A stretch of DNA of 64,000 nucleotides from Siderastrea radians (Eukaryota > Cnidaria > Anthozoa > Scleractinia > Rhizangiidae), in assembly GCA_964017195.1 (NCBI GenBank), contig OZ024897.1:37667036-37731035 (forward strand), read 5' to 3'. The notes beneath the pieces were generated by a model, which worked only from the letters and a program-made list of their open reading frames with translations, made no database searches and was not told the DNA's origin. Every line of letters starts with the position of its first letter. Within the stretch, counting starts at the first letter, position 1. The position numbers were made by a program, and so were the translations under genes. Below, piece after piece: positions 1 through 64,000 of the stretch.

Positions 1-1429
1 AACAAACATTGAAAACTGTAAAATTTCCACATTCGTGCGCGCGCGATTTTATACACCTTTAGTTTGGTAAACTTTCAGACAGATTTCGAGTCTTTATTTT
101 GGCGTCATGACATAGGTGCAAGAACTCAAGTTCAAATTGGCGGAAACGTTTCCTATGGTTATCATGAAATTGTTTTATTTTTACGGAGATGACGTTTAAT
201 ATGAGAGCTTCACTTAGCATCTTCTTCAAATACACTTCCTTTTAATAGTTGTCAATGACGACTGCCTGTTTCACGAAATGAATTTTAAGTGAAGATTGAG
301 GATTATTGTTTTTGTTGGTTACAAAAGAAAGTACGTTCGTCACTCGCTCAATATTTTGTTGTTAGTTGCAATTATAGTCTGTAAATCCAAGGACGTCATA
401 AAACAATGGAAAGCTCCTTTCAGATAGCGGGTCAAATACGAGATCAAATTGTCGCGTAGTTGCAGATGAAAATCATATTGAGTCTCATTTCATCACGGAG
501 TTGCAAATGTCGTGGCTTCTTTTTCTTTTGTCGTAAAACCGCACTGTTCAATACCATTACTTAAAGCCATTAAAAGTCGGTGTTCTGTCAAAAGTTATCC
601 TTTTGTAAATTATTAATGACTGGAAAAAGAAAACAAGTATTCTGTGCAATTTCTTCGTCTTTCTAACTTCCCGATGAATATTTAAAAATTCTTTTAGTGT
701 AATGTTTGTTGGAAATGATTGATTTGCTGAGCTAAGATGGAGTACAATTAATAGATCTCTATAGTTAGCAACAGGGAGTTGAGGTTAAAAGGTTATAGAG
801 TACAGTTAAACCTGCTGGGTGTGGGGTGGGCCAAAAATACATCTTCCTGTCCATGAGGAAAGAAATGGAAAACCCTAGCCAAATGGAGTCACAAATCAAT
901 ACCAATTAGAGCACAGGCAACCTAGGCTCATGCACAGACTACGCCTTGTGTTTTCAAATCAAATCAAAAGACTTTATTTTAAGAGGGTGACATGTGACAG
1001 TGGTGAACGCTGATGGCCCTGTGGCCCTGTAGCCTTGGTTTTGCCTCTGAAGCATCTGTTTGTGAGCCTGGGTTGCCTGTGGTTTAGAGTGTTAACTTGC
1101 AGTCCAGGTGGCTACTACTTGTATGCACTTGTTTTGCATTTCGTTGATGCTTGTATGCACTTGCATTCTATTTGGCCACTGCATTTGTAGCTTGCATTCC
1201 ACATGGCCACAAATTGTATACACTGTGCATTTCGTTGATGCTTGTATGCACTTGCATTCCATTTGGCCACTAGTTGTAAGCACTTGTATAACATTTGGTC
1301 ACTACTTGCAGGTGTGGAAGGAATGTGGATAGAGGAAGAAATAAGATGAATTAATGACTAACCCTTTATTCAGTCTGTCATCTACCCAAATAAGTCTAAT
1401 AACTGAAAATCATTATTAATATCTGTCAG
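1..1429. other. Upstream or intronic DNA of the WD40 gene
   Basis: I see no convincing exon here. The segment ends in a good splice acceptor (ATCTGTCAG at 1421-1429) opening the first recognisable WD40 exon, so at least its right part is intron. A short minisatellite (1091-1320) is annotated separately. Confidence 0.5.
1091..1320. repeat. Imperfect minisatellite, about 35-60 bp unit
   Basis: The words TTGTATGCACTTG, GCATTCCATTTGGCCACT and GCATTTCGTTGATGCTTGTATGCACTTG recur several times in imperfect tandem order. Open frames on both strands here are a by-product of the repeat. Confidence 0.7.
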
Positions 1430-3465
1430 ATTGCTTTGTGGGAACCAAGAAGTGGAACATTGCTCATCAAAATTCGGGGACACGAGGATGCTGTTAATGA
1501 GGTGCAGTTTTATCCAGTAATGAGTAGCAAGTCAGTTCCAATCATCTTCTCTGTTGGTGACAATTCCTGTCGGGTGTGGCATCCCTTGAGAAAGCGCAGC
1601 AAACAGCTTCAGATGATCAGGCAACATAGGCTTGGGTTGGAGGTATGAGTAACAAAATAACACACATTTTGCATGTTAGAAAGAAAATTTGAAAGAGAGC
1701 AATGGGTACCACAACTGGCAGTCTCTCCACATCTAAGGCGTTGTTTTGTCAGTATGTTGCAAAATGCCCAGATCCAAAGATTGCAAACAAAGCAGTCTTC
1801 TACCTTTGTTCCTTTGGCTATAACTAAATAAATGAGGCCCATTTCTTATCCACCCAGACATGTATTGTAATGGGGACTGAGGGTGGTGTCAGGAGGGTGG
1901 GATTCTGGAGGAAAAATACTGGAAGTTACAGGATTTGTGGAAAAAAGATCATGAGAGATCACTGGAGGTGGGAAAAAGTAGGAAAATTTTGCACCCAGGG
2001 TTGGTTTATACGTGTATATGGGAAGCCTCCACCTAAGAGGGGTGCATTTTTCATGCTCGTGTTATTAGTAATTTTTAGGGACACTGAAACACTTTTTATG
2101 AAGTGAAGTGGATAGTGACTTAATCATAGTATTAAAAACGGTTGCAAAATTTTAGCAGTAATTACAATGTAAAAATGTAACAAAGGAGTTGGGGGGGGGG
2201 GCACCAGCCAAGCACATGGAATATGAAAATTATTGTGTTGTTACATTAATAGTGAAATAAAAAAGGTGGTTGGAAAAAAGGTGTCCTGATTATCATTAAG
2301 TTTAATGAGGAGACAGAATTAATGCCTTCTTTTATTTTTTCCTACTCTGTAATGAAAATTGACGAAGTTTTCCTCTGTTGTGGGTGGAATAGGTAGAGGC
2401 TCTTGCCCTGTCCCCAGATGGGACACTACTGGCTACAGGAGCAAGGGACAGGGACATCATTCTGTCCTCACTGGATGTGGCTTTGACAGAAGTTGATGCC
2501 CTTCCCATTGAAGATCAAAATGAAGCAGCTATCAACTATGGTGCTACACTGTGGAAGAAATACACCAAGAAAATTATGCAGAGGATTCTTAGTAAGTACA
2601 AGGGTTTTTCATCTTGATCTTGTTTACTACATGTATGTATAAGGAAGGGGTACCATTTCAAGAAAAAATAGGACATTTTATAGTGTAAGGGTTTGAACCT
2701 TGGGAGAGAGCCTCCTTGTACAAAACTATACTGAGTACCCCCCCCCCCCCCACCAGGAGATCAAGTCATACAAGCAAACTACTAAACCAGTGAGCTTTCA
2801 CCCCTTACCCAAGGTTGTGATTATAAAAAGTATGTTGTGTGCTTGATGTCACAGGTGAACCAAGTTTAGTGGGAGATGAAGGTGTCTCCTCCCAGTCATC
2901 AAGCAATCCCAGAAACACGGCATCTTTGGTTGGACGAGCTGTGCACAAAACAGAAAACAAGGAAAAAGAAAATGCGATAATGAAAGCAACTCCAGTAACT
3001 GTTGTTGAAGCCAATGGAAACACTGAGTCAGATGGGATTCTGAAAGAACAGATAGCACGACTGCGTAAAAGCTCACGGCCTGACAGTACTGGTGCTGCTG
3101 ATAAACCAGTAAATGGGGTGGATCATGACACCCAGCGAGATGGCATTGTAACAGATCACAGGGCAAGATTGCATAAAAGCTCCCGACCCGAGAGCACTGG
3201 TCCCGTTGTTAGTGATCCAACAAATGAGTTAGATGAAGTTCGACAACATCTGCGACATGTTAACGGCTATAATGATGTGGACATGAATGGTAACAGTTAC
3301 CCCCCAGTGTTTGTAGAGAATGGTGAAATATATCCCAGAAGAAATGGTTATCAAAGCCACAATGACAGTTCGAGCGTCAGCAGCAGCAGTTACTATGGCG
3401 ACATAGAGGATGTTACAAAGGAAATGTATGATCTTGCCAATGGTTTTGAAGATGCCAGACTTTAG
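1430..3465 (+). CDS. C-terminal part of a WD40-repeat protein (three exons, 5' incomplete)
   Basis: Three exons join in phase with canonical sites: 1430-1642, 2393-2591 and 2855-3465 (TAG). Exon 1 carries WD40-like text (LWEPRSGTLLIKIRGHEDAV, then FSVGDNSCRVWHP). Exon 2 starts with another blade (VEALALSPDGTLLATGARDRD). The rest is a hydrophilic, Ser/Asn-rich tail with a duplicated motif, RLRKSSRPDSTG and RLHKSSRPESTG, separated by about 35 residues. The tail ends at a natural stop, with AATAAA signals downstream near 4311 and 4484. WD40 propellers are protein-interaction scaffolds, but I could not match this tail to a named family. The 5' exons lie left of the window, so total length is unknown. 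Confidence 0.75.
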
Positions 3466-5450
3466 ATAAAGTGGCTTTTTATTGCAATTGTTACTTTCTC
3501 AGTCCTGGTTTTCACCTTTGAGGTTTAAGATAGATTGCTGTAGCTGTTGCAATCTACATTGATGTCTTATTTTCAGCAACATTTTAAACTCAATACAGAT
3601 GACTTTACTATGATACACGTAAAGTAGATAAATAATTTAGTTTAAAGGAGAGAACACTTATTTAAGAGGAAACACTTACTTGTGGTCACATCTTATAGGT
3701 GTTAATAGTTTTGTACAGATTTATAGTTCCGTGCTTTTTTCTCTGTCAAATGCATTGGAAGTATGCCCTGACATTATTTATAGTCAGACAAGTTGTTCGT
3801 AACGTAAAACTTTAAAACAAAAGTCCCCATGCTTTTACCAAAGTTTTTTTTACAAATAGTTTGCTACAAAAAAATCTTCCAAAACTGAAGAATAATACTA
3901 TACACTACCTTTAAACCCCACAACAGCACTAGTCTTGTAAATTAGAGAAAATGTTTTATGATTATACTGCAACTGAAAATAGAGGGCCATGTGGGAACTC
4001 GAATACACTGTATATTGAATGTATGCTATCATAACACCAATGTTGCGATAGTTCATTAATCACTAAATTATTATTAATTTTCTTTGGCAGTGTCATTCAG
4101 AAAGCTTTTTCCTATAAATCAATGGTCATACCAAAATTATGAATATTTATGAAAAAAACCTTCACAACATATTAGACACATGTTAGCTCACTGAATATTT
4201 ATACATTAGCTCTTTAATGTCCTTTTAATATAACTGTAGAAAAAATGACATATGTGTAATATATTGGTTCTAATGTTTTAGTCTGAAGGATAAGTCTTGT
4301 AGTACAAGTGTAATAAAATGGTCGGCACGCATGTGGACATGGGATGAGCTTTTGCCTTTGTAGGCGATAACGCGTGGTTCTTAATTACCTCCTTGGATGA
4401 TTTTGTTTTTCAATAATATGAATGATAAGTGTTGCGATAACACTGGTGGGTAGTCTCATTTTACCAAGTATTGTGTCGTGTGACAATAAATCTAATCACC
4501 TGATCTGATCATGCAAATATCACAAAACTTTATTACAGGTTTTGTGTGACTTGCACGTTTCTGCACATTTCTGCATGTCTTGTGACTGTGTCACAGCAAA
4601 CCCGTAGACAAATAAATACAGAAAGAAATACATAAACTATCAGGCAATGTCAAAGGGATGAGAAAGCTCATGCCAAAATGTAAGTGATCGAAAGTCTGTT
4701 GGAAAGTTTATGTAGACAATTTGTCATAGACTGTACTTTGCTACTCAGACACATAAATGCAAGAATTTATATACACACTTGCCCATCTTTATGTAACAAC
4801 AAAGTGACGCATTTAAATAGCTGCATGTATCTACACTTTTAGAAAAACCTCTGATTGCTAATAGTGAATAAAGCAAAAGTAAGCTTGGATAAGTACTGCT
4901 AGAAGAATTTTTTAACAGAACAGCCTTTTTGGGGGCACTTGATGCAGCAGCCATTACGCTGGTAGAATAAATCCTTTTCAGCAGAATTGGAGCAATAAAT
5001 AAAAAATTATCATTGCTAGTGTAGCTAAATCAAATGATGATAATTAAAAACAAAAACAAAAAAACTTTACAATAAAAAGGAAGATTTTCCTGCAAAAAGC
5101 TTAAAGATGGAAATGATAAAAGACCCAATTCAAATTTTACCAGTATTACTGAAAGTGTTTCCAAATTTGAAACTGTAGTAGGGATTTATAGGGCAGAAAA
5201 GCCACTTTATGAGTAGAGTTTATCCAAGCCTAGTTAAAAAGCACTTATCACTTAATTTGTTAATAATTATTGACTGCTCCAATAAAATTCTGTTTTTTAT
5301 TCTATTTAACTTCCAATAAAACTCTGTTGCTAAATTGTCCCCAGCTAAAACTTGAATCAAAAATAGTCATCAGATGGCCCCTGGCATTGATATGGATACA
5401 GAGTTTCGGCCAACAGCATGACTGAAAAAGAATGGTGCCTATATATTAAA
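3466..5450. other. 3' UTR and intergenic DNA
   Basis: AT-rich sequence following the WD40 stop. It contains AATAAA-type polyadenylation signals (about 4311 and 4484). No coding exon or clear mobile element is seen. An open frame at 4745-4954 on the minus strand has no supporting features. Confidence 0.5.
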
Positions 5451-6018
5451 GCGGTTTTCAATTGAGTGTCGAAAGTAATTCGTGTTTTGCTTTGGTTTTG
5501 CTTTACTTCGCTCTGTGATTGGTTAAAACCTTTCGCGCCACTTTCTCGACCAATTAGGAGTAAAACTCAAACCAATCAGTCGCGACTTGCTCGCGCTCGC
5601 ACGCTTTTTCCCGTGCTTGACGCCGGTTACATGTACTTTCTTCGAGTTCTGATTGGTTCATTGGGTAATTTGTGTTTGTTGTGATTGGCTGGGGTAATTA
5701 CTTTGGTTTTGGTTTTACGACACTCATTTGCTCTAGAGCGCTTTTCAAATGAGTGTCATAAAACCAAAACCAAACTAATTACCCCAGCCAATCACAACAA
5801 ACACAAATTACCCAATGAACCAATCAGAACTCGAAGCAAATACATGTAATCAGCGCCAAGCGTGGGAAAACGTGTGCAAGCAAGTCGCGATTGGTTTAAG
5901 TTTTACTTCTGATTGGTCGAGAAAGTGGCGCGCGATTTTTTAACAAATCACAGAGTGAAGTAAAGCAGGACCAAAGCAAAATGCAAAATACTTTCGACAC
6001 TCAATTGAAAACTGCTCT
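5451..6018. mobile_element. Snap-back MITE, two ~280-bp arms head to head
   Basis: The left arm begins GCGGTTTTCAATTGAGTGTC and the right arm ends GACACTCAATTGAAAACTGC. The arms meet near 5735 at GACACTCATTTGCTCTAGAGCG / CGCTTTTCAAATGAGTGTC. Arm identity is high but imperfect. Each arm carries CCAAT-type words and a GGGAAAACGTG-like word, which recurs near 38160. No transposase is present. Confidence 0.85.
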
Positions 6019-6110
6019 AAATGGAAGGGTTGACTTTCTTTGAGTGAGATAAAAGGTTAGTAACATTGATAAGATCAGCAAGTGGGCTGGTTAGCGCACT
6101 CATGTCCAAT

Positions 6111-6640
6111 ACTCTCTAACTGACACGATCCGAAAAAGCCACTATACAACCCGTACGGATTGACAATTAGAGACCACCCGTTAAATAGAGCTGTTGATCT
6201 GAAAATTGCATCTCATTAACGACCATCGTGTTGATAGGAGGTTTGTCGATCCGTTCGATCTGTACGATTGGAAAATTTTAAGCACGATCCATATAATAGA
6301 CTTGTCGATCCGAAAATTGCATTCATTAACAACAGGGAAGCATGCTGCACAATATAGTAGGCAAACATGAATATTCCTTGTTCTCTCTAACTGACACGAT
6401 TCGAAAAAGCCATAGTACAACCCGTACTGATCGACAAAGAAAGACGGCCCATTAAATGGAGCTGTCGATCCGAAAATTGCATCTCATTAACGACCTCACG
6501 TTCACAGGACTCAGGAGGGTTGTCGATTCATTCGATCCGTACGATTGGATAATTGTATGCACGATCCGTACAATAGACTTGTCGATCCGAAAATTGTATT
6601 CATTAACAGCGAAGAGTGAAAATAGTAGGCATAACACATA
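6111..6640. repeat. Two tandem ~270-bp direct repeats rich in CGATCC
   Basis: Copy 1 (about 6111-6380) and copy 2 (about 6384-6640) share CTGACACGAT.CGAAAAAGCC, the word CGAAAATTGCATCTCATTAA and TCGATCCG..CGATTGGA. Overlapping frames on both strands are repeat artefacts. Confidence 0.8.
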
Positions 6641-6839
6641 GCCAATACAGGTATATATGAGTATGCCCAGAACATGAGGGGCGCTCGAATCAAACAAAAC
6701 ACTGAAACCATGCAAATATGACTGTGACTCGTTCTTTAAATGTGTGACCCAAAACATTCGCTTTTGGCGCGGTGCAAAAATGAGACCTCTGACTCTGAAA
6801 CATATGCTTTTATGAAACAAACCAAACACAGAGCCAAGA

Positions 6840-7310
6840 AACCATGAGAGTCATTTCTCGGATCGACAACTCTTTTTCTCGGGTCGTAAATGATGTTCTC
6901 CATTCATACAGTACGAACGGATCGACAACCTTAACACCATGCACCTAAACCACAGCAGATGATCTTTGATATTTCTAAGTCCCACTTATGAGATTCATTT
7001 CTCAGATCGACAGCTTTTTTTTTCGGGTCGTGGGTGATGTTCTCCATTGAGATTGACGACCTCTAAACACCACCTAACCACAAGAAATGATCTTTAATAT
7101 TTCTAAGTCCCACTAATGAGATTCATTTCTTGGATTGACAGCTCTTTTTCTCGGGTCGTGAGTGATGTTGTCCATTCGTACGATTCGTACAGATCGACAA
7201 CCTCTAAACACCACCTAACCACAAAAGATGATCTTTAATATTTCTGAGTCCCACCAATGAGATTCATTTCTTGGATCGACAACACTTTTTCTCGGGTTGA
7301 ACCTACTTGT
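6840..7310. repeat. Tandem ~135-bp repeats, about four copies
   Basis: Each unit contains TGAGATTCATTTCT.GGAT.GACA, CTCGGGTCGTGAGTGATGTT, GATCGACAACCTCTAAACAC and GATGATCTTTAATATTTCT. It is related to the adjacent CGATCC-rich block through the shared GATCGACAA word. Confidence 0.8.
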
Positions 7311-7423
7311 TGATCTGTACAGATCGAAATTTAACTTTTTCCGATCGTATCAGATGGTGTGTATTGGACAACCCTCGGTTAGGGAAAACTCACAGGCCTT
7401 GAATACATAGGTGATGGAATGTG

Positions 7424-7612
7424 TTGTTCCAGAAAATATCCATACCCACCCCATGGCTAGTTTTTTTGGTTTGACCCCCCCCCCCCCCAACCCCTCAAGA
7501 AATTCTGCTTTGGTTACGTAATTACCTCTAGAAATTTTGGCTTTTCAGACCCGCACCCCCTCAGAAATTTCAATAACCATCGATGGGTAGGTATGGTTAT
7601 TTTCTGGAACCA
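7424..7612. mobile_element. Hairpin MITE with internal poly-C tract
   Basis: GTTCCAGAAAATATCCATAC at the left is inverted as GTATGGTTATTTTCTGGAAC at the right. The centre holds a C homopolymer near 7478-7488. Confidence 0.65.
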
Positions 7613-7892
7613 CACAATAAATTTTACAAGCTGTGTTGCGAACAGTACCTTGGTTTGGATTCATTTGAAACATTGCCTGGTAGTGCCAGAACGTCTTGCC
7701 TTAGCTGACTTGACCAGTTGTAGAAATTTTTGTTTTTAGCATTTTCATTTCTTTTAAACTGTCAGACATTTCTTGCATAAAAAAGATGTCCAAAAAGACA
7801 GCCACATTGTAACACTGTCAAAGTCAGAAAGGTGACTCTATTCATCAGTTGAAAAAATTATGGAAATAAAGGAAGTTGACTGAAGGGCAACA

Positions 7893-8132
7893 GGCCCCAG
7901 TTGTTCAGAGCGGATAACTTTACCCAGTGGATAAGTCGCTATCCAACGATGCAATTTGACTTCAACTTACACATTTAGCCAGATTTTTGCAAAGTCACGC
8001 CTGGTTGTAGCTACACTTATGCTCTTTTCATAAATCATAGGGCTATGTAGAGATTTTCCCACATTCTGTATGTGCCAGATTACGGCTCATCCAGTGGATA
8101 AAGATATCTGCTCTTTGAACAACTGGAGCCAG
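7893..8132. mobile_element. Hairpin MITE, GGCCCCAGTTGTTCA family
   Basis: Terminal inverted repeats are GGCCCCAGTTGTTCAGAGCGGATAA... and ...ATCTGCTCTTTGAACAACTGGAGCC. The family is the same as the element at 39682-39835 (shared TTGTTCA..GAGCGGATA). Confidence 0.75.
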
Positions 8133-8821
8133 GTCAAAAATCATACCCCCATGCCAAAATGCCCAGGACAAAATGCTACCATGTAAATGCACTTAAATAT
8201 ACCATTTAAGGCGTAATATAAATAAATTGCAAAGTGGTTTGATTAAAAGAAAACTCCACAAGCCGCTGCATACCTTGTGTTTATAAGAATTGGGTAAGTA
8301 TTCTTACGAATTTATCATTTTTGTCATTTTCAAATTGTTTTTTGGTTTGAAAATTTTCATAACAATTTGATTTTCATTTTCCTTTGTTTCAGATTCCATA
8401 CCATTAATAATAATCAATTTAAATAATTACAATTTACATAGCACCTATCCAGTTCTGCTCTAGGTGCTTCACAAAAGGTTAAGAATAAATTAAAAACTTA
8501 AGCTAAATTAATGTATAAACAAAAAATTAACCCTACTAAGAATGATATGTTTTTTTAAAAAGATAGGTCTTAAGTTTCGATTTTTAAGTACTCAAATTGT
8601 CACAAGAATGGATGATACTATTACAGAAACAGAGGAAAATAAAAATCAAACTGGTTGAAAAAATTTTACAGCCAAAGCAAAATTTAAACTGCAAAATATT
8701 CCCTGAATATTGAACAACACTATTAATACCAACATTTGAACATTCAAATTATTAGTGAGAGTTCTCACCTCCTGTGGGCCTTCTTGTTCTGGGGGCATTA
8801 TGACTGCAATTTGACTGTCTG
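8133..8821. other. Intergenic AT-rich DNA, no gene seen
   Basis: This region is low-complexity AT-rich sequence. A patch at about 8430-8475 (ACATAGCACCTATCCAG..TCTAGGTGCTTCACAAA) looks like an interspersed-repeat tail. It is the 3' flank of the KLHL locus, which is read leftwards. Confidence 0.4.
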
Positions 8822-10600
8822 CTACCAACACTGAGGAACTGGCAATGCCAAACATGTTAAGTCATGCCTGTTAACTGACGCTCCTTCTATCACCTTCCAC
8901 TGGTCATTTGACTCATCATACCACTCAAGAGTATCTTTGCCATACCCACCTGCCACATATATTACCCCATTCACAACAGCAATGCCAAATCGTCGACGTG
9001 GATAAGCGAGAGGTGCAACAGAAGCCCATGTGTTGTTCTCAGGGTTGTAAACTTCCACTGTATTCAAGGGGCAGTTACTCTCTGTCTCATAACCTGTTAA
9101 AACAATTATTATGGTTATCATGAGCTATTGTTAAAAAAAATCTCAGCAATTTTATCAGCTTTAATTTAGGTTACTAACCTCCAACAACATAGATCATGCT
9201 GTGCATCACAGCAGTGCCAATACCCCACCTAGCTGTTGGCAATGGAGAAAGTGTTTCCCAAGATTTGTTGGCTGTGTCCAATCTCTCAACATGGTTTACA
9301 CTTTCTTGATAAAACTTGTCACATCCTCCGATTACATAGACCTTATTGTCAAGACAGCATACCCCAGGCCGATAGTGTTCATATGTTGGAAATGGCAACC
9401 TCTGCCAAAGGTTTGTAGCAGTGTTCAGTCTTCTATAACAGCTGCCACCAATGACGTACATGAACTGTTGACAAGCACAGCTCATACTGCTTGTTGTGTC
9501 ACTTGCATCAACACTGTAACTTGAAACTTTAAGACTTTCCCATAGCAGTGACGACTTGTTGAATCTTGTTAATATGTTTGTATTCACAATGTTAAAGTAA
9601 ATGAACTCTCCTATTGATACAACATGACAAGTACCAATGTGAATTAAAGAAAATTTTTCCAAATGAGTATTCCCCATTGCACAGTCTAAATATTGCACCA
9701 TAAATATCTTGGTTCTTTTGCCTTCTGCATTATTCATCTACCCTCCAAAGACGTAAAGGGCATCAATCTTCCTTTTCCTCAAGGGTTGCAGATCAAGATC
9801 TAGATCTAGACTTGCCTGTTGCAAAACTTGAGAAACAAGATCTTTGCATTCAGAATCTTGCTGCACAAGATCCTCTCTGAGAACTCTGTCAGTAAGGTAA
9901 GAGGAAGGCAGCAATCCAAACCTCACTTCTCTGAAAAGCTCTGCTGTCGACTGTTTCCTGGAACAACGATCGTGCTCTAGCCATCTTAAGACGGCTTCAA
10001 ATACTATCTCCTCTGATTTTACTCGCAACAAATCGTTCCTGAGAAGCTCAACGAGGCGACAAACAGACAGTGAAAGAAATTCTTGTTGATTGCAAATATC
10101 CATAAAATTGTTGAGGATGAACTTGTCCACAAAAGCTTCAAACGAAGAAGGAAATGTTTGATGTTTTTTGACCAAGAACTGCAAACCCAAGCAGTTAGAG
10201 ACGTCCAGCTCTTGTTGCAAGAAATTTTCACATGAAGACATTAAAAATGGCACGTCCCACAAATTCGCCAAAATGAGCACATTCTCAAAGTTCAAGTGGC
10301 TAAACTCTAATGTTCCCGTGTAAAAGTAATCTAAAACTAAACGCACGGCGATTTATCCACGCTTTTCAAGCAAATTTCTGAATTTTCTGCTTCATAGAAA
10401 GATGAAGAAGGTGAAAACATAGCTCTAAAGTAAGAAGAGCTGGCGGCTAAAACTGCACGATGAGCAGGAAAAATCTTGTCTTCTACTCGCAAGATCACAT
10501 CGCAGTGCTCTGCTGTATCCCGCATTTCGTTCAGGGAATCCAGTAAAGTTCTAGGAAGCTCTAAATTTTCGTATCTTCTGCTCTTTAAATCATCCGCCAT
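8822..10600 (-). pseudogene. BTB-BACK-Kelch (KLHL-type) gene, disrupted
   Basis: KLHL proteins are substrate adaptors of CUL3 ubiquitin ligases. The start is the ATG at 10600 (context AACATGGCGGAT). BTB text follows (CDVILRVEDKIFPAHRAVLAASSSYFRAMF), then BACK (9738-10346), then Kelch repeats with YVIGG, YVVGG and YVAGG motifs. One 84-bp intron (9094-9178) separates the last exon (8822-9093, natural stop). Two lesions are visible. At about 10351-10354, the A-run in GTGGATAAATCGCC is one base short for the BTB frame to continue into AVRLVLDYFYTG. At 9738-9740, a TAG follows LYVFGG exactly where the frame continues into the first Kelch blade. Everything else is intact, with conserved motifs and intron. 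The locus could therefore be a young pseudogene, an assembly error (homopolymer) or, for the TAG, readthrough as known for Drosophila kelch. Confidence 0.8.
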
Positions 10601-10830
10601 GTTTACAACTTCGCGCGGGAAGTACAGAGCCCATGGGTAGTAGTACGTTATGTAAGCCAAAGTGTTATATCACGATGCAATCTTGAGACGGCCTCGTTCC
10701 CAGGAGAAATTAGAAATGGCGGACAAACATGGCGGGAGAGTAGTTTGCGTTTGTAGTCCGCAGCGGCGACTTCTTTTTCCTTTTCAACTTTCAATTTGCT
10801 AAATTATTTTAAGGAACTTGATCCGCTAGA
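10601..10830. promoter_or_regulatory. Divergent promoter between KLHL gene and INTS2
   Basis: The two start codons face away from each other with 230 bp between them. The segment carries GAAATGGCGGACAAACATGG (10712-10731), two words that fit the YY1 core ATGGCGG/CATGGCGG. It is GC-richer than the surroundings and has no TATA box I can see. Shared promoter use is an inference from the spacing. Confidence 0.55.
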
Positions 10831-13800
10831 ATGGTACTATCAGAGATTCCTTCAGCGAGAGCCTTCGAGGCTATTCGTTCCGTAAGTGTGAGCGAACTTT
10901 CGCGGCTGAAGGATGAAGAAGTCAGACCTTTGTTGCCATGTCTGGTTCGAATGGCGTTGTGTTCGCCAGTGGACGAGAGTGCAAAGTGGACAGAGGCTCG
11001 TAAGGAGGTACAGAAACTCTTGTCTGGTTTGGAAGTGGTAAACTCGATTGTGGCGTTGTTGTCAGTGGATTTTAGCCTCCTCGAGCAAGATGCATTGAAG
11101 GAACAGCAGCTGAGAAGAAAAGTTGGTGGAAGTGCGAGCGCTAGTGTTCTGGTTGAGTCCTTGCAAAATGGTCTTGCTTTGGAGTTTGAGCGCAGTGAGC
11201 CCTCAAGGCGCCTTCGCCTCGTGCTGAGCGAGCTCCTGCGTATTATGAGCCAGGTGAGCCCAAAGAGAACACAGAAATTGGCCAGGTCAACGTAGAGATT
11301 TTGACAGATTTTCTAACAAGGTTTAATATTCAGTAGCTATGACCTATGCTCGCCACGAGTCTCTCAGTAGCTCAGTGGCTAGAGCATCCAACCGGTGTAC
11401 GGAAGGTCATGGGTTCGATTCCCGTCGGGGACTATTCCCGTCGGGGAATATTCCATCTTTTCTTAGGTTTAATATTGTTACCAGTTTATACATGTAGGGT
11501 TAGTGTAGCCTGAATTTTAGCTGTTAGAGCAATTTCAGAATGCCTGGCCAACTTCAAATGGCACAAATCTAATACTCCTGTGGTCCCGTATTGAGTTAGT
11601 TAAACAAGTGCTCTTGCAGTCCCGTAGTCTTGTAGTCAACGGCGTGTGCGCAGTGTAGTTGCCCGATTACAGCTATACAGCTATAAAATGTTCAGATTGG
11701 ACAGCTGTAATTGGACACCCACGTGATCACCCTCGTATTACATATCAAATAGGCACACGGAGAACCAATCACAATCAAGCATTTTGTTATAGATACGATT
11801 ATGATAATAACGTAAGTAGAACTACTGCTTGTTTTGCTGAGAACACAGAACAAGAAAGAAACACATTCTCTTTTTGCTTTGCCAATGCATTGATGTATGG
11901 AGTGACATATTGTAGCAATGGCATGGTCTGTTGAACATCAAATTTATGTGTACATTTTGATAACTGCGGGACTGCAGGAGCAGTTTTCAAAGGCAAATAT
12001 TAAGTGGCCGGGTATTCTGAAATCTAGCCTACATTTGTTGCTGTCTCCTTTGGTCACTTACTCCAGAAGTAGACATCTGAATTTGTTAATGATTAATTCC
12101 ATCCAGCGATATCCCTGCCAAAAATCCTGGAAGTGATTTCAATTGGCTGACTTTCAATACAGTGAATGATTTGAATTCGAAGTCACATCATAGATAGATT
12201 GTGTATGATTATCTAGGTCAGTGTAGTTCTGTGAAGTACTCATGGTGATATTGACTGAATGTTTTGACAACCTGTGAGGAAGTCAGCGTCGTTGTCTTGA
12301 GCAAATAGTATTGTCAGTTACTGGTATTAATTTTCCAGTTTTTCACTTGTTTGGTGAATTAAGTCACAATATTACTGGGCATCTGTGGATAAAGCCATCA
12401 TATTATTGTTGTGAAGACTCTTAAAGATTTTATTATAGTGTGTGTCTGTCTATTTTAAGTCAGATTTGTAGGTTTGTTCAGTCCGGGGGGGGGGGGGGGG
12501 AAGCAACTTCCCATACATTCTCTTAAATGAAATCCAAATGGTGTTCTCACAACTTGCAAAGCAGTCTGTGAGGTTCTAGTCAGCGGATATGCCTCCTGCG
12601 CGTGCGCAGATGTTGCATGCTCCAACGGAACTCGGACACTGAAGGGAAAAATTATGGCGGCCAAAGGCGGCGGATTTCGGTTTTGTCCTTTCGTTTAGGT
12701 AATTGACGAATGGACCTTATTTTACACTTTTATCATGTTTTCGTGCTTTTTGCTTTTTATGAAGATAAAAGCTTACTCTTGGAGTTGTTTAGTCGCAAAG
12801 TAGAAAAGTAGCGCTTTGATCAATCCAGTCTGCGCTGATCGACTGTATAGAATCAGGTAGAATTTTCTGAAGTTGGGTTAAAAACTGAGATCGGGTTCAA
12901 AGTACTGAACTGTGAAATGATCTTGTTAACGCATAACTGGATTATTGATAATAAAAGTTGTATTTTATGCGTAGGTATTGTTTCCATTAGGTTATTAGCA
13001 ACTTTGATTGAACTTATTTCCATCAATATTTTTGGCACATTTCTCGTAGCAATTTATTTAGACCACGTTGGAGGAAAACATGCAAACCCAGTACAGCCAT
13101 AACTGTCTCATCTCATGCTTTCAATTCGTTACAGAATGAGATGTAAAAAGAAACACTGGCAGTATTTTTATTTATCACATGCATCAGTTCAGCGGTAGAC
13201 AAAGACCAAAATTATCTCGCGGAGTACAAGAAATAAAATCCTGAATAGTTCAAGCACTTTATCTCGGTGAGAATTTCATTTACGTTGAATTATCTAATTC
13301 TAGCATTCAACTTTGAAACGTTTGTTGCAAACCTGTTCTCCAAGTGTAAACAAGCGAAACGTGACTGCTGTACAGCTCGCAGCTGATCCACTTGCCACTG
13401 CAACAAACAAGACAGTGCTAAAACAGAAGTGTCTTCATCGATGTCGCTTCCATCGAATATTCTCTTGTCCGAAACTGACAGTAAGTTCCATGAGAGATTA
13501 GCCGCTCACCGCTTACTTTCCCCCGACAAAATACACATAAATTTTAAAAACTATTCCAAATAAGTTGATCGCTATGTTGATCCGTGTCGATCGGAAATAT
13601 TTATTATTACGAACACCGCTGTCCACGTTTTGACTGGACCGCTTTGCAAGTTGTGAGAACATCGTTTCTCGGTCCCAGGCCTCGCTTCTTTCCCCCCCTG
13701 GTTCAGTCAGTCTATTGTTTTTTTGTCATCTGTAATGGTAAGTTGTTTTCTAAGGTGTTGGTAGCTGTTGGCTTCAATTCAACATTAAGTTAGTAAGCCA

Positions 13801-16800
13801 GCTTTCTTGAATGAGATGTTTGTAGTAGTCTGTGCAGTATGTAATGCATTTAGCAGAGTCCTATTCAATGCAGTGGATTGCTGAACATCATTTACAAACT
13901 GCACTACTGTGGCACTTCAATGTTCTTGCCTTCTCTACAGAATGACAGCCGAGATCCATGATAAGAGCTACATGCTTTTGTGAAAAAAAAAAAGCTACTA
14001 TGAAATAACAGTAATTCTAACCAGATACTCAATTTTTAGGTGGATGTTAGAGACGAGTTTGTTCCTGAGAAATGTGAACTGTTTGAAAGTGAGGTTTACC
14101 TAGAGGAGGTATCAGACGTGATCTGCATTGCACAGGCAGAGCTTCCTTCTTTGCTTGCACTGAACCAGCTTGCCGAGGCTCTGCTGAGAGTAAAGCATGG
14201 TCCATGGCTGCTCTGTCGACTGGTGGCAAATGCACCTGATAGCTTTGAACAAGGTACTGTTGGGTGGATCTTTTCTACTGGTTATATGTGTATTTATTTA
14301 TTTCACACCCTTTGGGTAGGCACGTGCTCAAGGGATTTATTGTGCAATCGAACCAGTGTAGGTATCGGTTATCATAGGTTCATGTTTTACCTTAGTTGTT
14401 TGTACGTTACACAGTGCCGTTTGGTTTTTGTTTCCCACCCACCCACCCTGTGCATTTCTGCACGAGGGTGGCAGAGAGGTTTATTACTCTTATCATTCTG
14501 AATAAACTTCTCTCTGTGCCAAAATACAAATTGTGTGTTATCTGTCTGGGGTTCAGTTGGGGCATTAAGAGTTAATAAGTTTAATGTTTATTAGCAAATC
14601 TTTCAAACACGTTCATCCAGAAATGGTTGTGTTTTTTAGGAAAAAGGTATCTGATGTAAAGCTAGACTACATAATTTATTTTGGGTGTGTTGGGCAATTC
14701 TTAATTTTCCAGAGAATTTGATCTATTCAGATTTGCAGACGCTAACAACCTAACAATGTTGAAATTTCCTGTTTACAGTGTGCACTTCACTGCTCGAGCA
14801 TGGTGAGGTGCAAGATGAAGGTGATCTTGGTGGAATTGTGCGAACTCAAGTTCTGCGACAGTTGTGTGCCATGAATCCAAGTGCTGCTCTTGTTGTGCAT
14901 TCTAAGGCACTGAAACTCTGCCGCATGCCTGGTCTTGCCGTGGCTCTTATCCTTGACTTTGGTGTTGATGGCAATGGTAAGAGTCAGCAGTTAGTCTTCT
15001 GCAATTGGGATCAAATAAGAGCGAGAGCTGAAAGTCTGTGTTTGGAGAGACAGAGGGGTCTGGAGTCCTGCTTTGCTTGCCCTTCACTTCGGAAGGAAGC
15101 TCATTCCACTTTCTATTTACTGTCATATAATCCTGTAGGCCAAGGGTCATCCTTGACTGATGCGGTTTATTATTTTTTTGCCACTTGCAGGTTCCTTGAG
15201 CTCAAGTGACCTGGTTGCATTTCTCAGTGGGCTTCTACTGGGAGGAGACACAAAGGCTAGAAACTGGTTTTCGTCATTTGTTAGGATAGGTCAGAAGGTT
15301 AGAAAAATGACCTCTGCAGCAAATCTTTGCCCCTTTTTGTTTTACATTCTGTACAACAACATGAGCAAATACTAAAATAATCTTATAATTACACTTCCAG
15401 GGCTTACCAAAAATCCCACCCAGTTGTCCATGACAAGTAAATTTTGATGTTGAACAAACTGAGTGGTACTACCTTTTTGTGCTCATTTGCCCAACATGTA
15501 AGCCATCTGCGAGCTAAACATGTACTGTAAGCCATCTGCCAAATAAAAGCTAAATCCTGGCAGTGACTTAACCAAACGAGAAAGTACAAGTACAAGTACA
15601 ACTCTAGAGCAGTTTTCCCAAAAGACAATCAAGTGTTTCATACATGTAGTTACGGTTGAACTTCTCTGTTATGCTTCAGTCAATTCCAGAAGTGCCCATT
15701 CCCCCCTTGCGGGGGTAAGTGGGGCATTTTTCCTCATTGTCCATCCTGGGGGCCGGGCATTATTTAAACCTGGTACGATACGACGCTCTCGTGATTTTAT
15801 GTCACAGCACTGTCACTTCCATTCAATGATAAGTTTATTGGGCGCGGACGATAAATTTCTGATTAACTTTGTCTGAGAAGGACAAAAAGAGATGGTAGAT
15901 CCACAGAAAAAATGGTCACTGGAGCAATACATATATGTTATTTGCCGACCGGGAGGTCTGTGTAGGGAAAAAGTGTGCCCGTGGTCTAAAACTAAGAAAT
16001 CAATTCATTTTTTTACCTGTACCGTGAGACATTTGAACAGCTTGTTTGTCCCCTCTGTGGGGCATTTGCAGGTGTGTTTTCAAAAAATCCCAATGCCTGG
16101 GGGTTGGCCCAGGGAGTGGGGGGGATGGGCACTGTTGGAAATGACTGATGCATTACAGTGGGAAGATGGTGATGTGAACCTTCCATTTCATTGCATTTTT
16201 CTTTCAGTTCCCATTCCTTTCCTTGCTTGCTCCTATCACTGCCTCCTTTCCTATTCATTTGATAAAATATTTGGCAAGAACGTCATGCTAGCCCACATAT
16301 AAGGCACTAATAACATTACAATCCTATATGAATATATACACCAACTGATTAACAAACCTACCTCCACTAACACACACTTTCCTTCACTTGTACTCACTTT
16401 CCTTCGTTTGTACTCACTTTCCTTCATTTCTACTCACTTCCCTTCACTTGTACTCACTTACCTTCACATTAGTGCCTTATGTGTGGGCTACCATGACGTT
16501 CTGGCCAAATATTTGTTTTCTGTCCCCATTCTCTCAGGTGCCAGTCCTCTGTCCCCTACTAATCTCTCCTGACATAAATTTATGTATCTCACTAAATTCT
16601 TCTCTTTCTCTGTGAAGTCAATGGGTTTTCAAAGGATTAGTTGAATTTTCCAAACAGTCACCCTTCTGGCTTTATAAGGTTGAAGTACCATCCGATTGGT
16701 AGTTAGTGTCTTCATTTTTCAAAATCATTTTTTGTTTTTCTAACCAGTCCAACACTTCAATCTTGTCTTCCCTGCGGAGTCAACTGCTGAAAGAGATGTC

Positions 16801-19800
16801 GTCAATAGTTTCTAGTGGTGTTAAGAAAGGAACAAAATCACAGGATGACAAAGAAGGTGTTGAGGTCACTGTCCACGATACTGTAACTGAACATGGCATG
16901 GAACATCATGATGAAGAAACACTTGAAATACTTCAAGGTGTGTGCAAAATTGATTTAAAATAATAATTAGAATAAATAAAAACAAATAAATAATAATCAA
17001 TAACAAATGAATGACATAACAATAAACTTAATAATATGTAATGTAATAATGGTTGGGTGGATGAATGGATGGGAGTGTATGAAAAACTACTTTTGATATC
17101 GGGTTTGGAATGGCTGTTAATTAGGACACCTTTTCAAGCCTTTGGTATCCATTCAAAGACATAATGAAATGCTGTGCCCCAGAGCTTTGGAAGATTGTTT
17201 TATGTTGATTTAATCCATTTAATAGCCATGGAAGTGAGTACAGATTATGACCTTACAGAAGAGAGTTCTTCAGTGCAGAAGATCACCATAGAAACAGTTG
17301 AAACTGTGGAGATTCGAGATGAAGATGTTATTCAGGGCACTGCCCTGCTGCGACTGTACTGTGCTCTCAAAAGACTAGCAGGAATGAAGCTCAGTCAGCA
17401 GGAAGCAGAGACGTTACTCCGACTCATCACATGTCACCCCCCACCCACTGCCACAGGGGTGAGGTTTGTGGTGGTTGGACTTTGTACCCTGTTGGTCTGC
17501 ACTAACATAATGAGGTAAGGTTTTGCTGCATGTAGTTGTTCACATTTTAATAAAGTGCTTAGTCAGCTAGACTTTTGACGCCAATCCAGATGGTCTCTGT
17601 GCTTTGAGCATTTGCCCTCAAGTAAGTAACTTTACTCCATCTAGGTACTACTGTTGAGCTGTAAGGGTCTGAAATAGATTTGTTGGGATGCAGGAGTAGG
17701 CTTAAAATAGAGGTGGAAATTATGTTGGTATACTTGTGAAACTCATTAATCCAGTCACTAATGACCTACAAAAAGCTGGCAGTATTAAGGGGTGACTGAA
17801 GTAAGGTCATTTTAACTTAAGAAAATAACTGTATGGGTGTTTGTTTGGGCCATAAAATATTGGCTGTTGTAATCAGGTGTCTCTTTAACCCTTTTAGCCC
17901 TATTAGTGGTGAAAATGAAATTTTTCTTGACATTAATCACTATTTGTTCAAACATTCAAGTGATGAGGATAAAGGAAGTGATCATTAAGGATATGATGTC
18001 GTGACATTTAGACAATTCTCCTTACTAGTTCCATAAGACATCTACGGAAAACAGTAAGGAGAATACGCATTTTTATATCAGGGCTTTAAGGGTTAAATGG
18101 GGTGGTTATACGGTAGGGCTTCACCATGCTTAGAACTTTCAAGGCCTAATTGTATGGGATGAAATAGTTGGTGGGAAGCAGGAATCTATTTTGGGGAAGT
18201 GGGATGAAAAACACCAAATCCAACAACTCCATTAATTATTTTACTTCATCTAGTCCAAAGTACGATGAGGATGAAGTTTTGACTGGTATGTGATGACAGG
18301 ACAGGAAAAAAATGCTGCACAAAGTGGGAAATTGGATTTAAAAAGTCTATTTTGGAATCTTTTAAGATCCCAAAATTCCTTTAAAAAGGGAACCAGTGAT
18401 GTTATAACATATGTACCTCAAACTGCTCTAAATCTCTCCCAGAATCCAGTGAAATCTGTAAAATCTTGTATTTGGGTTTTTCTTACTTTTCTTACTTTTT
18501 GTAGAATAATTAAAGCCAAATGCGCTACACTTCGGCATGTTCACGCCAAAAGAAAAACAACAAATTTCTTGGAAAATTTAAATTTCGCGCTAACTGGGAG
18601 CCGTGAAACGTCATCAATCCCAGGGGTCATTGCGTGTTCCAAGATGGCGGCCACAGGCGAACTCGCAGGTGTAAAAGCTTGAAATGTGAAGTGTATTTTC
18701 TGGAAAATCCTTGCGATCTACAAGATTTTACATATTTCACTGGATTCTGGGAGAGATTTAGAGCAGTTTGAGGTACATACGTTATAACATCACTGGTTCC
18801 CTTTAACTGTCAAGAAACTCAACAGCAGCACCAGCAGTCTCCCTTCTAGGGGGAGTAGTATTACCCCTAACCCCATGAGACATTTGACTTCAAAACACTG
18901 TTAACCCTTTAAGCCTCAAGAGTGACAAGCATCTAATTTCTCCTTATGGTATTACTACTTGATCAAACATACAGGTCATGAGAACAAAGGAAATGATCAC
19001 CAACTGAAAAATGTCTTGATTTTTAATCAAATTCTCCTAACTAGTAACATGAGAAATATAAGGAGAATAGTGAGGAGAATATAGATGTTAGTATTGGGGC
19101 TTAACCAGGAACTTTATTACAGATCAAAATTATTTTTTATTTGCAGTTCTCCAGAACATGAGCAAATTGTAACCCAGTGGATCAAGTGGCTGTCAAAAGA
19201 AGATGCACACTATGAAGCTGCAAGTGGAGTCCATGCGTCATTTGGAGAAATTCTTCTTCTGATAGCAATTCACTTTCATGCAAGTCAGATGGAAGCTGTT
19301 GCTGAGCTTGTGTGCTCTGTTCTTGGCATGAATATCAGGCTTGGTTCACTTACAAGAATGAAAACTCTCTTCACCCAGGAAATATTTCCTGAAAAGGTTT
19401 GTAGAGAATGTTACTTAACGTGGCTGTAGACCTCTCGCATAAAAATGCCCCAAGAAAATCAATTGTCACTGTGATGAACTTGCTTTTCTCCACAAATGAA
19501 TCAATACCAATTAGATCAATTCAGTCTTATATCCATATTTTTTTTGTGTTAATTTTTTTGTTCTGTTTTGTTTTTGTCACATGATTGTTACAGACTTGTC
19601 CAGTGATTATCGGGACAGTGTAATCCTTGATAAACTAGCAATATTTTTGAAAATATAATTTTAGTTATGGTTTGGCTTTCCACTTGTATGTAAGAATTCA
19701 AATGGTTATTTAAATTGTGAAAAAGTTAAAACAAAATCAGATGTACAAGAGATATAAATGTTAAATCAATCGTCAACCCCTTTGCATGCTTGTCTATTGA

Positions 19801-22800
19801 CAGGTGGTGACAGCTCATGCAGTAACAGTCCCAGTGACTCCACAGCTGAGCGCTGACGATGCTGGATTTCTGCCAATTCACTGTATGCATCAGCTGCTCC
19901 GCTCCAGGGCATTCACCAAGCATTCTGTGCCAGTTAAGGTCAATTGCAGAATTTTCACCTAAATATTATAAAGTTATCAGAATACTTTGAAGTGGCCTCT
20001 TATAAACTATAGTAGACCATAAATAATACTTTGGCTGGCCAAGAGCCTAATGTATCATTTGATAGCTTGAGCTACAAAGCAAATTTACTATCCAGTTGTT
20101 TTACAGTAAATCCTCTATTAAGCCCCCTGGGGCTTATTTATTTCAAGCACATTTGAGGGGGGGGCAAGCTTATTTAATTTAGTGGTTGGTATTTACCGCC
20201 TGTCTACCAGCAGCACTCAAGATCAAGAATTAGTTGGACATTTGCATACAGAACTGTCGTTTCTGTTGTGTAAATTTTTATCTCGTGAAGGATGTAGCTT
20301 AGAATTTTCACCAATGGGAGTGAGGTTTCTTGAGGACGGACTTGTGGTTCCGGTGCACTATACTGCTTTTTCAAACGACCAGAAGATAGTATCAATTCTC
20401 CATAAAGAACTAGGACGCAAAGTGGAAAAGCTCAAGCACATGAAGTTGGAGGTCATGCAGCCGAAGATCAAAAACAAATCTGAACTTCCAGCACGTGAAT
20501 AAACCATACCGGATCAGTCCACATGAAGTGTTACAGTCGTGATTAATTAATATAGTCTATCATTTATTAATTTGGTTGTGAAGAATAAGGGGGGAGGGGG
20601 GGCTTAATAACCCTTTCTTCCTCTGAAAAGAGGGGGCTTATTAGAGAGGGGAGCTTATTTGAGAGGAGGGGGCTTAATAGAGGATTTATGGTATTTAAAA
20701 ATAGGGTCCAACACCAATACTGTTTTTTTTTATCAAATCAATAGATATATAGTATTTACCGGGTGTAGACGAAAGGAAGCAAATTGTTTGAGAATTGGTT
20801 TGTACACAGTGTTTCTACGCGTGCAAAAACTTGTGATCAAAATTAGAATTAAGTTTAAGCTTACAAGAAAGAGTCACTGGCCAACAGTAGGGGAAAAGGA
20901 TAGACTAACGATAAAACAGGGCTTAAATTTTATCGTAGAGCAAAAAGTGTGAAGAACAAACACTGAAATCTCATAACAAGTTTATAGAGATATTACCGGT
21001 AAACTAAAAAACGAATTTTGAAAAACACCTGCTAACAGGCGAATAAAATGTTCTGCGTAAAGCTTTGTTTTGTTCAACGTAAAATGACACGTTGGAAACA
21101 AGTAAGACTTTCAATGGAAACTACTCACACTCCTTAGTCTCTGCCTCCGATATCTTACCAGTTTAGCATTTGTCCTTTTTCTGTTTGTTCTTGGTCATAA
21201 TTTCGCAAATAGGTGCCTAGAGAAAACTACACCAGAAAACTTGTTGTCAGAAGTTTTTTTCAAAGACACGGTGTTACAAGGTTTAAGCTTATATTTGACT
21301 ATTTTAGCTAAGAATCCTATTGTCTTAAATATAGCTAAATAGAGCAAGATTAGGATAGAAAACTCCATGGAAACTAACCAAATTTCAACTGGCAAACCGG
21401 GAGGTCAAAAGACTAATTTGCAGTGGAGCTGGTCAAGCTTAAGTCCGGCAAATGGCGGGTAGAAACTTAAAACTACAACTCAAAGAAAAGCAAACCAGCA
21501 AGGTTTTGTTTACAAAATCACATGAATACTCGCTTTTTAGAGAACAACCAATCCTTGTATTCTATTGCTGATTTTTCCTTTCACTTTGCCAATTATTATT
21601 GAGGAAAAAGTTCCATTTTAAGAGGCAAAAACCAACATTTCGTTGTGCTGGAGAAAAATGATTTCGCTTCAGGGTTTCCTGTGGATTCTGGACCTAGCAA
21701 CCCAGTCTGGATAAAAGCTGGACTGGCTACACACGCGTAATTAACCAATCAAATTCAAGGATTTAGGATTCCAGACTGCCTAGATGCTTTAGAGAAAAAT
21801 AGAAACAGTTATTGAAGATTGGTATAACTTGAAAATCAAGGAGACACTAAGCAATGATTACTGGAATTCATCTTTGTCAGTCTTTTCCTCTGTGTTTGGA
21901 GGCTGGGGAGGGCAGAGGGAAAGAGGAGACTTTTGATTCCATGTACGATAAAATGTTTCTTAATAAATTACTGAGCTACAGGGAAATCTAGTTTGCCACA
22001 TGTCCTACTGTAGCTTGGTGACAAGAACATCCGATTAGCGTACAGAAGGTCAAGGAGACTCAGAGTTTTTCTTTGGTGTTGAAACTACATATTAAGTTTA
22101 CTCATGTACATATTGCTTAAAAATAATTTTTTGACTCTCTTGCTTGTAATGGTTTGTTATCCTGCAGGACTGGGTGTACAAACAGATCTGTTGTTGCATG
22201 ACTCCCCTCCACCCTCTTGTTGTTCCTCTTATTGAAGCATTTGTTCATTCTGTGATCAATCCTGTGTCCAGCGGCAAATCATTGAAGAACAAGGAAGCTG
22301 CATTCACCCTGCGTGGATTCACTGATGCTGAAGTCATGTCAGTATTTGCAGCAGATCAACAGGCATGTGTCAGATATACTCTGTTACCAATGATCTGTGT
22401 GCCTTTTGTTGACATTTTTACCACAAACATTTTCTCTTTCTGTGTTCAAATTTTTCTCTCTTTTATGGTACTTCCTGCACTTCAGTTTCTGTGTGCCTTC
22501 AGCTCACATGTTGTGTCAGCTTTAGCCAACTCTGCTATCACCCATGTTGTTTATGACTGGCTAGATGGGTTTGCCCACTTTTTTACTTAGTTCCCCTATT
22601 AGTAATTCATCCAGTACAACTTTCCTTAGTGAACAAAACTTGAGGTCTTGTTTTCCCCACAACTGAACTCAAAAAGGAAAACCGATTAAACAAATTATCA
22701 TTACGTGTAGTATGAAATGCAATAATTACACCTAGCATGATGCCATTGAAGACTCAACTCGGCTCAGTGTTCTGCAGGGAAACGTTTCTTGTCTAAGTTA

Positions 22801-25800
22801 ACAACACAGTGGTTGGGATCTAGGTTGACCCACTGATCTTGAGATTAAAAGCCCATTTATCTGTTTTCAAAACTTGTTCAGGAGCAAGGAACTGCTTTCA
22901 GAATCCACGGCCTCCCTCCTGGACCCATAAGAAGGAGCTCAGTGTATGTAGCAACAGAATTATCATCCCGCCTCACATCACAGATTCTGATGTTGTACTA
23001 TGTTCTTACTTATCAAGACTGTCTTCTTTCCAATATGAAGTCTTTAGGTAAGGCACAAACAACTGGAACCAAATAGCCACTGGTGTGTTCTACTCTTCTC
23101 TGCCACTTGTCCATAGATGATAAGTGACAATTTTTATTATGTCTTCAAATGTTTCAACCACCAACACTTTTTATTTTATGTCATCATCTCATTCCTTTCA
23201 ATCATTCCATTTTCAAATTTAGTCTTTTTGGTTTCACTGTGAACGGTTTGAATTAGAAGTCAAATCATAAGTCATTGAAGTATGATTGTCCTGGTGAGTG
23301 TAGTCCTGAGAAGGACTGATTGTGATTAGTCGACGAACTCACGATGCTATTGGTCAGCCACGATGTTATTGGCTGTTAAGACTGTAAAATATGGTTGGTG
23401 CTTTTCGATCCATGTTTTATTGGTCAAATGTAGACTAAATGCCCGTAGGTCTATTGTTTGTATTATATCTTTAAACTTTTCAACCACCAAATCATTTTAT
23501 TTTATATCTCATCTCATTTCAAGGTTCTATTCCCGTAGTAAGTCCAGTATTAGATTTAGTCTATTTGGATTGTTTGGATTTTCATGCTAGCAGGAACATA
23601 AATCTCAAAACAGATCTATCCAGAAGAAAGATGTATAATCATTATGCCACAAGAGTGGGACAAAGAAAAAATCTGAGTCCCGATGGGAATTGAACCCGTG
23701 ACCTTCTATTCACGGGTCAGACGGTCTAAATACTGAACTACTGTAAGACTCATAGTGAGCTAGGTCTTGTTTACTAGGTTTATTGTGACACGCGTCTTGC
23801 ATACTGCTAGGATCAGCAATGTCAAAAGCATCCTGTGTGATGATAGAAAAAGAAAGGTGGTAAATTTTAAGCTTGGTAAATATATACACTGTAAGAAAGA
23901 TGAATCCAAGATCAAAGTTTTGCTAAATGGGATGCACAATGTGAGAGCGGATTCAGACACCAATCTGAACAGTCCAGCTCTTTACGTGGATCGTTTGATT
24001 GGCCTCCTCCTAGATAGAACGTAAAATCGAATTTTCGATCACAAAATGTGGATTTAGATTGGCTAAAAGGAATGCGACTAGACCTAGTTTGGGATTGGGG
24101 TGGGTATTAAGGCATAAAGTGGAGAAGGGTGCGGGACCCACATCTTAAGGTTAAATTGACAATTCTGATGAGGGTCTAATTTGGGAGGTTTGCTAATTCA
24201 GTGGCTATCATGTTTTCTTCCCAGATCCTTTACTTTAACCTCACAACACAATGGAATCTCAACCAATACTAACGCTCCCTCCATTTCATTGATTTCAGTG
24301 TCTAACAACATTCAACCTCAGTGGCTTTCACCCATGCTGCTCTCACAGATCCCCATCAAACACTTGCTGGAACAGGCCAGGAGTCGACGCCAAGAATTCC
24401 GGGGTCTTTATGCTCCCCTGCTGCAGCTAATCAACACCCATTTGCCACACCTTTGTCTAGTAGATGATTGGCTGAGACAGGAGGAGGTATTCACTGCCCC
24501 TCTGTCAGCAGGGTCTCCATTGCCGAATATAAAATGTTCGCCGTCACGCCTACAGGAAGGTAAGTTTGGTGGTGCTTGAGCCACAGGGGATCCACATGGC
24601 TGGATCTGTAGCAGGAAGCATACTAGCCCTGCTTGGGAGGATAGAACAGTGAATCAAAGAATTACTTCTAATGGTTCTCCGGTATCCATTTATGCACCCG
24701 GGTGGAGAGAAAGAATGGTTGTTTATCATTTACAGGGGGAAACCGGTTGGTCGACGATTTGTACAAATGGTAAGCAAAACCTCCCGTAGGGGAAATTCCG
24801 TTCGAGATTAGCATGTACCATTTGTGCAATTCACTCTAATTTACAGAGAGTCTGGTAGACAAAAAGCAAATAGAACACAATTTTTGGATATTCCGGTTGG
24901 GAATTTTGGACTACCTCTCAAGACGTTTCGTTTATTTTGGAAATTTTCCGGTCGGGCAAACCGAAATGGCCTTACCGTTTACAGTCTAACCGAAATTTCT
25001 GGGTTTTTTTCTAAATGGTAAACACTCAATGTGGATTCTTAAATTCTCAATCTCCGTCATTGAATTTCTCGCTTTGAATTCTCATTGGCTTACCGCACGC
25101 AGATTATCAGTGAACAACTCCGATTTTTACCTTATAAGGAAATTGAATGCCACGTGCAGTGCAACGACGATCAAACGTGTAGTTGAAAGATACGCCAAAA
25201 AGATCATTAGCGCTTACAGAGGTTGGGAATGTAATAAAACAACGCGCTCGCTGGATATGTGGTGGCTGTAACCAATTTGGCGCTTTGTGCCTTGTTGGTT
25301 ATTTTAACAGCACGTAAAATCCAACGCGCGCTGTTGCGAAAATTGTTAAATCGAATTTAAGAAAACAGCACGAGGGCAGAGTTAGGTTATAACCACTGAC
25401 CTTGAGACTGACTGGAAAAGACGTCTGTGTTGGTGGGCCTACAAGACCTATCTTATGTTTCATGGAAGCATGTGGGCATCTGTGACACTGTCTTTTGTCC
25501 AGTCTTACACATTGATCGTTTCTCGTCCAACAGCTCTGTCATTACTGCCAGACAATCCTTGTTCTGCGCTGCTGTTACTCAGAAGACTGTTACGACTAGA
25601 CCCCAGTGCCCTAATCCCTTACATGGATGTGCTGGTCCAGGCACTGACGAAATTGCTGGAGCCTGGGGTCCCGCGGCGAGTGCAGACACTGTGCTGTGAA
25701 CTGTGGACGAAGGTTAACACTGTCATACCTCGCAAGTAAGATGAATATATTTTAAAAAGACCAGAAACTGGGGACCAAAACTGTCGATAACCTGAGGAGC

Positions 25801-28800
25801 TCGCCTTCCTTTTGAAAGTGTGCCGGGTGATCGATCGTAACACATTTTAGGGACTCGAATTCTTGTTTTAGTGCTGCATAGGAGTTATCTCAGTATCTCT
25901 TGGGATATCAAAGCAGAAAGCAATACCACAAGAACTAATTGCTGGTACTTGGGAGTGGAAATAAGTTCAGCGTAGAGGTTTCTTCTAAAATTTCTGATGA
26001 TCACCCTTGTAGTTTTCTACATAAAAATTTATTAGGACTTTCCGGTGAGAGGTGAGATCACGCATAAGCTTGACTGCTATTGATCATTCTACACAGATTA
26101 TGGCTGGCGACTGTCAACACTCTGTGCCCAGCAGAGACTCCTGTGCCGCACATCACACCTCAGCTGTATACAGATGAGGACATTATGAAAGATCCTCTGA
26201 CAGTACTGAGATGCGATAGGAGAGTCTTCAGGTAAGCCTACACAAAGTACCTATTACTTTGTCGCTATGTTTGATGCGAAAATGACGCCATTTTGTAGAG
26301 ACTGGAGACGTTTAGAATCGTGCTTATGGAAAACGGCAAACGGCAGAAATAAACACGTGACCTTGATTTTGCTCGCTGTTACGGTTGGCCGTTTACCGTT
26401 AATAAGTGAAGGTGAGAGGTTTCGTGAGAATCATTCTTCACTACCCTCATGTACTTTGAGAAATGTAAACTTGGATCTGACGTTGCCGTTTGCAGTTAAC
26501 ATATTTCTAAATCTCTCTAGTATTTCCAAGGTTAAGCGCTGTCTTAGGTGAGCTTCTAAAGTTGCAGACCTTACCTACTTACGTAGCCTACAGGGTATTT
26601 GACTACTAGACAGTTGAACTTCCACTGTTAAATCTGTTAATGCCCTTGTATTGATTTCGTGTTCCTTCTTTGGTTGCAGATGCCCTCCTTTATTTGATAT
26701 CCTTGTGCGCGTGCTCATGGGTTACTTGGCAGGTTCTAGGGCCCTTTTGAGTCAGTACCTGCAGGCCCACCCTGCATCAAGGACTGAAGGCATGGCTGTA
26801 GAGCAGGAGAGAGAGGAACTTAGGGCCGCTCTGGTGACAGCACAGGAGAGTGCCGCAATACAGATCCTACTGGAAGTCTGTGTGAAAACTCCCCAGGATC
26901 AGGTCTGTTGAACCAGCAGCAAACCCAAGCGACCTATTGTGCGTGGTCAAATTTTTGTGGGTTTTGATTTTTGCAATTTCAGTGGAAAAATTTTTTGGGG
27001 AAAAAAAAATAGGGCTCGCAAAATTTTTCTAGTAAGGAAATCTTTTTGGAAAAATGTACCCCATCATAGAATTGCAATGTGAATTTCATCAGACGTAGTC
27101 AGTTATAAGGAAACTAAAGTTGCTATAAAGTCTTGTACTTAATGAAAACCAGTCGTTGTTGATTGGTAATTTTGCTCTTAGAAGGCGGTCATTTACTGGA
27201 ATCGAAAAATTAAGTCCGGATCCACCTAGGAAGCTCCTGGCCTTTGGCCACTCCCGACTTCTCCCCTAAACGACAAACCCTGGATAGAACCCTGTAAACC
27301 TGTATATTTTTTGCTTGTTAGGATCAGCCAGGTTGTAGTGGAACTGCAGTGTTGCGGGAGATTCAGTGCCGAGTCTGTTCTCAGCTTCATCAGATGTTTA
27401 TCGCTGTTCCGGACATTGCAAAACTCGTGCACTTTCAGGTAACGCCAACTTTCACTTACAGTTCAGGTGGCTTTGGTTTTGTAAGGCATTTTTATAGAAA
27501 AATCTGATTCAAGTTACGATTTTTGAAAAGAAAAGAAACGACCAGTTGCAGCAAAAGCAAATAGCGTAATAGCCAGTAGGGCAAACACTACTGATACTGA
27601 AAACTAATTTTACCCATGGGTTCATCATAGAACTTTGAAAACTCTTGGGAACTAGCGGGAAATGGTGGGCAGAGCTTCAATGGCATGACTTCAATTTGAC
27701 CCATGGGTTCATTCTAGTAGCTTGTTGAAATCCAGTAAAAACTCCTGGAAACTAACAGGACATGGTTGGCATTACTTTGGTGATATTGGAAACTAATTTG
27801 ACCCATGGGTTCATGCTAGTAATTTCATAAAAATCCAGTAAAAACTCTCGGTAACTAACAGGACATGGTTGGCATAGCTTGGGTGATTTGGTTGACATAT
27901 GGGTTTTAGGAATTTGTGTAAAACCCGTGGAAAGTCTTGGGAACTAACGGGACTTGGTGGGCAGAGCTTCAATGGTACCGGAAACCTATTTGACCCATGG
28001 GTTCATCATAGAACTTTGTTTAAACCCAGTGAAAACTCTTGGGAACTAACAGGACATGGTTGGCATAGCTTGGGTGATATGGTGGACCTATGGGTTCATG
28101 CAAGTAATTTGTTGAAATCCAGTAAAAACTCTTGGGAACTAACAGGACATGGTTGGCATAGCCCTAGTGATATTGGAAACTAATTCGACCCATGGGTTCA
28201 TCCTAGGAATTTGTGTAAACCCCGTGGAAAGTCTTGGGAACTAACGGGACTTGGTGGGCAGAACTTCAATGGTACCGGAAACTTATTTGACCCATGGGTT
28301 CATCATAGAACTTTGTTTAAACCCAGTGAAAACTCTTGGGAACTAGCGGGACATGGTTGTTGTTGCATGAGTAATAATGAAAACTAATTTGACCCATGGG
28401 TTCGTCATAGAACTTTGTTTAAACCCAGTGAAAACTCTTGGGAACTAACAGGACATGGTTGGCATAGCATTGGTGATATTGGAAACTAATTTGACCCATG
28501 GGTTCATGCTAGTAATTTGTTTTCACTGGGTTTAAACAAAGTTCTTTGATGAACCCATGGGTCAAATTAGTTTTCATTATTACTCATGCAACAACAACCA
28601 TGTCCTGCTAGTTCCCAAGAGTTTTCACTAACGGCAATAATGTAGCTAAGGGGGGAGTGGGGCACGCGTCAAAGGCGGCCACTCACTAATTAGGGGATGA
28701 CAGAGCTACGCCGAATTATAAGAATCTAAAATTGAATTGAAAACTCCATAAGAAAGTTTAGTAAAATTATGTGATACTGGAAACTAATTTGACCCATGGG

Positions 28801-31800
28801 TTCAAATTGACCACATGGGTTTTTACCAGTTTTTGAACACGACGAGTACAATGAATTCAATATTTTATTTCACACTTTTTTACATAAATAATTGAAGATT
28901 ATAAATCAAAGCTAATCTAGAATAATAAACATTAGCCAAATCTGCATTATTGAATATAATTAAACTCAATTGAAAGTTCGCTATTAATGTATTAAGATAC
29001 TTATTTAGAATAATAAACATTAGCCAAATCGGCATTATTGAATATAATTAAACTCAATTGAAAGTTCGCTATTAATGTATTAAGATATTTAATCGCCATA
29101 CTAAATTATAATATGAATAGACCTTATTCATAAATGGCCGCCACTGAATTTCAACATCCAAAGGATCCATGACAGAAACGCATGGCCGTGTCAGGTACCG
29201 TGACACCTTGGGTTCAGGTCCGATAGGCTTCCTACACCTCTGAGTCGTACGAAACCAGAAAACCAATACATTTCTGCATTTAAGCCACCAAAGTCAAAAC
29301 CATAGTGTTCGACACATAGAATAAGTAAATGGGTGATATGGTACTTTACGGATAACATTGTTTTTTATGCTTTTCTTTTTTTAACTAGTGTTAAAGAAAT
29401 GTCTGATATAATTTCTCCAAGCTAATTCTTTTTTTTTTTCACTAATTCAGTGTTTTGTCGAGAGCCTTCGGGACATGGTTGTTGTAGCAAGAGTTATAAT
29501 CAAACCTAATTTGACCCATGGGTTCAGGCTAGTAATTTGTTGAAATCCAGTGAAACTAACATATGGTTGACCCATGGGTTAATGCTAGTAATTTCATGAA
29601 ATCCAGTAAAAACTCTTGGTAACTAACAGGACATGGTTGGCATAGCTTGGGTGATATGGTTGACCCATGGGTTCATGCTAGTAATTTGTTGAAATCCAGT
29701 AAAAACTCTTGGTAACTAACAGGACATGGTTGGCATAGCTTGGGTGATATGGTTGACCCATGGGTTCATGCTAGTAATTTGATGAAATCCAGTAAAAACT
29801 CCTGGGAACTAACAGGACATGGTTTAAACAAATTCCTAGGATGAACCGACACAGACAATGAATAGTGGATAATTAATAGTGGAGGTTGCAGCAATGTTAG
29901 AAAATATTTCTTTTTCGTTTTGGCTGTACTTTTGGCGGGATTTTGTACATTTACACGCGCGTCGCCGATTTCCCGCCTTTCAAACTTTCAAACGTTTTTT
30001 TGAGGGAACGACACAAAGAACGGCTGCGGGGCAGACATTTGTCAGCAAGGAAGACATACCGGCTTGTCTCGTCCCACGCAACGCTCTAGCTAACTAGTGT
30101 GGAGGGAGCGTTGCGTGACGACACTAAAGACGGCTGCGAAGGAGACTACGACTTGTCCTAATAATTACAGAAAAAATATTTACAAATTTACAAATTTTCA
30201 CTTATATTTACATTTTATTATATTTACAACTTTTACAATATATACATTTACAGAAAAAATAATTATTTACAAAGAGTCAGTACGAACACCATGCACAACT
30301 AAAACAATAAGGCCTATAATTAAAAATATCAAAATTAAAATTAAAAGGTACAAAATATAAGGTCTGCGTGGCACTTCGAATTCTGGTTCCAAGAGAAAAT
30401 GAGAAAAATAGATATATGTCTGTTTTATAACTTCCATATTTGCTCACCTTTTTCAAAAATTTTAATCGAGGGAACAATCAAATAGCTAGCCTGCGTAGCG
30501 GCTTTCGGGGAGGGGAGGGGGGACTGGGGCCAGGAAAGGAGGGGATGGGAGGGGAGGGGAGGAGGAGGGGAACCCATGGGTCCACCATATCACCCAAGCT
30601 TGGGTGATATTGGAAACTAATTGGACCCATGGGTTCATCCCAGGAATTTGTTTAAACCCTTTCCAATATCACCAAAGCTATGCCAACCATGTAATATTTG
30701 TTACCAAGAGTTTTTACTGGATTTCAACAAATTACTAGGATGAACCCATGGGTCAAATAAGTTCGCCCCCCCCCCCCCCCACACGTTTTTTTCTGGAAGA
30801 GCCCTTAAGATTTCAGAGGTTTTATGATAGGTAGATCAGTATAAATCACTTTAGCACATAGGGATTCTCTGGGGTTCTCAGTTATATGCCGAAGTTCTTC
30901 CTTGTGTTCTTGTTTTAATTGCAGGGTTTCTGTTAGCAATGTCTGGGTCTTGGCATAAGGCATACAAATGTAACATGCTACTCTCATCCAATCGTCTCCT
31001 TTGATACACTTCTGACGGCTCAATTCGCACATAAATTTGTTGTACTCCCTGACCATGATGGAGTTCTTATCCAGGGTTTTACTGGAAAGACTGACCGTTA
31101 ATTGAATAAGATACATTAAACCAAGGGAAAATGATTTTTTTTCATGGTCGGATCGTCCAGAAACTAAGACGAAATCATACCCTGGAAATTTCTGTTTTCC
31201 CGAAACATCAAGTGAAAACCAAATGTTGACATCATGACATGCTGCTTCTGTGCAGTTATCTTTGCAAAACAACTGATCAACAAGTCGTTTGCAATCAAAG
31301 GCCTCACAAATCTGTACGCGATGGAATTCATCTGCATACATATCGGTGGGACGCAGTCCACACTGATTGATGCGACAATAAAGGCGAACAATCAATTCGA
31401 AACATAGCCCTTTAAGAGATCCAGTGCTAGCTTCAAACACAGCCCGAGCATTTTCGAGCATTGCTTCGTCGCCACGGTCCTGTTGCCTACAAAATGTAAA
31501 GAATCTCAGCTGTTCACCTGGGGCAATCTCAAAGCCTGTGTCTGTGAAAGGGAAGAACTTGAAAGCCAGCTGATCTTCTGGGGTTTCATCCTTCATGTCA
31601 AAGGGGAAGATCTGCTTCCAAATGGCATTGAAGGATTTGTCGTTATAACCTTTCTTGTCTTGCATGAATGATAGAAAATGTTGCATGTCCCGGATAGTCG
31701 TCCTGAAGGTCTTTAGCTGTTTGGCCTCTTCAAAGGAGTGCTGTCGAATCAGGTAATAAGACCTATACCACACTATTGGCACTATTTGCGAAAGCGCAGA

Positions 31801-34800
31801 ATCTGTGTAGTCCACCATGCCCTGTTCTTTCTTCTCTTCAGTAGTAGTGTCCTCGTCTACAGTCATATGTAGCAGTGCCCCGCAAGTTGGGGAAACTTTC
31901 ATTAATTGTGTCACAGTCTCCTCACTCAGTTGTGTCAATGTAACTCCTTCCTCAACGGTCAGTGTCATATGAATAGTTTCTACTTTGACTTTCTTGGGAC
32001 ATTTAATCCAGTCGCTACTTGGAACAAAATGTCCAGAGGTGAACATTATGATGGGGAACTCACGACCCCTACAAACTGAAAGTAATTTGGTTGCCGAAAT
32101 GATGTCACAGTTGGCCTGGTCAAAAATTAACACCTTCGCTTCTATGGGATCAGGTACATGTACATGTACGTTGGGATCAGATGGAGGAGGCTTCATCATT
32201 GCATTTACTGTTGCCTCAGTGTCAGCTGCATTCATCTTATGAGAGAAGCTTCCGAACCAAGTAACTCCATAAACCAATCCTAGATAGGACTCTAATACTT
32301 GTGCGGTAACAGACTTTCCAATTGCTGGAATCCCGTAGTATATCAAAACCTTTCGTCTTTCGTGTGCTGCAGTTTGAAGTTCTGCCACCAAATCGTCTAT
32401 GATGTGTAACAATGCTGCTTTCAACGACTTCGTCATGAGATAAGAATAACCGCGAACTGTAATGAATCCTTCATCACTTTCGATCTTCAGCCTGAAAGAA
32501 AAATTTGAGAGAATAATAAATCAAACTTAACTTTTGTGAATCATATTACATAATGCGATATGTTTTTGCAGACCATGATTTACAAGACATATTTCTAGTG
32601 CCATTTCGTTGGGCCAAAAAACAAAGGTCGCCATTTGGAAGGTCATTTTTGTTTGGCCTTAGTGTTTAATATTAATTAATGTAACTTTTCATTTTGACCT
32701 TCCAAGTTCATGGAAGGTCAAATTGAAGGTCGCCATTTTGAAGGTCAAGAAATTAAACGCTAGCGAACATTAACATGTTTACAGTACTTTTACAACACTT
32801 ACTTTAATGCAGGTAGATCAGGAATGTCTACGTCCTTCGTCCAAGATCTGCAATGTTTCTCTTCCAGTCTACTGCTGTTTACAGTGGCAAGAATTGTTGA
32901 CAAATCTGATTTCGTTAGTTTTGGTGTTGGACCAGCTTCATGTACAATACCAGAGCGCCTGAAAAAATATTATTAAACTGATATGTATACTCAATGTAGG
33001 CCGTTCTTTATGATACAAGTGATAATCAAACAGGCAAAGCCTATACTTAAATCTTTTTAGGTCATTAAAATATTACCATGCATTGATATTTTCCAATCAC
33101 TTTCACTTAAGCATACAATAATTACAATCAGCATTTATATTTCGGTTGTTAGAAAACTTGTTTAACCGGTTTGTGCGTATTAGCCAATCAAAAATCGTAT
33201 TGCTGGTCATGTTGAGTAACGCAATGTCACGCGACAATAAAATGATTTCACAAAATTGTCCTTTTGGGCAAAAGTTAGACTTGCTCCAAGTCGCTCGTTA
33301 GATTCGCAGACCGCTGGATACGGAAACGGAGGGCGCGCGCGAGCATGAAAAACAAAATGGCAGAGGATCGTGCGGAACAAGCGACTTGTCTCACCTGCAG
33401 CGCGCCAATTCTGAAATGTGGCGTCACCGGTGGATTTTTCCACCGGTGACGCCATCGAGATTATGTCAATCATATTATTGCGCGCGAACTTACTGAGCGC
33501 GCTCTGCCCGCAAACTTAGCGCGCTCTGCTCGCGAGACAAGCTTGCGTTTAACTTTTTACTTCTTGAGTAGACTTGTTTCCTTCTCACATCGGCAGTTAA
33601 ACCAGTTTTGGAACAAACATTACAAATGTCTTCTTTTGTACCTGTCCCTTTTAAATCTTACAGAAATGAGAGAGCCATCAAGGGCCTTGAGTATGATTTC
33701 CCACAAAAAAGGGAAGAAAATCGCAATTTTAACACACGGCACGGCACGGCGCGCGTCAACTGCACACGGCGCACGAAACTGACGTCAACACGATAAAAGA
33801 AACCAACTCAATGCACACGAAATGATGCAATATTTTCGCGGCAAAAAACGTCAGCTAGAATCGATTTCCTGCAGGTGACACAAGTCGCTCGTTCCGAGCC
33901 ATTCCTCGATGAAGTGTCATTTGTTTTCCTTCGCGCGCGCGTTCACACAAATGAATCCCGCGCGATTTCAAAGGCGATTTTACTCAAGTGATCTTTCGCG
34001 CTTGATTTCAAAGCGATTTTATTTAAGTAACTATAGATACAAAGAAAAACGAGCGACTTGGGGCAAGTCTAGGCAAAAGTAAGTTCAGTTGGATAATAAA
34101 TAACTTAAAGGCTCGCCAAAATACTGCGTGACTCGTAAAATATCCAGCCATACTACACATCAAACCGTCTAATAAGATATATATATTCGGAAATAGCTAA
34201 GCGAATAATCTGGAGAATACAGTAGGTGTAAGTGGAGAAGGAACTTCAGGAGACTTGCGGCAAAACGTTGACTATATGCAGTGAAAAGTTGTTCAATGCC
34301 CAATCGCCACGATTTTAGCACAATACTCCGATGTAAAAAATCATGCTAAAACTTAAGTCTTACTCGCTCTACCCTGCTAGCAGAGGCCTCTTTTCTGTAT
34401 TTCGCTGGGTAGAGAAAAATACCTCTGGTAACATATTGTTTTTTCTTTGTCTGTGGCCGCGAGTACTTCACTTTCTCTTAGAAACCGCTAGTTTGTACTC
34501 TGTATCCTTATATGCCTTTTATGGTGTGATTTGGATTAAAGATTATTAAAGATTATTATATAAAACTTAAGCTTACTTCATCGTGTTGCTGTTGTCGGTT
34601 GTTCAGCTTGCAGATGCTAACAAACCCGACGAAAATTGTGAACCGACTGTGTTGTTGTATGTTGTTGCAAAGTCCCACGATAAAATGCGTTGTTTGAAAT
34701 TGAGCATGCGCACTCCTGTTCGCTGGATCACGTGGATCGCGTCCACCCCCATTCTCGTCCCCAGAGCCCACGATCCCTTTGGTCTGCGCCAGGGATCGAG

Positions 34801-37800
34801 ACCTCTGGCAGGGACCGAAGCAGGAAGTCCGCGAATCACGGACTTCCGGCTTTTGTGCGCAGCCTCAGAAATTTGAACAATAACGGTTACTATCGGTTAC
34901 AAAAATGGGCAGCTATTGCGCTTGCGCGTTACCTGGTCCCTGCCAGAGGTCTCGATCCTTGGCGCAGACCAAAAGGATCGTGGGCTCTGGGGACGAGAAT
35001 GGTCCACCCCTTGAGGCTTTGCGATACGCGGCGCGCGAAGAGTAACGACTGGGTACGAGTCTGTCAAAAGTTAACGGAAAAGAAAATGGAAACACGTTCA
35101 CGTCAACCTCGTACCCAGGCTCCTCTCTCTTCCTCCCTCGAGAAAGTACCCTGGTTTCGGCTGGTCACGTGGCACCCAAAATCTGGGTGCTAACAAGAAT
35201 GTACTTCATGGGAGGGGTAGCAAAGTGTAAGATTGTCACTAGTGTAAGGATGGTGGAAAGTACCGGAGGTGATGTAAGCTTTTTCAGGAATATTTGTGGT
35301 GATAAGAACTCCTTTTATAGACAAGTATTTCTTCATTACATACGAACGTTCGACATCGAAGCGGTCCATGTTATTTTCGACTCACAAAAACACGTTTACA
35401 AGTCTCTGAATTTCAAAACACTGTCGCTAACCATCGCCATAGTCAACGGAAGCCGGCACGAGTCACAACCTAACAAATTTACAACAAGGCGAGCCGTCGG
35501 CTTGACGCTTTACGGCGCTTGAAATGAAATGGAGTGTCAAGGATTAGGAAGGACTAATTTATTTTTGCATCTCCAAGGAGCAGCAGAATTTTCGGCAACC
35601 GTACACAAGACAGACAAACGGCGCGATGGTAAAATCAGATTAAATACGCCGCGCCAACCGACTGAGACCACCGTTCTTGTAAGAATTTGATGGTAATTTG
35701 TTTTATTCCTGTCGAGTAGGCGAAATTGCTCTCACACCGCCGATTGACCGAAAAAAAACCTAACTTTTTTCACCCAAAACAGTGACATGACAAAATGAAA
35801 AATGTGCTAAACTAAATAACATTTATAATTAAGAGCTTTGTTGACGGGAAAGTTGTACTCTCGTCTGCAGGATTTACACCATTACATTGAAGCTTGCAAA
35901 TAAAAATACACAAGTGCAGCGTGGGCTTTTATTATCAGAATTTTACTTGCATTATTAGGCCAATAAATAAAATATATAGCAAACAAATGAGTGTGTGACA
36001 TTTTGTTCGGGCAATACGAGCAGCTTCTTATCAAATTCAAAACAGATCGAGCCTACCGTAAAATAGTTTGTTGATGGGAAATCTGCATTATTTGTGCTTC
36101 TGAAACGCCGCAGATAGTAGACTGTAGATTTTTTCAACGTCCCTGTCTTTCAAAAAAAGTGAGCTAATGACTTCCATTCCTCTGTCTTCGTGCCAGTGTG
36201 AAAAGATTTGCATTCGCTTTTCCCTTCGCTTCTTGAAGAAAAGCGAGTCCACCCTGGTGGGGAGCTGTTTGCTTAAGGGAGACACGTGACCAGCCGAAAC
36301 CAGGGTACTTTCTCGAGGGAGGAAGAGAGAGGACCCTGGGTACGAGGTTGCGTTCACGTGAGTATTCAGAGCAGATTCACCGGCAATATCCTGGTTGTCG
36401 ATTCACCATGGGTTCACCATGGGTTCATTCTGTAGTAGTGGGCCGAATGCAACAAATTATTTTGAAATTAAATTGTTGTGTGCTGGATCCAAGATGGCGG
36501 ACAATTTTGCCGCCGAAACACATCTTGTCGAAAAAAGACCTTTTCAATGTGGCTGGATCCAGATGAGATATGATCCAGCCAAAAGTCCGTAGAACTCAGC
36601 GAAACTCCTCAGTATCGCCAGGGTAATATTTTCAATTAATTTATTGGAAGCTAGTTTGAAAGTTTGAAAGGCGGGAAATCGGCGACGCGCGTGTAAATGT
36701 ACAAAATCCCGCCAAAAGTACAGCCAAAACGAAAAAGAAATATTTTCTAACATTGCTGCAACCTCCACTATTAATTATCCACTATTTTTTTGTTTTTAAT
36801 TTGGAGTTGAGTGCAAATTTTGAAATTTTTGAATGCACATTTTTAAATTGTTGAGTGCAAAAACGTGAAATTGAATTTGATTGGCTAGTCGGTTCAAACT
36901 AGCCAATCAAATTTTCACTTTTTTGCACTCAAAAGTTCAAAATAAATTTGGGTGCTCTCAGCCAATCAGATTGCAGAAATTTTTGTATGTATATTATTAT
37001 GCAGATTATAAAAACAGTAATCATAAAAAAATGGAAACATTTTCGATGCAAGTGAAAGCAAGTTTTGTTGATAAAATCTGTCGTTCGCGAACTGTCGAAA
37101 TCAATGAAGATCAACAACTTTTCCGGCACTTCATAAAACTGCACTTTGACGAATTTCAGAGTTTTATAATCACGACAAAAATGTTTTGAGTATCGGTGAA
37201 ATTCTAGATCTGGATATGAAAAGTAGCTTTTCTAAAAACGATAATTTGTTGATTGTTTTTTTAGCACTCTTTAGGTCTGCAGTGGCTCTAAAAGAGCCAG
37301 TATTTGCATTTATGGTCATGACTTTTTTGGTCTGTGGTGGCTCCGAAAAGAGCCGGTTTTAGCATATATGGTCATGACTTTTTTGGTCAGTGGAATAAGA
37401 GAGCATGAGTCATGACTTTATCATATGTGGTTGGCTCTGAAAAGAGCCGTTGTTAGATGCTGAGCTCCATCGATCAGTTCAGCGTGTGATGTATAAATCG
37501 ATGTCGATGTGTAATAAATGAATCGGCAATGCTATATTTTTTCCCACAACACTGCATTTCGAAGCCTGGGTGCTGTTTAAAAAAAACCCGCACATAGTTC
37601 CTCCATGACAAATTCTTTATACCCTTCTTGTAGAACTGTCCATCTGTTCGTGATCTTGCTTTCTTGGAGAATTGTTTCGAATTCTCCCGCTTGCTGATCT
37701 CCTCGACTAAATTGTCTTGGAGACTGGTTGCATCCTCCGTAGCACTCGCTACCATCTCTGGCTGACTGTCGTCAGCTTCCTCTGTAGCACTCGCCTTCCT

Positions 37801-40800
37801 CTTCTTCCGGCGGTTGCCGAAGGCTGCTACCATCTCTGGTGGTAAATTTTTCACTGGTTCCCAAGTGTTCTGATTTTCATAGTTAAGCCATGAAACGAGC
37901 AATTCTACTCTTCCGTTTCTCTTTCTTCTCTTTAGGATCTCTTTGACGTAAAATATTCCTGGTAGTATTTCTGGCTCTGGCACCTTCCGTTTTGACATCT
38001 TGGCGGTTGTGATTAACGGCGTCCGTCCCTGCCCCCTTTTAACCACTCCTGCGGATCGGAATCAAAGCGTTTTGATTGGTTGTTCACGAGAGCCAATTAG
38101 AAGCGAATTAGAACAAAGACGGTAATCACAATAAAATCATGCAACCGGTGCCAAGCCCGGGAAAACGTGCAACCGGTTCCAAGCGCGGGAAAATGTGCGG
38201 TGCCAAGCGCGGGAATATAGCGGCCGGTGCCAAGCGCGGGAAAAGCACGGTAAAACATGCAACCAGTACCTGATTGGCTGAAGAAACGGTACGTTTTCTC
38301 TGATTGGTTAGAGTTCATTGTACAAAATTTAAAACAGCAACATTTGTAAACCCAGCCAACTAATCAATAGTTAATGACAATAAACTGTAAGGAGGTATAA
38401 CATGACTCTGTCGTTGTTTAGGGTTACCCTGCAGAGCTCCTTCCGGTCACGGTAGCCGGCATTCCTTCAATGCACATCTGTTTGGACTTCATTTGTGAGC
38501 TCGTCAACCAACCACAACTGGAAAAACAGGTTAGAAACATTTCTGATACTGGACTGTTCCCTTGTAGCACACTCTTCAGTTTTCGGGCGATGATGGATGA
38601 CACCAGGCAATACTTTCCTTTGTTGCTAATTGATTGTGTTGTACAATGAGGTTCTGTCAGTGGACTAAGTGGTTCTAACGGTTGAGTCTGTGGATGAAAT
38701 CTTTACTTTCATTTGACGCCGTTGGTTGCTTGTTATTTCATTTGATTGCCTTTGGAAGTGAAAGGGTCGAGTCGTAATAATAGCTATCAATGATTTTTCT
38801 TTTCTTTTGCAGTTATTTGCCATCCAGCTGGCCTCCTACCTCTGTATGCAGTTTCCTCTCCCCAAAGCCATGGGCGTGGCCCGGTACATTCTCAGCCGGC
38901 TCAGTTCTTTATTGGCTACACTTCCAGCCTCCAAACGTGCGTCATTTTTCACGCCTACCCTCCCGACCCTGGTCAGACTTTGTCGTACATTTCCGCCATT
39001 GTGTGATGAAGCTACGGGATTTCTATTGGAGCTTGGTCGTGTGGCCGCTTCTCATGCGTCAGCATCTGCTGGTCATTCTCTAGGTATGCTGCTTTTTATT
39101 TTGAAGTCACTCTGGGTTGCCACTTATTACTATGATGCACTGCTGTGTCGCAATGCTGGTTCTACTTAAACAATAAAGTTCTTCTGTCGAAGGCACTATC
39201 ATGTGATATGTTGCCCGAGGAAATTTGATGTTCACACTAAATATGATATGAAGTTTGAACATCAAATTTCGGAGGGAACCTACCACACATAGGGCCTGAG
39301 ACAGAAGAACTCTATTGTTTTTATTGTACAACGCTAAATTTTGAGCGAAAATTGCGAAAAACGGGCACTATGCACTGATAGGCGTCCGCTGAGGAGAGAC
39401 ACTATCGCGTCACGTGATCGAATTTGACCAACTGGAGCACGCCAAAATTTAGCGTTGTACTATACTTGTCTTGAGGTGCTAAAGAACTACCGTAAAATAG
39501 ACCTATCACAATTATATTTTCCATGAGTTCCTAGATTATCTTGGGCTACTTGTTGAGGATCTAACTTTTCAGGAAGAAGGTTTGACAATTAAAACCAAAT
39601 TCCCCGTGATGAGAAGTGTAAAAGTACTGTTTGTAGAAGGAAGAATTTGATACTATCTACTCAATCCTCTTGATTGAACGAACCTGGGCCCGGTTGTTCA
39701 AAGAGCGGATAGCTCTATCCACCGGATAAACCCCTATCCAGCGGATAGTGTACTTGTTTTCTTATCATTTATCCGCTGGATAGAGATTTATACGGTGGAT
39801 AGCATTATCCACCCTTTGAACAAATGGGCCCAGGTGGATTATTAAGGCCTGTGTCCGTGCCATGAAGCGACTAGGAGTATCTCTACTCCCTGCATGGGAT
39901 GCTGGTCTATCGCAGGGTTACCACCTGTTGTAAAGGCTTCATCTACCGTCGGTGACATGGCTTTTGCGGCGGCTGCGCCTAAATTATGGAACCAGCTACC
40001 GTCAGAACTAAGGAGAATCACTTTCATCGGTCATTTTAAGCGAGCTCTGAAGACATATCTTTTTAAACAAGCTTTTTATTAGTGTGCAGATATAATTTTA
40101 ATTTTTAATTTTGAATCTATATTTTATTTTATTTTTTTAATCTATTTTTTTAATCTAATTTTTTAATCTATATTTGTAACGCGCATTTGAAAATCTATGT
40201 TGAATTTGCGCGCTATAAATGCATATTATTATTATTATTACCCCCCAGCTTTAGTTTTTGAGGATTTCCTAACGGTTCGCTGGCACCCATTTATACAACT
40301 GGTTTCGAAAGTCCTACGCGACGAGCACTACATCATCGCGATTCATTTGCTAAAGAAACGCGAATGTTCGTAAATGTCCTCTAAGCACAAAGTTTTCGTT
40401 TGTGACTGTTTTAATTCGCAATAGTCCACAAGGGAGATTTAAAACTGAGTGCATATGAGGGAACGACCGAATACGACTTCTCGAAATTAGCGTGCATGCT
40501 TCAGATTATAACATAGTACCTAATTCTCAATAATTTTCTCGTGCACTTAGTTCGCGACAGTTCGGGAGCTGAATTTGGCGAGAATTAATCTAACAGTACA
40601 TGCTACACCAAGCTTACGTTTTACACCAATCTCATCCCCAGACCCCCCCCCCCCTTTTCTCCAGGGGCCCGTTTCTCGAAATTTCTGATAGTTTGCCGGG
40701 CCCTATTAGTTAATTTTCTTTTTATCAGATTGATTGGTTATTATTAGTGCAAACTTGTCTTCCATAAAATTTTAAAGATTTTAAAATTGGTCTTGAATAA

Positions 40801-41292
40801 ATATTGAGTCTCTGTTTATGAAAATTGAGCAGGTGAGTTAGCGGGAGTATAAAGGAACAGGAAATAGCGAGGGCCTGGTCCCGCAACGTGAAGAAGCAGT
40901 AGTTGTACTTAGTAACGTACTCGTTCACCGATCTAAGGGGATTTATTTGTCTTGCTACACCCTAGACTATGGCGACCAAAAGGGGCTGTACGGGTCTAAG
41001 CTGTCTAGTTACAAGCAGTTATTTGTTGCTTTACTCTGTCATTCTAGGTACTCCGGGGTGTCTCTTAGATCAACTGTCACCCGAGCAACAGCACGCAGCT
41101 GAAGACCAAGAAGACCACGGCTTCACAGATGATTCTTGGTTTCCGAGTGACAATACGCTTGAAAAGGAAAGCACTGTTGTAGAAAGTCACGCGAAACGTA
41201 ACGATGTTGGGTTATGTCAAGCGATTGAAAAGACATTTTTAGATTTAAGCAAAGTTGCAGTTGTGAAACAACAGAATGGTGAAAGCTGTTGA
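10831..41292 (+). CDS. INTS2: Integrator complex subunit 2 (18 exons, complete)
   Basis: INTS2 is a core subunit of the nuclear Integrator complex, which cleaves snRNA and attenuated Pol II transcripts. Exons: 10831-11253, 14040-14253, 14779-14976, 15191-15297, 16748-16937, 17226-17514, 19147-19396, 19804-19938, 22168-22362, 22882-23047, 24299-24559, 25534-25735, 26097-26231, 26680-26902, 27322-27438, 38422-38529, 38813-39083, 41048-41292. All phases agree and the sum is 3729 nt (1242 residues; the human protein is about 1200). Family hallmarks are VVNSIVALLSVDFSLLEQDA and RRLRLVLSELLRIM (exon 1), ALLRLYCALKRLAGMKLSQQ, FLPIHCMHQLLRSRAF, QIPIKHLLEQAR, HLCLVDDW, YPAELLPVTVAGIPSMHICL and FFTPTLPTLVRLCRTFPPLC. 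The only doubtful junction is the exon 9 donor: CAG|GCATGT (GC-AG) at 22362, or TGT|GTCAGA at 22368. The 11-kb intron 15 contains two antisense genes and a satellite array. Confidence 0.97.
11359..11432 (+). repeat. tRNA-like SINE head
   Basis: A-box-like TAGCTCAGTGGCTAGAG and B-box-like GGGTTCGATTCCCG sit at tRNA spacing in a 74-nt segment. The anticodon stem (TCCAA / ACGGA) pairs badly, and the 3' end is partly duplicated (TTCCCGTCGGGGA twice). This fits a tRNA-derived SINE better than a functional tRNA. It lies in INTS2 intron 1. Confidence 0.65.
12161..12260. repeat. Dispersed repeat shared with 23236-23330
   Basis: TTTGAATT.GAAGTCA.ATCATA, TATGATTGTC.. and AGTGTAGT.CTG.GAAG..CT occur in the same order in both copies, each in an INTS2 intron. 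Class unknown. Confidence 0.6.
12474..13706. mobile_element. Non-autonomous TIR element, ~1.2 kb
   Basis: The left end (TTGTTCAGTCCGGGGG, then GTTCTCACAACTTGCAAAGC) is inverted at the right end (GCTTTGCAAGTTGTGAGAAC, then CCCCCCCTGGTTCAGT). No transposase frame is found between them. The element lies in INTS2 intron 1. Confidence 0.65.
16266..16515. mobile_element. Hairpin MITE carrying a 22-24 bp tandem repeat
   Basis: AAATATTTGGC.AGAACGTCATG..AGCCCACATATAAGGCACTA at the left is inverted as TAGTGCCTTATGTGTGGGCT..CATGACGTTCTGGCCAAATATTT. The loop holds about five copies of CCTTCACTTGTACTCACTTT (16376-16468). INTS2 intron 4. Confidence 0.8.
17885..18096. mobile_element. MITE, TTAACCCTTTAAGCCCC family, copy 1
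   Basis: The ends are TTAACCCTTTTAGCCC and GGGCTTTAAGGGTTAA. The interior has ATTCTCCTTACTAGTTCCATAAGA, AAACATTCAAGTGATGAG and AGTAAGGAGAATACGCAT. Four more copies occur in the window. Confidence 0.8.
18383..18806. mobile_element. TIR element with ~85-bp inverted ends
   Basis: AAGGGAACCAGTGATGTTAT...TCTCCCAGAATCCAGTGAAAT at the left is repeated inverted at 18715-18806, ending ATAACATCACTGGTTCCCTTT. The unique centre includes TTCCAAGATGGCGGCCACAGG. No coding capacity. Confidence 0.8.
18901..19104. mobile_element. MITE, TTAACCCTTTAAGCCCC family, copy 2
   Basis: It begins TTAACCCTTTAAGCCTCAAGAG and ends GTATTGGGGCTTAA, with the family interior (AAATTCTCCTAACTAGTAACATGAGAAAT). It sits just 5' of INTS2 exon 7. 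Confidence 0.75.
20104..20691. mobile_element. Mariner-type TIR element with a captured open frame
   Basis: The ends are CAGTAAATCCTCTATTAAGCC and GGCTTAATAGAGGATTTATGG, flanked by TA on both sides (20102-20103, 20692-20693), as for Tc1/mariner-like transposition. Inside, the plus-strand frame ending at 20502 encodes about 100 non-repetitive residues (LEFSPMGVRFLEDGLVVPVH, then QKIVSILHKELGRKVEKLK). It is preceded by an acceptor-like CTGTCTACCAG at about 20212. I do not recognise the protein. It lies in INTS2 intron 8. Confidence 0.75.
23236..23330. repeat. Dispersed repeat shared with 12161-12260
   Basis: Same ordered words as the copy in INTS2 intron 1 (TTTGAATTAGAAGTCAAATC.., TATGATTGTC, AGTGTAGTCCTGAGAAGGAC). 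INTS2 intron 10. Confidence 0.6.
23675..23751 (-). repeat. tRNA-like SINE head
   Basis: Read on the minus strand it has GTAGTTCAGTATTTAGACCGTC (A-box side) and CGGGTTCAATTCCCATCGGG (B box), with paired ends GAGTCTTA / ..GGGACTC. Base pairing is imperfect and it lies in an INTS2 intron, so a SINE or decayed tRNA is likelier than an active tRNA gene. Confidence 0.6.
27600..29846. repeat. ~100-bp CCCATGGG satellite array
   Basis: The core GACCCATGGGTTCATGCTAG recurs at about 100-bp spacing (near 27609, 27698, 27801, 27991, 28084, 28187, 28290, 28391, 28492, 29513, 29568, 29664, 29757). Between cores are AATTTGTTGAAATCCAGT, AAAACTCTTGGGAACTAACA and GGACATGGTTGGCATAGC. One segment near 28515-28630 is inverted. 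Non-satellite DNA interrupts the array at about 28635-29460. The open frame at 27899-28183 is a repeat artefact. All of this is inside INTS2 intron 15. Confidence 0.9.
28916..29089. repeat. Two tandem 87-bp AT-rich units inside the satellite
   Basis: The block starting AGAATAATAAACATTAGCCA and ending GTATTAAGATA is repeated almost exactly (one visible difference, TCTGC/TCGGC). Confidence 0.85.
29861..29993. repeat. Left copy of a perfect 133-bp inverted repeat
   Basis: It runs from AATAGTGGATAATTAATAGT to CCTTTCAAACTTTCAAAC and is matched base for base, inverted, at 36654-36786. The 6.9 kb between the copies contains the Crinkler/RHS-like gene. Confidence 0.85.
30560..30765. repeat. Outlying piece of the CCCATGGG satellite
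   Basis: It contains AACCCATGGGTCCACCATAT, GGACCCATGGGTTCATCC and, inverted, GGATGAACCCATGGGTCAAAT. It borders a 13-14 base C run just left of the nuclease-like gene. Confidence 0.8.
30805..32958 (-). CDS. Crinkler/RHS-like P-loop NTPase with PD-(D/E)XK-type nuclease domain (5' incomplete)
   Basis: Two exons join in phase: 32803-32958 and 30805-32491 (natural stop), both with canonical sites. At least one further 5' exon is expected. Numbering from the internal Met at 32436, there is a Walker A motif GIPAIGKS (35-42), a hydrophobic Walker B strand VLIFDQ (102-107) and a sensor-like strand IIMFTSG (128-134). The C-terminal region has a nuclease-like arrangement: FELIVRL (Glu347), FPGYDFVLV (Asp421) and LIQLTVS (Gln445, Thr447). 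This order, NTPase then restriction-endonuclease fold with a D..QxT signature, is that described for Crinkler and trypanosome RHS proteins and their transposon relatives. Family assignment rests on motifs only. The gene is antisense inside INTS2 intron 15, close to several MITEs. It could be a transposon gene, a host effector derived from one, or a STAND-type NTPase of another kind. Confidence 0.7.
33277..34071. mobile_element. Possible TIR element, ~0.8 kb
   Basis: AGACTTGCTCCAAGTCGCTCGTT (33277-33299) is inverted at the right end (ACGAGCGACTTGGGGCAAGTCT). A third copy of CAAGTCGCTCGTTC lies at 33882-33895. The interior is rich in CpG and CGCGC words. No coding frame is supported. It lies upstream of the visible nuclease-gene exons and could contain that gene's promoter. 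Confidence 0.5.
33419..33454. repeat. Perfect 16-bp stem, TTTT-loop hairpin
   Basis: TGGCGTCACCGGTGGA, then TTTT, then TCCACCGGTGACGCCA. The stem has no mismatch. Function unknown. Confidence 0.9.
34750..35001. mobile_element. Mutator-like MITE with 9-bp target duplication
   Basis: The ends CATTCTCGTCCCCAGAGCCC and GGGCTCTGGGGACGAGAATG are inverted, with ~75-bp imperfect arms. Flanking GTCCACCCC occurs exactly at 34741-34749 and 35002-35010. A 9-bp duplication is the MULE signature. No transposase inside. Confidence 0.85.
35104..36350. mobile_element. Mutator-like non-autonomous element with 9-bp target duplication
   Basis: The ends CAACCTCGTACCCAGG and CCTGGGTACGAGGTTG extend into ~65-bp inverted repeats (left to about 35169, right from about 36284). 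The direct repeat CGTTCACGT flanks it exactly at 35095-35103 and 36351-36359. Internal open frames (35169-35522 plus, 36088-36357 minus) overlap the ends and show no transposase motif. Confidence 0.85.
36654..36786. repeat. Right copy of the 133-bp inverted repeat
   Basis: Exact inverted match of 29861-29993. It is followed by a T-rich stretch, and I see no target duplication shared with the left copy. Confidence 0.85.
36863..36919. repeat. Hairpin, part of an AT-rich MITE
   Basis: AATTTGATTGGCTAGT and ACTAGCCAATCAAATT face each other across a short loop. Weaker outer pairing (TGAGTGCAAA / TTTGCACTCA) suggests a MITE of about 150 bp. Confidence 0.55.
37284..37298 (-). terminator. Degenerate histone-type 3' stem-loop (third copy)
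   Basis: Minus strand reads GGCTCTTTTAGAGCC: a 6-bp stem with a loop of three instead of four bases. It is followed by ACTGCAGACCTAAAGAGTG, whose AAAGAG resembles a histone downstream element. Likely a duplicated, altered copy. Confidence 0.6.
37339..37354 (-). terminator. Histone-type 3' stem-loop (second copy)
   Basis: Minus strand reads GGCTCTTTTCGGAGCC, fitting the metazoan histone stem-loop consensus, flanked by AAAACC before and ACCACAGA after. The following CAAAAAAGTCATGACC is also present after the third-copy spacer, showing tandem duplication of the 3' end. Confidence 0.8.
37433..37448 (-). terminator. Canonical histone-type 3' stem-loop
   Basis: Minus strand reads GGCTCTTTTCAGAGCC, an exact match to the replication-dependent histone mRNA stem-loop, followed by AACCACA. 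It lies 26-41 nt past the stop codon of the chromodomain gene, the spacing usual in histone mRNAs. Confidence 0.88.
37474..37998 (-). CDS. Single-exon chromodomain protein with histone-type mRNA 3' end
   Basis: The preferred start is the ATG at 37998 (GCCAAGATGT context), giving 174 residues; the frame is open upstream to a GTG at 38046. A chromodomain occupies about residues 11-60: FYVKEILKRRKRNGRVELLV, then SWLNYENQNTWEP. The three aromatic-cage positions of HP1-type domains (Tyr, Trp, Tyr) are present, which suggests a methyl-lysine reader. A short KR-rich stretch (RRKKRKAS) could be a nuclear signal. The C-terminal 45 residues (SWRNYVRVFFKQHPGFEM, CCGKKY) are not recognised. The gene has no intron, is antisense in INTS2 intron 15, and is followed by two canonical histone stem-loops plus one degenerate copy. 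E2F-like GCGGGAAA repeats lie upstream. A retrotransposon origin of the chromodomain is possible, but no integrase or RT is next to it. Confidence 0.8.
   Translation of the reverse strand: MSKRKVPEPEILPGIFYVKEILKRRKRNGRVELLVSWLNYENQNTWEPVKNLPPEMVAAFGNRRKKRKASATEEADDSQPEMVASATEDATSLQDNLVEEISKRENSKQFSKKARSRTDGQFYKKGIKNLSWRNYVRVFFKQHPGFEMQCCGKKYSIADSFITHRHRFIHHTLN
38141..38260. promoter_or_regulatory. Tandem E2F-like repeats upstream of the chromodomain gene
   Basis: Four units of about 27-31 bp carry CCAAGC(C/G)CGGGAA(A/T) with GTGCAACCGGT between them. Three contain GGGAAAA, and the GCGCGGGAAAA form matches the E2F core TTTCCCGC on the minus strand. CCAAT words (ATTGGTT, ATTGGCT) lie on either side. 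A similar word occurs in the MITE at 5451-6018, so the cluster may derive from a repeat. Confidence 0.5.
39170..39319. mobile_element. Hairpin MITE
   Basis: ACAATAAAGTTCTTCTGTC.. at the left and ..GACAGAAGAACTCTATTGT at the right are inverted. Inner inverted words are AAATTTGATGTTC / GAACATCAAATTT. INTS2 intron 17. Confidence 0.75.
39682..39835. mobile_element. Hairpin MITE, TTGTTCAAAG..GGATA family
   Basis: ACCTGGGCCCGGTTGTTCAA at the left pairs with TTGAACAAATGGGCCCAGGT at the right. Several TATCCACCGGATA-type sub-palindromes lie between. Related to 7893-8132. Confidence 0.85.
39840..40245 (+). mobile_element. 5'-truncated non-LTR retrotransposon (CR1/L2-like tail)
   Basis: The plus frame to the stop at 40080-40082 reads GDMAFAAAAPKLWNQLPSEL, then FKRALKTYLFKQAFY. 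This is the typical C-terminus of CR1/L2-clade reverse transcriptase ORFs. An AT-rich 3' region follows, ending in (ATT)n at about 40228-40240. It is a dead fragment in INTS2 intron 17. Confidence 0.85.
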
Positions 41293-44029
41293 AATATCTT
41301 CTACTACTTGCTCTTAAGACTTGGATCGTTTTGTCGCCAAGCATGGTGCACTATTGGCGCTCGTCTTGCGCCCCACGAGGTGCAAACACGCGTTGCCAGA
41401 CATCTTGCTTCATACGGTTGTGTCAGTCAACGACTTGGATTGATGCCTCATTGGTGTAACGATTCTTTCACAGAAAAATAAACAAGATGCTCACTTGGAT
41501 CTGGCTCGGACGTTAAAAGAGAGGAGGAAGCCAACTGACTCTTGATGGACACCGTTAGGGGGATATCTTTCTGAAACTGAACAGTCAAGACTCAATGGTG
41601 ATCAACCTCGTTCCCAGGGTCTTTATCTCCCCCGCTCCCTCTGGGTTGGGGAGATGAGAGATCCTGGGAACGAGGTTGAATGGCTATTTCAGAGTAAGTT
41701 AGTCTAACAAAATGTCACCTCATATCGCAGGAGAGAGAGCGGAAACTGAGAATGAGGCTAGCCTTGAAAATGTCGGGGCAAAGACTGTAATAATCGGTGA
41801 CCACCATTCAAAGAAGAGGCAGCGCACGCTTGACCAGTGTTTCGAAGATTTGGCATGTTTGAGTCGAGTATCCATCCAAAATTGACAAATTTGCGAATGA
41901 AGAATTTTCAATGTTCAATGTAAATTAACTGGAGGGATTTCCGTGGAAATCGGAAATCTCGTAAAGAACTTTCAATTCCTCCTTGCAATTTGGATTTTTC
42001 ATTTCAACTTACGCGCAAATTAGGAGACGATTCAAATGTTCGAAATCCCTGTCACGCGCGATGTAGGTGGGAAACTCTAAAGGATCCCCTACAATTTGGG
42101 AGTCGTATTACTCCCATAAAAACGACTGCTGGTCGCCAGGAACAACAGAATACATATATACAGTTGAGATATACTTTCCGTGAAGCTTACTCCTTTGCTT
42201 TACACCTCGTACTGTATAAATCCAAAATTGATGTAGATATCCATTAAAGATGGGAAAAAAATGTATTAAAGAATTCAACCTTTTGCTACGGTGGGGTAAT
42301 GTGGGGTAATGTGAACTGGCTAGGGGCATGCGCTATTCCAGGGCCCAGAAACGATGACGTCTGCTTGTCGCTTACAGGAAATGATGTTGCCTAGTGGCAA
42401 AGTCGTTGACTTTACACGCGGGCTTGGGCAATTCTTGGAGACGTGAATATTTAATCACTGGAAAGTTACTAGTGAGCGTGGTTATGTGGGAAAAAAGTCG
42501 AAGAGAGAAGGTTTGAATTGTTTTTGTTTTATATTAACGAAGCTCATTTTCAATCATAAGCAAATTTAAGGTATTCTCACAAAAATCGAAAAGGGGTAGT
42601 TGGTAGATAGCTAACCGACTGCCTTACACATGCATTCTAATGCGCTAATTACTTGCTACTTAAAGTGGCTTACTACAGTTTTCAGAAGAGAAAGATAACC
42701 TTATAAATCTTTAGTTTAAAGCCAACAGGAGTTTTGTTTTGGATATTTCTCGCCTTAACTGTTGAAAGAAATGATATTCTGGAAAAGAGATACCAGAAGC
42801 TTGGAAAATATCAAATATAACAGACCGAGCGCTAGGAGGGGACTGGAAACGACTTTTCAGGGCCTTTTTTCCTCAAAATCTAGCTTTACGACCCTACCTC
42901 AGATTTTCAGGATTTAGAAAGTGACTATAAATTAACACCTATGCAAAAGAAAACGAAGATCTGTAAGAGAGATTTTTAGTAATTCTCAAAAAGGCCAAAA
43001 TTCAACATTTTCTTCATTGGGAAAACTTCTGCCTTGCAGATTTTCATTTTCTTTTGCACAGGTGTTTATCTATAGCCGCTGTCCAAGGTGGTGACGGAGA
43101 AAATCTCCCATGAATATACCGAGATGAAATTAATTTGCTAATTAAAACGAGAAAAAGTCAAGGTACTACTGCAAACACTTAATAGGGCACTGAAAGACTG
43201 GAATTGTGCTAATCTGCGAAGTGAAGAGTTCTAAGCGATTTTTGCTTGAAAATTGTACAGTATTCTTCATTAGTTATGCAATGCAACTTTAATTTGACCT
43301 TCGATTACAATAAACGGTCCACGCAGATGCGGACATGACATGAGCGTGGATTTGCGCAGCTTTAAATAAGATCTGACAATATTAAGGATACAAGTGACAG
43401 TGCAGTTTCTGAAAAACAAGTCACGTCTTGTGTGACTTGTACTTTCATCACGTCTCGCGGCCGGGCAATGTAACACAGTATCAAAACTAAAAATGGCAGT
43501 GTTCTCCAGAGATTTTATAGGAGGCGGTTGGAAATTGAGAGTAGCCGGCACTTGGCAATGGAGTGGCCGAAGGGCACGAGTCTCTAGGGGGGTCCAGGGG
43601 CATGCTCCTCCGGAAAATTTTTGAAAGTTATGCAGCTGGAAAAGCAATTTGGGGCATTTTAGGGCCACTGCAGAGAGAAAAAATATATATTATTTTTGCT
43701 CAGTTTCTGCACAAATTTGGAATATGTAAGCGACCCTCCAATGGATTATGCAAGAAAAGGTGAATACACAGACACGCAGAAATGATGGTCTTTACCATAA
43801 GCAGTGAAAGAAATGCCACACATGGCTTGCCATATTAAATTTTCCTTTTGTTGTTAACCCACTCAAAAATGCAAAACCAAAGCCACGTGTCCAAAAATGT
43901 GGGATGAGTCCTCAAAACAAGTAACCCATATAAAACAACACTAGTGAGCAAAATTTGATCGGGTCGCTGCTTTCGCCATTAGACATTCTAATAACAGACA
44001 CTACCAAATATCATACCCACAAACTGACG
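41293..44029. other. INTS2 3' flank and intergenic DNA
   Basis: An AATAAA signal near 41476 could end the INTS2 mRNA. Otherwise I see a 76-bp mini-element (41603-41678) and no supported gene. The open frame 43270-43668 (minus) has no family features. AGTAGCCGGC at about 43540 recurs near 52305. Confidence 0.5.
41603..41678. mobile_element. 76-bp miniature relative of the 35104-36350 element
   Basis: The ends CAACCTCGTTCCCAGG and CCTGGGAACGAGGTTG match the larger element's ends with one change. The 9-bp flanks AATGGTGAT and AATGGCTAT agree at seven positions, a decayed target duplication. Confidence 0.75.
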
Positions 44030-44389
44030 TATGAAGAAAACGTTTGAAAGACAAGACTAATCGTTGCCGCACAAACGAACTAACATACGGACAAACGTTT
44101 AGAAGGACAAGACTTCCCCCGCACAGAACAAGTAACATATGCGGAGAAAGGTTTAGAAGACAAGATCAATGCCGTACAAACGTACTAATGTACAGAGAAA
44201 CACTTAGAAGACAAGATCAATGCCATACAAACTGACCAACTGAAGTACGGGGAAACGTTTAGAGGACACGACTTTTCCCATACAAAGGAACTTATGCACA
44301 GAGAAACGTTTATAAGACAAGACTAACGTCGTAACGTATAGAGAAAAATGTTAAGAAGACAAGACTAACGCCGTAACATATAGAGAAAC
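44030..44389. repeat. Minisatellite, left part (interrupted by the 7.2-kb element)
   Basis: Diverged units combine GAAACGTTTAGAAGACAAGA, CTAACGCCGTA and CAAACGAACTAACGTAC.G at about 50-60 bp spacing. The same array resumes at 51603. Confidence 0.85.
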
Positions 44390-44668
44390 AGTAGTATAGT
44401 AAAATGGGTGTTCTGTAACAGGCTTTATGAGAGCGTGCTTTATACGACAAAACACACACATGAAAATGAGGGTTCTGGCACAGAAATTTTAAAAGAAGTT
44501 TAATTCCTCGAGAAAAAAATGTAGGATAACATGTTTTCACTTGGATATCCACCGACGAAAATGGGAGAGTGGCGCGAACAAAAAATATCCTGAAGCAGGA
44601 GAAATTCGAGAACCTGGCCGGCAAAGGCAGATCGTCCAAATAATCTTAGCCAAACTTTCCAACATCCA

Positions 44669-45229
44669 GTGCAAGAAAGAGGAGGATGCACACGAATAGA
44701 AGTAACTTTGTACGCTCTTCCTCAACAAAAACTTGATTGTTTGCAAATCAAAATAGAAGGAGCACGAAGTTTTCAAAACAATTGTGTGAAATTCAATTCG
44801 AGCCGCACCAAACAAAAAACAAATTCCAACATGCAGTGTATAGGTTCCAAATGCGAAGAGTACAAAAAATATAGAAGAGAATTAGCAAAACACTATTTAC
44901 AAGAATACCCCCCGAAAACAAAAAAAACGAAAAAAACCACAAACCTGCCAGCAAGAAGGAGAGCATTACAATTTTTGGAAACACCCAAGAACAATTCTTT
45001 TCCTGCACCCGGGGAAGAAAAAACAGACAAAGAAACACCAACACATAGAATATTTTTGGAAAAAGAGATTTCTGAAATGGGCGCGTTAGGCGCCGCGTTG
45101 TTTGCTTGGAGAAGAAAAAACAACACCCAACAAGAGAAAATGCCACAGAGTTGCATACAAGTTCAGCGCTTTTGGAATTTTTACCTGCTTATGACAAAAG
45201 CAAGGAATTTTCTAAACAGGAACAATTGA
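44669..45229 (+). CDS. Element ORF A, left arm (unknown, basic)
   Basis: About 186 residues from a GTG that may not be the true start; the frame is open from just after a TGA at 44591. The protein is Lys-rich and hydrophilic (PPKTKKTKKTTNLPARRRAL) with a short Ala/Gly stretch (MGALGAALFAWRR). No family recognised. A strong acceptor (TTTTTGCTTTTTCAG at 45293-45307) follows, so this could be one exon of a spliced gene. The right-arm copy is identical in protein, including a synonymous change, which argues mildly for coding. Confidence 0.5.
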   Translation: MQERGGCTRIEVTLYALPQQKLDCLQIKIEGARSFQNNCVKFNSSRTKQKTNSNMQCIGSKCEEYKKYRRELAKHYLQEYPPKTKKTKKTTNLPARRRALQFLETPKNNSFPAPGEEKTDKETPTHRIFLEKEISEMGALGAALFAWRRKNNTQQEKMPQSCIQVQRFWNFYLLMTKARNFLNRNN

Positions 45230-45307
45230 TCCACCTTCGAAACAGAAAACAAACCCCAAGAAACAACATATAGTTGGTCCCAATCTGCCCATTTTTTGCT
45301 TTTTCAG

Positions 45308-45554
45308 AGTGATATGCCCGACAATTTGTCTTGTAAAGAAGAAACAAACTTTCGAAGAGATGCTCAATCTTTGCAACAAATATTTTCTTGCCGCTGCAGG
45401 TGCAAGAATGGAATTTTTTGTATGGATTTCCTTTTTCCCAACTTCCATTGCGAAAAAACTTTTTCTGTTTTTCAACAAATATGGCGAAATTCCAACAAAT
45501 TTGGAAAAGTGGGGATATATCAGCAGGGGTGTGGCGGAAAATAATCATTATTAA
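45308..45554 (+). CDS. Element ORF B, left arm (possible exon)
   Basis: It starts just after the acceptor at 45293-45307. The frame containing KKQTFEEMLNLCNKYFLAAA and SIAKKLFLFFNKYGEIP ends at a stop at 45552-45554. An overlapping frame is also open, so the reading frame is uncertain. A hydrophobic segment (FFVWISFFPTSIA) could be membrane-inserted. No homology recognised. Mirrored at 50434-50680. Confidence 0.35.
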
Positions 45555-45564
45555 CAACATCTTG

Positions 45565-45680
45565 GGAGCTGGCAGTGATGGTGGCGATGAAGGCGGTGAT
45601 GGCGGTGGCGATGGTTGTGTGATGACGGTGGTGGCGTTGAATGTGAAGATGGAGGTGATTGCGGTGATGGTGGTATCTAC
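45565..45680. repeat. GGTGGCGATG-type trinucleotide-rich stretch, left arm
   Basis: Repeated GGTGATGGCGGTGGCGATGG words, mirrored in the right arm at about 50308-50423. It separates ORF B from ORF C. Confidence 0.7.
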
Positions 45681-45732
45681 ACCATAGCCCAGAGTTATAA
45701 AAATGATAGAAAAAAAAAGTTATAACGAAAAT

Positions 45733-46131
45733 ATGGGTTCTAATACAAGTAAATATAGTCTTTCTGCTATGCGAGTTTATTCTGAAAATAAAGTCAAATA
45801 CCGTCTTTTGCAAGAAGCAATGTATTTAGATGAAAAAAATTTAAAATATGATGGTGGAGATAATGAAACTATTGCATTGAATATAGAAGTTGTAATATGT
45901 TTGAATTACATTGTTAATTGTGTTGATAGAATAAGTGATATTACCTTTTTATTTCAAACGACTAACTCAATAAAATTGGATGAATCATTATCAAAATTTT
46001 TTATAATTGAGGAAATATATCAACTAATTGAAACCTTTTTTGAAAAATTAAACTGGTTTTTATTTGATATTAAATACAATATGACAAAATTAGGTAGTTT
46101 GATAAAAAATACAATTATGAAAAAGAATTAA
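45733..46131 (+). CDS. Element ORF C, left arm (possible N-myristoylated protein)
   Basis: ATG at 45733 opens MGSNTSKYS, which fits the N-myristoylation pattern (Gly2, Ser6). The protein is acidic to neutral and helical-looking (ETIALNIEVVICLNYIVN, then IIEEIYQLIETFFEKL). The frame stops at 46129-46131. The -1 frame is open across this point and runs on with similar composition to 46481, and an A AAA AAT heptamer sits at 46104-46110. No family recognised. Mirrored exactly at 49857-50255. Confidence 0.5.
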   Translation: MGSNTSKYSLSAMRVYSENKVKYRLLQEAMYLDEKNLKYDGGDNETIALNIEVVICLNYIVNCVDRISDITFLFQTTNSIKLDESLSKFFIIEEIYQLIETFFEKLNWFLFDIKYNMTKLGSLIKNTIMKKN

Positions 46132-46481
46132 CAAAGTATGAAGTTTATCAAACAATTTCAGTAAATAAAATTGAAAACCATTCAAGCGAACTAAAGAACT
46201 TAATTAATTCAAAGCTTGAATTGTATCCAAAAAATTATTCATTACTTGAAGAAAAATCTGATATTGAAATTGTAAAGAAAATAATGAAAAAGATTGAGAA
46301 AGAAATTAAAAGTATGGAAGAAAAAAATAAAGGTATTGGTAAATACCATGATGACTTTACAAGTTTTCACACCCCCAAGTTAAGTAAAACCCCCTCCCTA
46401 ACAAGTTTCTTTATACCGCGCCCGAGTCGGCATAAAAACTTGTTTTCCGCTCTTCTCACTAGTTTGAAAATGTATAAATAG
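46111..46481 (+). CDS. Element ORF C extension in the -1 frame, left arm
   Basis: Open in the -1 frame relative to ORF C, Lys/Glu-rich and likely coiled coil (IVKKIMKKIEKEIKSMEEKN). No good independent start lies near its beginning, which suggests it is joined to ORF C by frameshifting, splicing or an ancestral frame now broken. The last ~45 residues are of different composition and may not be real. Confidence 0.4.
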
Positions 46482-46608
46482 CTCACAATACGCCAAAAAG
46501 CAATTCAATTTACTTCTTAATATTTCATTCAATCCATAAACATTTTGATGTGTGTTTTCAACAGTAACTGTTTTATCAGCCCATCTTGTTTTTTCTCTCT
46601 ATTTTCAG

Positions 46609-46872
46609 GATTTGACAAATCTTTTCAGAGCCCCAGCCCCTTTCAACGGTATCTGTTCAGACAAAGAATCACGATTTTATAATATTTTTGAAGGGCTGCT
46701 AAATAATAGGAGAAGAAGAGGGGGGCGGCGGGCCCAGAGCAGAGCGAGGGCGAGGGCCCAGATAAACGTAAAGAAAGTTTCTGCGGAAAAGCGGAAAAAT
46801 CAAATTGGGCGCAAAAACAGTACTGTCCCAAATGGACAACAAATTTCAAATGGACGAATGAAAAAAGTTTAA
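46609..46872 (+). CDS. Element ORF D, left arm (very basic, core-protein-like)
   Basis: The acceptor CTATTTTCAG at 46599-46608 opens a frame starting DLTNLFRAPAPFNGICSD, followed by an Arg-rich run (RRRRGGRRAQSRARARAQ) and a Lys/Asn-rich end. An ATTAATAAA-like polyadenylation word follows at about 46884. The Arg-Gly run resembles DNA-condensing core peptides of adenovirus-like and Polinton-like viruses, but short basic proteins are easy to mis-assign. Mirrored at 49116-49379. Confidence 0.45.
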   Translation, partial: DLTNLFRAPAPFNGICSDKESRFYNIFEGLLNNRRRRGGRRAQSRARARAQINVKKVSAEKRKNQIGRKNSTVPNGQQISNGRMKKV

Positions 46873-47344
46873 GGAATTCGAGTTAATAAAGAAAAAAAAT
46901 TTTCCATATGGTCGTTGGTGTGAGTTTTGCAAGAAAAGAGGGAGCCCCCGAGAAGAGAGATGAAAGTGATTTAAATCCAAAAAAAACACGCCCGGGCGCC
47001 AAGTAAAAAACAGCCAGTTTACCGCGGGAATGTGCTCGGGAGCTTGATGATATTGGTGGGTGTTTTAAAATTTTTGAAAACTCTCTTCCTCACTTACTAC
47101 TTCTGAAAGCCGGTAAACAACGGGCGGGCGAAAACAGACAAAGAGAATCCAACAAATCAAATCCTATTCAGTTTTTTTTAGAAGTACTTCAAAGAAATTT
47201 CAAAAAAAATTTAATTAAAAGAGAATTTATATAAAAATTTTTCAAAAAAAACTGAATGTTTTTATATAAAGTACAAAAAAGTTTTTGAAAAAAATAACTA
47301 ATCAACAAAAAAAATAATTATTCAACAAAAATATGTTGAAACAG

Positions 47345-47815
47345 GCTGTAAAGGGGTGCGTGCTGCATGAAACGGGGCAGGTGTAGATAAATAAGCCGGC
47401 CGTTGACGGGGCGCGTACTGCATGAAACGGGGCGATATGCCGGCCGTTGACGGGGCGCGTGCTGCATGAAACGGGGCGATATGCCGGCCGTTGACGGGGC
47501 GCGTGCTGCATGAAACGGGGCGATATACCGGCCGTTGACGGGGCGCGTGCTGCATGAAACGGGGCGAGTGTAGATAAATATGCCGGCCACTCATGTTACG
47601 GGGCGGGTGTAAATAAATATGCCGGCCGCTTGCTACACGAAACGGGGAGGATGATGCATTACATGCCGGCCGCCGAAACGGGGCGATATACCGGCCGCTT
47701 GCTTCATGTTACGGGGCGTTATACCGGCCGCCGAAACGGGGCGGATGATGCATTTCATGCCGGCCGTCGACATGAAACGGGGCGGATGATGCATTTCACG
47801 CGCCGGCCGGAGAAA
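47345..47815. repeat. GC-rich ~44-bp tandem repeat in the element's centre
   Basis: The unit CCGGCCGTTGACGGGGCGCG plus TGCTGCATGAAACGGGGCGATATG repeats about four times almost exactly, then degenerates into ACGGGG / GCCGGCCG words to 47815. It contrasts sharply with AT-rich surroundings. Confidence 0.9.
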
Positions 47816-47958
47816 GGAGGTTATGATTGTAAAGATGCAATCAAAAAACTAAAAAAATAACATATTCATCTATTCATGAAATGGCTTTAAGTTATCAATT
47901 TGTACTAAATCTAAAAATTTACTTACCAGCGTCAAAAGAGCATCTGCTCCTTTACTTT

Positions 47959-48318
47959 TTATTCCTTTACCAATTTCAATGAATTTCCACAAAAAGTCAT
48001 CATGAATTTTTTTGTTTCTTCATGCAATGTTTTTTTACATTCTTCTGCTTCTAATTTTATTTCTTCTATTATTATTTTTGCGTATAAGTTACGACGATTT
48101 TTTTCAAACTTTTCGCACTTATCAATGATTTTTTGAATTGTTATTTCATTTATTTTGTCTTTTTCTTCATACAGTTTTATCAGTCGTTCTAATAAACTGA
48201 AGATCAATAATACAAGACCACCACCAGCTGCCAAACTTTTCAAGCCAACATTTTGCAATTGATTTGAATTTGTTGTTTCAGTACTACTCGCAGTATCTTG
48301 TGCATTAGTTGCGCTCAT
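47959..48318 (-). CDS. Element central ORF E: single-pass membrane, coiled-coil protein
   Basis: 119 residues from an ATG at 48318 (context ATTGTCGTC..). A Ser/Thr/Asn-rich N-terminus of about 26 residues is followed by one hydrophobic segment (LAAGGGLVLLIFSLLERLI, about 29-47) and a charged helical region rich in Glu/Lys (KINEITIQKIIDKCEKFEKN). No family recognised. It is one of only two frames unique to the centre, so it is present once per element. Confidence 0.55.
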   Translation of the reverse strand: MSATNAQDTASSTETTNSNQLQNVGLKSLAAGGGLVLLIFSLLERLIKLYEEKDKINEITIQKIIDKCEKFEKNRRNLYAKIIIEEIKLEAEECKKTLHEETKKFMMTFCGNSLKLVKE

Positions 48319-48410
48319 TGTCGTCGTATTGTTGAGTAAATGAGTTTTTGTTTATCAATTTTAATCTGGTGTTTGAAATGATTGGCAAAAATTTATGAGA
48401 TTTCAGGGCC

Positions 48411-48512
48411 GCCGGCCGCCAGCGCTTGCTACATTAAACGGAGCGGCTGTAATAAGCCGGCCGCTTTCTACATGTTACGGGGCGGATGATGCATTACATG
48501 CCGGCCGCCCTA
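48411..48512. repeat. Second GC-rich block, same words as 47345-47815
   Basis: GCCGGCCGCCAGCGCTTGCT, ACGGAGCGGCTGTAATAAGC and ACGGGGCGGATGATGCATTA flank ORF E on its other side. ORF E is thus bracketed by the GCCGGCCG / ACGGGGCG words. Confidence 0.8.
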
Positions 48513-48538
48513 TTGAAATAATGTATCTCTTGTATTAA

Positions 48539-48832
48539 ATGGCTGGCTCAACATCTTCAATGGCATTTCAAAATGACACATTTGAAAAAACAGAATTCTC
48601 TCCAGTTTTTTATTCAACACAATTAATATGCAGAATTTGTGAAAAAAAATATAAAAGTACAGCTTGGTTTGAAAAACATGTCAAAAAATGTAATGAAACA
48701 TTTTTTTGCTGTTGTGGTCTTAATTTCAACAGCAAAAAAGATTATAATTGCCACAAAAATACATGCGATAAATATTTAAGTAACGCGGCAATTGGCTGTT
48801 ACTACTCTCTCTTTAAAAAACATAGGATTTGA
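48539..48832 (+). CDS. Element central ORF F: C2HC-type zinc-finger protein
   Basis: 97 residues from an ATG at 48539. Two zinc-finger-like units are visible: CRICEKKY..WFEKHVKKC (C-x2-C...H-x3-C) and CCCGLNFNSKKDYNCHKNTC (C-x-C...H-x4-C). These suggest DNA or RNA binding. The stop lies 11 bases inside the right arm (arm starts at 48822). No named family. Confidence 0.6.
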   Translation: MAGSTSSMAFQNDTFEKTEFSPVFYSTQLICRICEKKYKSTAWFEKHVKKCNETFFCCCGLNFNSKKDYNCHKNTCDKYLSNAAIGCYYSLFKKHRI

Positions 48833-49115
48833 TTTGTTGGATTCTCTTTGTCTGTTTTCGCCCGCCCGTTGTTTACCGGCTTTCAGAAGTAGTAAGTGAG
48901 GAAGAGAGTTTTCAAAAATTTTAAAACACCCACCAATATCATCAAGCTCCCGAGCACATTCCCGCGGTAAACTGGCTGTTTTTTACTTGGCGCCCGGGCG
49001 TGTTTTTTTTGGATTTAAATCACTTTCATCTCTCTTCTCGGGGGCTCCCTCTTTTCTTGCAAAACTCACACCAACGACCATATGGAAAATTTTTTTCTTT
49101 ATTAACTCGAATTCC

Positions 49116-49379
49116 TTAAACTTTTTTCATTCGTCCATTTGAAATTTGTTGTCCATTTGGGACAGTACTGTTTTTGCGCCCAATTTGATTTTTCCGCTTT
49201 TCCGCAGAAACTTTCTTTACGTTTATCTGGGCCCTCGCCCTCGCTCTGCTCTGGGCCCGCCGCCCCCCTCTTCTTCTCCTATTATTTAGCAGCCCTTCAA
49301 AAATATTATAAAATCGTGATTCTTTGTCTGAACAGATACCGTTGAAAGGGGCTGGGGCTCTGAAAAGATTTGTCAAATC
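49116..49379 (-). CDS. Element ORF D, right arm
   Basis: Mirror of 46609-46872. A C/T difference lies just before the acceptor; the exon part encodes the same protein. Confidence 0.45.
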   Translation of the reverse strand, partial: DLTNLFRAPAPFNGICSDKESRFYNIFEGLLNNRRRRGGRRAQSRARARAQINVKKVSAEKRKNQIGRKNSTVPNGQQISNGRMKKV

Positions 49380-49506
49380 CTGAAAATAGAGAAAAAAAAC
49401 AAGATGGGCTGATAAAACAGTTACTGTTGAAAACACACATCAAAATGTTTATGGATTGAATGAAATATTAAGAAGTAAATTGAATTGCTTTTTGGCGTAT
49501 TGTGAG

Positions 49507-49877
49507 CTATTTATACATTTTCAAACTAGTGAGAAGAGCGGAAAACAAGTTTTTATGCCGACTCGGGCGCGGTATAAAGAAACTTGTTAGGGAGGGGGTT
49601 TTACTTAACTTGGGGGTGTGAAAACTTGTAAAGTCATCATGGTATTTACCAATACCTTTATTTTTTTCTTCCATACTTTTAATTTCTTTCTCAATCTTTT
49701 TCATTATTTTCTTTACAATTTCAATATCAGATTTTTCTTCAAGTAATGAATAATTTTTTGGATACAATTCAAGCTTTGAATTAATTAAGTTCTTTAGTTC
49801 GCTTGAATGGTTTTCAATTTTATTTACTGAAATTGTTTGATAAACTTCATACTTTGTTAATTCTTTTTCATAATTGT
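49507..49877 (-). CDS. Element ORF C extension (-1 frame), right arm
   Basis: Mirror of 46111-46481 with identical frame structure. Confidence 0.4.
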
Positions 49878-50255
49878 ATTTTTTATCAAACTACCTAATT
49901 TTGTCATATTGTATTTAATATCAAATAAAAACCAGTTTAATTTTTCAAAAAAGGTTTCAATTAGTTGATATATTTCCTCAATTATAAAAAATTTTGATAA
50001 TGATTCATCCAATTTTATTGAGTTAGTCGTTTGAAATAAAAAGGTAATATCACTTATTCTATCAACACAATTAACAATGTAATTCAAACATATTACAACT
50101 TCTATATTCAATGCAATAGTTTCATTATCTCCACCATCATATTTTAAATTTTTTTCATCTAAATACATTGCTTCTTGCAAAAGACGGTATTTGACTTTAT
50201 TTTCAGAATAAACTCGCATAGCAGAAAGACTATATTTACTTGTATTAGAACCCAT
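49857..50255 (-). CDS. Element ORF C, right arm
   Basis: Mirror of 45733-46131. It starts MGSNTSK, carries the same heptamer (49878-49884) and has the same stop. Confidence 0.5.
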   Translation of the reverse strand: MGSNTSKYSLSAMRVYSENKVKYRLLQEAMYLDEKNLKYDGGDNETIALNIEVVICLNYIVNCVDRISDITFLFQTTNSIKLDESLSKFFIIEEIYQLIETFFEKLNWFLFDIKYNMTKLGSLIKNTIMKKN

Positions 50256-50433
50256 ATTTTCGTTATAACTTTTTTTTTCTATCATTTTTATAACTCTGGG
50301 CTATGGTGTAGATACCACCATCACCGCAATCACCTCCATCTTCACATTCAACGCCACCACCGTCATCACACAACCATCGCCACCGCCATCACCGCCTTCA
50401 TCGCCACCATCACTGCCAGCTCCCAAGATGTTG

Positions 50434-50680
50434 TTAATAATGATTATTTTCCGCCACACCCCTGCTGATATATCCCCACTTTTCCAAATTTGTTGGAATT
50501 TCGCCATATTTGTTGAAAAACAGAAAAAGTTTTTTCGCAATGGAAGTTGGGAAAAAGGAAATCCATACAAAAAATTCCATTCTTGCACCTGCAGCGGCAA
50601 GAAAATATTTGTTGCAAAGATTGAGCATCTCTTCGAAAGTTTGTTTCTTCTTTACAAGACAAATTGTCGGGCATATCACT
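50434..50680 (-). CDS. Element ORF B, right arm (possible exon)
   Basis: Mirror of 45308-45554, with the same acceptor upstream. Confidence 0.35.
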
Positions 50681-50758
50681 CTGAAAAAGCAAAAAATGGG
50701 CAGATTGGGACCAACTATATGTTGTTTCTTGGGGTTTGTTTTCTGTTTCGAAGGTGGA

Positions 50759-51319
50759 TCAATTGTTCCTGTTTAGAAAATTCCTTGCTTTTGTCATAAG
50801 CAGGTAAAAATTCCAAAAGCGCTGAACTTGTATGCAACTCTGCGGCATTTTCTCTTGTTGGGTGTTGTTTTTTCTTCTCCAAGCAAACAACGCGGCGCCT
50901 AACGCGCCCATTTCAGAAATCTCTTTTTCCAAAAATATTCTATGTGTTGGTGTTTCTTTGTCTGTTTTTTCTTCCCCGGGTGCAGGAAAAGAATTGTTCT
51001 TGGGTGTTTCCAAAAATTGTAATGCTCTCCTTCTTGCTGGCAGGTTTGTGGTTTTTTTCGTTTTTTTTGTTTTCGGGGGGTATTCTTGTAAATAGTGTTT
51101 TGCTAATTCTCTTCTATATTTTTTGTACTCTTCGCATTTGGAACCTATACACTGCATGTTGGAATTTGTTTTTTGTTTGGTGCGGCTCGAATTGAATTTC
51201 ACACAATTGTTTTGAAAACTTCGTGCTCCTTCTATTTTGATTTGCAAACAATCAAGTTTTTGTTGAGGAAGAGCGTACAAAGTTACTTCTATTCGTGTGC
51301 ATCCTCCTCTTTCTTGCAC
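50759..51319 (-). CDS. Element ORF A, right arm
   Basis: Mirror of 44669-45229. The protein is identical despite one A/G difference, which is synonymous in this frame. Confidence 0.5.
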   Translation of the reverse strand: MQERGGCTRIEVTLYALPQQKLDCLQIKIEGARSFQNNCVKFNSSRTKQKTNSNMQCIGSKCEEYKKYRRELAKHYLQEYPPKTKKTKKTTNLPARRRALQFLETPKNNSFPAPGEEKTDKETPTHRIFLEKEISEMGALGAALFAWRRKNNTQQEKMPQSCIQVQRFWNFYLLMTKARNFLNRNN

Positions 51320-51602
51320 TGGATGTTGGAAAGTTTGGCTAAGATTATTTGGACGATCTGCCTTTGCCGGCCAGGTTCTCGAATTTCTCCTGCTTCAGGA
51401 TATTTTTGTTCGCGCCACTCTCCCATTTTCGTCGGTGGATATCCAAGTGAAAACATGTTATCCTACATTTTTTTCTCGAGGAATTAAACTTCTTTTAAAA
51501 TTTCTGTGCCAGAACCCTCATTTTCATGTGTGTGTTTTGTCGTATAAAGCACGCTCTCATAAAGCCTGTTACAGAACACCCATTTTACTATACTACTGAA
51601 AC

Positions 51603-52210
51603 ATTTAGAAGACAAGATCATTGTACAAATGAACTAACGTACAGAGAACGTTTAGTGGAAGACAAGACTTCTTCCGTACAAACGAAATAACGTATGAAGA
51701 AAAGACTAACGCCGTAACGTACGGAAAACCATTTATAAGACAAAATGAATGCATTACACACGAACTAACGAGCGGAAAAACGTTAAGAAGGCAAGACTAA
51801 CGCCGTAACGTGCGGAAAACCATTTAGAAGTCAAAATGAATGCATTACACATGAACCAACGAGCGGAGAAACGTTAAGAAGACACGACTAACGCCGTAAC
51901 TTGCGGAGAAACGTTTTGAAGTCAAGATTAATGCAGTACAAACGAACTAACGTGCAGAGAAACGTTTGAGAAACGTCTAGAAAAAAAAAGAGTAACGCCC
52001 TAACGAGAATGATGGAAGAAAAAACTAATACCGTACGAAAAGAAGTAAAAAAAAAAAAACAAGAATGACGCTCTCTGACAAATGAGCTGACATACGTAAA
52101 AACGTTGAGGAAACAAGAGAAACGGTAGTAGTATACAAATGAACTGGAGTACAAAGAAACGTTCAGAAGCAAGGGTGACCAATGCCTACATATATACGAA
52201 CCGACGTAGC
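51603..52210. repeat. Minisatellite, right part
   Basis: Continuation of the array at 44030-44389 (ACATTTAGAAGACAAGATCA, GAACTAACG.GCGGA.AAACG, ACGCCGTAACGT). The two parts form one array split by the 7.2-kb insertion. Confidence 0.85.
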
Positions 52211-53020
52211 GTTCCTTAAAAATGATTATGTGATAACCGAAATTAGTTTTGTACGGAATTGAACACAAGTTGAAAATTTCTTGTAATTTGGTCTAACAAA
52301 GTAGCCGGCATTTCAGACACGAGTAGCCGGCGAAAACGCCGGCCGCCGGCGCTTCTGGAGAACGCTGAATTAAATGGTCTCGCGTTTTCAGGCGAATACG
52401 TCTGGCTTCAAATGACATCCTGATTTTGGCCTAATATGAATGATAAGTCATATCGTCACTTACGGGTAGTTTCACCGTGCCATTATATTTTCGAACATTT
52501 GCAGCCCGTTTTATTGAGAAAACGTGACTAGAAAACCGCTTTCTAAATATATTGTCGCCTTAAGCGAACCCGTGAGGCGTTGTGGTTGTTCCGAAAACGC
52601 GGGGTGCGGGGTCATTAAAAAAAGCGAATAATGAAAATTAAAAAATAATTAAATAATAAACCAATAAATAAATAAACAAACAAACAAGTAAATAAATAAA
52701 TAAATAAATAGGCAGCGTCTAGATACCCGGCAGCCGAGTGCGGATCATGACTAAATAACCAGCAGTCCGAAATTTTCGAAGGATTTCGACGGAAAGGCTT
52801 TTTTTAACGTTTTGAAAGTATTCAATATTTATTTAGAATTGCCAAGCGATTCAGAAAGGTATTTTGGTTTTGTAGTTGACAAGTTTTCCGCGCTTGTGCA
52901 TACTACAAAATGCGATGTTTGCGACACTCGGCTTAGAATTTTTTGTGGCTATATCCGCCAGTCAGAACGCACAGAAGTTGGACGGAATTTCTCGTCCAAA
53001 CGTCCTGGGAGCATTCGAAG

Positions 53021-53166
53021 TTTGTTAAGAATTATCAAGCGATTTAAAAGACCAATTTGGTTTTGTAGCTGGGGAATTTTCCGAGCTTGAGCATGCTAGA
53101 AACTAGCTTGCTTGATCCCTGACCCGAGACGTCACGCAACCATAGTGTGGTGGCAATTGTCACGGA
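53021..53166. repeat. Left copy of an inverted repeat (pairs with 54330-54480)
   Basis: Shared words (second copy inverted) are TTGGTTTTGTAGCTGGGGAA, TTTTCCGAGCTTGAGCAT, CTTGCTTGATCCCTG, TGACCCGAG and AATTGTCACGGA. A related shorter copy lies near 52845-52920. Probably ends of an old mobile element. Confidence 0.75.
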
Positions 53167-54329
53167 CTCTATCTAACACCTGGATAATCTGCTCCGAATT
53201 TTTAGAGACAGACTTTTAATACAGGAAAATAGAGTACAAGCTACCAAATATAAAACAATTATCTACATTGAAAGCTACAAAAGAATTAATGAATTCTGAT
53301 AATTATTTTGTTGAGATTCAATTGATGAGATACTTTCTATCATGCTAAAATTTACGCAATAATCTATTATCAATTCAGACTGTTACTTGATTGTTATCTC
53401 CTTATTACATTACACTCGCTTTTTTATAAGAACCTTTTTTATAAGAACGTCGAGGCTGCAATTGACCCAGATTTTAAGAACATACTAAGAACGTACCCAA
53501 ACTGAGACTAAGAGACAAAGCAGTAATTTTGTTCAGCTCCGCATTCGTTTTTGCATCGAGCTAAAAACACATCATGAGTAACAACATGAATTTCTATCGA
53601 ATCACATTTTCTTTGTTTTGTTTTGTTTTTTTCAATGGAGAGCTCAGGCTATATTCTCTTTCTTTCTCTGTGGGAGAGTAATAAAGTGAATTTTGCTAAG
53701 AAAAAAAAGCAACAACAGCATGTATGTCAAAGAAATGTGACATGATACAGCGCACAATGGGCGTTTTAAGGTTTCCTGAGGGGGACATTGGGGGACGGTC
53801 AACACCGCAACACCGCAGAAAAAATATAACGAACACCGCATCACCGCAAAAAAAGTTGACGAAACACCGACACTGCAATTCAATTTTTGTCCTACGATTT
53901 AAATGATCTAAAAAGCTTCTTGGAAAAGGGAAAACGTCCTCACGTGATGTAATATTTTTCATTTAAACAAATGTTATTACCTCAACAATTTTCTATACCA
54001 TGTAACTAAGAACATGCTTAGAACATTTTAGCCTCAAAACGTCAAAAATTAAGAACATTCAGTTTCGGTTCAGCCTAAGCCGCAAAGACTGTATTATTTC
54101 TTTTTGTTGAGTTGTATGCAATTGCAATACTGTAAGAACTTATAGTCGCGCAAATAAAGCTAATTGTTGTAGTTGTTGTTTGAAACCAGAGTGCCAGGCG
54201 TGTCTACATGCCCGGCAGCCGGGCGCAGTTAAATTGAAATGGTAAATGCTCCGCAGTTCACAGCTCAGAGGCTTCACAGTCATTTTTCAGATTACTGAAA
54301 TAAAGTTTCAGTGATAACAACTCTGACAG

Positions 54330-54480
54330 CATCCGTGACAATTTCCCTTTGGCTGCGTAACGGCTCGGGTCAGACAGGGATCAAGCAAGTTAGCGATTTT
54401 CTAGTATGCTCAAGCTCGGAAAATTCCCCAGCTACAAAACCAAACTGGACTGTTAAATCGTTGGTAATTCTAAACCAGGT
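54330..54480. repeat. Right copy of the inverted repeat
   Basis: Inverted match of 53021-53166 (here CTCGGGTCAGACAGGGATCA, ATGCTCAAGCTCGGAAAATT). Confidence 0.75.
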
Positions 54481-55794
54481 TCTAAAGAATCTATATGATC
54501 TGGGATCACAAATCCGTTTTCGGATTCTCCCAAAGAAACGCACCCTAAATAAATGAACTGACAACGCGGAAAAGGGATGAGAACGCTCACCCGAAAAAAT
54601 CAACGTGGTGCAGTTTGTGGCTCATCCGAAAAAATCAACGTGGTGCAGTTTGTGGCTCATGGACTGATTTCTGGGCTAATTACTTGGCAATTACGAAAAA
54701 TTCTGCAAATATTCAAACGTTTTCATCTGTGAGCAAATCTTTAATTAGTAGTACAACTTTCATCATCAAATCCCGTAAAAAACGGAGGAAATCGCCCATC
54801 AATGGCAATTTTTTAACGAGAAAAACCGCGATAGTTTGAAAAACTGGGACGATGGGTAGTCAGAAGTTCACTCTCTGATATCTCGTTTGCAACACCATTG
54901 TGGAGGATGACTAAAACAAGATCACCAACAATTTTGATTTTTATTACCATTGAAGTATTCGTTAATTGCCTGATGTATCAGTTATTGTGAAGTACGAGAA
55001 GACAAGTAATAAGTTAAAGCTACTTTTGCGCAGTTTAACCCTTCAACATGCAGCAGTGAGAATACAGGTGCTCACAGAATAACTGACAGATATTTTCTAA
55101 CGATGGTTAGGGTTAAACAAAAGTACGAGAAAAGTGCAACAATGCAAAATATAAAGATCTCGTGACAAATAAATTCCGTGAAAATGAAAGACGTTCATAT
55201 TTTGTGTTCCTGATCGTGAATGCAAAATGCAGACTAGAGATGCTCTAACACATCTAACTACAGGCTCATGAAATATTGTGGGATAATATGAATTCACAAA
55301 AATAACAGTTTTTATTCGTAAATATAATTTATATTAACTGTTTAATCCTTAAACTACAATTTTGGAATAATTGATAGCAGTCTTTCACTGAAGAGACCAC
55401 TGCTGTTATAATAATCCATTATAAAATAAGCTACAATATATGATCTACACCCCACTCTAAATCACAAACCGTTGAAAATCAGTAATTAACTGCCACAGAA
55501 TTGAGCTTGACAATTTCGTGCTATGTTCGTCAGCGTGAGGACTCAAATTTTCAAATATTTCATACCCGCAAAATATACCAAGGACAAAAAACAAAAGAAT
55601 TAGTCATGCTATTTTAGGTTAAGTCCAAACTTATTTTCGAAAATCAGAGCTACATGTACAAAAGTACAATATCTTAACATCACTACGTTTTAAAAATACT
55701 ACTTATCTCTATTTCAGTCGAGAGAAGTTGGCAATCAGTTAGAAACTTGATAAAGAGAAATGGGTAGCTCCCTCGACAGATATGCAAGGCAGGA

Positions 55795-55900
55795 GTCACA
55801 CCCTCGACCTCGGATGCTCTGACCACTGAGCTACAGCTACTAGTGGGAGATAGCATCAGAACGAGGCGGTAAGGCATGGGTTTAACTCCTGCTGGGCCAA
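55795..55900 (-). repeat. Degenerate tRNA-like SINE fragment
   Basis: Minus strand reads TAGCTGTAGCTCAGTGGTCA then GAGCATCCGAGG (A-box side). The expected B-box part is only vaguely present. Confidence 0.4.
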
Positions 55901-56000
55901 AAAAAGACAGACTGTATAGAAATAACATCACATGACTATTTCAAACCACTCCCATTTGATTGCTTTTTTAGCAAACTTACATTAAACCTTGACATTTAGG

Positions 56001-56200
56001 NNNNNNNNNNNNNNNNNNNNNNNNNNNNNNNNNNNNNNNNNNNNNNNNNNNNNNNNNNNNNNNNNNNNNNNNNNNNNNNNNNNNNNNNNNNNNNNNNNNN
56101 NNNNNNNNNNNNNNNNNNNNNNNNNNNNNNNNNNNNNNNNNNNNNNNNNNNNNNNNNNNNNNNNNNNNNNNNNNNNNNNNNNNNNNNNNNNNNNNNNNNN
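56001..56200. other. Assembly gap (200 N)
   Basis: Exactly 200 N bases, a conventional placeholder of unknown true size. It is followed closely by an (AAT)n microsatellite. Confidence 0.99.
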
Positions 56201-56220
56201 CAGCATCTTAAGCTTCTCAA

Positions 56221-56273
<53 letters not shown>

Positions 56274-56275
56274 TG

Positions 56276-56312
<37 letters not shown>

Positions 56313-56317
56313 TAATA
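56221..56317. repeat. (AAT)n microsatellite
   Basis: About 30 AAT units with one TGATGAT interruption. Confidence 0.95.
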
Positions 56318-56712
56318 AAAAAAGACAAGATGACAGTGCCAAGGCTGCTACTAAGTTGTGAGAGAGCTCCGACCAGTCCCCAAATGGGTGAGACCTTTTT
56401 TCGTAAAAATGTGTTTTTGTTAAGAAAAATTAAGCACTTAACTTCAATTCTGAGAAGAATTCCCCCTCCCTCCCCTTCAATGATGATGCTTATAGGTTTT
56501 AAGGTAATCCTGAAATATCACCATCATCAATAAGAAGCAGGAGGGCTGCCAAGAAATATGTCTACAAAGATGCTCTTGGGCTTAAGTGTCTCAACTCTTT
56601 GAGCACGAAAGTCATACTCGTTCTCAATCTCGTAATCGTAGTCTGATCTGGAAACCGCTAATGACAACCTTGCTGAGCGCCCATTAATTTTGGCTTTCTT
56701 TTTTTGTATTTA

Positions 56713-63485
<6,773 letters not shown>

Positions 63486-64000
63486 CTGTAATATATAAAC
63501 AGAAAACAAAGCAAAACCAGTGTTACATCAAAGAGTACAATATTTCATTTCAATTTATTACCAGGTGATGAGAATAAAGAAAAATGTTAACAGGATAATC
63601 ATAAGCAATGCACAAAACAGTTCTAAATATCATGTGTAGCAACTTGACAGCAGTGTCTGTATAATGCATGGAGGAATCCCCGTGGACAGGTTAATTTTGT
63701 GCTATACATGTATAACATATTTTCTGTGTTAAAACCTGAGCTTGCAAAGGGCACACTGTTTACTAAAACAAGGGTAATTTTTTGGTCTTTTTGGAAAGTC
63801 TTAATTTGCCGTCTACAAAACAAGACTAAAATTTCACTTAGTCTGTAGACAGGTTATTAAGACGGAATCCATCAGGAAATCGAGTAATCAGTGGACAAAA
63901 ATCTTGTACCAGAATAAATTAAGGTATATCGCATTCTTTTTTACATTTTTTAAGAGCTATAGACGTAATAAGTTACCTGTAATAACACCAAAGACGATTT
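63486..64000. other. SGK intron, rightmost DNA
   Basis: No exon is certain here. At the right edge, minus-strand TTATTACAG|GTAACTTATT (63968-63987) could be the end of an exon whose visible last residues are SLVLLQ, but it is too short to assign. Confidence 0.35.

Follow-up and report, generated by a model that had tools for sequence, protein, structure and literature searches.

A 7.2-kb virus-like element with long gene-bearing inverted arms in an animal chromosome, probably a truncated derivative of a Polinton/Maverick

What sort of mobile element devotes 77% of its length to two inverted arms, and how could it have come to do so? We address this question for a mobile, virus-like element of 7,208 bp (positions 44390-51597) in an animal chromosome, within a window of 64,000 nucleotides (the whole stretch of DNA that was analysed). 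The window holds animal-type nuclear genes, with four pieces that match INTS2 at 10.8-22.6 kb on the + strand and, at 9.2-10.4 kb on the - strand, a BTB-BACK-Kelch gene. Two further open frames lie outside the element. The first, of 571 aa (30805-32520, - strand), has no Pfam match above cut-off and includes GIPAIGKS, which we take by eye to be P-loop-like; the second, of 195 aa (37474-38061), encodes a chromodomain (Pfam E 7.7e-07) and may be either a host gene or what is left of a transposon integrase.

Using blastn and global alignment, we found inverted arms of 2,778 bp and 2,776 bp that flank a centre of 1,654 bp and are 99.86% identical to each other (Table 1). The alignment reproduced exactly the bounds of the original prediction, which had been made from the letters of the DNA and had described near-identical, gene-bearing arms of ~2.78 kb around a unique centre, with the same ORF set in each arm; the main reading frames are indeed common to both. 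The three differences between the arms that had been counted became four, namely two substitutions (L45145/R50843, A/G; L46595/R49393, C/T) and two single-base differences in the length of A runs (at L44580 and L46892). Such near-identity would mean that the duplication or its last homogenisation happened recently on the time scale of mutation, or that the arms are kept alike by conversion. The centre itself has no palindromic structure. As a separate observation, the outer arm (44390-45560) has strong strand asymmetry, with an AT skew of +0.234 compared to a mean of 0.001 (sd 0.082) among 45 windows from elsewhere, with 0.295 reached in one of them.

Table 1. Positions of the element, its parts and its insertion site within the window
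Feature	Position	Strand	Basis or remark
Left arm, long terminal inverted repeat	44390..47167	+	blastn and global alignment
Right arm, inverted copy of left arm with 4 differences	48822..51597	-	blastn and alignment
Unique centre	47168..48821	.	alignment
Terminal motif AGTAGTATAGTA, starting with (AGT)2	44390..44401	+	pattern search; motif reported in PMC8097293
Terminal motif AGTAGTATAGTA at right end, (ACT)2 on + strand	51586..51597	-	pattern search
Target duplication GAAAC, left copy	44385..44389	+	flank comparison
Target duplication GAAAC, right copy (GAAACA if the left end lost a terminal A)	51598..51602	+	flank comparison
Degenerate satellite hosting the insertion, tandem units of ~42-91 bp	44000-44389 and 51598-52200		
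211-aa stop-free stretch, outer arm	44594..45226	+	coding status doubtful
Arm ORF, 142 aa; second copy at 49857-50285 (-)	45703..46131	+	no family match
Second frame of the arm, 127 aa between stops	46098..46478	+	frame listing
Inverted repeat with its foot at the left arm's inner end; fold-back may have occurred here	47166..47257	+	
GC-rich minisatellite, 44-bp and related units; further copies at 48423-48509	47353..47809	+	
Centre ORF, 119 aa, with relative P0003	47959..48318	-	protein database search
Centre ORF, 97 aa, zinc-finger-like cysteine/histidine pattern	48539..48832	+	ORF list, PDB, Pfam

The ends of the element read AGTAGT...ACTACT, i.e. (AGT)2//(ACT)2, which is the commonest end motif of vertebrate Mavericks, and such end repeats have been associated with jumping back in the course of protein-primed replication (PMC8097293). 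With up to one mismatch allowed, the first 12 bases, AGTAGTATAGTA, are confined within the window to the two ends of the element. Assuming equal base frequencies, the chance that a random end matches any of the three reported motifs is at most ~0.0007 (3 in 4096), and the end boundaries were fixed independently both by the arm alignment and by the target duplication. A 6-bp end motif described for vertebrate elements is thin evidence of membership. From this motif by itself, protein-primed replication with a terminal protein would be predicted.

Immediately outside the element, we found the direct repeat GAAAC that had been noted at both ends; it is the sole exact match between a left-flank suffix and a right-flank prefix for lengths of 1-14. 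Counting the first A of the left end with the flank extends the match to 6 bp (GAAACA), and by inspection both readings yield an identical empty site. Target site duplications (TSDs) are 5-6 bp in mavirus and Maverick/Polintons (PMC8547959), and the proposal of Polinton-type ends with a compatible duplication thus agrees with what we found. However, intact vertebrate Mavericks have TSDs of 6 bp (PMC8097293), and the simplest reading here, 5 bp, counts against a Polinton.

The satellite into which the element is set has the same orientation to the left and to the right, and its units resemble GAGAAACGTTTAGAAGACAAGACTAACG on both flanks. Removing the element along with one 5-bp copy produced a join that matches another satellite unit at 83% in an alignment of 88 positions, with a single gap located away from the join and none across it. 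Hence, the satellite flanks, the duplicated 5 or 6 bp and the restored unit indicate that the element entered a satellite array. The fold at the element terminus is unremarkable (z -0.99).

We searched for hallmark genes with every stop-free stretch of 100 aa or more listed for the left arm and centre (15 in total) plus two shorter ones, some entered as the ATG- or GTG-started ORF instead of the whole stretch. Among these 17 ORFs/segments, no Pfam match to a polymerase, integrase, capsid, ATPase or protease was above the curated cut-off, and no transposase was matched, which is a weak test for a non-autonomous copy. DUF1746 (E 0.0082) and DUF5452 (E 0.011) fell below their Pfam cut-offs and were taken as chance. 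Similarly, eight ORFs/segments gave nothing above the curated cut-off in NCBIfam (best E 0.017, treated as chance), and the best PHROGs match for seven ORFs/segments was phrog_36664, a family of unknown function, to the 119-aa ORF (E 0.0033, taken as chance). These profile searches bear out the claim that no hallmark Polinton gene is recognised and support the description of a non-autonomous, virus-like element. Hence, since no core gene was matched, we file the element as a probable truncated derivative of Polintons, based on its ends and duplication, and not as an autonomous member.

Searches of virus, phage, plasmid and RNA collections yielded no confirmed relative. In the viral contig collection, five window proteins found no confirmed relative and a 21-base end pattern found none; a 17-base end pattern found seven loci, and these have no blastn (E ≤1e-3) or tblastx match to the element. 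Element DNA had no match among phages, and the one plasmid record (92 bases at 73.7%) was set aside. Rfam families were absent from 44200-51800, and the tRNA search found none.

Each arm probably carries a gene. The 142-aa ORF has a stop-free length of 147, a length reached 3 of 300 times when its region was shuffled, and its G+C content is lowest at the third codon position (0.17 vs 0.28 and 0.23). A GT..AG intron of 68 nt (46094-46161) could join it to the 127-aa frame; alternatively, an old frameshift separates the two. Such an intron would be unusual for a Polinton-type element, since introns are lacking from the conserved ORFs of intact vertebrate Mavericks (PMC8097293) and from all EMALE genes (PMC8547959). 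For the 142-aa ORF, PDB sequences gave no match, prokaryote genomes gave 37 pattern matches with none confirmed, and the protein database returned, among seven candidates, only the window's own protein, on one contig of 1,110,954 bases. Subject to database content, this single contig hints at a low copy number. The AlphaFold models have a mean pLDDT of 54.8 for the 142-aa ORF and 58.7 for the 97-aa ORF. In the outer arm, the 211-aa stretch is equalled in length in 2 of 300 shuffles, and its codon positions are nearly flat in G+C (0.40, 0.41, 0.35); hence, we do not count it as a gene. Its Pfam match to Denso_VP4 (E 0.0045) scored 16.9 bits against a cut-off of 27 and was rejected, with little codon-position signal in the frame.

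The centre provides the only relative found. We found that the 119-aa ORF is 69% identical to P0003, a protein of 118 aa, over 109 aligned positions (E 1.4e-33); P0003 and the window's own protein were the two proteins at E ≤0.1 among 42 candidates. The length of the ORF is unremarkable: a stop-free run as long as its own (130) arose in 28 of 300 shuffles when the entire centre was shuffled and in 10 of 300 when only 47850-48830 was. At the P0003 terminus, KKIHDD matches the window in another frame (six residues; alone E 8.8), and the copy here may have a frameshift or an assembly error near that point. With P0003 as query, no relative was confirmed in the viral contig collection and none was found among phages; its weak alignment within the outer arm, to lysine-rich sequence at 44810-44944 (E 0.023), was set aside. 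The best match of the 119-aa ORF to PDB sequences (E 0.16) was taken as chance.

The second centre ORF in Table 1, of 97 aa, matches PDB entry 5b3h (E 0.0021) and is below cut-off with C2H2 models (E ~0.07); the protein database gave no match. Some adintoviruses have zinc-finger regulator genes (PMC11071296, in excerpt). This frame crosses the right inner boundary, such that its last codons and stop are within the right arm, which is compatible with truncation of a gene and its fusion to a copied arm, but would be just as likely had the right arm been the original. The fold at this boundary is unremarkable (z 0.11). At the left inner boundary, the inverted repeat has a DNA fold z of -1.74, and 11 of 200 shuffles fold as well or better, which is marginal. 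Apart from these features, the minisatellite has the recurring words GCCGGCCG and GAAACGGGGCG and 61% GC over 47350-47820, and the CpG observed/expected ratio in the centre is 1.4.

From these results, we infer that the element is probably a truncated, non-autonomous Polinton/Maverick-type element whose terminal repeat was rebuilt through protein-primed replication and which was mobilised in trans. The ancestor would have been a longer linear DNA, replicated from each terminus by a protein-primed DNA polymerase, that lost one end along with its core genes. The lost end would have been restored from the surviving one once a displaced strand had folded back, or had switched template, close to the break, and extension of the copied strand to the surviving terminus would yield identical arms with origins at both ends. 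The terminal repeat would thereby have been enlarged to 2.78 kb, absorbing the adjacent accessory reading frames; the inverted repeat and the 97-aa frame are inner-boundary details compatible with such fold-back copying. A complete relative would have supplied the polymerase and the integrase in trans, and this rve integrase would have inserted the element into the satellite array with a target duplication of 5 or 6 bp. A Polinton is known from the coral Stylophora (PMC11071308, in excerpt); hence, should the host be a coral, a helper of this kind can be envisaged.

The element is unlikely to be a fold-back-like DNA transposon from a different superfamily that has very long terminal inverted repeats (TIRs) and is moved by a conventional transposase acting in trans. 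Such transposons exist, such as Galileo of the P superfamily, in which inverted repeats also make up much of the element, and a simple 5-bp TSD is a possible reading here. However, the ends of our element match the Maverick motif, and the excerpts of PMC4168063, the source for Galileo, mention no (AGT)2 ends; Galileo has a P-superfamily transposase and TSDs of 7-8 bp in D. willistoni, whereas our element has a 5-6-bp duplication and no transposase match among its 17 ORFs/segments.

We consider it decidedly improbable that the element belongs to a new virus-like family with an inherently palindromic structure, replicating via a hairpin or dimer form and keeping duplicated genes as a fixed trait. 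The near-identical, gene-bearing arms, the lack of recognised genes and the existence of P0003 in other sequence data fit this possibility. Yet P0003, the sole relative found, comes from a 2,244-bp contig (tagged 'lgn') of unseen context, arms as a fixed trait have been seen in no copy, and (AGT)2-type tandem ends are those linked to protein-primed jumping back (PMC8097293); such ends would speak against closed hairpins. The hairpin or dimer family raised in the original prediction is not supported: a truncated protein-primed element that rebuilt its terminal repeat accounts for this structure too, and a parallel for it has been published (PMC8547959). An assembly artefact, i.e. a palindrome from fold-back reads or mis-joining, is extremely improbable: a 200-N gap at 56001-56200, 4.4 kb from the element, shows scaffolding and two of the arm differences, out of four, lie in homopolymer length, but an artefactual palindrome is expected to mirror its flanks too, whereas the outer flanks consist of distinct stretches of satellite that share one orientation, the centre lacks palindromic structure, and the ends carry a TSD; removing the element with one copy of the TSD leaves a satellite unit that is gap-free at the join.

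If the truncated-Polinton explanation is right, the element is an animal Polinton analogue of truncated virophages with regrown terminal repeats, in a minimal form of ends and accessory genes that would depend on a helper. It also offers a concrete sequence for testing how protein-primed elements repair a lost end, and whether satellites of Polintons exist. It is quite unlikely that the element represents a family of animal virus-like satellite replicons of Polintons, with genes stably duplicated in expanded terminal repeats and nothing beyond the ends and a few accessory genes. A literature search by exact phrases (e.g. 'non-autonomous Polinton'), with subscription papers and Repbase outside its scope, found none, and the excerpts of PMC6431247, PMC10120064 and PMC4168063 do not describe such an element. 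The letters of the end motif in an excerpt of PMC12945077 are a primer and were set aside.

Compared to Polinton/Mavericks, including those of adintovirus type, the element shares the (AGT)2//(ACT)2 ends, the TIRs, a TSD compatible with 5-6 bp and ORFs of unknown function, as might be found in accessory regions. It differs in having no recognised core genes and in its proportions, since intact vertebrate Mavericks are 12.7-24.6 kb with terminal repeats of 46-1,447 bp (PMC8097293), whereas the element is 7.2 kb with TIRs of 2.78 kb. Its arms also exceed the 0.2-2.3 kb TIRs of 33 complete EMALE virophages, whose TSDs are mostly 3-5 bp (PMC8547959). Long TIRs are hence less unusual among such elements than the original prediction implied: they occur in both Mavericks and EMALEs, but 2.78 kb is beyond both ranges. 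A published parallel is provided by the truncated Cafeteria EMALEs Cflag_215, RCC970_122 and BVI_005, which are flanked by TIRs said to have been regenerated after truncation; these were assigned to types 4 and 8, and truncated type 8 has no recognisable morphogenesis genes (PMC8547959). Unlike these typed elements, ours has no recognisable gene and lies in animal DNA; like them, it is short and TIR-flanked, and it fits this pattern with Polinton ends.
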